A stretch of DNA of 64,000 nt from Dromiciops gliroides (Eukaryota; Chordata; Mammalia; Microbiotheria; Microbiotheriidae), in the NCBI RefSeq assembly GCF_019393635.1, contig NC_057863.1, positions 1,442,501 to 1,506,500 on the forward strand, written 5' to 3'. The notes under the pieces were generated by a model. That model worked only from the letters and a program-made list of their open reading frames with translations. It made no database searches and was not told the DNA's origin. Below are positions 1 through 64,000 of the stretch, in pieces. Numbering within the stretch: the stretch's first letter is position 1; every line of letters begins with the position of its first letter. The position numbers and the translations under genes were made by a program.

Positions 1-2712
1 TACTGGGCAAACAACAACTTACTACTGTGCTGCCCTTCCTTTGTCCTGCAAGGACAAGCTCCCAGAACCAGCCGCGTGGGTGGCTCCATGACCCACCAGA
101 GAAGTCTGGGGCCAAGGAACCCTTTGCCCATGGTCTCCGTAGGAAAGCCACAACACCCAGTGAGAGAAGGCTCTAAGGGTAGAAAGAGAGAGGCCCCCTG
201 GGCCCCAGATCACCCTGGACAGAGCAGGACCTCATGCAGTCAAGGCTGGCCAATGGCATCTCCCGCTCTTCAGTTGGGAGTGGGGGAACACTCGGTCTGG
301 ATCCCTCCCCATCTCCCCAAGCCAGGGTCCGTTGGTGGCTACTTCCCCCCACCCTATTATGTACTTGTCACTCAGTCCAGCACAGCTCCCAGGACCCCAG
401 GGCCAGGGCATGGGGACGTGCACACCTCAGAGCTATTTCTGTCTGCAGCAGCACACAGTGCCTCCTGGGTCCAACCTTGGAGTGGGAGGGCCTTCTGGGG
501 GAAGCGGCCCTGGCACATTGTGCCAGCAAACAGCACAGAAGGCTTTTCTGCTCAAGCACACAGTGTGATACTGGAAAGAATGTGGTCGTAATAATGTCCT
601 CGAGTGACTGCAAGCTCCCTGTCCCAGGAGGAAAACCTCCCAGCAAGCTGGCGATCCTCGAATGCAGGCCCAGGACGCCAGCAGCCAACCACCCACAGCG
701 TAACTCCACAAGAAAATGAGTGGGAGAACACAGACACAGCCACCAGGTGGCAGACAGAAATTCTCCGGTGATTCCACCTCAGAGGACTGAGAAAGGGAAT
801 GTGAGGTCCCCTTTACCTAGCCAGGGTTATGTGGATGGAGGCTGCCTAAATCTTCATCAGGGAGGCTGTAGGGAGGATTCATAAGGTCCTGGAATTCTCT
901 GAGGTTCTGTGTGGGCATGGACGTGGGCAGTGGGCTCAGAGTCAGGAGACATAGGCCTTCTGACACTTCCTCGCTGGGTGACGTTGGAAGTCTTTGTCCT
1001 TCTGCAGCCTCTGCAGCAAGTTGAGCCCAATAGACCCCTCCCAGCTCTGATATTCTAAGACTCTCTCCCCCTCCTCTCTCCTGTTTGTGCCTTATACTGA
1101 CCAGAGGGGACGGGCTATATCTGGGCCATGGCCTGGGGGTAGCTGAGGCTGGGTTAATGACTCTGCCTCCCTGGTGTCCAGGACACTGGAGTGGACCATG
1201 CTCCTCATCAAAGAATGGACTTTGTTGGGGTGGGGGGGGTGAGGTAGAAGATAGAGAGGGGGATACTCCAGGGCAGAACAGAGGCCCCCTCATGGGACCA
1301 ACAAGGACAACGCCGGGGCCAGCATGCCCAGTGCATCTGGAGACCCCTCCTCCCACGGTCTACCTCCGCAACAGCAGCCGCTCCAGAGTCAACATTCCCT
1401 GCCTCTCCTTCCCTCGGGTCCAGGCCCACATCTGACCAGAGTCTCTCCCGAGGCTGCCCCCTCCCTCCCCCTCCGCAGACAAGCCCAGGCTCAGGCCCCC
1501 CACAACCAGCCCAGCAGGGTCCTGACCACTGCTACCATAGTCCTTCGCTAACACAGCCTGTTCACCAAGTCCCTGGAAGAGCCAGTGACTCCCCCAAGGG
1601 ATTGCCTCATTATTCTTTGTACCTGGCTGCCCAGTGCCTAGCACAGTGCCTGATGCGGAATAGGCCTTAATCAATGCTTGTTGATTGGTTGTGATTAACC
1701 GTCCTCAGTCCACCCATCCATCGTCCAACAAGCTTTGAAGTTCCTACCACGTGCTGGGGCAGAGTCCTGCGGAGAGTTCACAACCATTCCCTCGTGTGCT
1801 GCTCATTGGCTACGGGATCCCGCCCCCTCTGGGGATCCCTTCTCCCCCAACTTCAACGTGAGCCTACACGTTTGCAGGTGGGCTCTTGACCATGACCTCA
1901 AGTTCAAAGAGTATCCTGTGGCTCTTCTGTCCTAAAACTTCCACTTCGGAGCCCCCACCAGTGAGCTCCCCTCTAATAGTCAGTAGACTCGAAGCCAAGG
2001 CATTTACTCAAATGGCATAGTAGTAAGCACAGTAGCCACAAATATATGAGCCCCCCCCCCCAACTCAAAGCACATTCCCACGAAAATGCACACGTACTCC
2101 TGGGGAGGAGCAGGCCTGAACCTGGAGAACACCGGCTGTGAGGAGTCCCGGGTGCTCCCCTGCTGGGCAGCTTGCTCGGCTCAGCTCTCCAGGCTAGGGT
2201 CACTCATCTGCTGAATCCATAGCCAGCTCTCTTCTCAGCAGCCAGAGAAGCTGCCCCAGGTTCTATTTCTGTCTGCCCAAGGACTTTCTGCTCCCAACCC
2301 TGGGGGCTTCCTACTCCCACTGCCTCCAGGCTTGGGGAGCTCTGCTTTTCCAAGCCCTCCCACTGCATGCCCAGCTCATCCAACCCCAGGCTGCCCTTGC
2401 GCAATTCCTATAGGGTCACAAACAGGTCATTAGCATATTAATCACTTTTGGCCTTTGTTATTAACTAGCTGTGTGTGTGTATTGGGGATGGGGGGTGGGG
2501 AGAAACTAGATTCCAGCACCCCACACATGTCAAATGAAGAGGCTGGATTCTGCTCGCTCTCCCCCCACCCCAATCTAAAAATTCTAGGAAACGGGAGGGA
2601 TGGAGCAAACCCTGATATGTGAGACCAAACTGGGCAGATGACCAGGGTGCATGAAGCCCAGGGATACTGCTGATGAAAGCCATGCCTAACTAGGCCAATG
2701 TGCTCAGGACTC
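1..2712. other. Non-coding flank with old repeat remnants; no exon recognised
   Basis: No conserved exon is seen on either strand. Short open frames here have no family resemblance. The stretch from about 1,590 to 1,700 resembles the L2 3' end on the plus strand (a 'cagtgcctagcacagtgcctg' type core followed by 'caatgcttgttgattg'). The AT-rich stretch at about 2,405-2,465 has no repeat resemblance and could be a conserved non-coding element, but that cannot be judged from one genome. The region is probably intron or downstream flank of the minus-strand LHFPL-family gene, whose later exons were not found. Confidence 0.4.
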
Positions 2713-4040
2713 TCCCTCCTTCCTTCCTTCCTTCCTTCCTTCCTTCCTTCCTTCCTTCCTTCCTTCCTTCCTTCCTTCCTTCCTTCCTTCCTTCCTTCCT
2801 TCCTTCCTTCCTTCCTTCCTTCCTTCCTTCCTTCCTTCCTTCCTTCCTTCCTTCCTTCCTTCCTTCCTTCCTTCCTTCCTCCCTCCTCTCTCCCTCCTTC
2901 CTTCCTTCCTCCCTCTCTCCCTCCTTCCTTCCTCCCTCCCTCCCTCCCTCCTTCCTTCCTTCCTTCCTTCCCCCCTCCCTTCCCCCCTCCTCTCTCCCTC
3001 CCTCCTTCCTTCCTCCCTCTCTCCCTCCTTCCTTCCTCCCTTCCTTCCTTCCTTCCTTCCTTCCTTCCTTCCTTCCTTCCTTCCTTCCTTCCTTCCTTCC
3101 TTCCTTCCTCCTTTCTTCCTTCCTTCCTTCCTCCCTCCCTCCTTCCTCCCTTCTTCCTTCCTTCCTTCCTTCCTTCCTCCCTCCCTCCCTCCTTCCTTCC
3201 TTCCTCCCTCCCTCCTTCCTCCCTCCCTCCTTCCTCCCTCCTTCCTCCCTTCTTCCTCCCTCCCTCCTTCCTCCCTTCTTCCTTCCTTCCTTCCTTCCTT
3301 CCTTCCTTCCTTCCTTCCTTCCTTCCTTCCTCCCTCCTTCCTTCCTTCCTTCCTTCCTTCCTCCCTCCTTCCTCCCTTCTTCCTTCCTTCCTTCCTTCCT
3401 TCCTTCCTTCCTTCCTTCCTTCCTTCCTTCCTTCCTTCCTTCCTTCCTTCCTTCCTCCCTCCCTCCTTCCTTCCTTCCTTCCTCCCTCCTCTCTCCCTCC
3501 CTCCTTCCTTCCTCCCTCTCTCCCTCCTTCCTTCCTCCCTCCCTCCCTTCCTTCCTCCCTCCTTCCTTCCTCCCTCTCTCCCACCTTCCTTCCTCCCTCC
3601 CTCCCTCCTTCCTTCCTCCCTCTCTCCCTCCTTCCTTCCTCCCTCCCTCCCTCCTTCCTTCCTTCCTTCCTTCCTTCCTTCCTTCCTTCCTTCCTTCCTT
3701 CCTTCCTCCCTCCCTCCCTCCCTCCCCCCTCCCTCCCTCCTTCCTTCCTTCCTTCCCCCCTCCTCTCTCCCTCCCTCCTTCCTTCCTTCCTTCCTCCCTC
3801 CCTCCTCTCTCCCTCCCTTCTTCCTTCTTCCCTCTCTCCCTCCTTCCTCCCTCCCTCCCTCCCTCCTTCCTTCCTTCCTTCCTTCCTTCCTTCCTTCCTT
3901 CCTTCCTTCCTTCCTTCCTTCCTTCTTTCCTTCCTTCCTCCTTCCCTCCCTCCCTCCTTCCTTCCTTCCTCCCTCCCTCCCTCCTTCCTTCCTTCCTTCT
4001 TCCCTCCCTCCCTCCTTCCTTCCTTCCTTCCTTCCTCTTT
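2713..4040. repeat. (TTCC)n / (GGAA)n microsatellite, about 1.3 kb
   Basis: The first ~165 bp is an almost pure TTCC array. After that, TTCC blocks alternate with CCTC/CCCT variant blocks to about 4,035, ending in a short TTTC-rich tail. On the minus strand it reads GGAA. Two very long open frames across it encode only Ser-Phe-Leu-Pro type periodic peptides and are artefacts of the repeat. Confidence 0.97.
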
Positions 4041-7000
4041 CTTTTTCTTTCTTTCCTCTATCTCTGCCTATTTCTGTATCTCTGTCTCTCTTTCCTGCAT
4101 CTTGTACTTGTAAATCTGATTTTGAACCCTTTACCTACTTGATTCTACCCTTCTCTCCATTAAATTATTAGATCCTGCCCAGTGCTGGCTTCTAGCCTGT
4201 GGAGATCGAGGGTCCAGACTCTAGCTTCCATTGGATTAGCTCTCCTTCCTGCCTTGGTATCATCTGCCAGTGTGACAGGCCTCAAACACCATGAAGATGG
4301 CCAACTACAAGGGCTCCATTAAGCCCTGCTCTCCAGGGGCCTACCCTGAGCTGACTGCACAGAGACACTGAGTGGAGAGAGCGGTTCTTGGGGCCACCAG
4401 ACGCCCCCACAGAATGACCCGTCCCTGCCTCTGGCACGCAAGCCATCTATCCAGCACAAGGCTGGGGGGTTCCCTGGATTCCCTCAAGGCTAGAGTCCAG
4501 TGCCCCCTCAAGTCCAATGCCTTCCTGCCCCTCAAGGCACCTCATATGCATTTTATCCATGTGCTCCGTGCATATGTAGCTTACATTCATGTACATGTAG
4601 TATATGTGTGTGCAGGAGTGCATACATGTGTACATGCATGTATGTCTCCTTGGCACAGATCCTAGAGCAGTTGGCCATTTCCTTCTCCGGCTCATTGTAC
4701 AGATGGGGTAACTGAGGCCAGCAGGGTGAAGTGACTTGCCCAGGGTCACACAGCTAGTGATAGGATGGAGCCTCCTTGGCTCAGGGGCAGCTGCAGGCAC
4801 ATCCTTCAGCCACAAGCTCATTGACCTTGTTCTGATGACGTCACTGCTGGGATCCCCACTTCCTCTTCTTGTTCTTTACTTTCCCTTCCATCTCACACTC
4901 TAGAATGTGGTCGGGAGCTGAGTCAGGCTCATAGACCTACAGTTTATGGTTCTGTCCCCTCCCCCTCCCCCTCAGTTCTCTCCTCTGTAGCCTGGGACAA
5001 CAGCCCCTTCCCCCACACGGGGTTGGTGGAAAGTCTGGCCTTATCCCTGTGGAGCCGGGGCCTAGATCCTGCCCCTGCTCCCACCTGCCATTGACTTTGT
5101 GGCCCTGGACAAGTCCCTTCCCTTGTCAAGAGACATTGTGGGAACATGACCCGGTCTTGCCAACAGCCCAGATGCCCTCAGACCCCTGGGGCTGGCTCTG
5201 CCTTCAAGGACTGGGCTGCGTGATGGGCCCACTGGGCCTCGAGTGGTCTGGCCCCCTAAGGAGCTGCCCTGCCTTGGGCAGACACAAGCTTGGCCTCCCT
5301 GCTGGCCACGCTGCCCTGCCTCTTACCTCACAGCAAACCTAAGCCGACTGCAGCCTCTGCCCTCTCAGGCCTGAGGCCCACTGCATCCCCTCAGCACAGA
5401 CCCCAGGCCAGCTCCATCCTGTGCACCCACCAGGGACTCTGCGGGCAGAGAAGGCCCCAAGGCAACAGGAGAAAGGACATGGGCAGAAGTGGGGCCTGCC
5501 CAGGGAGGGTGGCTCTGAGGAGGAGGACATCTGCCTCAGAGACACTTAGAGCTCAGCCCTAACCACTCATTTTACAGGAGGAGAAACTGAGGCCCAGGGT
5601 GAGGTAGGGGGGGGGTCTGCCCCCCAGCCCAGAGGCCCTCCCTTGGGCCTCTGAGGGATCTGCTTCCAACAGAGTCACCTAGGGGCCACCACAGGGCCTC
5701 CAGGTGGGACCTGCCCCGCCAGGTGCCCATACCCAGGATGCCCCCACCCTCTGAGCAACTCAGGATCGACTTTCCAGCAGCAGAGCTGGCCCTGGCCACA
5801 CAACTCCTGCCCGAGAGGGAGATGGGCAGAATGTCTGGGGGGGCCGTGCCACTGTGCTACTTGTCTGAAGAGCCACTCATGAGTCCTGATCTATTAGCAG
5901 CCCTGACAGGGGGCTCCGGGCAGCAGAAGCGGGGTCCCCAGCCAAGGGGTGGGGGCCAGGAGGGAGGCATGGAGGCAGAGGCCAAGGCAGAAAAGCAGCA
6001 TGCCTGCCCCCCCACCCATTCCAGGGCCCAAGCCCGGGGCCAAGAGTGCAGTGGGGGCTTAATAAATGCTTGGTGACTGGTGGATTGATATGCACTAAGC
6101 CCCCTCAGTCACTGAGCCCACTGGTGGGTGCTAGGGAGAGACTGAGGAAGGATGAGGTGGCTACGCCCTGGAGCAGGGCAGAACTGCCCCCCACTCCTGC
6201 CCTCCCCTTCCCCTCCCCTCCCCTCCCTCCTCTTGCCCCTCCCCACCCCCTCTAATCCCTCTGTCCCCCCATCCCCCCTCCTGCCCCTCCCCCCATCTTC
6301 CTCCCCACTCCCTACTCCTGCCCCTACTCTCCCAATGTAGGCAGGCTGGGGAGGGGGCAGCAGAAAGGAGGCTTTGCAGAAGCAGTGCCCGGACCCATGT
6401 GGCAAATCGACCAAGTCCCTTCATTCAGGGTGCCCCTACTTCCCGCAGGGAGCCCTAGCTCACAGGCTGGGCCAAGCCAGAGAGTCAGAGGAGCTGGGCC
6501 TGTGGCCAGTGCACAGAGTGGGAACAAAGGGGTCTCTCTAACCCCCCTGGGCTTTGCCTCGGGCATCCCTGGGCCCAGGCCAGCCTTGCCCAGCCACACC
6601 CTCTTGGTGCCCCCTCCCAGCAGTGTCCTCTTCCCAAAGTAGGCCTCAGGAGGAGCAGCAGAGTCTGGGACCAGAGACAGGACACCCCCTATAGGATGAC
6701 TGTGTTGTTCCTCCCCCCGCCAGAACTAGGAGAACAAGGAGGCCCAAAAGAGCTTGAGGTCCGGGGGGGGGGGGGGGGTGGAGACCCAGCAGCAGTGCTG
6801 GAAGAATCAGTGGGGGGGAGGGAAGGGGGAGGGGAAGGAGTTGGGGAGGAGGAGGAGGGGGAGGGGGAAGGAGGAGGGGTGTGCTCAGTCTAACCTCCTG
6901 GGGCCTGGCCTTCCTCTCGGCCTTTACAATCCTGGAGCTTCCTGGCTCCCTGGTAGCTAGCTCCTGCCCAATACCGGCCTGCTCCACCCCAGGCCAAGGG

Positions 7001-7680
7001 CAAGGCCATTCAGGGGTAGTAGGGAGTCCAAGGCCCACCTGTAAAGGCAAAGCTAGGCTTGGGACAAAAGACTGCAGTAAGTGAATGGTCAGAGGTCACC
7101 TACGACCCCATCTTACAGATACAGTAACTGAGGCTCACAGAAGCCATTTCCCAAGTCCCTGCCTCGGCCGTCAGTGGCTCTGCTCCTGTCATGGGAATAG
7201 TCATTAGGGCTCTCTGGGAGGCGGGTCAATCTGTCCAAGCCACATGGATAGGGATGGGGAAACCTCCTGCCTCTTGTGGGCCCTGCCCTGAGCTAGGAGG
7301 GAAGGATGGGGTCACTTCGGGCTGATCCACAGAAGAAAACGTTCCCCTGAGGGGTAGTTCCAAGTGGGATGCATTGTCTCAGAAGGTAATGAGCTCTCTG
7401 TCACTGGGGGGCTTCAAGCTTAGAATAATTACTGATGCTGCAGGGGAGTCTCATGGTAGAGGGAGCCAGAGCAGATCACTCTTGACCCATCTCAGTCCTC
7501 TCCAGCCTTCCCTAAATGCTGACCCTCTCCTGACCTTGGGGGGTCCGACAGCCCTTGCCACAGGGCACCTCTGCCCTTTGGTTCCCAAAGAGAATGAGGA
7601 CAGCAGGGGGTGAGGCCAATGTCCGGGTCTAGGCAGCTGAGGTAGGGGAGAGGAGGCCATGGCCCCCGGGGCTAACTCAC
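4041..7680. other. Non-coding stretch with MIR/SINE remnants and G/C-rich low complexity
   Basis: No exon is recognised. A minus-strand MIR/CORE-SINE remnant lies at about 4,670-4,770 (the 'gacttgcccagggtcacac' L2-type tail, reading outward). A fragment with 'aataaatgcttggtgactg' at about 6,060-6,080 looks like an L2 3' end. C-rich and G-rich runs occur at about 6,180-6,330 and 6,765-6,885. I searched for exon 3 of the LHFPL-family gene (Gly-Trp/Pro-Gly containing TM3 region) and did not find it. Confidence 0.4.
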
Positions 7681-7819
7681 CTGCTGCCATCTGCATGTAG
7701 CCGGCCAGGGCACAGACTCGCCTCTCAGAGAACCCACTGGGGAGGAAGACGGAGACGACAGCCAGCAGGGCGCTGAGGGCCAGAAGCACGCCACCAGTGG
7801 AGCACAGCACAGTGCTGGT
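7681..7819 (-). CDS. Exon 2 of the LHFPL-family gene
   Basis: 139 bp. The acceptor is a C-rich tract ending in CCCCAG before ACC (Thr), and the donor is GCAG|gtgagt. It encodes TSTVLCSTGG, then a hydrophobic TM2, a short FLPSGFSERR loop and the beginning of TM3. It ends with one base of the next codon (phase 1). Confidence 0.75.
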
Positions 7820-10800
7820 CTGGGGGGACAGAGAGGGACGCAGCTGAGACATGGCCACCCAGGTCGGCGAGGGTCAGGGACGGGCTGCCCAGGTCACTGA
7901 GGGTCAGGGACGGGCTGCCCAGGTCAGCGAGGGTCAGGGACGGGCTGCCCAGGTCAGCGAGGGTCAGGGATGGGCCCCGGAGCTCCAGTGTGGACACCTC
8001 CTGGCCCTGCAGACCTGCCCACACCTTCTTAGGGAGCAGGGCTCAGGATGAGGGATGCTGCTTCTGCCCAGGAGTCTTCCCTGGTCCTCAGAGGGGTCAC
8101 TCCTTGGTGCCCGCAGCACCCTGGGTCATACTGGCCTCAGGGCACAGGACCAGGTGCCAGCCTCACCACAACCCAGGATAACAGATCCTGCAGGCATCCT
8201 GCTCCCATTTTACGGATGAGTCACCTAAGGTCCCCAAGCTTATGCAATGGGCCCGAGGTGGGCCTTGAACCCAGGCCTCTCCTGCCTCTTTCTCTTCTGC
8301 CCACCTGGCACTTCAGGGCATTGGAGGAGAGGGCAGATCCCTCCCTCACCTGCTTCCCAGTGAGCTCTGTGCAGGCAGCTAGAGCTGGTGCCCAGGGGCA
8401 AGCGGGTGACTGACCCTGGAGGGGACTGTATTCCCATTTGCATCCCGAGCCTTATAAAGGGCATCATCAAGCCAGGGTCAGGGTGTTGGGAGGAGGCCAG
8501 CCAAGATGGGAAGAGCTGAAGGAGCTGGAGAGAGAAGAAGGCTTGGGGACAGGGGTGGGGGTGGGGGGTGGGAATGTTCTTCCCCAAGGGGAGAGCCAGG
8601 AAGAGGAGGCTGTCAAGGGGCTGGATGAGCTCAGCACAACCTTCCCCCAAGTGAGAGCATTCCAAGGTGCAAATATGGCCTCTGGAGGTAGTCTCTGAGG
8701 TCCTGTTCCTAGGACCTCATCTCCCCTATTGAATGCCATCTTCCACCCAAGGAGGGCAGCAGCACCAAGACCAAGGTGTTCCCCGCTGGGGGGTGCTGCC
8801 ACCCAGACACACTATTGGGAGCACTGTACTTCCAGAATCGGTCCATTCTCCTCAGCCTTGGACACCGTCCACCACCCGCTCCTGTCTGACCACCCCTGCT
8901 CAGTCTTCTTTGCGGGGATTCCACTGGCCAGCCATGGGTGCCCCACAGGACTCTGTCCTGGGCCCCCGTTTCTCTTTTTGTCACTTGGTGAGGGCTCAGC
9001 CCCCGTGTATTCAGTGATGGACTCTGGGAGCCTGACTCTGAGATCTGCTTATCCAGCCCTGACCTCCATCTGTCACCTCCAACTGGCCCCCATCGGACTT
9101 CCCAACCTGAATGTCCTGCAGGCACCATCACTGGTTTTCTTTCCCTCTGAGATATCCCCAGCCTCCCAGGCCAGAGGCTCCCAGTAGGGGCTCCCTGTGG
9201 CCAAACCCTAACATCTCTCTGCCCCGCCCTCCTCACCTCAGGCTCAGACTATGGCAGTGGTGGTGGTGGGGGGGGTGCCTGCCTCCAGTCGCTCCCCCCT
9301 CAGTCCATCCTCCATTCAGCTGTCAGTGATTTCCCCAAAGCTCAGGTCTGCCGGTGTCACTCCTAGTCAATAAACCTCAATGGATCCCTGGTACCAAATA
9401 TAAAGCCATGCTGGCATTCATAACCCAGCCTTCTCCTACACACTTGCCCCACCCCTTCCCCTGCACGCCTTGACCCGGTGCTGAAGCCCCTTGGTTATTC
9501 CTCACATAAGACACGGCATCTCCTGATGCCAGGTGTCTCCTCTGGCTGTGCCCCCTACCTGGCACGCCATCCCTCCTCAGCTCTGCCGCCTGGCTTCCTT
9601 GGCTTCTTTCCCGCCTTCTACAGAAAGCCTTGGCCAGCTTTCCTGAGTTCTCACGCCTCCCGAGAATGCCCCTTTATCTCCGCCGCATCTTGTTTGCAGG
9701 CTGCACTGGGAGATTCTGCCTTTCTCTGCGCCCCTGTGCTTGGCACAATGTCTGTTGGCTTGACTTGGCTGGGCGCCTTTTCAGGGGCAGACATCCCTGG
9801 GCTGGGCGGATGTGGCTGGGGTCGGGGGAGCCCTGACCCCGCCCATTACCTCCGCTCTGCTTCCCCTTCCCAGAGATCACCCTTTCATATCCCACTTTAG
9901 AGTCAATAGGGTTACCATGGAAACCAGCCAATAAAATCTCCCCCCAGCTCCCCCCACCCCACCCTGCCCAGGTTATAAATCAGAATCGAGGATGAATAAG
10001 CTGCTAACAACCCGGAGAAACACCCTGGCATTAGCCCATCCATCCTGGATCCAGATTGGGGGTGGGGTGGTGGTGAGGAGGCCCGGGGTCCCCCGCCCCC
10101 CGCCTGGTGGGAGGATGAGCATGGCATGAGCACCAGCCACTGACTGCTCTCAACTGCCAGAGCCAGCCCCGCAAAGGAAGCCGGGCTTATTGGGGATCCA
10201 GAACAGGGGATCGGGAAGTCCCCTCCAGATGTCCCCAGCGAGGCTGGGCTTACCACTGTCCAGATCGGTGTCCCTCAGACAGCTCACCCGCTCCCCTTCT
10301 CTATCCAGTCGTCTCCCCCATTCAAATGCATGCCACCTGAGGAAAGAGCCGTGTCACTGGCTCACATCGGCCTCAGTGCCAGGCATCCATCCATTTATCC
10401 ATCTGTCTGTCCAGCTATCTGTCCATATATCCATCCACTTACCCAGCCATTGTCTGTCCATCCATTTATCTATCTGTCTGTCTTTCTAGTCATTCATCTG
10501 GTTTTATGTCCATCCATATGACCATGCACCTATCTACCTACATAGCTGTCTGCCTATCCATCCATTTTTCCGTCTATCCATCCATCTGTCTCTGCCCATC
10601 CATGTGTTTATCTACTCACATCTCTCTGTCTGTCCATCTTTATTTCTGTATCCCTCTACCTATCTATCAGGGTCAACTAGGTGGCACAGTGGATAGAGTG
10701 CTGGACCCAGAGTCAGGAAAACTCATCTTCCTGAGTTCAAATCCAGCCTCAGTCAGATGCAAGTCACTTCAACCTGCTTGCCTCAGTTTCCTCATCAGTC

Positions 10801-13800
10801 AAATGAGCTGGAGAAGGAAATGGCAAACCATCCCAGGACCTCTGCCAAGAAAACCCCAAATGGGGTCACACTGAACAGTAACAAAAATCCTATCTATCAT
10901 CTCTATTCCACTTTCTTTTTCATCTACCGGCCTATACATCTACCTTGAAAGACAGAAGGGAAAAGGCGTGGCAGTGGAAGCTTCCTCCAAGGAGGCCAGC
11001 TTGGATGCAAGGGGCTGTATTTGATCCCAGAAGCACAAGGGAGCCCCTGCAGCTTCTTGAGCAGGGCAGTGACACAGTCAGAGACAGATCTACAGGAAGG
11101 AACGTGACCTCACTAGCGGCCATCGAGACAGAGTTCTGCTTGGGACCTCTGGCGTTTGAGATGCTTACGGAACATCTGATTGCAGATGTCCAGCAGCAGT
11201 TGGTGGCATGAATCAAGCTCTGGGGAGGGGTTGGGGTCAGATAGATCAGCCTGGGAATTATCGACATAGAGATGCTAATTGAACCCGTGGGAGAGGAGGA
11301 GATTCCCAGGGACAAAGAGCAGGGCCCAGACCAGCACCCCAAAGCCTGAGAGTCATTTCTGTTGAGTAAGGGGGCTGATGGCCAGACAGCCAACAGCTGA
11401 GGAACAAGAGGAAAGGGGAGAGGAGCAGAGGACAGGAGGAGAAACCTGGGATGATGGTTTGAGGGGATGGTGGTGTCTGGAAAAGAACTGCGAGGCCAGG
11501 GCATGTTTGTGGGTAGTGGAGAAGGAGCCAGTTGTGAGGGAGAGGAAGAGACCTCGTTGGGATGATGGTGGTGTGGGAGGGGAGCTGAGAAGGGCCTCCT
11601 CTTCATCAAAGACTGGGCAAAGGAGAAGGGGTGGTGTGGGGGCTCTAAAGAGGGAAGGGGGAGTGGCCACCTGGGGAATAGGATGGAGCCAAAGAGTGCC
11701 GTGCTGTGGTGAGGGCCCAGGAGTGATTAGGTCCAACGGTGTGGAACGGATCATCCAGTCATCGCCATGTCGTGTCTCTGTCCCGCCGCACTTGGCACCA
11801 CATGACGGAGGCAATCCAGGGTTGGCACCTGACACTGAGGAACCCACCAGATGCCCACTGGGCTAGAAGGGAGGGCACGGGGCAGAGCTCGCTGACCCCA
11901 AAGGGGAGAGAGAAGGCAAAGGCAGGGTGGTGACCTGGGAGTCCTGTGGCTAGCATGAAGTATGCCCCACACTCCTGCCCCTCCTGGCTGCGCCACTTGC
12001 GCCGGCCCCTCTGAAGCAAGAAGGCTTCCTGGAGCTGAATCTGCATTAATGAAGCACCTGCTGTGTGCTAGGATGTGCTCAGTGCTGTGGATACACAGGC
12101 AAAAGGCAGTGCCACTGCTCAGGGGACACTGCACACAAAGACGTGTCCCAACAGTCTCCAGTCAGGATAAATGGAATACTCCTCAGAGGGAAGGCTTCCT
12201 GGAGGAGGTGGCCTTCCAGTTGAGGCCTGAGGAAGCCAGGGAGGTCCCTGGTCTGAGCCTTCCAGAGACAATGGCCATGCATGGCTGAGAGATGGAGGCT
12301 CTTGTTCCTGGGACAGCCAGGAGGGCGGGGGTGGAGGGGAGGGGTCCCTGTGCCCAAGAGTCAAGAGTCGGGGTGTAGGCCTCAGACACTTAACACTTAC
12401 TAGCTGTGTGACCCTGGGCAAGTCACTTAACCCCAATTGCCTCACTAAAAAAAAAAAAAGAGTCGGGGTATAACGAGGCTGGAAAGGGAGGAGAGGGCTG
12501 TGAAGGCCACACAGAGTCCCTGGAGGTGAGCAGCAGGGAGTGGGACGCAGCCAGACCTAGGCTGTAGGAAGATCAGCATGAGCGCCAAGCGAGTGGACGC
12601 CGGATAGTGAGTGCACTGGCCAGGCGTAAGGCAGTGGGGCCTTCCCCAGGGTGGCTATTATGGAGGACGAGGAGGAAAGAGGAGTGCTGAGGCCGATTCC
12701 TCGGTCACCCCAGGCCCACACAGAAGTCACCTCCCCTGCCCAGAGCCTTGGGGAGAAGATGGGGCGGGGCCTTCCCCAGCTCCAGGACAGTCCAGATGTT
12801 CAGCCCCAAGAGTCAGGCACAGCTGGGGAGGGGGGAGCGGGTGAGAAAAGGAAGGAACCCTCGGGGCTTTGTGGTGCCAAGAGAACCCAGCTGAGGCTGG
12901 GGAGAAAAAAGAACAATCTTCCCACTTCCCAGGGAATAATCCATCAGCCAGGCGCTCAGAGTGGGCGGCCCCCGCCGGCCCCAAATTAATTAATCACTGT
13001 CCTCTCCCAGGCCCTCAGACTGGGCTGGAGATTTTCTAAGCCTGTCAAAATGCAAGCAGGTGTTGGGGGCTGCCCTGGCTCTGGCCAGAAACCAGGGTGG
13101 GTCAGGGGAGCAGGCTGGGGCGTGGGCCGCGTCTCCTCAGAGGCCCATTCTGCGGCAGTGGCGCCAACCAGCGGGGCCCCAGGAAGGCATGGGGAGTCAG
13201 TGGAGACGCCCGGGCCTGGATCCCCAACTGACCATTCCCTATGCTGTGCCCTGTGCAGCCCCCTCCCTGGCTTCTGTGGACTAAGCTGATTGGACTAGGC
13301 AGCTTCTGCATGTTCTGGGGTCCTGACCGAGCCCTGGGCACAGGAGCTGGGCAGAGCCTGGGGCCCAGTTCTGAGGTCTCTCTGTCCCAGTGCCAGGCGG
13401 GGATCAAGACCCCTTGCCTTTCTACCCTCCCCAGGTGTAGGGGAAGGGGCCTGGGTCCATGCAGGCAGGCTTGCCTCCTGCCAGGCTAAGCTGAGGAGTC
13501 AAAGACTGGGAAGGAGGACACAGCCGTGAGCCTCGGGCCCTCGGAAAGGGGACAGCATCAGGCTGGGTCCTGCAGGTCACCCAGAAGCTGCTGGGGTCCG
13601 AGCCAGGGCCCCGTCCCCCATCCCCCACCACCGCCTCCCAGTTAGGCTATCCCCTGTGGAGGGCTCCTCCCACCAAGGCTCCGCTGGAGGCTTCCTGGGG
13701 CGACAGGAGATGGAGGGAGATGGAGTCGCCTCCCAGAGTTCCCCCTTCTGACCTGTGAGGACTGGGGGGAGTCTCCTTCCCTGCTCTCAGAAGCTGAGCT

Positions 13801-16800
13801 AGTTCCTGCCAGGATCCTCAGAGGGAAGTGGCAGACATGCCCAGGATTTTCTGTGCCCGGGCAGGGCACATCCCCACATGAATAGCCCCAGCAGGGGGGT
13901 GAGGGGAGCTGTAAACCTGCCTTTATGGGGGATGATACAACAGAGACCCCCAACTCTACAGCAGCCTGGCAGCCACCATCACGGGCCCTAAGAGGGTCCC
14001 GGCAGAAGGAAATCCCAGAACTTTGCCCAGGGCAACAGATGGGCAGGGCCGGAGGGGAAGGTCCCAAGAGAAGGGAAATCGGAAGCCAGCGGCCAGTCTC
14101 AGCTGTGAAGGGGCCTCCCGGGCCCCCAAGGCCCACTTGCCACAGAATGTCCTCTGCAGCATTCCTGAGAGAGGCCTGAACACAGACAGCAACAGGGAGC
14201 TCACGACTCCCAAGGCACTCCTTGGCATTATTAGAAGGTTATTTCTGAGGTTGTTCTAGAATCGGCCTCTTTGCAGCGAAACCCTCCTCCTCAGGACATA
14301 GCCCGGGCCCAATGGCCAAGGAGGGAGGGGTGGGGGATGGGTCAGGGACTTGGACAGTGGTGAAGCCACATCTGGCCCCAGGGGTCTGGCAGATGTGGCT
14401 GGTGCTCACATCCTCAGGGCCCGGGGCACAATCCTTGCCACAAAGTGAGCACTTCAAAGCCTGTGGGGTTGGTGAGGGCAGACCCTGAGTCTTCTCAAGA
14501 GAAACATCTCCTGGGTTTTCTGATATCCTCCCTTCCATTCTGTCCTCTCCCCTCCCCGCCCCTTCCCTCTGGCCATAGGCTCAGGAAGGACTGCCCTGGC
14601 CTGGAGGTCCCCAGCCCTGACTCCCTGGTCACACCCAGGGGATGGGACTCTGCAGGCAGTTTGCTAGAAGGGCTCCTTTCCTGCCTCCATCTCCAACAGT
14701 TCAGGGGCCACAGAGAGGGAGGGAGGCAGAGGAAAGTAAGAGACAACCTCCTGGCCCCAAAATGCTGCAGCCCCTGCCAAGTCTCTATCTACGAGGTCAT
14801 GTGCCCCCATGGCTCACAGTCCTGGAAGGATGTGTCCCCCTACCAATGGACAGCCTGAGAGCCCTGGCTCCACTAGAGCATGGGAGACCTTGGTCAAGTC
14901 ACCCCACCTCCCTAGGCCTCAGTTTCCTCTTCTGTAAAATGAGAGGGTAACCTCAGAGGCCCCTCCAACAATCCCCTCCCTTGGACACCAGCCATTGGGT
15001 GACCCTCCACACCTGCTCGGCCAAGCGCCAGGCTAGGTCACTGAATCTCCTGGCCTCAGTGGCCTCATCTGTAAAAGGGAAGTAATCGTGCTTGTCAAGC
15101 CTTCCCCAGAGGCTCCAATGAGCTCATGCCTAACTTGAAAGGGCAGTGGCATCTGTTAAGTGAACCACGAACAGCAGGCACAGATCAGGTACCAAGCTGA
15201 GTGGATGGTCCTAAAAAGGACCAGAGCTTGGAGGGAGGTGGTGGGGGGGGGGGAGGCAGAGAGGAGGCTGACCCCACCCTCCACACACCTCAGCCATGCA
15301 CTTAAGTGACCCCACCCTCCACACTTAAGTGGCCAGGCGGGGGGGGGGGGGGGGGGCAGAGGAGGCGACCCCACCCTCCGGACTGAAGTGCCCAGGCTTC
15401 ATCCTGCCTGAGAGGAAGGAGGAGGTGGGGCCCAGAGCAGGGTCAGGGCTTCTCCTGGACCCCATCCAGGTTTCCTGATGCTGTTTACCAAGAGCCTCTT
15501 CCCTTCCCAGCCGGGGCGCAGGGACTTCTCCAAACAGGATGTGACTCTTGGAAAGAATGTGAGGAGATGGGCAAGAGGGCAGGGACTTGGACCCCCAGAG
15601 ATACCTTCACTAGCAGAGACCCCACAGGCTGTCCCACGGCTGGACTTTCCCCTGTTGGCTCCACACCTGCCTCAGCACTTTCTCTATCTGCCCTGGGGTA
15701 TTCTCTTACACTGTCGGAAAGGAAGGCCCCTGAAGGCAGCCTTCCTGCCTCTTTTGTATTCCCAGCACTTATCACAATGATTGGCACGAGTGTTTCATAG
15801 AGGCTTATTGACAACGTCTGAGGTCCAGGGGCAGAAGCACCCTGAAACCTCCACCCTGACCCAGCAGGAAATCTGGCTTCCCCCCGGTAAGGCAAGGGCC
15901 CCTGGGGTACCCTAGCTGGGCTGTCTGCAAGGGTAATGGCGCCTTAGCGCACAAAGCGCCAGGCCTAGAATCAGCGAGACTCAGCTTCGTGGGCTCAAAT
16001 CTGGCCTCAGACACAGTAGCCTGTCTCAGTTTCCTTATGTGTAAAATGAGCCGGAAGAAAACCCCCCCACGGGGTCCTGGAGAGTCAGGTATGACTGAAC
16101 AACAACGACAACGGTGAACGCCTCGACGAGAAGCCCCAAGATTGCCAACAGCCTTCGAGCACCTGCACTGGGCAGGGGGTGGCCTTGGCCCCTGTGAGAG
16201 TAAGGGAGCCAGGAACCTCCTGGGCTTGTGATGAGGAAGAAAATAAGCGGTTTGCTTGGAACATGGCACCTGCGCGGGTGCTCCAGAAGGCTGGGGAGGC
16301 TGCTTGGAGCCAGCCGAACAGGGGCTTGGAATGCCGGGCCAAGGAGAATGCCCATTTGAGTGTGCGATGCGGAGCCACAGGAGGACTGTGAGCAGAAAAG
16401 TGGCAGGACCACCGTGAGAAAAGGAGTTTGGCAGCAGGTGAAAGTGGGCGAGCAGCCTGAGAAGCCACCTGAGGCGGGGGACGGAGGAGGAACTAGAGGA
16501 AACACTGGGAGGGGGATGGGCAGGCCCGATAGCAGATGTGCGAAGAAGGGGAGAAGGAGGGAAGAGGCCCCAAGATTCATGTCCAGGGGAGTGCAGGCGG
16601 GTAAGGGGCCTCAGGCCTGACCAGGCTGGGAAAGTCAGAAGGGATGTTCCGTCACAACTGAAACCCTGGCTGAACCCCGAGCCCTGACCACACGCCCGCC
16701 CCCAACCCTTTCAGAAGACCCACTCCTGTGACATCACCCAAGCGTCCCCAGGGATGCTGGGGAGCAGAGCCCAGGATCGCCTCTCTAAGGACACAGGCAG

Positions 16801-19800
16801 GCCACATGCCCAACTGGGTTGCTGTGGGCAGGGCCTGGAACATGTCAGCCAGTGCCCTCGCTGCACGGGACACAGAAAGGGGAAGGCATTTGTCATGGCA
16901 GAGCCAGTATTCGAAGCCAGGGCATCCGACTCAGGTCTCAGACCAGCCCACGAGCCCCTACCTCGGATCGCACTCGGGACACTCCACACACCACGGGCTT
17001 CCTGAGGTTTCCCCAGGCGGGCCAGGCTGGGTCATCCCGGTTCTGAAGAGTGGCTGAGCCCACCCTTTTACCAGGGCCTCTGTGTGCCTGAGGCTCTGTC
17101 CACCCCCACGGCCCGGCTGGTCCTGCCAGGCTCAGAAACCTCCACCTGAGGGGCTCTGCACACGCCTGCCACACAGCCCCCTCCCCAGCTTCCAACGCTG
17201 CTGGCACGTGCCTGGGTGGAGCAGCAGGCCTGCTGGTGTCCTGTTTCTGCAGCAAAAAGACTCAGGCTCTGAGGCTATTTTTAGAGTTGGGAAGGAACCT
17301 GAGGTGAATGCAGATCTCAGAGAGTTGGGGGGACTCCTTCCTTACGCACGGGGGAGAGGGGGCTGGGAAACAGGGGCTGTGGAGAGGTGGCAGACAAGGG
17401 CGGGGCTCCCCAGGACCCTGGCCCTGCCCAGGAGCCCAAGGGGCACCAGAAGTGAGCTGGGGCCCAGAGCTTGCCTGCCTCCCTCCCTCCCACGTTGTCT
17501 TCCAGGCGAAGTCTCTGAGCCTGGGTGGGGCAGGCCCCTTGGGGGGCTGCAGGCGGAGCCAGGTTCCCACAGAGAGAGCCCCGCTCTGGCTCTCTCCCAC
17601 CGCAGAGAGCTCCGTCCCTCCAGCCGCCAACCAGCTCCTCCCCAGTGCCAAGGGCTTGGCTGAGCAATCTCTTCAGAGCCCCCTTCCACTGTCTAGTCCA
17701 TAGCTCCAAGGCTTTTACCCATTCCCTGCTCTTTGTTCCAGGCAGGGTCCCTGGGTGGGGTCCCCAGGCAGGGTGGGGTCCCCACTGCCTCTATGCCCAC
17801 CCCCTGTTGTGCACTTGCTCTCCCCTACCAGCTAAATATCTCAGCCAACACTTCCTGCCAGAGGCCTGAGTCTCCGGCCCTTCCTGGCTCTGGCCCTGGG
17901 CAAACTGTGTCCACACCCCGTGCCTCCATTTCCCCATCTGTAAAACGAGGATGCACATGCTGGTCCCACGGTCCTCCTAAGGTGTAGGGAGGAAAGTGCG
18001 ACAGATTGGGGATGCCCCTGGAGAATGGGAGACCTCGCCCAGGGACAGATGCCAGCTGGGCTGAGGGAAGGAGGGCACGGACCTAATGTTTTCTTCTGCC
18101 CTGCAGTGTGACTTGCTTCAGCTGCTCAAGACTGAGGGAGATAGAAAGTTTGGAGGAGGATCAGTCCCTGCCCTCAGGGAGCTGCTAAGAGGATGCTGGG
18201 GGAAGGGTGGTGGTGGTGGGCTGCCTGGAGGAGGCAGGCTTCAAAGGTGAGGGGAAGGGAACAGTGTGAGCAAGTAAGAGAGTGGGTGGCCCACATTCGG
18301 GGCAGAGGTGGATCTGAATTAGTGAGAGCCGAGAGTATGTGGTAGCAAGTAAGACAGACAAAGGCAGACAAAGAAGGTTGGCACCAGGATGGAAGGACCT
18401 TGAATGCCACAAGTCTGGACTTGCCTCAGTAGGCAATGGGGAGTGACTGAAGGTTATAGAGCAGAGGAGGGAGGAACAGATCCCCACCTAGGAAAGATGA
18501 GCCTGGCAGCAGGGTGCAGGGGGCTGGGCCCAGGAGGCAGGAAGGGAAGGCACCATCCCCATGGACAACTCTTTCCAGGTTAGCTAGCAGTGATGGAGAG
18601 GAGACATGGGGCAGCAGCTGGGCAGAGGCCAGGGCAGCAGGGATGCTCTGGAGCTAGACTGGAGCTGGTCACAGGCTTCTGAAGGAGAAGGCACCGTCAA
18701 GGCCATTGAGTTGTCTGGCATCTGACCCAGAATCCTCTCTGACGTCACCCCAGGGGCTTCTGGCCTCTGCTTGGAGCCCCCCCCCCCCAAGGCAGCACTG
18801 GGCACAGGTGGACAGTTCTCCTAGGCACAGATCTTCCTCAGACCTTCCTCAGTCTCCCTCTTTGGCCCCTGTGGACCACTGGCTATCGCTCCTCCTTCCC
18901 GTGCCCCCCTCCCCACCCCCACTCTCCAGCAGAAATGAGGGGATCCCTCAGCCATCAGCCGGCTCTGAAAGTCCTGGAGCCCAGCCCAGCTCTCCCATCC
19001 TCCCCCTTACACAGGCCTAGTTTCTTCACAGACAATAATGTGTCTAGACCTGGACCTTCTCCCCATCCTCTCCCTCCTCCAGCACCCCCAGGGACAGCAT
19101 GCATCTCCCTGATCCTGTGTCTTTCTGCCCTGTCCGGGTCTTAGGTCCTGGTGAGAGGGGCCACTTCTCCCCATCCCCCACTGCACCTTTTTTTATGGCT
19201 GAGGACCCCCACCCCTCCCTTTAGGAAAAGCCTCCTACATGGGGGGGGGGCGGGGAGGTGACAGGCTCGGAGGCAGGGGCTGACCTCCCTCCATAGCCAG
19301 TAAGCTCACAGCCCAGCAGGAAGAGCCAGAGAGTGCCAACTCATCCTGGGACAACCCTTGTAGTGCCCAGCACCAGGGCACCCCCAGTGGGCTCCCTTGG
19401 GCTCAGGCCTGCCCGAGTGTGCTCAGGAAGTCAACACCAGGGGAAGGGGGCTGGACTCTCCTAATCCCAAAGACCCCTAACCTGGCCCTCGTGGCTCCTG
19501 GATAAGTCTCTGTTCAGCAAACAACCTTCCTCCCTTCACCGAGGCGAACATGTAAGGAAGGCTGGAACCCGACCTGCCCCTGCGTGCTGCCGAGGGGAAA
19601 CTGAGGCAGGCCAGGGAGAAGAAAGGTCCTCGCCAAGCTGGCCCTAGGAGGCAGCAGCAGCAGCAGCAGGGCAGGATGGGCACCCAGACCTCCCCGGGCT
19701 CCGTGGGTGGTCCTTCAAGGGGTCCCCCAGAGCCCGGCGCCCAACTAGTGGAACCTCTGGATGATGCACACGTATGCGTGCGGGTGAGCAAGTGTGAGTG

Positions 19801-20235
19801 CACGCACGTGTGCGCGCGTGTGAGTGTGTGTGTGTGCGTGTCTGCTAGAGGAGGCTCGGGGCTTGGGGAGCGAGGCGAGCGGCGAAGTGGGACCATGGGC
19901 CGGCGCTGGAGGGTGCATCCCCGGGCCCTCGGGCCAGGGCAGGAGCCCCACCCCCACTCCCCGGGGCCACCAGCGGGGGTGCTACCTACCTGCCAGGCGC
20001 TGGCCGGGATGTCGCCGAAGCTGCGCAGGCCCCCGAGGGCGAAGGGGGCGCAGGGCCGCGGGGCGGGGGTCAGGCAGGGTCCCAGCAGGCCCAGGGGCGG
20101 CGGGGGGGCCGTCTTGGGGCCGCGGGGAGCGGGAGGCACGATCCACGCTGGCGACAGCAGGCCCAGAGCGCACAGAGCCGCGAGCCCGCACGACAGCAGC
20201 GCCCAGAAGCCACCCACGCCCACGCCGCGCGGCAT
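7681..20235 (-). CDS. LHFPL-family tetraspan membrane protein gene, 5' part (exons 1 and 2)
   Basis: Two coding exons are visible, 20,235-19,990 and 7,819-7,681 (minus strand), separated by a ~12.2-kb intron. They splice in phase 0 to about 128 residues. Exon 1 starts MPRGVGVGGFWALLSC, has a first membrane segment at about residues 8-32 and ends with FGDIPASAWQ, the Phe-x-x-Ile-Pro...Trp-Gln pattern of LHFP-like proteins just before TM2. Exon 2 encodes TM2 (STGGVLLALSALLAVVSVF) and a CALAGYMQMAAG segment matching the start of TM3. The ATG at 20,235 has a good context (CCCACCATGC); an in-frame upstream ATG at 20,337 would add a low-complexity N-terminus before TM1 and is less likely. The remaining TM3/TM4 exons must lie further left. 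The GG-LLLA pattern of exon 2 recalls TMEM211/LHFPL7, but the paralogue cannot be fixed, so no symbol is given. Family membership is inferred from motif and topology. Confidence 0.72.
7858..7977. repeat. 30-bp minisatellite, 4 copies
   Basis: Four tandem copies of a 30-bp unit of the type 'ccaggtcagcgagggtcagg' plus 'gacgggctgc', differing by only a few bases. It lies in the intron about 40 bp upstream (minus-strand sense) of the exon 2 acceptor, so its variation falls in the branch-point neighbourhood. Confidence 0.9.
8925..9790 (+). mobile_element. LINE2 (L2) remnant, RT C-terminal part and 3' region
   Basis: The degraded plus-strand sequence follows the L2 reverse-transcriptase order: 'tctgtcctgggccccc', 'gatctgcttatccagccctg', 'cagtccatcctccattcagc', 'caataaacctcaatggatcc', 'cttccttggcttctttc' and finally 'cttggcacaatg'. 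These are landmarks of the L2 ORF2 end and 3' UTR as I recall them. There is no intact frame. Confidence 0.75.
9911..9932. promoter_or_regulatory. RFX X-box-like motif next to a CCAAT box
   Basis: GTTACCATGGAAAC at 9,911-9,924 matches the RFX palindrome (GTNRCC, spacer, RGYAAC) with one mismatch in the right half. A CCAAT pentamer follows at 9,928-9,932. It lies inside the first intron of the LHFPL-family gene. Function is inferred from motif only. Confidence 0.35.
10381..10668. repeat. Degenerate CCAT/ATCT tetranucleotide tract
   Basis: Nearly 290 bp of imperfect ccat/atct/gtct units (for example 'ccatccatttatccatctgt'). It ends at the target site of the adjoining SINE. Confidence 0.85.
10670..10888 (+). 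mobile_element. Full-length marsupial CORE/MIR-type SINE
   Basis: It starts at the tRNA-like head 'aactaggtggcacagtggat' and contains the 'gagttcaaatccagcctcag' B-box-like region and the 'caaatgagctggagaaggaa' CORE-type body. It ends in a short A-rich tail. An 11-bp target-site duplication, cctatctatca, flanks it at 10,659-10,669 and 10,889-10,899. It inserted into the tetranucleotide tract. The family name (MAR1-like) is from memory. Confidence 0.85.
10940..11420 (-). mobile_element. LINE2 remnant, minus strand
   Basis: In reverse it follows the L2 RT landmarks. On the plus strand one sees 'gagcagggcagtgacacagt', then 'gaattatcgacatagagatg' and 'attgaacccgtgggag'. These are the antisense of the L2 YADD-region segment. 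Highly diverged. Confidence 0.6.
12040..12300 (-). mobile_element. LINE2 3'-end remnant, minus strand
   Basis: The plus strand shows 'aagcacctgctgtgtgctag' and 'ggcttcctggaggaggtggc', the antisense of the L2 3' UTR and adjoining region. Confidence 0.5.
12378..12457 (+). mobile_element. 5'-truncated marsupial SINE with target-site duplication
   Basis: Only the 3' part is present: 'cctcagacacttaacactta', 'ctagctgtgtgaccctgggc', then an A-tail. It is flanked by 15-bp near-identical repeats AAGAGTCGGGGTGTA (12,363-12,377) and AAGAGTCGGGGTATA (12,458-12,472), which differ at one base. It is a clear L1-style retrotransposed, truncated insertion. Confidence 0.9.
15270..15400. repeat. Short imperfect direct repeats around a poly-G run
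   Basis: The block 'gaccccaccctcc' appears three times with 'cacttaagtg'-type spacers, and a G run of about 19 bases lies at 15,338-15,356. Confidence 0.6.
15620..15825 (+). mobile_element. LINE2 3'-end remnant, plus strand
   Basis: It contains 'gtattcccagcacttatcac' followed by 'aatgattggcacg' and ends near 'aggcttattgac', the characteristic L2 3' terminus. Confidence 0.75.
15950..16113 (+). mobile_element. Old CORE/MIR-type SINE remnant
   Basis: It contains 'gggctcaaatctggcctcag', 'tcagtttccttatgtgtaaa', 'atgagccgg' and the 'tatgactgaacaacaacgac' end seen in the long marsupial CORE-SINE. The body is shortened. Confidence 0.65.
18170..18720 (-). mobile_element. LINE2 remnant, minus strand
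   Basis: The diverged antisense order of L2 3' landmarks is visible: 'gctgcctggaggaggcaggc', then 'ggaaggaccttgaatgccac'. Assignment is by resemblance to the other L2 copies in the window. Confidence 0.45.
19651..19672. repeat. (CAG)6 trinucleotide run
   Basis: A short CAG run lies in the first intron of the LHFPL-family gene, about 320 bp downstream of exon 1 (minus sense). It reads CTG in the transcript. Confidence 0.9.
19765..19848. repeat. Alternating purine-pyrimidine (TG/CG) tract
   Basis: An irregular tgtg/cgcg/cacg stretch including 'cacgtgtgcgcgcgtgtgag'. It is a candidate Z-DNA-forming segment about 150 bp downstream of the exon 1 donor of the LHFPL-family gene. Confidence 0.7.
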
Positions 20236-20560
20236 GGTGGGCTCGGACCCCGTTGCCCCCCACCCCGCGGCCCGGCCCGGCCCCCCGCCCGGCGCCGGGT
20301 CCCCGCCCTGGCCTTGGCCTCGGCGGCACCGACACACGCACGGACGGACTGACGGGCGAGCGGATGCAGGGCGGCGACCGGAGCTGCGGCACCAGAGATG
20401 CTGGCGGCGGCGGCGGCGACGACGGTGGCGGTGGCGGCTGCTGCGGCCGCCCGCGCGCGCGTGGAGGGGCGGGGGCCCGGCGGGGCGGGGCTGCCGAGGC
20501 CGCCCCCGGACCCGCCTCCGCGAGGGGAGGGGGACCCAGAGCTCGGGCTGAGGGCCGCCA
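19960..20560 (-). promoter_or_regulatory. CpG island covering exon 1 and promoter of the LHFPL-family gene
   Basis: CpG density rises sharply from about 19,960 to 20,560, with GGC-repeat and 'ggccgcccgcgcgcgcg' stretches upstream of the ATG at 20,235 on the minus strand. No TATA box is apparent. The transcription start is expected at about 20,300-20,450 by inference. Confidence 0.7.
19990..20235 (-). CDS. Exon 1 (coding part) of the LHFPL-family gene
   Basis: 82 codons from ATG at 20,235 to TGGCAG|gtaggt at 19,990. The content is very GC-rich. The extracellular loop between TM1 and the Trp-Gln motif is rich in Pro/Ala and holds three cysteines, as expected for the claudin-like first loop. 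Confidence 0.75.
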
Positions 20561-20799
20561 GGAGCCGGGGACCTGGGACCCTTCTGGGGGAGGGTTTCGG
20601 GGAGCGTGTGGACAAATGCTCATTCACGCAGAGATGACTGATGGAGCGAGTGTCCCACCTGCAATAGACCCACGGAGCGAAATCCTCTGCGCTCCTGTCC
20701 TGAGGGACCGCAGGTAGAGGGTCAGCTCTGGCTGGCTCCACCAGGGGGCGGTGCCGGCTGCTGTCCAGAGATCTGCCTCTCTTCGTTTGAAGAGGCCGG

Positions 20800-22160
20800 C
20801 ATTGGAGGCTTGACTGGTGGGGGCGAGTCACAAAGACCAGTAGTGAGGCTGCCAGGCCAAGAGAGCAAAGGGCACGGCGCTAGAGGAAGGGGAATCGCTC
20901 CGGGAACAGCCAGGAGGCCGGCGTCCTTGGGCGGAAGGGTGCCCGGCAGGCGATTAGGTGTGAGAGCTTGGCAAGTGGGAGGAGGCCAAGTTAGGAAAGG
21001 CTCTGGAGGCCAAACAGGACGGCTTATATTTAATCGCAAAAGCCACCGGAGCTTATTGAGTAGGGTTAGGGAGGTCATGTTGGTGGCAGAATGGAGGAGG
21101 AACCGGATTGGAGAGAGACGGGCAGGTAGACCCCGCCCCGAACCCCAGCAGCTATTGCAGTGGGCCAGCCCTGAGCGGAAGGGGATCCGCACCAGGGTGG
21201 AAGCATCGTCAGAGGAGACAAAGGGCGTATTCTAGAGACGTGGCAGAGGTGAGGTCTTGGCGAGACACTGGATGTGGGCGAAGAGGTGGTGAGGAACTGA
21301 GGCTGCCAGCCTGAGGGGTTAGGACGATGGTGGGGCCCTCTTCAGTGAAAGGGAAATTTGGAAGGAGACATTTGAGGACACCCGGTTCAAAATGGCCAAA
21401 AGGTCGTTGGAGATGGGAGTCTGGAAGTTAAGGAGAGAAATTAGGGCTGGATGAGTAGATCTGAGAATCATCAGCAGAGATAACAACTTAACTCATAGGA
21501 GTCGATGAGATCTCCGAGCAATACAGTCCAGAGAAGAGGACCCAGGATGGAGCCTTGGGGGACACTCCTGGTTACTGAGTGTGACCTGGATGAAGATTCG
21601 GCAAAAGAGGATGAAAGGGGGCGGGCACACAGGGGGCAGGAAAGTGTCCTGAAAATCTAGAGAGAAGAGGGCAATAGATAAGGTTGGCAAAGCTGAACTC
21701 GGAGAAAAGCCCATTGGCTTTGGCAGTGAGGAGATCACGAGTCAGAAACGAGGTATAGACCAGTAGCTCACACTACATACCAAGAAGTGCTCCAAATGGG
21801 CATGTGATTTGGACATAAATGGTGACATCATAAACAGAGGAAAGGGACAGAGTTCAGGAACAAGCAAGAGGCCGAGGAGCTCACAGGAGGGAAAATAAAC
21901 CATTTTAATTAACCATTTTTCTTGCTTTCTCAATGCAGGGAAGGGGAAGGAGAAGGGGGAAGGGGGGGCAGAGAATTCAGAGCTAGACATGAAATGGAAT
22001 TTTTCACAAAAAAGATCTTTAGTAACTTTAGAGACAGCAGGTTCAGTGGAATGATGTGATTGGAGACCAGAATGCAGAGGGTTAAGAGGAGTATTAGAGG
22101 AGGGAAAACAGGCATCTGTAGATCACAAACAGTTGGATATTTCAAAGATGTCCCAGAGAC
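20800..22160 (-). mobile_element. LINE2 remnant, long minus-strand copy
   Basis: Antisense L2 landmarks occur in order: 'ggaggccaagttaggaaagg', 'gagcttattgagtagggtta', 'gcagctattgcagtgggcca', 'gcaccagggtgg', 'gagaatcatcagcagagata', 'atggagccttgggggacact', 'gtgacctggatgaagattcg'. At 1.3 kb it is the longest L2 copy here. Its frame is broken throughout. Confidence 0.75.
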
Positions 22161-22541
22161 ATTTCGACTCATCTAAAATTGAACTATCTCCCCTCCCCCA
22201 ACCCTTCCCTCCTTCAAAGCTCCCTATCTCTACTGAAGGCACAAGCTTGGTGTCGCCCCCACACACATACACATGCACTATTCCCTCATCCCACGTGTCC
22301 AGTCAGTTGGCAAACTCGCCCTAGCTACCTCTGCATCTGGCTCCTCTCCCCTCCCCCAACTACTGCAAAGTTAGTTCAGGCCCTCATCCCTTCTCTCCTT
22401 GATTATTTCAGCAGCTTCCTAAGGGGTCTACCTGCTTCGAGTCTCTCACCACTCTTGCCCATTCCACTGTTGTCGAAGTAATTTTCCTTAAGCACAGGCC
22501 ATGTCACTCACCTGCTCAATCAACTTCAGTGGCTCCCTATT

Positions 22542-22704
22542 GTTTCTTTTGTTTGATTTTTTGTTTTTAGTGAGGCAATTGGGGTTAAGTGACTTGCCCA
22601 GGGTCACACAGCTAGTAAGTGTTAAGTGTCTGAGGTCAGATTTGAACTCAGGTCCTCCTGACTCCAGGGCTGGTGCTCTATCCACTGCACCACATAGCTG
22701 CCCC
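22542..22704 (-). mobile_element. Marsupial SINE, minus strand
   Basis: The reverse complement starts at 'ggggcagctatgtggtgcag' and ends in the L2-like 'agctgtgtgaccctgggcaa' tail plus an A-rich end. The target-site duplication ctccctatt is at 22,533-22,541 and 22,705-22,713, inside the L2. Confidence 0.85.
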
Positions 22705-22740
22705 CTCCCTATTTCTTCTAAGATAAACAGACACTCTTTC

Positions 22741-22781
22741 ACTTTCTTCCTTTCTTCCTTTCTTTCTTTCTTTCTTTCTTC

Positions 22782-22864
<83 letters not shown>

Positions 22865-22872
22865 TTCTTTTT
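22741..22872. repeat. (TTTC)n microsatellite grown from a SINE tail
   Basis: An almost pure tttc array of about 130 bp directly precedes (plus sense) the T-rich end of the next minus-strand SINE. It is most simply the expanded poly(A) tail of that SINE. Confidence 0.9.
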
Positions 22873-23016
22873 TTTTTTAGTGTGGCAATTGGGGTTAAGT
22901 GACTTCCCCAGGGTCACACAGCTAGTAAGTGTCAAGGGTCTGAGGCCAGATTTGAACTCAGGTACTCCTGAATTCAGGGCTGGTGCTCTATCCACTGCAC
23001 CACCTAGCTGCCCCAG
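22873..23016 (-). mobile_element. Marsupial SINE, minus strand
   Basis: Same family as the copy 170 bp to the left. On the plus strand it contains 'cacagctagtaagtgtcaag' and ends at 'ccacctagctgcccc'. It interrupts the L2 3' region. Confidence 0.85.
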
Positions 23017-23119
23017 TTTTATTCTTTTCATTTGTATCCTTGGAGCCTAGCACAGTACTTGACATAGAGAAAGTACTTAAAGAATTCTTGTTAATTGAAA
23101 ATATATGTATATCCCACAT

Positions 23120-24125
23120 CATATTCTATAGTACAGTATAATGGATGTGTAGTCTGAATATTAAAGATCAAAATTGACATAAAATTAGAAAAGAAACATT
23201 ATGTCTGACTCAGATATAGGTCAGAGATGGAGTCTGGACCAAAGAAGGGATAGAGGTAATCACAAAAGAGAAAATAGATGTTTGATTGCATGAAATAAAA
23301 AAGCTTCTATATGGACAAAATAAATAGACCAAAGATGAAGGGAGGTGGTTGGATGGAAAAAATCTTTGCATCAAATTTCTCTGATGATAGTTTGGTCCAA
23401 GATATAGAAACAATGTGTGTGTGTGTGTGAGAGTGAGTGTGTTTGTGTGTGTGTGTGATTAGTGGTCAAAGGATATGAATAAACAGTTCTCAAAAGAAGA
23501 ATTTCTAAGTATTCACAACCATTATGAAAGAAAGAATGCTCCAAATCACTAAAAGTAAAAAAAAAGAAAGGCAAAAATAAGAGAAATCTTGAGGTTCACC
23601 TCACATACAGAAAGTTGTCAAAGATGATAAAAGATGAGAATAATTAATATTAGAGGGATTGTGGGAAGACAGATACACTCGTGCATTGTTGGTAGACTGC
23701 GAAAGGGTACAACCATTTTGGAATGCAATTTGGAATTATGCAAATAAAGTGACTAAAATTTCTGTACCCATACCCTTGACCCAGAAGTTCCACTACTAGG
23801 CATATTCCCCAAGGAGGTCGAAGACAAGAAGAAAGGCCCCAAATACACCAAAAAAAAATTTTGGATTAACTTTTTTTTTAACACCAACATTTTAATAGTA
23901 GCACCTTTCATGGAACAAAGTAAATGCCTGTCGGTTATGGCATGTGAGTGTGATGGCATTTTACTGGGCTGCAAGAAATGATGAACACAGATGTGAGGAG
24001 ATGCCCCCAACCTGCTCCTCTGCAAAGGTGCTAGGTTCAGGAAGGCAGAACATTGCACATTTTTTCAATGCGTTGATCAATTCTGCTGATCCCCCCCCTT
24101 TTTTTCTCTTTGATTATACAAAAAT
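23120..24125 (+). mobile_element. L1 remnant: end of ORF2 and 3' UTR
   Basis: Plus-strand L1 landmarks occur in order: 'agtggtcaaaggatatgaat', 'agttctcaaaagaaga', 'cgtgcattgttggtagactg', 'aaccattttggaatgcaatt' and 'ccagaagttccactactagg'. They are the DNA counterpart of the end of mammalian L1 ORF2. A 3'-UTR-like part follows to about 24,125. The copy is old and its frame is broken; a TG-rich run at 23,414-23,458 lies inside it. Confidence 0.75.
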
Positions 24126-24223
24126 AAAACTTGGCATGTGGGATGGATCTCTGGGAAAAGAAAAGGAGGGAAACAGGGAAACTAAGGTGAGAAAGAAAGG
24201 CATCCATTTCACACTTATTTTTA

Positions 24224-24371
24224 TTTTTTTTTTTAGTGAGGCAATTGGGGTTAAGTGACTTGCCCAGGGTCACACAGCTAGTTAAGTGTTAAGTGTCTGA
24301 GGCTGGATTTGAACTCAGGTACTCCCGACTCCAAGGCCAGTGCTCTATCCACTGCACCACCTAGCTGCCCC
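24224..24371 (-). mobile_element. Marsupial SINE with perfect 14-bp duplication
   Basis: The minus-strand copy, complete from 'ggggcagctaggtggtgcag' to the tail, is flanked by identical CACACTTATTTTTA at 24,210-24,223 and 24,372-24,385. The identity of the duplication points to a relatively young insertion. Confidence 0.9.
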
Positions 24372-24975
24372 CACACTTATTTTTAAAAAGACATGGACTT
24401 TTGGACTACCTGAACAACAAGATGATGAACTAGAGGTTTTCTCTGACCCTCACAGCCTCTCCAGACTCTCCAAAACATAAATCTGCACTAAAGATAAAGC
24501 CACTTGGCTGTCTCTGTGCTCTAGGACACCCAGAATCCAAAAGAAGGTGAGAAACGCCCAAGCCTATGAACAAACACTCCCCCTGCTCCCCACCCCCACG
24601 CTAGTAGCGGAGAGGTTGCACTAGCAGACCCAAGGATCCAAACACACCAGCTCCCAACAAAAGCCAACCCCACAGCCCAGGTCCCCCTCTCTCTTTCCAG
24701 TGCCATGGAGTCCCCAGGTCCAGGCTGCAGAAGTTTGCTCTGGAGCTCTTCAGGAGCAAACCCTGCTACACCTGATTAGATAGCCAGAGCTGACAGCTGA
24801 GCAGATAACCCCTAAGCATAGTAGTTCATGGCCCTGAACTGCTGGTGCCAGGTAGGACAACTCTGTCAGCAGAGCAAGTGCCAGGGCTCACAAGCCCCTA
24901 GCCACACTGAGCTGCTGAGGCCAGGCTAGAGAACTGAGGAACACAGGGAGCTGGCCACATCAACAGAACAGGATG

Positions 24976-24977
<2 letters not shown>

Positions 24978-25034
<57 letters not shown>
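24978..25034. repeat. (TG)n dinucleotide repeat
   Basis: About 57 bp of uninterrupted tg inside the HAL1/L1-type remnant. Confidence 0.97.
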
Positions 25035-25036
<2 letters not shown>

Positions 25037-27087
25037 GGTGCTGTGCAGACCCTGTGAAGCCTGAGCTCTTCTCCCCCGCCTTTCAGCATCCAGCTGCAGC
25101 CATTTCTGACCACCCCCAAATTACTCAGGACAAAAACCTAAGTTTGTGAACCATGAATGTGGCAGAAGGCTGAGATAAGTCAAAAAGTAATTAGGGGAAA
25201 ATCAGGGTGGTGGGGGACTGAAATCACCAATGATCTCAGGAAGAAGAATACTGAAAGGCCTTGGACATAAGCAGATAAATCAACAGGAAAAACACTAACA
25301 ACAGAAGGAAATGTGGCCTCCAGAGCTAGTAAACGAGTTCAGACATCTATGAACAAATACTGGAAAACAAAAGAAAATGATTCAACACTAGACAGAGGAT
25401 TCTATGGAATGTGAGCTGAATGTGGAACCACAACTCTCTGTCCCTGAGTGGTTATGAGAACAGAATTTATGGCCAGCACAGCAAAAATAATAGGCAGAAT
25501 AGAAAAACCAGAATCTGTGATGGCAAGTCTCACCAAATAAACAAAAGAAAGAATAATAGATCAGGAATGCAAAAACATAGACATGAAAGACAAGCTAGAA
25601 GAAAAGAAGCAAAAACCAAGAACAGTTAAAGAACATTTGTTCATCCAGCAAGTAAAACATACTGAAGTCAAAGACAGGACATGCATAGACAACCCAAGGA
25701 TCATGCGTCTCCCAGAAGAACATGATAAGATAAAAAACCTTAACATCCAGGGAAATAATGGAAAAGAACTGCCCAGGACTTCTGAAGAGAGAAAATGAAA
25801 TATTAATTGAAAGAACCCAAAGATCACTTCTAGGGAGAAAAACAGCAACCCAACAATCCAAGACTGAGTACAGAAACAACAAGTTACACAAGTGATCAGG
25901 AGAAAGATCTTCAAATATAAAGGAAAGGACATTTGAATATTGGAAGAGTTGGGAAAATGTGTTCTGAGGAGCAATGGAACTCAGTGTGTAGCCCAGGGTG
26001 TCCTATCCTGCAAATCTGAGCCTAACTGCAAATGAAAGAAGATGGACATTCAATTATAAAGAGGCATTTGTAACATTTTTTAGAAAGAAATCTAGACCCG
26101 AAAAGATTATTTGCCTCTAAAAACACCACAAACAACAGAAATGTAGAAGTGAATAAATGCAGAATCCAAGGATAGTAACACTAACAATAACAATCTAACA
26201 GCAGAGACAAGGAAGAGGCTTCTTTCTAAATGTGCACAAGGAGACAGGGATGAAGGTGGAAATCCAGTGGAAGTAACTGGGAAGAGGTGGGCCTGGAACA
26301 TTTATGGACAGAACTGGGTGATACCCTGCTTACAGCTGAATCAACATGGTGTTTTCGTTTTTGTTTTTGTGGGTTTCTTTACAAAATGGAAGAGTGCATG
26401 AAGGAGAGAGGAATGTGTGATGTGCCTTTGTCAAATCAATTCAATGAGGGGAAGGTGACCTCTATGGTCTCAGAAAAAGAAGAGTCCACAGAGTAATGGA
26501 TGAGGAAGAGGGGAAAGGACTGAGAAGAGGAGGGGAGAAGAGAGAAGTCTTGCTTGCTTTGGTGCTGGGAGGGGGCTCCATTGGCAAATGCTCCTACGAA
26601 TGAAGAGACAGTCTGTGAAGGCTTTGGGTTGTGTGTGGTCTGGGCAATTTGGTACTTGAAAATTCTATCCATCCTATTTCAGGGGGTGGGGAGGGAAGTT
26701 TTACTCCGTGTCAAAGGAATACCAAAGAGCAGGATCCGCAAAGCTATCTGACAAAGCAAAAACAAAGATCCCACAAATAAAAAGGGATGAACTGCATTGT
26801 GCTGAAAGGAAACAGAAAGCAAACCAATAACAACAATACACTGGCACCCTCCAAATACCTTAGCATCTGAATTCATAGAGGAAATACTATCTGAGCTACA
26901 AGAAGACACAGTGATACAGCAGTGACAGGAGACTGTAATAGCTCTCCATTTTGGATATCTAACTGAAAGGTAGAAAGGGAAATGGGGAGTTGAACAACTG
27001 GCTGAAATGTGGTGTCTTCTAAATGGGACTGCAAATGAATGTGCATACTTCTCAACACCATCTCATCTTTTATAAAAATGCATCATG

Positions 27088-27213
27088 CTGGGGCAGCTAG
27101 GTGGCACAGTGGATAAAGCACCAGCCCTGGATTCAGGAGTACCTGGGTTCAGATCCGGCCTCAGACACTTTACACTTACTAGCTGTGTGACCCTGGGCAA
27201 GTCACTTAACCCA
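27088..27213 (+). mobile_element. Marsupial SINE with perfect 14-bp duplication
   Basis: It begins 'ctggggcagctaggtggcac' and ends 'gtcacttaaccc'. AAAAATGCATCATG flanks it at 27,074-27,087 and 27,214-27,227. Its sequence is close to the family consensus, so it is likely young. Confidence 0.92.
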
Positions 27214-27439
27214 AAAAATGCATCATGTATTAGGGCACAGATATATTGCAAACAGATGCAAAAAGGCAGAAACAGTCGATGAATCCTTAACACACCATAA
27301 TGCAATAAAATAGCCATTGATTCAGGGACCACAAACAAAAGATACCGACTCAAATGGAGACTTAAAAATTAAATCCTAAATAATTAGTGCGTTAAGGAAC
27401 AATCAAAAGCTATGGAAAAGAATAACCTATTTCATTTTC

Positions 27440-29060
27440 CTCTATAGAAATGGATAATGGAGGTATCCTTGAATTCCTGGGGAATAACCTCTCCTTGCCA
27501 TATAACCTAGCAGATTTCATTCAGCTTTTGTATGAGCAGTGAAGTCCCTGCCTTGTAAATCTCAGCTGAAATAGAATCAGCGCCAGGAGCTTTGACACAA
27601 GAGAGGAGCCTAATGGAATTCAAAACCTCTTCTTCAGTTGGACGTTCATTTAGAGAGGGATTGGCTTTGACCTGAGGTAAATGGTCAGCATTAGCTGATG
27701 ACAGCCTATTGAGAACAGTATGTTCAGCCCACCTCTCCAAGATCAAGTCCTTATCACTAATTAATGTGGTTCTATCAGCACTGAGTAGTTGAGAGGCACC
27801 ATCAGTCTTTGGCCCATAGATAGCCTTCAGGACCTCATAAAAGCACTTCGGATTGTTGCTATCAGCATAAAACCAAATTCCATCTGTCTTCTTACTGAGC
27901 CAAGAATCCCACATCTCTCTAAGCTTCACTGGAACTCTACTTTTGATGGAGTTAAATGCTGCCATCTTAGAGATGGATGAACTATCCTGCTGGTAAAGCC
28001 TGTGGAGCTCTCATTTTTCATTTAGCAGCTTCTCAATTTCCCCATCACTTTCATCAAACCAGTCTTTATGTTTGTGGCTGTTTTGACCCAGATGAGTAAA
28101 TGTGATGCTTTACACCAAATCTCTGAAAGCTGCTCACTCCTTTTCTGCTCCACTGTTGCCAACTGTGTGTTGACTCAGCCTTCCTTACAAGTTAGCAACA
28201 AACTGTTCATGCTTGGAGAAGTTCTCCAATATAAGGACATTAATTAAATCTTCTGGTCTTGTCTTGGGGCTGATGATTTTGTTGAATGTGAATGTTTAGC
28301 TTGGAGAGGATAAGTCTATGATCAGTCCAACACTCTGCACCAAACATTGCCTTCATTAATTCTCACATCCTATGTGTCTCTTCTCCTTACAACCATCTAT
28401 TAAATGCCAATTTTTGCTGCAAGGGTGCACCCACAAAATTTTTTGCATTCAGGTAAACAGAAGACAATGTTGGTGACGAGAAGGGCGTGAGATGCACAAG
28501 TCTTCAGTAGTAAGTGATCATTGCTGTTGCTGTTTCTGATTCCATTCCTTTCAAAGACTCCCTGACATATCTGATTATCTGTGCCTACTGTGGCAATAGT
28601 TACCCAGAATGACAAACTTTTCCTTTTTCACTACATTGATGATGAGGGTCTCCAGGTTTCCATAATTATTTTTTAACCTCATAAGGGATCATCCTGGTGG
28701 TAGCAGACATATGAATGATGGGGGTAACATGTTGCTTTCCTGCAAGAGGCAGCTGCATTGTCACGAGCCTGTCATTCACTCCTTTTGGGAGGCAAATAAG
28801 CATGTTGACTAGAGAAGTTTTGATTCTGAAACCCGTATCAGCTTCGTGAGCACTTCCCTTCACTCAGGCCACTCCAGAAAAATGTCTGTCTAGCTCTGAC
28901 TTCAGCAAACTACCCTTCATTTGCTAGCCTTGTTTCAACCAGGGCTGCTATTTGGATGCAATACCTGCTGAGTTTTCTTCCAAAAAGAGCTAGTTATCTT
29001 TTTAGGTCTATTGAATTTTATGTTGTCCATAAGCATGTACACATTTCAGGTAGTGATGGT
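27440..29060 (-). mobile_element. RTE-like non-LTR LINE remnant (endonuclease and start of RT)
   Basis: Read on the minus strand, the pieces run in family order. First comes an AALVETRLANEG-type endonuclease start and a GVNDRLVTMQLPL block at about 28,750. A TVGTDNQ...GIRNSNSND block follows at about 28,540, then the linker, then a YGPKTDGASQLLSADRTTL block at about 27,790 and VKAPGADSISAEIYKAG at about 27,560. It breaks off near VIPQEFKD at about 27,460, before the catalytic YADD region. These are hallmarks of the RTE-type LINEs whose endonuclease is often annotated as craniofacial development protein 2-like. Stops are present between the blocks. Confidence 0.75.
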
Positions 29061-29164
29061 GAGTGGAATCATCTTCGTAAAAGTTTTTCTACATAATTTT
29101 GTGTTTTGACTGCTGGGTGGGATCCCCACCTGCTGTGGTAAGCAGGCCAGGGTTGGGGCTCCAA

Positions 29165-29660
29165 AGAAGCAATCAATAAGAACAAAGTTCCTATATACTC
29201 CAAAATATTTATAGCAGCCCTTTTTTGTAATAGCTAAGAATTGGAAACAAATAGATGCCCATCAGTTCAGGAATGGCTAAACAAAGTGTGGTGTGTGAAT
29301 GGAATGGAATATTGCTGTGCTGTAAGAAATGAGGTATGTGATAAATATGGAGAAGCATGGGAAGATCTACATGAACAGAGGAGGAGTGAAGTCAGCAGAG
29401 CCAAGAAAATAATCCATACAGTAACTAAAACAAGGTAAATGAAAAGAACAGTGATACACCAAAAAATCAAAAGTAGATGTAACACAATTGTAAAACTCAA
29501 GCAGCACTTAGACGAAGAGCTAGAAGACACTCCCAGCCTAACCCTCTGCAGAGCAGGATGTCCACAGATGTTTTTGCCCATTTTTTGGACTTGTTCAGTG
29601 TATTAATTAGTTGTACTGGGTTTTTTCCTTTCTAAAATTCTATTTGTTACAAGGAATGGC
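29165..29660 (+). mobile_element. L1 3'-end remnant
   Basis: The landmarks 'aatagctaagaattggaaac', 'tgcccatcagttcaggaatg' and 'gctgtgctgtaagaaatgag' match the end of marsupial L1 ORF2 and 3' UTR, as in the copy at 23-24 kb. It ends near 'aaggaatggctc'. Confidence 0.7.
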
Positions 29661-30149
29661 TCACCATCCACAGTGCCTGGGAGCACTGCCACTGCAGAGA
29701 CCAGCACTTTTTAGATGCTCACTGAATTGAATGGTCATTCTGCTCCAGTCTCTCCTCACAGGGCTGAAGATCTGGGGTTGAAAGGGACCACAGATACCAT
29801 CTAGTCCAGTGTTCCCAAGTGACAGAAGATAAATTCAAGGCCTGGAGAAGGGAAGGTCCTTGCTCAAAGTCACAGAAACACGACTCACTTTTGCAAATCC
29901 AGACTGAAAGCCAGGTGGGACTTCCTGAGCTCATTCTCTGAGGAGAATGCAAAGCCAGGATCCTCATTCCCTCCTCCACTCCCCCAAATTAATCAAGTCC
30001 CAGAACTCCAGAGCTGGAAAAGGCCTCTGTGACCAGCCTGGCTATCTCAGAAGTGATGTTGGCCTGACTAGTAGGTAAGACCAGAGAGCTGTGTCAGGGA
30101 GGTCCCAGAGGCCACTCAAGGATATAGGAAACTGTCCTTCCCCAAGGTT

Positions 30150-30700
30150 ATGAATGAAAAGTCCCAAAGATCGAGTTTCTGGGTGATTAATAATCAATTT
30201 ATTAATGAGACTAGTTAATAGTCAATAAATTGATGGCCAGTGGTTTCCCTTGGCAACCAAAGAGAAAAGACATGGAGAGCCTGAAAGCTGGAAATAACCT
30301 TTGAAAGAAAATTCTCTTGACACCTGAAAATCAATCCCGATTGGTGGACGTTTAACCGAGTCTTCAGTTCCGCCTGCTGAGGACATGGCTCAGCCACCTC
30401 CAGAACTCTGGACAGGGGAATCCAGCTCTACCCAGACCTCTCTGTTTGGTTTTCTCCTTCATGAGCTGGGCCACCCTAAACTCCAATGGAAGGGTATAAG
30501 TAGGGGCTCATTTCCTTCAGGGTAAGAACTCACCTCGACTGGATTCTATTTACACTCCAAACAGAAGTAAGGTCTAATTGGGTGCCCCCCCCTCCCCAAG
30601 ATTGAAGAGTATGAACCTCCAGGGCTAGGACAATCAGCAATCATCCATATCCTTCAGAGATGGACTTTTTATAGGAGCTGGGCCTCAATGAAGAAACAAG
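30150..30700. repeat. Possible interspersed repeat, family not assigned
   Basis: The AT-rich start 'gattaataatcaatttatta' and the following moderately diverged sequence look like a dispersed marsupial repeat I have a general memory of, but I cannot assign it to a class. No coding potential is seen. Confidence 0.25.
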
Positions 30701-30719
30701 AAAAAGCCTGGCTCCTTGT

Positions 30720-30885
30720 TTAATATAATATAATATAATATAATATAATATAATATAATATAATATAATATAATATAATATAATATAATATAATATAATA
30801 TAATATAATATAATATAATATAATATAATATAATATAATATAATATAATATAATGTAATGTAATGTAATGTAATGTAATGTAATA
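30720..30885. repeat. (TAATA)n pentanucleotide microsatellite
   Basis: About 27 units of TAATA, the last ~30 bp changed to TAATG units. Strongly AT-rich and unpaired-prone. Confidence 0.97.
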
Positions 30886-32104
30886 TGTATCTTAATATAA
30901 TAGAAAAATATTTTTTGTCACCATTCATGTTCCTTTCTTGACCTCAGAACCCTCTCCATACTGAGCAGATACTGCCTCTGAGGACATTTCCCAACATTGT
31001 CAACATAAGACCTCTGTCCAGAATGGTCATAGGTTGGACCCTGTGGGTACTGGGTCTTAGGACTATGCATTCAGCCTCTGGCCTAGAACAGGATGGGGCC
31101 CAGGCCCAGGCCTGCCTCTAGCTGGGCAAGGATCTCTTCAGTTATGAGGCTGAGAAGCGGCCAGCCAGCATGATCTGAGCTTGCTTCCCAGGCTCACTTG
31201 TTCTCCCACAAGCTGGAATCATCAACAGGGGCTTTGCTGGGCTATCAAGGGTTTGAGTGGTTTTTTGTTTTGTTGTTGTTTGTTTTTTGCTTCTTGTTTT
31301 CTGTCTCTGCCTCTCTTGATTTGGGCCTGGGGGGTGGAGCACCAAAACAGTGCAGACTGTAACTATAATAGGGTGTAAGAGTTGAGAAGTCGAACCAGGG
31401 AGGCCCAGAGCTCCTTAGGAGAAGAGTTTTCGGGGAGACAGTGTCGGGGGCAATAGAAAGAGCTTGGGGTCCAGAGCCAGAGCCAGCTGGTGCCAGCTGG
31501 ATTCCTCACTCTGGGATCCGGTGCGATTTGCTGACCTTCTCTGGTACTCGGGTTTTTAAACCTGTCAAATGAGGGGGAAGGTCCCCGCTTCCCCCACCTT
31601 TCCGTGTTGTTCTGAGGCTAAAAGAAGAGGAGGACGGAATTCACCTGGGAAGCACAAAGTTTTACTAGGGGTGGGCATGCGGTTTTTGAGGCGGACCGGG
31701 ATTCCGCTGTCAGCACCACGGACAGCGCCGCAGCCCCTGCGGGAGCCTGCCCATGTGTCTCACCACCACCGCCAAGGTTGGCTCCCAACATGGCTGTGCA
31801 AAGGAGGGAGCTCCCTTGTTTAGACCTAGGGCCGCGGGTCAGGCCCCCACTTTCCTCTTCCAAAGGAGGGGTGGGGCGAGGTGACCGGCAGGGTCTCCTC
31901 TGAATGACCACAGGGCAGAGGCTGCGGCAAACGAACGAGAGGAGAACTTGGCGAAGCCCAAGACCCCGGAGCTGCCCGGGCCAGTCATGAGCCGCGCAGC
32001 CCCCCGCATGTCTGATGCCCCGGGGCGCCGAGGCTATGCCCCTTCTCAAGTGATCGCACGCCGATGAAGGCGCGCCCACCTCGCTGCCCAGCCTGCGTAC
32101 TGGC

Positions 32105-32280
32105 ACGGAGCTGACCGACTCTGGCTCTGATCCCCGGCAAGCCGCTCAACTCTCGGATTGCCTCAGTTTCCTCGTCTGCAAATGGGCGAATTATAGCAGC
32201 TACTTCCGCAGGCTGTTGGGAGGATCGAATGAGAGCTCTGCAAAATCCCCGAAGTGTCCGAAGGATGCTACGGGCCATTA
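32105..32280 (+). mobile_element. MIR/CORE-SINE remnant
   Basis: It contains 'ttgcctcagtttcctcgtct', 'gcaaatgggcgaa', and the 'ggctgttgggaggatcgaat' to 'gagctctgcaaaa' order typical of MIR-like elements. It lies just upstream of the MYBBP1A CpG island. Confidence 0.6.
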
Positions 32281-32344
32281 CTGTCCTTCCTGGCAGTGCG
32301 CACTCCTTCCGCTAGTGCAGATTGCCTCCCTTCTCCGACTCCGA

Positions 32345-33300
32345 CTTAAGTGCGGCCAGGACGCCCCCTCCCCAATCTTACGGAACGAAACCTAGGGAGG
32401 GGCCGGCCCGGGTGGCCAAGGAAGCGGAGCGGCACAACTGCAGGGACTCGAACCCGGGTTCTTGCCCCTGACCTCCCCCGAGAGCTCCCGGAAGCCCCGG
32501 CCCGGGTCCCAGACTGGAAGGATAACGGAGCAGAGAGGAAGGGATGAAGAGGGGCGGGCCCGCTCACGCCTGACCCCGCCCACCCCCGGATGCACCGGCG
32601 CAGAGCCGGTTCCGCTCACTCAGGCCCCGCCCAGGGGGCCCAGCCACTCGCAGTCTCAGTTTGGCTCCGCCCTCCTGCCCGAGCGCGCAGGCGCAGTGGA
32701 GCCGTGACCCGGAAGCACTGTGGCACAGCCGGTTCTGGGCCTGCACGTGGGTCATTTCCGAGAGCGGCGCAGCATGGCGGGGACTCGGAGCACACGGGGC
32801 ACGCGGGGCACGCGGGGCACGCGGGACACGCGGGGATCGCGGGCAGCAGCGGCGGCGGAAGAGGCCGCGCTGGAGCCTGCGGAGGTGGCGGAGGAGATGG
32901 AGGTGCCGGCGGAGGAGCCGGCGGAGGAGCCGGCACGGGAGCCGGCACGGGAGCCGGCGGAGGAAGAGGAGGAGGAGGCGGAGGTGCCGGAGGAGCCGGC
33001 GGAGGAGCCGGAGGAGCCGGCGATGGCGGGCGCGGCGCGGGGGGCCGCCGGGGCGGAGGAGCAGGCCCCCTCTTCCTCCTCGGAGCCGGCGCCGCTGCTG
33101 CAGCAGAGCCGGGACTTCCTGGACCTCTTCTGGGGCATCGCCAAGCCGGCCCAGGAGGAGCGGCTGGCGGCCACGGCGGCGCTGGTGAAGCGGCTGCGGG
33201 AGCGCCCCCAGGTACGGGGGGGGGGGGATGGGGCTCCCGGGGGGGGGCAAGCCCCCGGTCTTGGGGGAGGGGCTGCGTGCTGGGGAGGCCAGGGTGCGGA
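32345..33300 (+). promoter_or_regulatory. CpG-island promoter of MYBBP1A
   Basis: The region is dense in CpG and TATA-less. A perfect NRF1-type site CGCGCAGGCGCA lies at 32,684-32,695. An ETS-type site CCCGGAAGC lies at 32,708-32,716, and a reverse ETS core ATTTCCG at about 32,754. The start codon itself sits in CATGGCGGGG, a YY1-like context. This combination is typical of housekeeping ribosome-biogenesis genes. The transcription start is inferred at roughly 32,650-32,750. Confidence 0.65.
32774..33211 (+). CDS. MYBBP1A: MYBBP1A exon 1, with expanded low-complexity N-terminus
   Basis: 146 codons. Residues 4-23 are Thr-Arg-Gly repeats encoded by 9-bp 'cacgcgggg' units. Residues about 45-83 are Glu-Glu-Pro-Ala / Arg-Glu-Pro-Ala repeats. 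The conserved domain begins only at QSRDFLDLFW (residue 111). The ATG has a good context (AGCATGG). The donor is CCAG|gtacgg. Confidence 0.92.
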
Positions 33301-36300
33301 GTGAGTGGGGGTCCCGCCTCTCCGCAGGAGGCCGAGCTCCAGTACGCCCTGAGGCGGCTCATCGAGGGCCTGGGAGCCACCCGGGAGGCGGCCAGGCCGG
33401 GCTTCAGCCTGGCCCTGAGCCAGGTGAGAAGGGTTGGGGTTGGGGTTGGGGTTGGCTGGGGGTGCTCGGCCCCTCCCCCGGAGTGCTCACGCAGGAGCCG
33501 TGGGCATGGGTGGGTCGGGTCACATCCTGGGGCCCAGAGGACCCCCTGAAGCTGAGTGGGGAGGGGGCACCCGGGAGGGCCTGGGGGCCAGAGATCCTGG
33601 AGTCGGGGTCCCCCCAGGCAGGGGGTGAGCCTGCTGAGGGCAGCGATTGGCGCCCCGTCCTAGGTGCTGCAGGGCGTGGAGGACATCTCTCTGCAGAGCA
33701 TCCTGGACCAGATAAAAGAGAAGCACAACCTGCAGAAGAAGGTGAGGCAGCTCTCAGCCCCCACCCTGCCCTGCCCTGGGGTCCCGCCTGGGCAGCCTTG
33801 AGGCTCTGCTCCACAGCAGGGGTCTGGGGGGGGATGGGGGGCACTGAGGCAGCAAGCACGGGCGGGGGAGGGGGATCTTGTATAGAACCCCTCTGAGCAC
33901 GGGTCCAGAAAACAGCGCCCTTTTCCCCTCTCCCCCTTTCTGGAGGGGGGGCGGTAGTGGCAGCCCAGGCTGGGCAGATGTGAGGCTCCCGGTGACCCCG
34001 ATCAGAGTCCCCTGGGTATCAAGTGGACGTTTCTCCGGCTCAGTGTGTCATTCTGAGGTGTCTCCGCAGTGGGTTCTAGAGAACCTCGGGGCCACCCCCT
34101 GTGTGGGGGCCTTCTGCAGTTGGGGTGACCCAGTGTGCTCTCCAATGCCTTTCCAGAAGCTCCTGCGCAGCGCTGCTTTCGGGAACTTCTTTGGGGTCCT
34201 GGCCTTGTTTCAGTCGGGTCGTCTGCTGAAGGTAAGACCGGCCTGTGCCGCGCTCCTCCGAGGGGCTTCCCCTTGGTCTCTCTCCCCCAGGGAGGCCAAT
34301 GGCTCGGAGGGGGAGCGTCCCCCAGTCTGGGCCTCCTTTCTTGTAGGCTGGCCTGGTTCCTGGGGCCTTCTCTGTCCTCGCCCTCCTTGGCATTCTCATC
34401 GACTGGGCTGGTAAGAACCCCCGCCCCTCATCCTCCCCCCTCACCAGACCCCCCTCTGTCTCCCTGCCCAGGACCACAAGGTGCTAGTGGAAGCCGTCCA
34501 GCTTCTGCAGAGCCTGGCTCAACACCGCAACCACCTCCAGGACCTGCCTCGCCGTACCCTGGTGGACATCGTGTCAGAGGTCGGGCTGGGGAAGCGCACC
34601 TTAGGGGCTCTCGCTGGGGGCATGCTGGGTGTGTGGAGGGGGGACCGGGGCGCCAGGCAGACGCATTTAGGACGGCAGCCCTCTCAGCCTCGCTCCCTCT
34701 CCGTAGATCCCGGAGCCTGTGTTCGAAGAGGTCCTGTTCAGCATTCTCCAGGCAGACTTGGCAGCGGCCTTCAGCACTCCCGAGCAGCTGCAGCTCCTCC
34801 TGGTGGGGCTCCAGAAGTTCCCGAGTGTCCTGCAGCCCAAGAGGCTGAAGAAGCTCCTGGGCTCGGCTTCCGTGGTCACCAGGGAGACCGTGCCCAGGTG
34901 TGGCCCCTGCTCCAGCATGCCCCCATTAGGCCCAGCTTGGGGGGCACAGGCTGGGGTTCTCTGGCCTCCTGGCCAAGAGCAGGCTGGGCTCCAAATCAGC
35001 TTGGGCCTGGAGAGGCCCCTGAGAGAAAGAGGAATGGGGCCCAGAGAGGGTGGTGAGGGCCCGGCCAGCGTGGGAGGCTCTGAGCTGCCCTCCCTTGTTG
35101 GCCAGTATCTTCTTGCCCCGGGTTTAGCAGCGACCGCCTGGGCAGGCCTCAAGTCAGGATCCCAAGTCAAACTCCAGCACCCTTCCTGACCGAGGGGGCT
35201 TGGCCCGGTCCCTTCCTTCCTTCCTTCCTTTCTTCCTTTCTGGGGGCCTCAGTTTTCAAATCTGTCAAGGGAATGGCTCAGACTAGAACAAGGATTCCTC
35301 ACGGGGCCGTGACCTGGTTTACTTCCCAGGTTGGTGGATGTTCTAAACGCAGCGGCAAAGTCTGTGAAGAAGGAGAAGGTGCTGCCCCCCGTGGGACTGG
35401 ACCTTGTCCGCATCGCCCTCCAGGAGGGGGCCTTTGAGCTCTTCTGGGGAGAGGTGGTGGAGAACGGGCTTCTCGAGGAGCACTCTGGGCCTGGCAGGTG
35501 GGCTGCCGCCTTCTCCCCTCTCTGGGCGGCTCTGGGAAGTGGGCTGGGGGTGGGGGCTGCGTTTGGCCAGCTCGAGCCCCCTCACGAGGTGTCTTGACCA
35601 CCTCAGCTTGTCCCAGGGTAGAAGGACACTGGGAGAGGGGTCCAGAAGGAGGCTTTGACGCCCTCGTCCCTCCCCAGTTACACAGCCTTCCGCCTGCTGG
35701 GCAGTGCCCTACCCTTGCTATCCCTGGAGCAACTCCGCGTGGTCCTCCGGGGAGAAGTGATGCGTCGATATGGTGACCACGTGCTCTCTGCTCAGGTAGG
35801 TCTTGATTATCCGTTAGAGATGCTGGGGAGGGCACAGAGCCAGGCCTTGTGCCTCTAGAGCCTGGCCTGTGAAGCCGGGGCCGGGGAGGGGGCAAGGACC
35901 CTGCTGTTGCTTCTCGGACCCTCCCTGATCCCCCTCTTCCTCCAGCTGCCCTCGAGGTTCAAGTTCGCCCCAGAGATGGAGAAGTACGTGAGCTCCTTCC
36001 TGGAGGGCTGTGCAGACCCCGAGAAGCAACTGGCTGTGCTGGTGGCCTTCTCGTCCCTCACCAACCAGGGCTACCCTGTGGTGCCCAGCATATGGCCGGT
36101 AGTGAAGCACCTGAGGCCCGAGGCCTTGCAGCGCTACAGCAGCTGGCTGAAGGACATGTTTCTGAGGCCCGACCTCAGCAGCTGTCTCGAGTTCAGCACC
36201 AGCCGTCAAAAGAAGAATGCAGCCGAGGGCGAGGACGGGCACGGAGCGACGTGAGTACCTGATCCTGGGCCACTGGGGCTCGGCTCCTCCCAAGGGTGGC

Positions 36301-39300
36301 CTGAACCTGGCCCACACTGCCCAGGCACAGGGGCCCTGAGGCCTCAGTCCTCCCTGAGGCTTGACTTCTCTCTTGAGGGTGGCCCACACTGCCCGGGCAC
36401 AGGTGCCCCTGGGCCCGCTGCCCTCGAGCTAGTCTTCCTGGAGCCCAGGCTGTGTCCCAACCTGTGTTTCCCCACTTAGGACTGAGAAGTCTGTGTTTCG
36501 CTTGCGGAAGTGGCTCATTCAGAGACTCACCAGCATCGTGGAGAACCCTCAGGTGACGAAGGATGAGGCCTTCGTCGTGGGCATAGCCAGGTGGGAGAGC
36601 TGGGGCTCTATGTGACTCCTGGGGCCTGAGCCTGGTGGTGGTGTCCCAGGGAGGGCGCGTGGGCAGAGTGGGGCTTCGGAACTCAGGCTCGACCCTCCCG
36701 TACCGCGCAGCCCCAAAGACCGAGCACCCCAGTCTGCTCCTGTTGCTCTCTGGGTGGGTGGTGCAAGTGGACCCCAAGGCAGGCCCAGGCAGGGCCCCGG
36801 CAAGTGGAGCCCCACGATCTGAGAACCTTGCCCCTGGTGCTGAGGAGAGGAGGGGTGGGAGCCCCCAGCCACACCCCTCGACTCCCACTTGCTCCCTTCC
36901 CCTCTCCCCCCACCAGCTACCTCCATTTCCTGCCCTTCTCTCCTCAATCCCACCAGGTTCTGCTTTTTTCATTCATTCTTTGAGACAAAGAAACTCTCCA
37001 GGGATATCCCTGAGTCTGAACACCGAGTGTCGGTGCCGCTGGACAGCGAGACCAGAGATGCCACCGCCAACGCCTTCTTCAGGTGGGTCCTCCCTAGGCT
37101 TGGCCGGGCCCTGCTAGGCGTGACCCTGGGGCCTGGGGAGTCTGTCCCTCCCTAGATCATTCCAGTCAGGCAGGATTCTGCTTCTGTCTGCCAAAAGAGG
37201 GGGCAGGTAAGGGGAACTGCCCCCCTGTTTGGCCCCGTCCTCAGCCCCTCTCTGCCTGTCGAAGGGCCCTTCTGTGAGGAGGCTGACTGTCCCCTGGAGC
37301 CTTCGCACCCTGGGCCAGGGGAGGCAGCTGTTCCCTCTGGACCTCAGGGCTGTGACCTGCCGGCCTCCCTGAGGGACAGACTCTGACTTGGGTATCTCCC
37401 CATCCCAACATCTGCCTCCTTGGCACCCGCTCACCTCCCGATGGGTGGAGAGCTGGGAGTTATCCAGTGGCTGAGTCGGGGCAGGGGGTGGGGGGGGATG
37501 CATCCACCCCAGTGCTGGACATAGCCTAGCTGCTGGAGGCTGGCCTCTTCCCGCCTTCTTCATCTTCTCCCTCCTCCTCCTCTTCCCCTTCCTCCTCCTT
37601 TCCCCTCCCCTTCTCCCCCTTTTTCCCCTTCCCATCCTTCCCTAGACCCTCATGACCTGACTCTCTTCCTAAGGCTCATCCCTGATCATATCACTCTGAT
37701 GCCCCAGAAGCTTGGGTGGCTCCTACCCTTTGGGGTCCCTTCACAGCCCAGCATCCCCCTCCCAAGTCCTTGCCTTGGCACTTCTGCCCTCTCCTTTGTC
37801 CTCTTGGCACCCTAGCCAAGGTGAGGTTCCCGGCACCCAGTTAGTGCCTAATAATTGCTGATGTGAGAGCTGCCCTCTGAGAGGCTAGCAACGAGAGCTC
37901 TCATTTTGCAGAATTAACTGAGGCTCAGCAGTACAAGACCCTGCCTGAGGTCACTGGGCTTGTAAGTGGCAGAGGCCGTGCTGTCCTCACCTGTGGGCCC
38001 TGACCCCTGACCTGCTCTCCCAGTTTGCTGCAGACTCTGAACTTCCTACCCTTGCTCGGGGAAGTTGGCAAGATGGCACCAAGCCTGCCCAAAGGGAAGA
38101 TCAGCCATGGCATGATGGCGGACGGGCAGCTCTGGACCCAGTACCTTGCGTGTTACGCGGACCACCTGCTGTCCCACAGTAAGAACGTGCAGCCCGTGAA
38201 ACCCTTCACCGAAGAGGAGAAGGCTGCTTGGGACAGGTGAGTCTGCCTGGCTGGGTGGGTGTGAGCCTGGGACAGGTGAGCCTGCCTGGCCGGGTGGGCT
38301 GAGTACTGCCCGGAGGCCCCGGCACCCCACGACTTGGGCTGACCCTTCCCTGCCCCCCCATGTCTGCAGGATGTTGCAGTCCGCAGATCATCTGCAGCAG
38401 CGGGCCAAGGATTTCCGCATGGCCGAGATCACAGCCTTCCAACAGCTCCTGCTCCTGGTGGGAATCCACCTTTTTAAGGTATGTGGGTGCCGGTAGGCGG
38501 CTGCAGACCCTGAGCCAGGCGTGTCCCCCACAAGACAGGAACAGTTCAGCAAATGACGGAATGGGGGGGCCAAGGGCAGCCCCCCAACCCCGCCCAGGGG
38601 CGGCTCCTGGTTCCTCTGCCCCCAAGCTAAGCAGGGCAGATCTCTTCCCCTGCACATGGGAGCGGAGCCCACATGCCCCTGGGGGCCAGGGGAGGGCGTC
38701 TAGGCTAACCCCCCCCCCCCCAGGGCCTCGATGTCCCTTCCTGGGGGCAGCAACAAGTCAGTCTGTTCTGGGAACACTGGCCAAAGTTCATCAGAATTGA
38801 TGTTCCCTGGCTCCGAATAACCTTTGACTTGTGCCCGGGGATCTGGGCCCCCAGGGAATGCCGGCTCACGTCTCCTTCCTTCCAGGCTCCTGGTGAGTGC
38901 GTGGACCTGTTGAGTGACCTGCACAGCTGCTTGGAGAAAGCACTGGATAAGAAAGCCAAGAAGGCAGCGGCAGGTGGGCCCCGCCAACATCCCCGGGGCC
39001 ATGGGTGGGCTGGGGTCCCAGGCAACAGGGTGACTTCTAGGAATGGCCCCCTCGGCTTTCCCTAAGGTGCCCGCACTCTCGCGGCAGGTGCCGAGGAGCC
39101 CCACTGGGTGGAGGTGATGGTGGAGATCCTGCTGACCCTGCTGTCCCAGCCCAGCCGTCTCATGCGCCAAGTGTCTCGCAGCGTGTTTGCCCGCATCTGC
39201 CCGCACCTCAACCGGCGGGCCCTGCAGCTGATCTTGGATGTGAGTGGGGCTGGGGGTGGCCTCCTGGCCTGGAGTGGGGGAGGGGCCTCGGCGTCCCTCC

Positions 39301-42300
39301 TGGGAGTCACCCCTCACCCCTGCTCCGTCTGTAGGTGCTGGACCCCGATCAAGAGGAGGACGGGGCAGTGGTGGTCACAGAGGAGGCTGGCGGGAAGAGG
39401 CCGATGGCTGGGGAGGTGAGAGCAGGGGAGCTGGGGTGGGGGTGGGGGGTGGGGGGCGACAGCCTTTCTCCTGGGGTTCCAAGGCCCAGTCAGGGCAGGG
39501 GCAGGGTCCGCACCAAGCCCAGCCTGTGTCGTGATGCAGGATGAGAGCGAGGACGACTCGACAGGTGACGACGAGGACGACTCCAGGGACAGCTCGGGCA
39601 GTGAGGACGAAGATGCAGACGAGGCCAGTGACGGGGAGGTGGACAGCGGTTTTCGTCAGCGACTGATGAACGTGCTTCAGGCGGGGAAGGCGCTGGTGAG
39701 TGAGGGTGGGCCACCCCCGCTGGGCCTGGCGGTGAGGCCACCAGTCTCCCTGTGCCAGAGCCAGGACCCTGGGCTCGGGGCTGGTGGCGTCCCCTCTGCC
39801 AGGCCTGTCACACCATCCCTTCCTGCCCGGGCCGGCCTCTGGTGGGTGGGGGGCAGCAGACCAGGCAGTGGTCCTGGCCTCCCCAGCAGCCGTTTCCCCT
39901 GCCCCAGGACGCCGAGGCTGAGAGCAGCGACGAGGAGCTGGATGACGATGCCATGTTGGCCTTGGACGCGCGCCTGTCCAGTCTCTTTGCGGAGCAGAAG
40001 CTGCGCATGCAGGCCAAGAAGCAGGAGAAGGACAAGATGCAGAAGGAGAAGAACCTTCGGCGGGACTTCAAGATTAAGGTGGGGGGGGCGGTGGGGCAGC
40101 TGGGTGGCGCAGTGGATAGAGCACCGGCCCTGGAGTTAGGAGGACCTGAGTTCAAATTCAGCCTCAGACACTTGACACTTACTAGCTGTGTGACCCTGGG
40201 AAAGTCACTTAACCCCACTTGCCTCACCCAAAAAAAAAAAAAAGATTAAGGTGTGGCAGCTGGTGTGGGGGGTGGGGCGTTCGTTGGCTGGCGGGGAGGC
40301 GCCAGGGTCCCCCAGGGCAGCCACCCACCAACTCTATCTTCACAGGTCCTGGACCTGGTGGAGGGCTTCCTGACCAAGCAGCCCGAGAACCCCCTGGTTC
40401 TGGAGCTGATGGAACCCCTGCTGGCCGTCATCGAGCGCAGCATGAGCTGTGACTCCACTAAGCAGGAACAGGACTTCCTGCACAAGACGGCCGACATCTT
40501 CACGTGAGCGTGCCCCGTGCTGCGGCACTGAAGGCCTACCTGGGGGCAGTGGGGGACAGACCTTTCTAGCAGAAGCCCAGGGTGGGATGGGATGCCCGCT
40601 GGGTGCTGCATTGGGTAAGGGGCTCCGAGGTGCCTCAGAGACTAACGTTCGGGGCTGGGCCCTTCCCCCTGGAGCTTGGGCCAGGTCTGGTGGCTGTACA
40701 CAGGCATGCCCATGCTCCTCTCCTGCTCTGGCAGGAACCAGCTGTGCCGGGCCAAGCAGTATTGCCGCAGCGTGGCGAGCCAGGCGGAAGGCCTCCACGC
40801 CATGCTGGAGCGGCTGGTTCAGCGGGCTGGCCGCCAGGCGGACTCCGCAGTTGCCCTCTACCACTTCAGGTGAGGGGGGCAGATGGATCTCGGGGTCATC
40901 ACCGGCAGCTGCCATCGAGGTCCCCTGGGGTAGGGGTGGGGGTGGGTCTGGGGCCAGGGGCCTGAGCCTGCTGCCCCCCCACTTGTGCCCCCAGTGCTTC
41001 CCTCTACCTGCTCCGAGTCCTGAAGGGGAACACCGCCGAGCCGCCAGTGGCCCTGTCTCTAAAGAAGCGGCGGAAAGTCAGTGCCCCCCCGAAAGCCGAG
41101 GTGAGCCCCGTCCCCGGGAAGGCAGAGCCAAGGCTCAGGCCGTGGGAGAGGGGAGGCATCGTTGAAGGGCCCAACTCCCTGTCCCGGGGGGCGCCTGAGG
41201 AGGGGGGCAGCAGACCACTGGAGACGCCCATGAGGCCTGGCGCCCAGCGAGTGAGAAGTGCCCTGACCCTGCCCACACGTCCCACTCCAGGAGTGCCCGC
41301 TCCTTTACCCCCCTCCCCCCTGCAGGGCTCCTCCAGCTGCCTGGACCTGGCCCGAGTGACTCGGCTGTACACCGAGGCACTGACCAGCTTCCTGTCAAAG
41401 CGGAACAGCCCCTTCACGGCCACCATGTTTGTGGACCTCTTCACCCGCCACCCTGTAAGTGTGGGCGCCGCGGCTCCCTCTGCCGAGCCAGAGGAGCAAA
41501 CTGAGGCCCTGCTGGGGATGTGGATCCTCCTCACCCAGAGTCAGGGCTGGCATTCTCCCACTGGGCCGGGGGGGCAGGGCGCAGGGGAGGGGCCCGGGGC
41601 AGTGTGGCTCAGTGGGCGTCGGCTCTCCCCACAGTTGGTGTGTCAGCAACTGATCCCTGTCGTCCTCCCGTTTATCACCACTGGAGCCCGGCCCTACCAC
41701 CAGGCAAGAATCAGAGCCACCCTGGTGGGGAGGGGGGAGCAGCTGGGGTCCTGGCGCTATTCTCCTCTTGTCCAGTCTGCTGCTAGCCTTGCTTTGCTTT
41801 AGGTGGGAAGAGCAGCCCAGGCAGCCCACGCTAAGGGGCTTGTGACCGTGGGCCTGAGATGGGGCCTCCTGTCAGGCCCCTGAGCCAAGCTCAGCCTCAT
41901 TCAGCAATCACCGGGGACCCCCAGTCATCCCCCTTCTTTTGTGGTGGGCGGCCCAGAGAGGCCTAGGGGCTGGGCCGAGGCCACTGGCACGGGGCGTCGG
42001 CAGGATTCCTGCATATTGCAGAAGAATCTCTGTCCTCTGCCTGGGTTAGTAGCCGGCCCTGCAGCGGCCTCCTTGGGAGGGGGACGGGGGTGGCCACTCG
42101 AGGCTGGTGACCACCAGGGAAATGGGCTCTTCTTCCTGACCCTCATTCAGGCCCAGGCTTGCTTGATGCTCCTGAAGGCCCTGCAGATGCGGGAGCTGAA
42201 GCAGTCCCTGGAGGGCCCGGCCTGGCAGGAGCTGATTGAGGACAGCGTCAGGCAGACCACAGAGGTATGTGGGTCATGTAGCGCCACCCCTGCCCCGGGG

Positions 42301-43800
42301 GGTGTGCCCAGGCAGACCGCTCCCCCGGCCCCCTTGTCTTCCCATACACACCCCCATTGGTGCCCGGGCAGACCGCCCCCCGGCCCCTCGTCTCCCCATA
42401 CACACCCCCGTTGGTGCCCGGGCAGACCGCACCCCGCCCCCTCGTCTCCCCATACACACCCCTGTTGGTGCCCGGGCAGACCACCCCCCGGCCCCCTCGT
42501 CTCCCCATACACACCCCTGTTGGTGCCCGGGCAGACCACCCCCCGGCCCCCTTGTTTCCCCATACACCCCCATTGGTGCCTGGACAGACCGCCCCCCGGC
42601 CCGTCGTCTCCCCATACACACCCCTGTTGGTGCCCGGGCAGACCACCCCCCGGCCCCCTTGTTTCCCCATACACCCCCGTTGGTGCCCAGGCAGACTGCC
42701 GCATGGCCGTCTCTGTGTCCCCCCCAGAGTCTGAGAATGGTGGGCAAGGCCGTGAACAAAAGCCTTCACCTCAAGCTGTTCAAGGCCCTGGAGCTCCTGG
42801 CCTTTCTCATAAAGACTGTGAAAGAGGAGGTGAGGTGGCTTCTTCTTGGTGGGGTAGAGTGGTCTGGGGCCCCCCTCTCTCCCTGTCAGTCTGGCTCCTA
42901 GCTGGGCCCTCTTCCCCCCTACCTCCCCTGGGGGGCCCTCTGGCTTGGGAGTGGGAGAGGGGAAGGGGCCCTCAGCTGCCCTGGGGGGCTCCTCTCCTTG
43001 TCCCGGGGGGACCCAGGCAGCCATGGGGCTCTTCATCCCCTCCACAGAAGCTGCCCACGAGCCTGGAGGCTCCCCTGGCCGTGCTCCAGGACCTGCGGCA
43101 GAGTGACCGCCTGGGCCCCACAGGCCGCCTCTCCGACCTCACCTGGCAGGCCCTGAAGCTGCTGGGCATTCAGTACGTACTGGAAATTGGGGGAGTGTCC
43201 AGAGGCAGGGCCCGCCTCCCGGCCTGCAGGCCCTGACGCGGGTGCTCTGTTTGCAGGCGCCCCAAGGAGGAGAAAGTCAAGGTCTCTCAGACCAAGGGGG
43301 AAGCCAGAGCCCCTGAGGAGCGGGGGAGTCGGAAGCGGAAGAAGGGCTTCCTCCCGGAAACCAAGAAGCGTAACAAGAAGCGGCGGGACAAGCTGGCAGC
43401 TGCCGAGGGCAGCACGGAGACCGCTGAGGGTGGCACGGAGACTGCCGCCGCCGAGGGCACAGGGAAGAAGAGGAGGAAGAGGAGGAGGAAATCGAAGCAG
43501 CGTCAGACGCCCTCCCAGCCTGGAGTGAATGGCACCACGCGGGGCCCCCCCGCCCCGCACACCAGTCAGACCGAGACCCTGAGGCCCCAGGCTGTGGTGA
43601 ACGGGGCCCCACCGAGTCCAGCGCCTGGCTCCGCGGAGCCTGGGCAGAAACTGCAGGTCGGGAAGAGAAAGGACAGGCTGGACGCTGCCCTGCCCCTGGT
43701 GAAAAAGGCCAAAGCATCCTCCATGGCGGGGGCTGGGGGCCCTAAGGCCAGGCTACGGAGGAAGCTGCGGCAGCCAGGGGCCGAGGACAGCACCGAGTGA
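32774..43800 (+). CDS. MYBBP1A: Myb-binding protein 1A, complete 27-exon coding gene
   Basis: Nucleolar protein of the Pol5/DNA_pol_phi family that acts in rRNA processing and binds MYB, p53 and other regulators (family knowledge). Exons as read: 32774-33211, 33328-33423, 33664-33741, 34157-34231, 34472-34579, 34707-34897, 35330-35497, 35678-35795, 35946-36250, 36480-36590, 36957-37082, 38024-38236, 38370-38478, 38886-38973, 39088-39239, 39335-39415, 39540-39695, 39908-40078, 40346-40503, 40735-40869, 40995-41100, 41326-41454, 41635-41703, 42157-42264, 42728-42829, 43048-43172, 43257-43800. They total 4,260 bp, in frame throughout (1,419 residues; human about 1,330 from memory). Recognisable blocks: QSRDFLDLFWGIAKP (residue 111), FGVLALFQSGRLLK, FAPEMEKYVSSFLEGC, a Glu/Asp/Ser-rich segment (about 793-890), LFAEQKLRMQAKK, and a basic tail with KKGFLPETKK (about 1,267). 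The N-terminus is about 80 residues longer than in human, made of short repeats. Oddities: a GC donor after exon 23, a weak GTCGGG donor after exon 5, and a SINE at the exon 18 donor. Confidence 0.95.
33431..33462 (+). repeat. (GGGGTT)-type G-quadruplex-prone run beside the exon 2 donor
   Basis: Four successive G tracts spaced by TT occur in intron 2, eight bases after the 5' splice site ending at 33,423. They read 'gggttggggttggggttggg' and onward. G runs right after 5' splice sites recur in this gene (33,218-33,227 and 39,431-39,456). Confidence 0.8.
36100..38236 (+). CDS. MYBBP1A: MYBBP1A exons 9-12 region, armadillo-like central part
   Basis: This span shows the best landmarks against human: FRLRKWLIQRL in exon 10, RFCFFHSFFETKK in exon 11 and SLLQTLNFL in exon 12. 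They join in consistent phases (AC|G, AG|G, AG|T). Intron 11 (37,083-38,023) contains an L2-like 3' end at about 37,680-37,860 and polypyrimidine-rich sequence, with no exon. Confidence 0.85.
39335..40078 (+). CDS. MYBBP1A: MYBBP1A exons 16-18, acidic region
   Basis: Exons 16-18 encode a highly acidic linker (DESEDDSTGDDEDDS, later SSDEELDDDAMLALD), followed by the conserved LFAEQKLRMQAKK and a charged helix ending DFKIK. Long acid tracts of this kind are known in nucleolar proteins. The last exon ends at a donor embedded in a SINE target-site duplication. Confidence 0.9.
40070..40253 (+). mobile_element. Marsupial SINE inserted at the exon 18 splice donor of MYBBP1A
   Basis: The SINE body (about 40,082-40,241: 'ggggcagctgggtggcgcag' head, 'actagctgtgtgaccctggg' tail, 13-base A run) is flanked by identical AAGATTAAGGTG at 40,070-40,081 and 40,242-40,253. 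The duplicated 12 bases comprise the last nine bases of exon 18 plus the GTG of the donor. The insertion therefore created two copies of the exon end and 5' splice site. A G-rich stretch at 40,082-40,092 precedes the normal SINE head. Confidence 0.93.
42298..42710. repeat. ~54-bp minisatellite filling MYBBP1A intron 24
   Basis: About 7.5 copies of a 51-58 bp unit begin 'gtgcccgggcagaccgcccc' and contain 'cgtctccccatacacacccc'. Starts are near 42,302, 42,360, 42,414, 42,468, 42,523, 42,576, 42,630 and 42,683. The last partial unit runs to within about 20 bp of the exon 25 acceptor at 42,727. Long open frames over it arise because the unit length is often a multiple of three. Confidence 0.95.
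43257..43800 (+). CDS. MYBBP1A: MYBBP1A last exon, basic nucleolar-targeting tail
   Basis: About 180 residues rich in Lys/Arg. They include the conserved KKGFLPETKK, then KKRNKKRRDK, a run KKRRKRRRKSK, and Ala/Pro/Thr-rich spacers, ending GAEDSTE and TGA at 43,798-43,800. Basic clusters match the nucleolar localisation role of the human C-terminus. Confidence 0.93.
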
Positions 43801-43890
43801 CGTGGGAGGAAGAGGGGGGGACCTGGGGCACCCAGAGACTTCTATTTTTGCACCCAGATCCAATAAAACCAGCGTCTTCTGGCCCGGGCT
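43801..43890 (+). terminator. MYBBP1A: MYBBP1A 3' UTR and poly(A) signal
   Basis: An AATAAA hexamer lies at 43,862-43,867, about 60 bases after the stop. A GT-rich stretch downstream is consistent with cleavage at about 43,880-43,890. The 3' UTR is very short. Confidence 0.85.
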
Positions 43891-44565
43891 GTCAGGCTTT
43901 GTGGGCAGCCTTGCCAGTGGCTTCCTGGGGTTTCCCTGTCCCACTTAAGTGGACGAGGTTCCCTCAGGAGCCCCTTGCTGATTTTTTGTTGTCAGGGGGC
44001 TAGTTCATGGTCATTGAAAGGGGGGCCTGAGTCCCCTGAGGCCCAGGACAGGGGCTGTGTTTGAACTAAGTTTGGAGGGAGCCTGGATTCGGTGCCCCTG
44101 TGGCTGAAGGAGACAAACCAGGCCAGTGGGGTCTGGGGCTGCAAGAAGGCACAGCAGAGGCCAGAAAGGTGGGTCTGGGGTCCCATGCCTAAGCGGAGGG
44201 AGATGGGATGGCTGGGTGGCCAGCCCTTGGGCCAAGGAAGGGCCTGGGAGGTCGCAGCCCCAGCTGACCAGGAAGGTCACTAGGTCCAAGGCACTGGAAG
44301 GTGGGCGTGGGTAGGACAAAGCTGGTTCTGTTTGGGGCCAGGTGAGCTCACATGTGGGCCTGGGGGCCCAAGACTCCATTGCACAGATGGAGCCCACCAC
44401 AAGGCCAGCCCACCCTTGGCCAGGAAGGGAGGGGGCCACTCCCCTCAGTCAGGCCCAGAGGAGCACAGGCCTGGAAGTATTTCCAGAGGCAGACTGGGTC
44501 GGCCTTGTTGGCTCCTCCTTCAGTCCCCCCCCCCCCCCCCCCCCTGCCCCAAGCCAACACTGAGC
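43891..44565. other. Spacer between convergent MYBBP1A and SPNS2 3' ends
   Basis: About 0.7 kb with no coding sign. A C run of about 22 bases lies at 44,525-44,546. Confidence 0.6.
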
Positions 44566-47500
44566 ACTGCCTGGCCTTAAATAGGTTTATTCATTTACAT
44601 AAAGGTCTCTGGTGGACTTTGCGCTCATCCTCTGAGATCGATTCACAATGTCTGGGCTGCTCTAGAAAATCAAACAGCCCTTCTGCTTCCTGAAAGAAGT
44701 CAGGAAACCTTGGAACCTGGTTCTTGTACGACAAGAAAGCTTGGCTCTGTGGGTGCCCTGAGGCCAAGGCTAGTTTGGGAGGATGCCCCCCACCCCCCAC
44801 TGTTGACCTTGGCCCCCGGCCACACCACACCACCCTGCTTGCTTCTCCCGTGGGATTGGGAATGGCCAGTGTGCAGATCCTGGGGCTTTCCCATCTGCCC
44901 AGGACCTGGACTCGGTTTCCCCACCCTGTCTGGCTCAGCTGGGTAGTACCTGGCTACAGGGAGCAGGAGGGCCTTAGACCTCTGGGATCAGGGCAGGGTA
45001 AGGGTAGGTGTTCCTTGTCTCTACCTCCTGCCCCCCCAGACAGCTCTGGTCCTTCCCTCCCCGCTCCCTCTCCCCCCCCCCCCCCAGGCTCCTGAGGCCC
45101 TGCCAAGGCTGCACTCCATCAGGGAGATGTGGGTGCAGCATTCCAAGGAGACTCGTCTGGGTGTTGGGCTTCTGACAGAGTGGATGTGGGCACAGACAGG
45201 CACACATGCATGCCCGGCGGCAGGATCTCGATCTCTAGCTGCCATGGGATGGTGTCCTGTCACTGACTGTCAGGGGGCCTCATGGGGGCAGCTACGCCCC
45301 TTTCTGGCTGATCTTGATGGTGACGGCTTCTTGGGGACATCTGGGGGAGGACTGCTGCAGAAATGGGCCTTAGGACGGAGGGCATTTCTCTGGGATCATG
45401 GGGTTTGCTGTTGGCAGGCCACCCCCTTCTGACCTGCCCTTCCGGGAAATGAGGTGGGGAGTCAGGCCAGCTGAGCTAAAGCAAGGACGAGACCAAGAAG
45501 AGGCATGGGTAGGAGAGGGCCTGGCAGCCTTGGGAGAACCTGCACAAAGCCCGGTGCTGGGAGTGCTCACTAGGTGCCAGCTGAGTGCAGGCCTTGGACT
45601 CTGGAGGCCACAGAGGGCCCAGCTGCTTGTCTCGGGTTAGGGTCGTTCCCACAACGGAGAAATCCTGCTGACTTCTGGCTTCCCTTCCTTGCTCAGGGGA
45701 CTTCCCAAGCCAGCTGACCCGGCCACCCCTCGGAGCCCAAAGCCTCTGCCCGCGTGGGGACAAGGGTTGGAGACGGGCCGAACTTCTTCCCTTGGCCCCC
45801 GACCCCCTGGCAGAAATCGGCTCTGGTTCCTGAAAGTGCCCCAGAGTTTGGGAAATGGCTCTTCCAGGAAGTAGCTGAGGGGGTGGGAGGAGGTCTCAGG
45901 GTCTGGGCAGGGCAGGACACCAAGCCAGGCTGTCAGGCCTTGAGGCCCAGCCTCTGTCAGCTCCTCCCACAAGTCCCTCACCTTGCTTCTGCCTGGCAAG
46001 TGCCCCAGCCCAGCCCCTTCCCTCCCTGAGGGGAGAGAGCAGGTAGGTGAGGCCAAGGGCAAGCACCAGGCACGCTGCCCACTTCACAAGGTTTCAGAGC
46101 CAGCACTGGGCAGCTGCGGGCAGCCGTGGGATACCAGACGAGGTGGCTCCCCAACGTGGGCTCCCATTATCACCTCCCCAAAACTGCTACATGAGAAGAG
46201 ATCCAGGCCAAGATGCTGAGTGATGGAATGTAGGGGGAGAGGCAGGGAGGATCCTGGGAGCCGGAGCACCTCAGGATGTGGCCCCTCCTCATCCATGTGG
46301 AGCCAGCGGGGGGAGGGGGGGGGACGACGGCAGCTTCCTGTAGCTGCCAGGGGCTGAGGGTGGGCAGGCCTGGCTGAAGCCACCACCAGCTTCTCTTCTC
46401 CGCCCCACCCCCTTAGGCTCCTGTGGACCCCAGCCTGCGCATCCTGCCGGTGTCCGGGACAGCTTCTCTGGGGGGCCAGTGCCGCCATCTTTGCAGGCCA
46501 CACACACATACACATTCATTCGTGGGCCATACGTGTCAAGTGTGTGTCTGTGGCATCTCCTGCCCCCCAGGGGAGGCCTGGGCTCGGGGGCCCTTCCTCA
46601 GCAAACTGAGTGTCTTGACAAACGCGTCTGTCCTTTGCCTATCCGTACTGCCGGGTAACGCCAGCTCCTGTTCCTCCTCCTGACCACTTTCCTGCCTTTG
46701 GGGGCACAAGCAGGGGAGCTGGAGGCTGAACCCGGCCCCCTGCCCTGCCCACTTCGGACGGGCCAGGGCAGGGCTGCGGTGGTTTCTTCAGGGCCCAGCC
46801 TTCTCAGCGTGTCTTGCTCCCAGGATACCTGGAGAGAGGACAAGGAGGAAGAGGGGGGATGGAGGCCAGGGCCCTCCAAAGGCGACAGCTTCTCTTAAGG
46901 GATCTCCAGGAGCCAGGGAGTCAGGGAGTCAGGGAATAGCCCAAGGCGGCCAAGGGCTTGGCCGTGAGCCTGGGGGGGGAGATACTTCTTGGCAGAAATG
47001 GGGGTGCTGGGGCAGAGGGTGGGATGGAGGATGTGGGGGGGCTCCTGCGGAGCCTGGCTTCTAGCTCCAGGGGCTAGGGCAGAGGCTGCTCACTGGGTCA
47101 CTCTCCTGGCCGTGTCTGGGCAGCAAAAACCCAGGAACTCTTCCTGTGAGTATCTGCCCCCTGCCAGGGGCCCAAAGTTGGCACCTCCTGGGGGTGAGGG
47201 GAGGAGGCGGGAGGGGCTCTGCCCCCCAGAAGACAAGGAGAAGTCCCTCAGGCGTCCAAGGCCCTGGCTTCAAGCCCCGCTCCTGGTGCTGGCCCCCTCC
47301 CAGGTCAGGGCTCTCATGGGTCCCTCTGCCCCCACACCCAGAAGCCCTTCTTTGTTCTCGCCTTCCTTTGGGGTCAGCTGTGCCCTGTTCAGGCTTCTTG
47401 GGGAGAACGCTTGACCCTGAGTCAAGCCCACCCCCCTCTGCAAAGAGGGGCTTCAGAGCCACCGGGGCTGGCTGCCACAAACCAGGATTGACCTGAGGGC

Positions 47501-47971
47501 AGCGCCGGATCCTTGGGGCTGTTCCAAGCCCAGGCTGGTTCGGGAGAGGCTTGAGAAATGGAGCAGGGGTGCAGAGGCTCCCCCTGCACCAGGGCGGCCC
47601 CCAGCGTGCTCCTCACCCCTGGGAAGGCTGGCCCCCAGTCACTGCCCTGCAGTTGAGACCCTGCTCTGTTGGGTGCTAAGCCAGGGGAGGAAAGGGGTCG
47701 GCATCTATCAGTCACCCCACGCGTGCCGAGCGTGCTGTAAACAGGATGGCAGTGAGAAAGCCCATGCTCTTCTTATCCCCATTGGACAACTGAGGAAGCC
47801 TGTCCAGGTTCCCCAAGCTAGTGAGTGTAGGAGGCAGAATTTGAACTCAGGCCCTTCTGACTCCAGGCCCAGCACTACCCACTGTAGCGCCCCCTAGTGG
47901 CTGTGACCGGGAATCCTCACGAGAATCCCACCTCACCTGGGAGCCCCCCCCCCCTCCACTACTTACCCTGT
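44566..47971 (-). other. SPNS2: SPNS2 3' UTR region
   Basis: A minus-strand AATAAA (plus TTTATT at 44,586-44,591) marks the probable end at about 44,570. The sequence between it and the stop codon at 47,972 shows no other coding exon. A good donor (CAGG|gtaagt) occurs eight bases after the stop, so part of this stretch may be an intron within the 3' UTR. A minus-strand MIR/SINE remnant lies at about 47,750-47,895 ('aatttgaactcaggcccttc'). Confidence 0.6.
44586..44591 (-). terminator. SPNS2: Poly(A) signal of SPNS2
   Basis: A canonical AATAAA on the minus strand at the expected 3' end of the gene. Confidence 0.6.
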
Positions 47972-48014
47972 TCAGACTTTCACTGATGCTGGGGGCATCA
48001 TCAGCTGATTCACC
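47972..48014 (-). CDS. SPNS2: SPNS2 last coding exon
   Basis: The acceptor CTCCAG|GGTG completes the split Gln codon (CA|G). It encodes [13 protein letters not shown] and TGA at 47,974-47,972. The C-terminus differs from human by single residues only. A donor-like CAGG|gtaagt follows at once. Confidence 0.88.
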
Positions 48015-48080
48015 CTGGAGAAGAGAGGGCAGGGGGAGTCAGGGGGTCAAACCAGGCCCCACCCCAGCACTCGCGCTCGA

Positions 48081-48113
<33 letters not shown>

Positions 48114-51100
48114 CCTGGCTGAGCTAGGATCCCCGGCTCAGATAAAGGGGGCGGGGGATGGAAGGTTCTATGGGAGCTGAGCCTGGAGGGTGGACGGCTC
48201 AGGATGGACAAACAGGTTGCTGCTGGGCTGGGCCACAGAGGGGGGACCAGAGCTCTGGGGGTGGGGCAGGTGTAGGGGCCCTTGGAGGCTGGAGTTCAGC
48301 ACAAGACTCCCCGGGGTGGGGGCGGCTGCCCCCACACAAGCTGGATGAAAGACCATTGGTGTGGGAGTCCCGTCCCCCCCCCACACACACACACACACTG
48401 CCGTGTTTCCATGGTTTTCCTTGTATCTCTGTGCTGTGTCTGGGCAGCCAGGATGGGTCTGGTCTCAGCATGGAGGGAGCAGGGATGGAGGCAAGGAGGC
48501 CACTGAGGGCCCGGCCCCTTGGGGAGGCAGACGAGGGGGACTGGGGGCAGCTGAGATGGGAAAGGCTGGGAACAGGGCCTGGGATCAAGGCCTAGGAACA
48601 GAGCATGTCAGGGGCTAAACCAGAGGAGGTCCCCTTCCCACCCAGGGGAAAGGACACAAGGTAGGAGGGGGGGGGCGGGGATTGGAATGAGATAGGAAAG
48701 AGTGACACAGAAATAGAGAGACAGGAGACAAGAAAGATAGAGGCAGAGAGAGACAGAGAGAGAGAGAGACAGGAGACAGAGACAGAGAGACACAGACACA
48801 GAAATAGAGAGACAGGAGACAAGAAAGATAGAGGCAGAGAGAGACAGAGAGAGAGAGAGACAGGAGACAGAGAGACACAGACACAGAAATAGAGAGACAG
48901 GAGACAAGAAAGATAGAGGCAGAGAGAGACAGAGAGAGAGAGAGACAGGAGACAGAGACAGAGAGACACAGACACAGAAATAGAGAGACAGGAGACAAGA
49001 AAGATAGAGGCAGAGAGAGACAGAGAGAGAGAGAGACAGGAGACAGAGACAGAGAGACACAGACACAGAAATAGAGAGACAGGAGACAAGAAAGATAGAG
49101 GCAGAGAGAGACAGAGAGAGAGAGAGACAGGAGACAGAGACAGAGAGACACAGACACAGAAATAGAGAGACAGGAGACAAGAAAGATAGAGGCAGAGAGA
49201 GACAGAGAGAGAGAGAGACAGGAGACAGAGACAGAGAGACACAGACACAGAAATAGAGAGACAGGAGACAAGAAAGATAGAGGCAGAGAGAGACAGAGAG
49301 AGAGAGAGACAGGAGACAGAGACAGAAACAGACACAGAAATAGAGAGACAGGAGACAAGAAAGATAGAGGCAGAGAGAGACAGAGAGACAGGAGACAGAG
49401 ACAGAGAGACACAGACACAGAAATAGAGAGACAGGAGACAAGAAAGATAGAGGCAGAGAGAGACAGAGAGAGAGAGAGACAGGAGACAGAGACAGAAACA
49501 GACACAGAAATAGAGAGACAGGAGACAAGAAAGATAGAGGCAGAGAGAGACAGAGAGAGAGAGAGACAGGAGACAGAGACAGAGAGACACAGACACAGAA
49601 ATAGAGAGACAGGAGACAAGAAAGATAGAGGCAGAGAGAGACAGAGAGAGAGAGAGAGACAGGAGACAGAGACAGAGAGACACAGACACAGAAATAGAGA
49701 GACAGGAGACAAGAAAGATAGAGGCAGAGAGAGACAGAGAGAGAGAGAGACAGGAGACAGAGACAGAGAGACACAGACACAGAAATAGAGAGACAGGAGA
49801 CAAGAAAGATAGAGGCAGAGAGAGACAGAGAGAGAGAGAGACAGGAGACAGAGACAGAAACAGACACAGAAATAGAGAGACAGGAGACAAGAAAGATAGA
49901 GAGAGAGAGAGACAGGAGACAGAGACAGAGAGACACAGACACAGAAATAGAGAGACAGGAGACAAGAAAGATAGAGGCAGAGAGAGACAGAGAGAGAGAG
50001 AGACAGGAGACAGAGACAGAGAGACACAGACACAGAAATAGAGAGACAGGAGACAAGAAAGATAGAGGCAGAGAGAGACAGAGAGAGAGAGAGACAGGAG
50101 ACAGAGACAGAGAGACACAGACACAGAAATAGAGAGACAGGAGACAAGAAAGATAGAGGCAGAGAGAGACAGAGAGAGAGAGAGACAGGAGACAGAGACA
50201 GAGAGACACAGACACAGAAATAGAGAGACAGGAGACAAGAAAGATAGAGGCAGACAGAGACAGAGAGAGAGAGAGACAGGAGACAGAGACAGAGAGACAC
50301 AGACACAGAAATAGAGAGACAGGAGACAGAGACAGAAGAAAGATAGAGGCAGACAGAGACAGAGACAGAGACAGAGAGAGGCAGCCTTGAAGGATGAGGT
50401 GGGTAAGGAGAGACCAGCAGCCCTGGCGCTGCAGCCTTTCTGATCCCCTGCAAGTCCCGCCCACCCCATCTGACACACACAGCAATCACCCTAGTGGGTG
50501 ACACAGACTATTCTCATCCAACCCACACGGCCTTGAGGGGTAACCAGTCCAAGTGTTCTTGTCAGCATTTTGCAGATGGAGAAGCTGAGGTGAGAGCGCA
50601 GCCAGTCCCACGACCGGCTGGCCCCTGCAGCAGGCTGCCCCACCACCATCTCCTGGGCAAAGGCCCTGCATGCAGGGATCCAGCCTCCTTCCCCTTCTCC
50701 TCATGCCCAGCATGCCAGCTGCAGCCCTAGCCCTGCCCTGTCCTGCCTGGGCAGCTGCCCCAAGCCTCTTGGCAGCCCCATGCCTATGCCCCCCTCCTGG
50801 CTGGCCTTGACCACGGCTCCTAACTAACCCATCCCAGTGCAGGCAGCGGTAGGTGCTGGGGCAGCCCCGGCAGGGCCTGGGTCAGCGGGCGGGAGGCAGA
50901 GCCCAGGGGATGCCAAGCAGCCCCACCCAGGAGCCAAGCTGCCCTTTACCTGGATGCCACACTCAGCTGGCTAACTCCCGAGGGCCCCTGCAGGGGAATG
51001 ACCGAGAGCAAAGGGTGAGCGTGGCCCCTGGCCCTGGCCCCGGCCGCACCAGCCCCCACCCACTCTGGACCCAAGTTGGGCCCGGAGCCAAGGGGCCTGC

Positions 51101-54100
51101 CCTGACCCTCTGCGGCATGCCGGCGAGTCCTGGACAAAGAACGGTCCTGGTCCGCCTCATCCTTCCCGGCCTGGGCTCCTGGGATTCTCCAGGGATCTCA
51201 CCTTGGCCCACCCACGGGGGGAGGGGGCTCCTGGAGAGTCACCCACCCTCCCACTCAAAGACTCCCAGCTGCCATCCGGCCCCGCCCAGGTCCTCAGCAG
51301 AGGCCACACCCAGGTAAAGCCACTACCTATTCTTGCACCTCTCCCCTTCCCCGCAGGCCTCTGCTTTCAAGAACCCCCTTCACTAGAGCTCCCCTCCCTC
51401 GGGGTCTCCACACCCCTGAGAGCTGCAGGGAGGAGCGCTCTCCGCTCCACGCCCCAAGCCACCCACAAGCCACCTCTTATCTCTCCCTCCTCCCCCACTT
51501 CTTGGATCTCCTCAGTTGCCCATTGTGGGCGATTCTGTCTGTGCCTATCACCATGGCCAAGATCCCGATTCAGGCCCCTGCTTCTCATGGGACCAACAGA
51601 GAAGAGAGCGCTGACCTGCGTGGGAATCCTACCTCAGACGCTTACTAGCTGTGGGACCCTGGGCAAGTCACGGCACCTCTGTCTGCCTTAGTTTCCCCAT
51701 CTGTCAAGTGGGAGTAAGAGCAGCACCTGGCTCCCAGGGCTGTTGAGGGCCCAAATGAGATCACAGCTGCCATTATTAGGTGTCTCCCCCTCCACAGAGC
51801 TAGTGAGGCCCCTCTCCTGCTCCAGAATCCACGTGTGCCTCATTGCTTTGGCTCCCCAACCCCTTTCTCCCTTCCCGGACTCCTTCTGAATCCCTCCCCT
51901 GCCCACAAGTTCAGGCTCAGCCAGCTCTGTGGGGCCCTTGTCACAGCTCCCAGGGAGACTCCTCCCTTTGGCCAGAATGGCAGGCCTCCTCTCTCTGATG
52001 CCCCTTCTGCCTGGCACTGGCAAGCCCCATGACTGGGGCCCTGTACCAGGCTGTCCCAGACGGAGCCCCGCTAAAACAGCCCGGGAGCCAGCCCAGGCCC
52101 AGTGCTAGTCTGAAGGCTCCCAGGGCCTTGAGCACAGGGGTGGTTTGGGTGGGCCTGGTGCCCGGCATGAGGGGTCATTTCCCAGCACCTTCGGCACCAA
52201 GTGGTGCAGACCCTGTCAGCATGTCCGTGCCCAGCGTGCCAGAGGGCTCCCAGGGCCCCTGAGTCGTGGGGTGCAGCAGTGGTCTCGAGGCTTCCCTGCT
52301 GCCAACCTCCCTATGATGTGTGTGCTGAGCCGGGAGAGAGGGCCCAGGGGCTGGGCAGCCTCCTGCTGTGGCTGGGGTCCTCTCCTCCTGGGCCATTTCC
52401 ATAGGAAATAAGACTTCTGCCCGGGAACAGACTCCCAGATCACCAGAGCTCAGGACGGGCTTGGACACTGCCTGGCCCAACCGCCTCACAACTGGGGAAA
52501 TCGAGGCCTTTCTCCCACGGGCTCCTCCCCTCCTCCCTGACTCCCACCAGACAAATAAAGGAGACCTGCCCTACATCCGGCAAGTGCCACGGCAGCCTGA
52601 GCCCAGGCAGTGCGTGGCACGCAGATGGTTCAGAGATGCACTTGGGGCCAGACCCCGGGGGCTTCTGGGAAGAGCTGGGCTCGTGGAGCATGGCTCAGGT
52701 GCCAGCGCACACCCCCTGGGGCTGCATGGGGGATAAAGCAGGGGAGGCAGATAGGCCGTCTCTTCCCTTCCCCGTCTACCCCGTCTGCTTCCTTGTTGGC
52801 CTTGTGCCTCGGTCATCCTTGGCACAGACAGTGGGCCGAAGGCAAGGAGGGGTGACCACATGGTGGCCACCTGGGATGGCTGAGAGCGGGCACAGCTCCT
52901 GCCCCCTGGGCATTGCCAGGGACGTCTGCAAAGGCTCAGGGCACTCACCGGGGCCCTTAGCACCCCCTCACAAGGGGACTCTCGGCCTTGTCCTTGAAAG
53001 CCCTGGCAAAAGTATCCATGTGGGCGTCCTGCCTGGAGGCTGTGTGGGATCCCATGGTGCTAAAGAGGAGAGTGGCCTGGCCCGAAGCCTGGCTGCCCCT
53101 GCAGGGGGCCAGGGTAGGGGGCTCCCTGGGCCATCCCCTGTCTCCTCCCCCATTCCACCCCTGCCCCCTTGACAGCCACTTACTGCTGCTCGGCCTTGGC
53201 TCGGTCACTGAGGAAGAAGAGGGCCGTGGCGAGGAAGAACATGCCGCCCAGGACCACCACGAAGGGGCAGAGCATGAGGGCATAGCCCAGGCTGAGGAAC
53301 TCCCAGAGCGAGGACTCACGGGTGCTCTGGCGGATCAGGTCAGAGATCTGCAAAAGGGAGGCCCTGAACCAAGGGCAGAGGTCTTCTGGGAACCCCGTCC
53401 CCCTACAGTGCCCAGGGTGCCTGAGGCCATCGCCTGTGCACGCACACGTGCACACACACACACACATGCACACACACTCTGTGCTCTGCGCACACACACA
53501 CATACAGACACCCTCTGTGCTCTGTGTGCACACACACACACTCACCCCTTCCATGTTCTGCACACAAACACGCACACACACAGACACCCTCTGTGCTCTG
53601 TGTGCACACACACACACACCCTCCGTGCTCTGCACACACACACACATACACACTCACCCATTCCATGTTCTGCACACACACACACACCCTCTATGCTCTG
53701 CACACACACACACACACTCACCCCTTCCATGTTCTGCGTGCACACACACACACTCACCCCTTCCATGTTCTGCGCGCACACACACACACACACACACACC
53801 CTCTGTGCTCTGTGTGCGCACACACACACACCCACTCACCCCTTCCATGTTCTGCACACAAACACGCACACACACAGACACCCTCTGTGCTCTGTGTGCA
53901 CACACACACACACCCTCCGTGCTCTGCACACACACACACATACACACTCACCCATTCCATGTTCTGCACACACACACACACCCTCTATGCTCTGCACACA
54001 CACACACACACACACACTCACCCCTTCCATGTTCTGCGTGCACACACACACACTCACCCCTTCCATGTTCTGCGCGCGCACACACACACACACACACACA

Positions 54101-54179
54101 CCCTCCGTGCTCTGCACACACACACACACATACACACTCACCCATTCCATGTTCTGCACACACACACACCCTCTATGCT

Positions 54180-54214
<35 letters not shown>

Positions 54215-57200
54215 CTGTGCTCTGTGTGCACACACACACACACCCACTCACCCCTTCCATGTTCTGCACACAAACACACACACACAGACACCCTCTGTGC
54301 TCTGTGTGCACACACACACACCCTCCATGCTCTGTGCACACACACACACAAACTCACCCCTTCCATGTTCTGCACACAAACATACACACACAAAGACACC
54401 CTCTGTGCTCTGTGTGCACACACACACAGCCTCCATGCTCTGTGCGCACGCACACACACACACACCCTCCATGCTCTGCGCACACACACATACACCCTCC
54501 GTGCTTTGCACACATGTGCACATGCACACCCTCGGTGCTCTGAACATGTGTGTGCACACACACGCACACCCTCCATGCTCTGATCCCAGTAGCCATGTCC
54601 CCATCTCCTGCCCCTGAGTGCCATCCCATAAGCCCAGACCCATGGCCTCTGCTGACCCCATCTAGGGAAGCTCCCCTTGACCCTACACTTGCACTCCCAT
54701 GCTTCCCGCTGGAGGCCCCCAGCTCCACTCCCCACCCTCCACTACAGGTAGAGGCACCTCTCTGGGAAGGAAGCCCAGGCAAAGAGACACAGCATGAGCA
54801 GAGATGGGAAAGCCTTGGGCATTGTGTGGCACCCAGGGGTGGCCCCCCCCCTCGCCCCCAGCAGGTGTGCTTAGGTCCTGGGTTCACGTCAGAAAATGAA
54901 GCAGACGGGCTGGGCTAGTGCCCCTTTTGGTCCGGGGGAGGCTCCCCAAGATGTGCCCCACCCCCAGCCCCTGGCCCGGGGCCTACTCACAAAGCCAACG
55001 AGGTAGGGGCTTCCCGCGTCTCCCAGCAGGTGAGATGTGAAACTCTGGAGAGCCACAGCAGTCGCTCGGCGGGTAGGGATGACCACGTACTGCAAGGGGG
55101 CAGGAGGGCAAGCTTAGGAGGCAATCTTGGGCTTGGGGGCCTGGCCCCGAGTCTGTAATGAGTTCTGGTCTCTGCCTAGCCCTTCTCAAAGTCGAGGGCC
55201 CTCCATCCCTCCCTTGTTGTATGGTGTCCCTGCAGGCCTGCTGCCCACCCCGGGACCCCTCCCCTGCAACTCTGCTTTGTGAGTGTCTAATGGGAGGGTG
55301 TCAGCCAGGTGGGGGGTGGAGGCCTCCCTGAGGGGCGCCCCTCCAGTGCCAGAGGGACCCGGCTGAGCTGGCCTCCCCTTCCCCGAAGCCCCCATGGGCC
55401 TGGACTGAGGCAGAGGAAGCCTGACTCATGGCTCTGAGGACTCGTGATGGGAATGGGACGAGACCCAAATGACTGTCCTCTACACAGAAGGCTGCGCCAG
55501 GTCCCTGGGGTGGGGGCCAGTGACCCATGAGGAGAACGGGGTGTGTGAATGTGGTCAGTGAAGCTGAGTTGTGTGGGACCCAACCGCCTCCTGCAGCAGG
55601 GGGTGGCCTGCCCTTCCCCAGCCCAGGCCAGCAGCCGCAAAGGAGGTGGGCCAGTGAGGCTTGTAACAAGGGAAGCCAAGGGGAGTGGAGAGGCCAGACC
55701 TTGGGCTCCCTCCTCACACTTGAGCACCGGGGCCCTTCTCTGGAAGCTGGGATCTGGGATGCCCCCCAGCCAGCCCAGGAGTCCCCCTCCCTGACCCAGA
55801 GATGGCTGGGAACATGGACACAGGGCACCAGGATGCAGCCATGGCTGTGGAACCCCCAGGGGAGGAGGGAGAGGGGGGATGGACCGGCTGAGTGGATGGA
55901 AGAGCTTGCCTGGCAGGAAGCTGCCCCCTCCCCAGGAATGCTCCCAACCCGGACGCTTCCTTCCTCCCATTGTCCCCACAGCCCTCCTCCCTGCCCCCGT
56001 CCCTGATCTCCCCATCCCCAGAGCCTTCTTCAGCCACACCTACATTCCTGTGCGGGCCATGCCTGTGGGGCCAAGCCTGTGGGGCCGGCGATGCCGGGCC
56101 CACTTTCCCCTGACATCCTCCATCCTGGCCAGCCAGGGTGCCCTCCTGTGTCCCCCCACAGCCTGGGGGAGCAGGGGCTGGGCACTCCTGTCCCCACCAG
56201 TCCCACTGAGGCAGGCCTGCAGCCAGAGACGGTTCCTACCCCTTTGAAGGGGGTCTCGCATCGGAGCCTCCTGTACTGAGGCAAAGCTGGCTCTTCTGCC
56301 AGGCACCTCACCTCTTCTCATCAACATGATGCCACCAGGCCCTAAGCGTGGCACCAGGTCTGCCCAGCACCCTCATCTTCCTTCTCTGCCCCACAGCAGG
56401 GCCTGGTGCCAAGCTTCCCTGACCAGTTGGTACCCCAAATACCTCAGGGCACAGGGCCCATCTGACTCCCACGGGTGCTGGTAAAACAATGGGTGTGGCC
56501 CCTTGTCCCAGTGCAGGGTTTGGGGTCCAGGACCCCCACACAGACCTAGGTACTGTCTGCCACACCTTCCTTCCCTCTCTCCCCTCCTGAACTCGCTCTG
56601 CTCCCATCAGGCACCTGCCTTCTGCACCAGGCTGCAGCTCAGCTGTGACCAGCTTCTCCCACCCTGCTCCCTGTGGATCTTCCCAGGCCAACTGACCCCG
56701 TGCTGACCCTCTGTCAGCTCCCAGCACCAGCCCAGGCAGCAACACTGACCAAAGGCCTCTGGGACTGAGTGGCTTTGTCTGGATGGCCTCGGCCGCCCAG
56801 CTGGTCCAAGGCTGGTGTCTGTTGCTGACCTCCCTGTAAACAGCCTTTGACAGAGCCACCAACAACACAAACACTCAGCTGGCTCCCCCCTCCACCAGAG
56901 CCTTTGCCCCAAGGCTCCGACAGTCACGGAGATGACGGAGCCACACGGGCATCGAGGGAGGCGGGTGTTGAGGGCGCAGGAGCCTGGGCTCAGCTTCTGA
57001 CAGGTCTCAGATGGGCTGTTTAGTCCAAACCAGCGGCAGGCTTTGTCACACTGGGAGGCCGTCTCTGCAGTCAGTGGCCAGAGCCGCCCACTAGCAAGTC
57101 TGCCCCTTTCTCCCGCCAGGTCTCTAGCCCTCACCAGCCTCCCCTCCCCCAAGCCAGTCTGCACATCCTGACCAATCAACTTTCCTCCAGGAAACTCTCA

Positions 57201-60200
57201 GCTCTCAAATCCCCCAGCTGGGCTCATTTATCTAGCATTCAAAGCTTGGCATGGATGAGCACCCCTGCCCCAATTCTAGAGGTGCCACCTCTAGCCAGGA
57301 CCATGTATGACAGAAGCAGGTTGGAGGAAGGGTCCTGACCGGTCCTGGGTTGGGCTGGAGGGTCACTCACCATCAAGATGTCTGCTGTGATGGCCCAGTT
57401 GGAGAAGAGCAGGGTCTCACCAATGAAGATGCAGATCTAGGTGACCAAGATGGTGGAGGAGAGGGAGGGAGGGAGGGAGGGAGGAACAGAGACAGAGACA
57501 GCTGTTAGCCTGCCTGCTGGCAGGGAGCTGACCCCTCCACCTGCTGCAGCTCACAACTGAATCACATTTGGCTGGGCCCCGAGCAGTCCCATGCCACTTT
57601 GGGAGCCCAGGCTTCCAGGGCCAAGCAGGGAGGGCACACGCATGTCTGCATCCCTGACAACACAGCCCTGATTTGAAGAGCTGACCATCTGTTGGTCATC
57701 TCAGCAGGCAGCTCCCCTCCTGCAGAAATAGGAGCTGTCTGGGCTGCTGGTGGGGGGGGGACAAAGAGCCTGGGGTCCCAGGGTCGGGAGGCCGGGTGCT
57801 GCTGCCCCAGCTTTGCCCCTCAGAGCCTTCCCTTCCTTTTCTGGCCTGGTGTGAGGATGCCAGGACATGGTGCGGGCGAGGGGCCTTCAGCAGCCAGCTT
57901 TTCTCTCAGAGTTCTTATTGCCGCCCCCTTACCTGTCCCCAGCACCGTGGGGTAGGAGGCGGGGTCCAAGGATGTCCCAGAGCTTCCCCAGGCTGCTCTG
58001 TGGGGAGCTGCCTGGGCCTTGGCCCCAGGGCTCCTGACCCCCACCAGACTTGCAGGTTTCATGGGGTCTCTCTTGGCCTACCCTGAGCCTCCTAGTCTTT
58101 TTCCCATAGCTCCAAGCCTGCCCCAGACCACTCCTCCCAAGGGCCCTGGTAAGAAGAGGGGCAGGGATGGTTACCCCCACTTACAGAAGGCTCAGAGAGG
58201 GAAAGTAAGTGGCTGAGGTCATGCCCAGTAGGGGTCCAACCTCCTGACCCCCAGTCTGGATCTCTGCACAACGTTGCCTCGTAAGGGGAGAGAGAACAGG
58301 GCCCAGCCCTTGACCTTCTCCTCAGAGACCTGGCCTGGGTCTGGGCACCCGCCCCAGCTCAGGAAGCACTCTGGGGCTCAATGCAAACCTCACACCTCAG
58401 GGGTGGGGACCTCGGAGGCTACGGAGATAGCCTAACACCCTGAGTCTCACTGTACAGAAGGAAGTGACCCGGGGAAGCAGGCAAAAAGTCAGAAAGAGGG
58501 GGAGGTTTAATAAGTCACCCACCCAGGCTGGTGCAGCTGCCAAGAAAAGTTAATGTGGCCTTAGGCTGAAGGATTGAACTTTTCATATCTTGATGATGGG
58601 ATGTAGGGGTCCCCCTCTGCCCAGCCCTGTCAGACCACAGCAGGAAGATCGTGGGTGGCCACCAAGCTTCTGTCCTTATCAAGGACAGATATGAAGACAA
58701 CATCTGGAAAAATGCCGTAACTCAAGAGAGATTCGTGTCAAGTCTTGTACTGGAGTTCCAGAAATTAACTTCACAAGCCCAAGACAAAGGAGGCAGGCAG
58801 GGCTGAAGAAGACCCGGGGGTCTGAGGGGACTGGAAGCTCATCCTGCTGCTTCAGCCACGTGATGTGGCTACCAATGCCACAAAAGAGGCATTGGGCTGA
58901 ATGAAGAGGGGCAGAGTCCCCAGGAAGAGGAAGAGATGGGCGCCTCCTTGCCATCGTGTTTGAGGAAGAATAATGCCGGACATGTCCAGAGGAAAATGAG
59001 CAGGATTGGGGAGGGCCTTGAATTCACAAACTGGGAATATTTGAATACTCAGGGGAGACAGATCAAACCCTCAATCACCAAGCACCTAAGTGCCAGGCAC
59101 TGTCCAAGGTTCTGGGATTTAAAAAAAAGGAAGGAAGACTGGAAAGAAAGAAGGAAGAAAAGAAAGATAGGGAAGAAAAGGAGGAATGGAAGGAAAAAAA
59201 GAAAGCAAGAAAAAGAAGAAGGGAGGAAGGGAAGGAGGGGGAAAGGGAAGGGAAGAAGACAAGGAGGAAAGGAAAGAAGGAAGAAAGAAAGAGGAGAAAC
59301 CAGCCATGCTCTCCTGGCGCTTACAATTAATGGGGAGAGGGCATTGGCATGTGTGTCCATCTAAATGCACATACATATATAATACTTATGCGGGAGCATA
59401 ATGTGAGGCCGTTAAGGGGGAGATGGGGGGCGTGGGGGGGTCAGGCCACAGTCTCAAGCTGAATCTGGAAGGAAGTGAGATGGAGGTGAGGAGGCAGGGC
59501 ACTCCAGGTGGGGCAGGGGGAGAAATGCCCCGTGCAGTGGTGTGGATTGCTAGATGTGAGAAACAGAAGGAAGGTCAGTTTGTCTAGAACATAGACTGCA
59601 GGGAGGGGATCCATGTGCAAGGAGGCTGAGCCAGGTTGTGAAGGGCTTTAAAAGGTAGAGTCTATTGAGGAGCCTCAGAGAGGCCATGGGAGCCAGCAAT
59701 GAGGAGATGAGTGGGAAGGAGGTGGCCCAGAGAGATTCATGCTCTTGGAGGAGTCTGCAGGTGGGGGTCAGTGAGAAGCTACGGTGATCGTTCTAAGAAG
59801 TCATCAGCAGACTTTGTTAAATGCCAACTGTGCGCTAGGTGCTGGGCTAAACACCAAGGTTGCAAAGGCAGAAGCCTCCCTCCCTGCCCTAAAGGGGCTC
59901 CCGGTCTCCTCAAGGGGGTGGGGAAAGACTGCTTGCAGAAGAGGAGATTTTGGCTGGAGAAGCTGGGAGGTGGAGGTGAGGAGGAAGTGCATCCCAGGCA
60001 GGGGGCACAGCAAGAGGAAATGCCTGGAGCCTGGAGCTGGAGGCCCTTGTTCTCACTGCGTCACCAAACATGAGGGAGGGGGTGCCAGGCATAAGTGGAC
60101 TGAAAAGCTTGGGGAGTAGCTCGTGGTGGACTTTAAAAGCTTCAAGTGATTCTCTATTTGATCCTGGAGGAGTTTAATGAGTAGAGGGGTGACGTGGTCA

Positions 60201-63200
60201 GACGCACACTTTAGGAAAATCCCCTTGGTGGCTGAATGAAAGATGAATGAGAGTGGAGGAAGCCTTGGGGCAGGCAGGGGGCCCCCCGCCCCAGCAGCTG
60301 CTGCAATAGTGCAGGCAGGAGGTGAGGAGGGTCTGCACCAGGGTGGGAGTGAGAAATTGTAAGAAGACTTCACAGGCCTTGGCCACAGCTTGGATCTGGG
60401 CTGGAAGGGGAAGAAGATAATCAGTCCCCTTTTGGATGTGTGGAGATGTTCTATAATACATCCAGTTTGAGATGTCTGAAAGGCAGGTGAAAAACTAGAG
60501 GTGGGGGCAGCCAGGGAGACTGGGAATCCTCAGCAGAGAGATGGTCAGATGGGAGATGTTGACATCACTGAGTGAGGCAGGGCAAAGGGAGAAGAGAAGG
60601 GACCAGGACACAGCCCTGAGGGACACCCACTATTAGCAGGCATGACTTATATGGAGATCTAGACTGAGAAGGAGCAGTCAGACCCCTAGGAGAACCAGGA
60701 TCGTCAGGCAGCTGGTGGCGCAGGGAATAGAATCAGGAAGACCTGAATTCAAATCCTGCCTCAGACACATCCTAGCTGTGGGACCCTGAGCAAATCACTT
60801 AACCCTGTTTGCCTCAGCTTCCTTATCTGTAAAACGTGGAAACCAGGGTTATTGTGAGGATCAAGGGAGGTAGTAATTATAAAGTGCTCAGCATTGTGCC
60901 TAGCACATAGTAGGTGCTATAGAAATGTTAGTTATTCTTATTATTAGTGTCATGGAAACCGAAAGGAGAGTAACTGACAGCGTTGTGAAGAGGTCAAGAA
61001 GGATGGACACTGAGAAAAGGCCATTAGTAGGTTTGAAAGTTAGGAAATCATTGGTCATTTTGGAGGAAAAGGTTTGGGTTAAATCCCGGGGTCGGGAGGG
61101 GAGCATCTGCCAGAAAAGGGGAGGGGCGGGGCCAAAGGGGCGTGGGACGTGCGCATGGCAAGGAGAGGGGCCGCCTCTTCATGGGGGTGTTGGGCAAAGA
61201 TGGTGAAATGAAGAACGCACCTCTTTCTCCCTCCCTGAGGACGAGCGCTCGCCCCATCGCCCCAGCCCTCACCAGCCTGCCTCGTGCGGCCATACGACTG
61301 GCTTCTGGTAGCTCTGTGTGAGCCCTGCCACCTCTCCAATATCCCCAAGCCCCAAGGGCCGCAGCGCCCCGACTCCCATCGGCCCTGGGCATCCGGGAGT
61401 TCCCCTCGCAGAATCCGACTCATCCAGAAGCGCTATCCCACCTCAGCCTGCCTCGGGCCAGAAATAGGCTACTGTCCATGGTGCTGAGCACCAAAGGCCC
61501 AGGTATGCTCCCCTTCCCCTCTCCAGGACCTCTGGGGACTTACGTAGGCTCCCAGGATGCTGGTCTTGGCTGCCACGAAGATGAGACAGATGAAGATGGC
61601 TGAGCCCAGCATGCCCACTGCGCACACGAGGGGGTCTGCCCGCTGGGTCTTCAGGCGGCACCATTTGGTAGCTCCAGCCCCCGTGATCACCCCCAGGAAG
61701 CCCGTGAAGCAAGTGATGGCCCCAAAGATGAGGCTAAAGGAACAGAGGATGCCCTGAGGCCTGGGGGCAAGGGGATGAGATGCAAGGCCCTGGCAGAGGA
61801 AGGCAAGGAGGGGCAGCGGGCCGGGGTATCCCCAGAAGGTTCAGAGGGGTCCAGGACTGGGGTGGGCAGGGACAGCACAGAGCCCTGCAGAGGGACTGCC
61901 GGGACCCTCTTTGTTCTCAGGCCTCACCTGTCCCGGGTTTCACAGGGCTGGTTGCTGCAGGTCTCTGTGGTCTTCTGCACAACCTGGGCCCGGTGTAAGT
62001 ATAGGGGGATCCACATGCCCAGGGCTCCAGTGGCAAAGGAGACAGCGGATGTGGCCAGAGAGGAGAAGACGTAACTGCGACTGGGGAGGAGTGAGGAGAG
62101 GTCGTCCCTTGGCATTCCCTCCCCACGCAGAGGGGGACCTGTGCCCACGTTCTCAGAGCATCTCTGAGCCCCAGGGTCAGGGCAGCATGGCCTGTCTGAG
62201 GAACCTGACACACAGCAGCCAAGCATTTCTACACTGTGGGGGCTCAACCTGTCTACACCAGGGGCTTAGCCCATCTACACTAGGGGCTCAGCCCATCTAT
62301 ACTGGGGGCTCAGCCAATCTACACTGGGGGCTCAACCTGTCTACACTAGGGGACTCAGTCCTTCTACACTGGGGACTTGGCCCATCTACACTAGGGGTTC
62401 CTTTCAAATGCCCTTGGAATCCCCTTCAAATTCCAAACTCTTTCTAGATCTCCCTGCCTAACCCTGGTGGCCAAGGCACAGGAAGGAAAGGTTTAGGGTC
62501 ACTGGAGGTCAGGTGGGCATCCCTGGAGGATTTGGACATGGGGATTCCCAAACTCTAGCAGAGTGGGTCCACATCCTTGGGTCAGAAGGGTCATCGTAGC
62601 CAGGGTCCAGATTTGGGGGAGGGGAACCAGAGACACAGAGCAGAGAGGGCTAGCCCTGGAGAAAACCTCTGTTGGGCAGTGAGGGACAAATGTCTGTCCG
62701 GGTGGGGCTCCCTTTTCAAGAAGCAAAGTTTCTGGTGGTGCAGTAGATAAAGCACTGGCCCTGGATTCAGGGCTTGAGTTCAAATATGACCTCAAACACT
62801 TGACACTTCCTAGCTGTGTGACCCTGGGTAAGTCACTTAACCCTCATTGCTTCTCTTGCTAAGTGGGGTGCTGAGGCTGCTGCCTGGGTGGCTCCAACCC
62901 TCCCTGGGGAAGAGAAGGGACACTGGTGGAGACAAAACATTTTTCCATCTCAAAGACTTCAATGTCTATAAAGGATGACAGGGGCTGTGATGGGGCCAGA
63001 GTCAAGTGCACCCCAAGGAGCCAAAGGCAAGGAGGCCACCCCAAGGGTGCCCTGGATCCCACTGGGGGCTACACACCCACCATGGGAATGGGGGTGAGGG
63101 CGGGGCTGGAGCTGGCTTACTTTCGGATCAGCGCTCTCATGTCCCGGATCCAGGAGGTGCGGGCCTTCAGCTGCCCCCCAAGCTGTTCCACGTGCCCCCT

Positions 63201-63263
63201 CCTCGCAGCGGGGACAAAAAGGAGGATGAGTGTTCCGGTGATCATGCCCATGACTGGGGACAC
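47972..63263 (-). CDS. SPNS2: Spinster homologue 2, sphingosine-1-phosphate transporter (C-terminal half)
   Basis: SPNS2 is a plasma-membrane major-facilitator transporter that exports sphingosine-1-phosphate, notably from endothelium (family knowledge). Seven minus-strand coding exons: 63263-63121, 62080-61928, 61733-61544, 57436-57371, 55089-54991, 53347-53184, 48014-47972. They join in frame to 858 bp, the last 285 residues plus stop; human SPNS2 has about 549. Blocks nearly identical to human as I recall it: [100 protein letters not shown] and the terminal MPPASVKV. This half carries the last membrane helices of the 12-helix fold. The 5' exons lie right of the window. It converges with MYBBP1A. 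The stop is eight bases before a strong donor. Confidence 0.95.
48080..48112. repeat. (CA)n dinucleotide repeat
   Basis: About 16 ca units in the intron just upstream (minus sense) of the last SPNS2 coding exon. Confidence 0.95.
48690..50390. repeat. 91-bp VNTR, about 19 copies, GACAGAGA-rich
   Basis: A tandem unit of 91 bp (variants of 74-93 bp) begins 'aaatagagagacaggagaca' and contains 'agaaagatagaggcagagag'. Unit starts are near 48,711, 48,802, 48,887, 48,978, 49,069, 49,160 and so on to 50,308. It lies in the SPNS2 intron before the last coding exon. All three minus frames are open for about 625 codons because the unit has no minus-strand stop and its length is not a multiple of three. 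The predicted peptides are pure repeats and not genes. Confidence 0.97.
51610..51780 (+). mobile_element. MIR/CORE-SINE remnant
   Basis: It contains 'gcttactagctgtgggaccc', 'tgggcaagtcacggcacctc', 'cttagtttccccatctgtca' and a 'gggctgttgagggcccaaat' tail, in SPNS2 intron sequence. Confidence 0.7.
53184..53347 (-). CDS. SPNS2: SPNS2 exon with the last two membrane segments
   Basis: TTGCAG|ATC to AGCAGCA|gtaagt. It encodes [17 protein letters not shown], then two hydrophobic runs ([17 protein letters not shown] and [12 protein letters not shown]) and ends in AEQQ. Confidence 0.93.
53440..54570. repeat. CA-rich complex VNTR with higher-order structure
   Basis: Blocks of (CA)n alternate with two spacer types, 'ccctctgtgctctg' and 'cccttccatgttctg'. 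A block of about 294 bp is repeated: 'ccatgttctgcacacaaaca' occurs at 53,551, 53,845 and, in modified form, 54,257. It starts about 95 bp upstream (minus sense) of the acceptor of the SPNS2 exon at 53,184-53,347. Confidence 0.95.
54991..55089 (-). CDS. SPNS2: SPNS2 exon ([12 protein letters not shown]...)
   Basis: 99 bp, phase 0 at both ends. TTGCAG|TAC to GGCTTT|gtgagt. It encodes [17 protein letters not shown] followed by [16 protein letters not shown]. Confidence 0.94.
55095..57365. other. SPNS2 intron, unique-looking sequence
   Basis: No exon is recognised and few repeats. At about 56,835 a forkhead-type TGTAAACAG sits among moderately AT-rich sequence (56,830-57,240); regulatory use is only a guess. 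Confidence 0.35.
57371..57436 (-). CDS. SPNS2: SPNS2 exon, 66 bp (…[10 protein letters not shown]…)
   Basis: 22 codons, phase 0. CACCTAG|ATC to TTGATG|gtgagt. It encodes [15 protein letters not shown] and then ITADILM, a membrane helix. The polypyrimidine tract next to the acceptor is weak; a CCCTCC run lies a little further upstream. Confidence 0.93.
59068..59800 (-). mobile_element. LINE2 3'-end remnant with purine-rich expansion
   Basis: The antisense L2 3' end begins 'aagcacctaagtgccaggca' and 'ctgtccaaggttctggga'. It is followed by a G/A-only stretch (59,120-59,300, ggaa/aaga units) that seems to have grown from the internal A-rich part. It continues with 'cttacaattaatggggagag'. Confidence 0.65.
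59811..61090 (-). mobile_element. LINE2 remnant, second minus-strand copy
   Basis: It restarts with the L2 end ('gtgcgctaggtgctgggcta') and runs through the antisense RT landmarks 'cctggaggagtttaatgagt', 'ggggtgacgtggtcagacgc', 'agcagctgctgcaatagtgc', 'ggtctgcaccagggtggg', 'cacagccctgagggacaccc' and 'gagaaaaggccattagtagg'. A CORE-SINE is nested in it. Confidence 0.75.
60706..60945 (+). mobile_element. CORE/MIR-type SINE nested in L2
   Basis: Head 'ggcagctggtggcgcaggga', B-box-like 'gaattcaaatcctgcctcag', tail 'ttgcctcagcttccttatct', and end 'gtgcctagcacatagtaggt' to 'attattattag'. It separates two parts of the surrounding minus-strand L2. Confidence 0.8.
61544..61733 (-). CDS. SPNS2: SPNS2 exon ([14 protein letters not shown]...)
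   Basis: 190 bp. TTTAG|CCTC to GCCTAC|gtaagt. It encodes [20 protein letters not shown], the cytoplasmic loop [17 protein letters not shown] and the helix [12 protein letters not shown]. Confidence 0.93.
61928..62080 (-). CDS. SPNS2: SPNS2 exon ([14 protein letters not shown]...)
   Basis: 153 bp. CCCCAG|TCGCAG to GACAG|gtgagg. The split Asn and Ser codons join it to its neighbours. It encodes a membrane helix and the [15 protein letters not shown] loop start, with the less conserved [12 protein letters not shown]. Confidence 0.93.
62229..62402. repeat. ~24-27-bp minisatellite, about 7 copies
   Basis: Units of the form 'ctacactgggggctcagccc' plus 'at' repeat imperfectly in the SPNS2 intron between exons 62,080 and 63,121. 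Confidence 0.85.
62732..62862 (+). mobile_element. Marsupial SINE, plus strand
   Basis: It contains 'ggtggtgcagtagataaagc', 'gcttgagttcaaatatgacc' and 'ctagctgtgtgaccctgggt'. Head partly degraded. Confidence 0.8.
63121..63263 (-). CDS. SPNS2: SPNS2 exon, first one inside the window
   Basis: 143 bp. CTGCAG|GTGTCC to CGAAA|gtaagc. It encodes [16 protein letters not shown] (a helix) and the cytosolic central loop with [19 protein letters not shown]. The preceding exon (ending ...GDWHWALR in human) is not in the remaining 737 bp. Confidence 0.93.
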
Positions 63264-64000
63264 CTGCAGGGTGGGGCAGGAGGTGCGACGGTGAGGTGGC
63301 AGGGACGGCCCAGAATCTCCTGGGGAGGCCTCGGCCCCCGTCCTTTATTCATCCTCAACCTCATCTCAGGGGAGATGCCAGCTGCCTGATGGCTGCCGGG
63401 AGATCAGCCTGGGGCTGAGGTTGAGGCCCTTCCCTCCCCATCATGTGCCTGGGTGGGAAGGGGGCAATGAGGCCAGTCAAGGTCCTGGGAGGTTAGAATT
63501 GCCGGAAGCCCAGTAGCTCAGGCCCCTCAGGGCGGAAGCTGCAAACAAAGGGTTTTTTCCTCAAAGCAGGAAGCCCCCTGAGCCCCAGAGGCTCTGACGG
63601 CAGGGAGGCCCTGGCTGATTTAGTGTGGCCAGGCCAGCCAGCTCCCAGGCTGGGGCAGAGAGAAGGGAAGTAGCAGTTGAGCTGCGGCCTGCTGCCCCCA
63701 GGGCAGCGCCTCCCCCTCAGGCTCCCTGGGCTCTTTGTGCAGACAGCCTCAAGCCTGGCTTTCCTCTGCAGGCCTGGGAGCCCTGTCCACCCCACCACCA
63801 CCAGGAGTGAACCCGAAGGCTTCTCAAAGGTCATTGGGTCCACATCTCCCTGGCTTTATAGATCAGGAAACTGAGGTCCACTAGGGGACGATGACTAGTC
63901 CAGCCACCCCACGAGGATACAGCAAAGCCAAGATTCGCACCCAGGCCCAGTGCACCCTGTCCACAGTAGTGAACTCTATCTAGGTCAGGAACCCATCCTT
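63264..64000. other. SPNS2 intron up to the window edge
   Basis: No exon seen. A MIR-like remnant lies at about 63,845-63,960 on the minus strand ('ggaaactgaggtccactagg'). Confidence 0.5.

Follow-up and report, generated by a model that had tools for sequence, protein, structure and literature searches.

Host gene and exon structure

The 64-kb window (i.e. the whole stretch of DNA that was analysed) carries, on the forward (+) strand, a gene that looks like a DNA_pol_phi (MYBBP1A-type) homologue. The Pfam analysis of a 319-aa fragment joined from the exons surrounding the insertion described below identified DNA_pol_phi (PF04931) at residues 2–195 (186.2 bits), and the gene name follows from this match, MYBBP1A being what we take to be the vertebrate member of this family. 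No relatives of the gene product were identified among solved structures (two rows, E 0.41 and 0.79), and no statement concerning the essentiality of MYBBP1A was found in the passages of the one paper searched for it. Parsing of the ORFs and splice signals by hand gave 26 exons, with uncertain ends of exons 5 and 25; in this independent count the exon hit by a SINE is the 18th, the number given also in an earlier note on this DNA, and 8 exons follow it. Coding exon 18 (39908–40078, + strand, 171 nt, phase 0) is an ORF with AG before it and GT after it, belongs to the PF04931 match and ends with ...RRDFKIK, while coding exon 19 (40346–40503, + strand, 158 nt) starts with VLDLVE, and the Pfam profile is continuous over their junction. 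Around the insertion, 8 exons were parsed, and their reading frame is intact.

The presumed donor of exon 25 (43074–43176), TAC/GTACTG, scores −3.86 bits, which is very low, and the end of this exon may differ. The presumed intron 24 of the same gene contains a tandem array (42304–42700; 54-bp unit, 7.3 copies, 107-bp higher unit), and a TAATA repeat (33 copies, 98% matches) is found at 30721–30886.

Target-site duplication and geometry of the insertion

The 12-bp sequence AAGATTAAGGTG forms an exact direct repeat on the + strand at 40070–40081 and 40242–40253, on both sides of the SINE. Either copy comprises the last 9 bases of the 171-nt exon and the GTG of the donor, and either contains a complete splice signal: AAG/GTGGGG at 40078/40079 in the first (upstream) copy and AAG/GTGTGG at 40250/40251 in the second (downstream) copy, the two donors being 172 nt apart (57x3+1). 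Thus, both the duplication of the exon end together with the donor GTG and the presence of two AAG/GTG donors around the SINE, as proposed in the earlier note, were borne out. Use of the upstream donor gives an intron of 267 nt (40079–40345), of which the 95-nt remainder (40251–40345, + strand) presumably represents the original intron.

Could the 12-bp repeat be a chance repeat or an assembly fault, and no target-site duplication? A shared word of 12 did appear in 1 of 2000 mononucleotide shuffles of the two G- and A-rich flanks, which is a loose control, because these flanks contain A and G runs and the real repeat also adjoins a poly(A) run; moreover, 11 unexplained bases separate the first copy from the SINE head. 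On the other hand, the repeat is exact over 12 bp and lies directly at the A run, no further occurrence exists in the 64-kb window (nor any of its reverse complement), and four other copies of the same SINE family are likewise flanked by repeats, of 9 to 14 bp. We therefore regard an origin by chance or by misassembly as so improbable that it is nearly negligible.

The 11 extra bases, GGGGGGGCGGT (40082–40092, + strand), were missed in the earlier note: alignment with other copies places the start of the SINE head at 40093, and not directly after the first copy of AAGATTAAGGTG. The corresponding gap between the repeat and the element is 0, 0, 1 and 4 bases in the four other repeat-flanked copies, the last value belonging to a 5'-truncated one. 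These bases matter because positions +4 to +6 (GGG) of the upstream donor fall within them. The idea that the duplication was once longer and that these bases are its diverged remnant was rejected for lack of support, as their best alignment with the right flank scores 17, a value reached by 423 of 2000 shuffles. The same G-rich 11-mer occurs once more in this gene region, at 33945 on the + strand.

The inserted element and its family

The SINE itself (40093–40241, + strand), delimited by blastn and by an alignment of 7 copies, consists of the head GGGGCAGCT, a short CORE-like stretch with a pair of 7-nt repeats, and a poly(A) tail. We presume that it is of the WSINE1 type, a name given on the basis of the published description. 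The tail contains a run of 14 A residues (40230–40243), the final two of which are common to the tail and to the second copy of AAGATTAAGGTG. The blastn search of the window gave 12 rows for the family, including the insertion at 40093, and the alignment took in 7 of them, leaving out the five weaker or shorter ones (60735, 4758, 47884, 10670 and 51637). Direct repeats flank 5 of the 7 aligned copies, including the one in MYBBP1A (9, 14, 14, 12 and 12 bp), and no flanking repeat of at least 7 bp was found for the remaining two. ACACTTG followed by ACACTTA occupies positions 76–89 of the element, and a similar pair of 7-mers is present in all 7 aligned rows, in some of them with a substitution.

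According to the consulted parts of the published description, WSINE1a and WSINE1b possess a 7-nt insert at position 80 that is probably a duplication, a poly(A) tail, target-site duplications and a short CORE, and their propagation is attributed to L1 (PMC3403934); the comparison draws also on passages of PMC2910653. The element in MYBBP1A agrees with the description of the marsupial WSINE1 (a/b) type in all these structural respects: it has the A run of 14 and the exact 12-bp repeat, as well as the 7-nt pair near position 80, which was matched by eye to the wording of PMC3403934. By the same passages, the share of the types with the 7-nt insert is about 91% in the Tasmanian devil and about 26% in the wallaby, and a bandicoot has almost nothing but these types. 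Judged by these shares and by the seven copies aligned, a small number, the host, presumably a marsupial in view of the SINE type, may be a dasyuromorph or a bandicoot. Compared with WSINE1 as described there, the element stands out solely by where it landed and by its 11 extra bases at the 5' end. As to a tRNA-derived head, ARAGORN (with the bacterial code) found no tRNA gene in the 64-kb window, and the Rfam search of 40000–40400 gave two rows, both far below the cut-offs, without any tRNA family, which were taken as chance.

At 12 of 137 positions (8.8%), the copy in MYBBP1A departs from the majority state among the 7 aligned rows; for the other copies, the figure ranges from 1.5 to 14%. 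Dating by this divergence was abandoned, as some of the differences are CpG sites kept by the MYBBP1A copy and the local consensus is built from few copies. The ages of WSINE1 subfamilies in the Tasmanian devil (23 to 73 Myr in the portion of PMC3403934 consulted) are not transferable to this insertion, for which no date is claimed. Elsewhere in the window, a 5'-truncated copy of the same family (12379–12475) has an exact 12-bp flanking repeat, AAGAGTCGGGGT, and the tail of another (22740–22865) has expanded to a long AAAG repeat.

Predicted protein products of the two donors

With the upstream donor the protein reads KIK/VLDLVE, and the Pfam profile spans this junction up to its last position: in the normally joined 154-aa fragment, DNA_pol_phi matches residues 1–66 (profile 703–765, 56.7 bits). 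The downstream donor would lengthen the exon from 171 to 343 nt and, given the distance of 172 nt between the donors, shift the frame. From 40079 onwards, 56 codons are followed by TAA (40247–40249, + strand) inside the second copy of the duplication, with a single base (G40250) before the second donor, as the earlier note had described it. The resulting 113-aa SINE-extended version matches DNA_pol_phi at residues 1–58 only (profile 703–757, 41.9 bits), the match ending one residue into the insert. The 56 residues encoded by the insert alone matched no Pfam family, and a row for Glyco_tran_WecG obtained with the SINE-extended protein (E 0.19, below the cut-off) was taken as chance.

After the stop, a transcript made with the downstream donor would contain one base, the junction of exons 18 and 19 and the 158 nt of exon 19, and thus the next junction lies 159 nt past the stop. 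Nonsense-mediated decay (NMD) is commonly predicted by the 50–55 nt rule, and by this rule the SINE-containing transcript should be a target of NMD, so that even minor use of the downstream donor would yield a transcript of the NMD type. Restoration of the normal protein by the upstream copy, as claimed in the earlier note, is supported by the Pfam profile across KIK/VLDLVE and by most of the splice-site comparisons presented below, but not by all of them.

Choice between the two donors

Predicted pairing with U1 is stronger for the upstream donor (−9.3 versus −5.6 kcal/mol). An approximate general donor matrix gave 8.16 bits for the upstream and 7.75 bits for the downstream site (14th and 20th among 26 scored sites), and the matrix derived from 23 donors of the same gene did not separate the copies (8.75 and 8.76). 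Donors with identical bases at +1 to +6 are present in the same gene for both, GTGGGG in exon 23 (the upstream type) and GTGTGG in exon 6 (the downstream type). The upstream site is also predicted to be more accessible in all three settings, with the unpaired probability of the 9-nt site of 0.206 versus 0.075, 0.097 versus 0.011 and 0.022 versus 0.014. When G-quadruplexes were allowed, a strong structure was predicted just past the upstream donor (−28.6 kcal/mol, versus −9.9 without them), which could either hide this donor or assist it, while no G-quadruplex was predicted for the downstream donor (−10.0 kcal/mol both ways). G runs as a cause of upstream choice were not supported, with 3 of them within 60 nt of the upstream and 4 within 60 nt of the downstream donor. 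The balance of these predictions favours the upstream donor, although not decisively.

The near-equal scores in the gene's own matrix are what would be expected if both donors were used appreciably, yielding the normal mRNA together with a stop-containing SINE mRNA that would be degraded or would regulate the protein dose. The open frame of 56 codons, the stop with 8 more exons downstream of it (in the hand-made model) and the A-rich exon end adjoining the second donor point in the same direction, but the downstream site pairs more weakly with U1 and is predicted to be less accessible, and its use would double the exon; hence we find appreciable use of both donors unlikely. Still less probable, and in our opinion hardly to be expected, is the downstream donor as the main one, which would mean an impaired copy of the gene, i.e. 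a harmful or private allele of the sequenced animal. The downstream copy does retain what are probably the original bases past +3, and none of the scorings excludes its use; against this stand the frame, which is intact in all 8 of the neighbouring exons that were parsed, and an upstream site that is at least equal by U1 pairing, general matrix and accessibility. Most likely, judging by these comparisons, splicing mainly uses the upstream copy, with the SINE now forming the first part of the intron, and normal splicing of the gene is probably still possible despite the insertion.

Comparison with known systems

No report on the SINE in MYBBP1A and no paper on donors duplicated together with a target-site duplication was found in the open-access literature searched, but the principle has precedents, and the insertion appears to be a known kind of accident. 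In the consulted passages on the canine merle SINE in PMEL, the element sits where an exon meets an intron, and the splice site there is accompanied by a target-site duplication of 15 bp (PMC7349775). In both cases a SINE occupies such a boundary, its target-site duplication lies at the splice site, and the cell has to choose whether to use the original splice site or an alternative. However, the merle SINE is described there as being in reverse orientation at an acceptor, its rival being a cryptic acceptor within the SINE, with an effect graded by the tail length and seen in animals, whereas the SINE in MYBBP1A is in sense orientation at a donor, the rivals are two copies of the donor, and the outcome is predicted from sequence.

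Introners, according to the parts of PMC9860276 consulted, co-opt a splice site from their own target-site duplication, and the likeness consists in an element that is removed as an intron by means of a splice site copied from the target, as would be the case in MYBBP1A. Introners, however, create new introns in many copies, whereas in MYBBP1A a single SINE extended an intron that was already present: without the insert, a 95-nt intron with its acceptor remains.

In NF1, aberrant splicing and disease resulted from 14 insertions of Alu, L1 and poly(T), and the four that affected splice sites struck acceptors or their pyrimidine tracts (passages of PMC3219598). The likeness lies in insertions by the L1 machinery in exons or at splice sites, with short duplications; the difference is that splicing was altered there, while the locus in MYBBP1A seems to have escaped such a fate. 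The same cases speak against the upstream copy as the main donor, since the L1-type insertions in NF1 exons and splice sites described in these passages all altered splicing, but they were found through disease.

Proposed origin and implications

What can be read directly in the sequence is the duplication and its position over the exon end, together with the poly(A) tail, orientation and frame. The following scenario, taken as a whole, is in our judgement very probable. A SINE of the WSINE1 type would have inserted through target-primed reverse transcription, presumably by the L1 machinery, with nicks in the exon, 9 bases from its end, and in the intron, 3 bases from its start, probably in this order; because of the positions of these nicks, 12 bases across the exon-intron junction would have been copied. 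The bottom strand at the first nick reads TCTT/GA, a loose fit to the L1 target site. The upstream copy would have remained joined to the exon with −3 to +3 intact, +4 to +6 (GGG) coming from the 5' end of the insert. With the upstream donor used predominantly, as we suppose, the insert and the second copy would be removed with the intron, which would have grown from 95 to 267 nt, leaving the protein unaltered. If the second copy were used now and then, the transcripts concerned would be 172 nt longer, translation would end inside the duplication, and the product would be subject to NMD. We infer that the insertion was neutralised by its own duplication, as suggested in the earlier note.

A broader idea is that, at donors, the effect of SINE insertions is generally buffered by target-site duplications, that surviving insertions at exon ends are biased towards the sense orientation, and that in some of them, perhaps the one in MYBBP1A, the second donor is retained and serves as a regulated NMD switch; taken together, we consider this speculative and quite improbable. 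Sense copies of WSINE1 tend to give G at +5, as they start with GGGG, and therefore the upstream donor would be kept or even strengthened; in MYBBP1A the U1 pairing (−9.3 versus −5.6 kcal/mol) would fit this, provided that the downstream copy preserves the ancestral donor. The locus in MYBBP1A gives rise to a testable rule: much more frequent tolerance is expected for sense insertions with a duplication spanning the whole donor than for other insertions. A single sequence illustrates here that a splice site struck by target-primed insertion can be repaired by the very same event, and the locus, dated across marsupials and read in RNA, would be a natural test of how the spliceosome chooses between donors that share an exon end.
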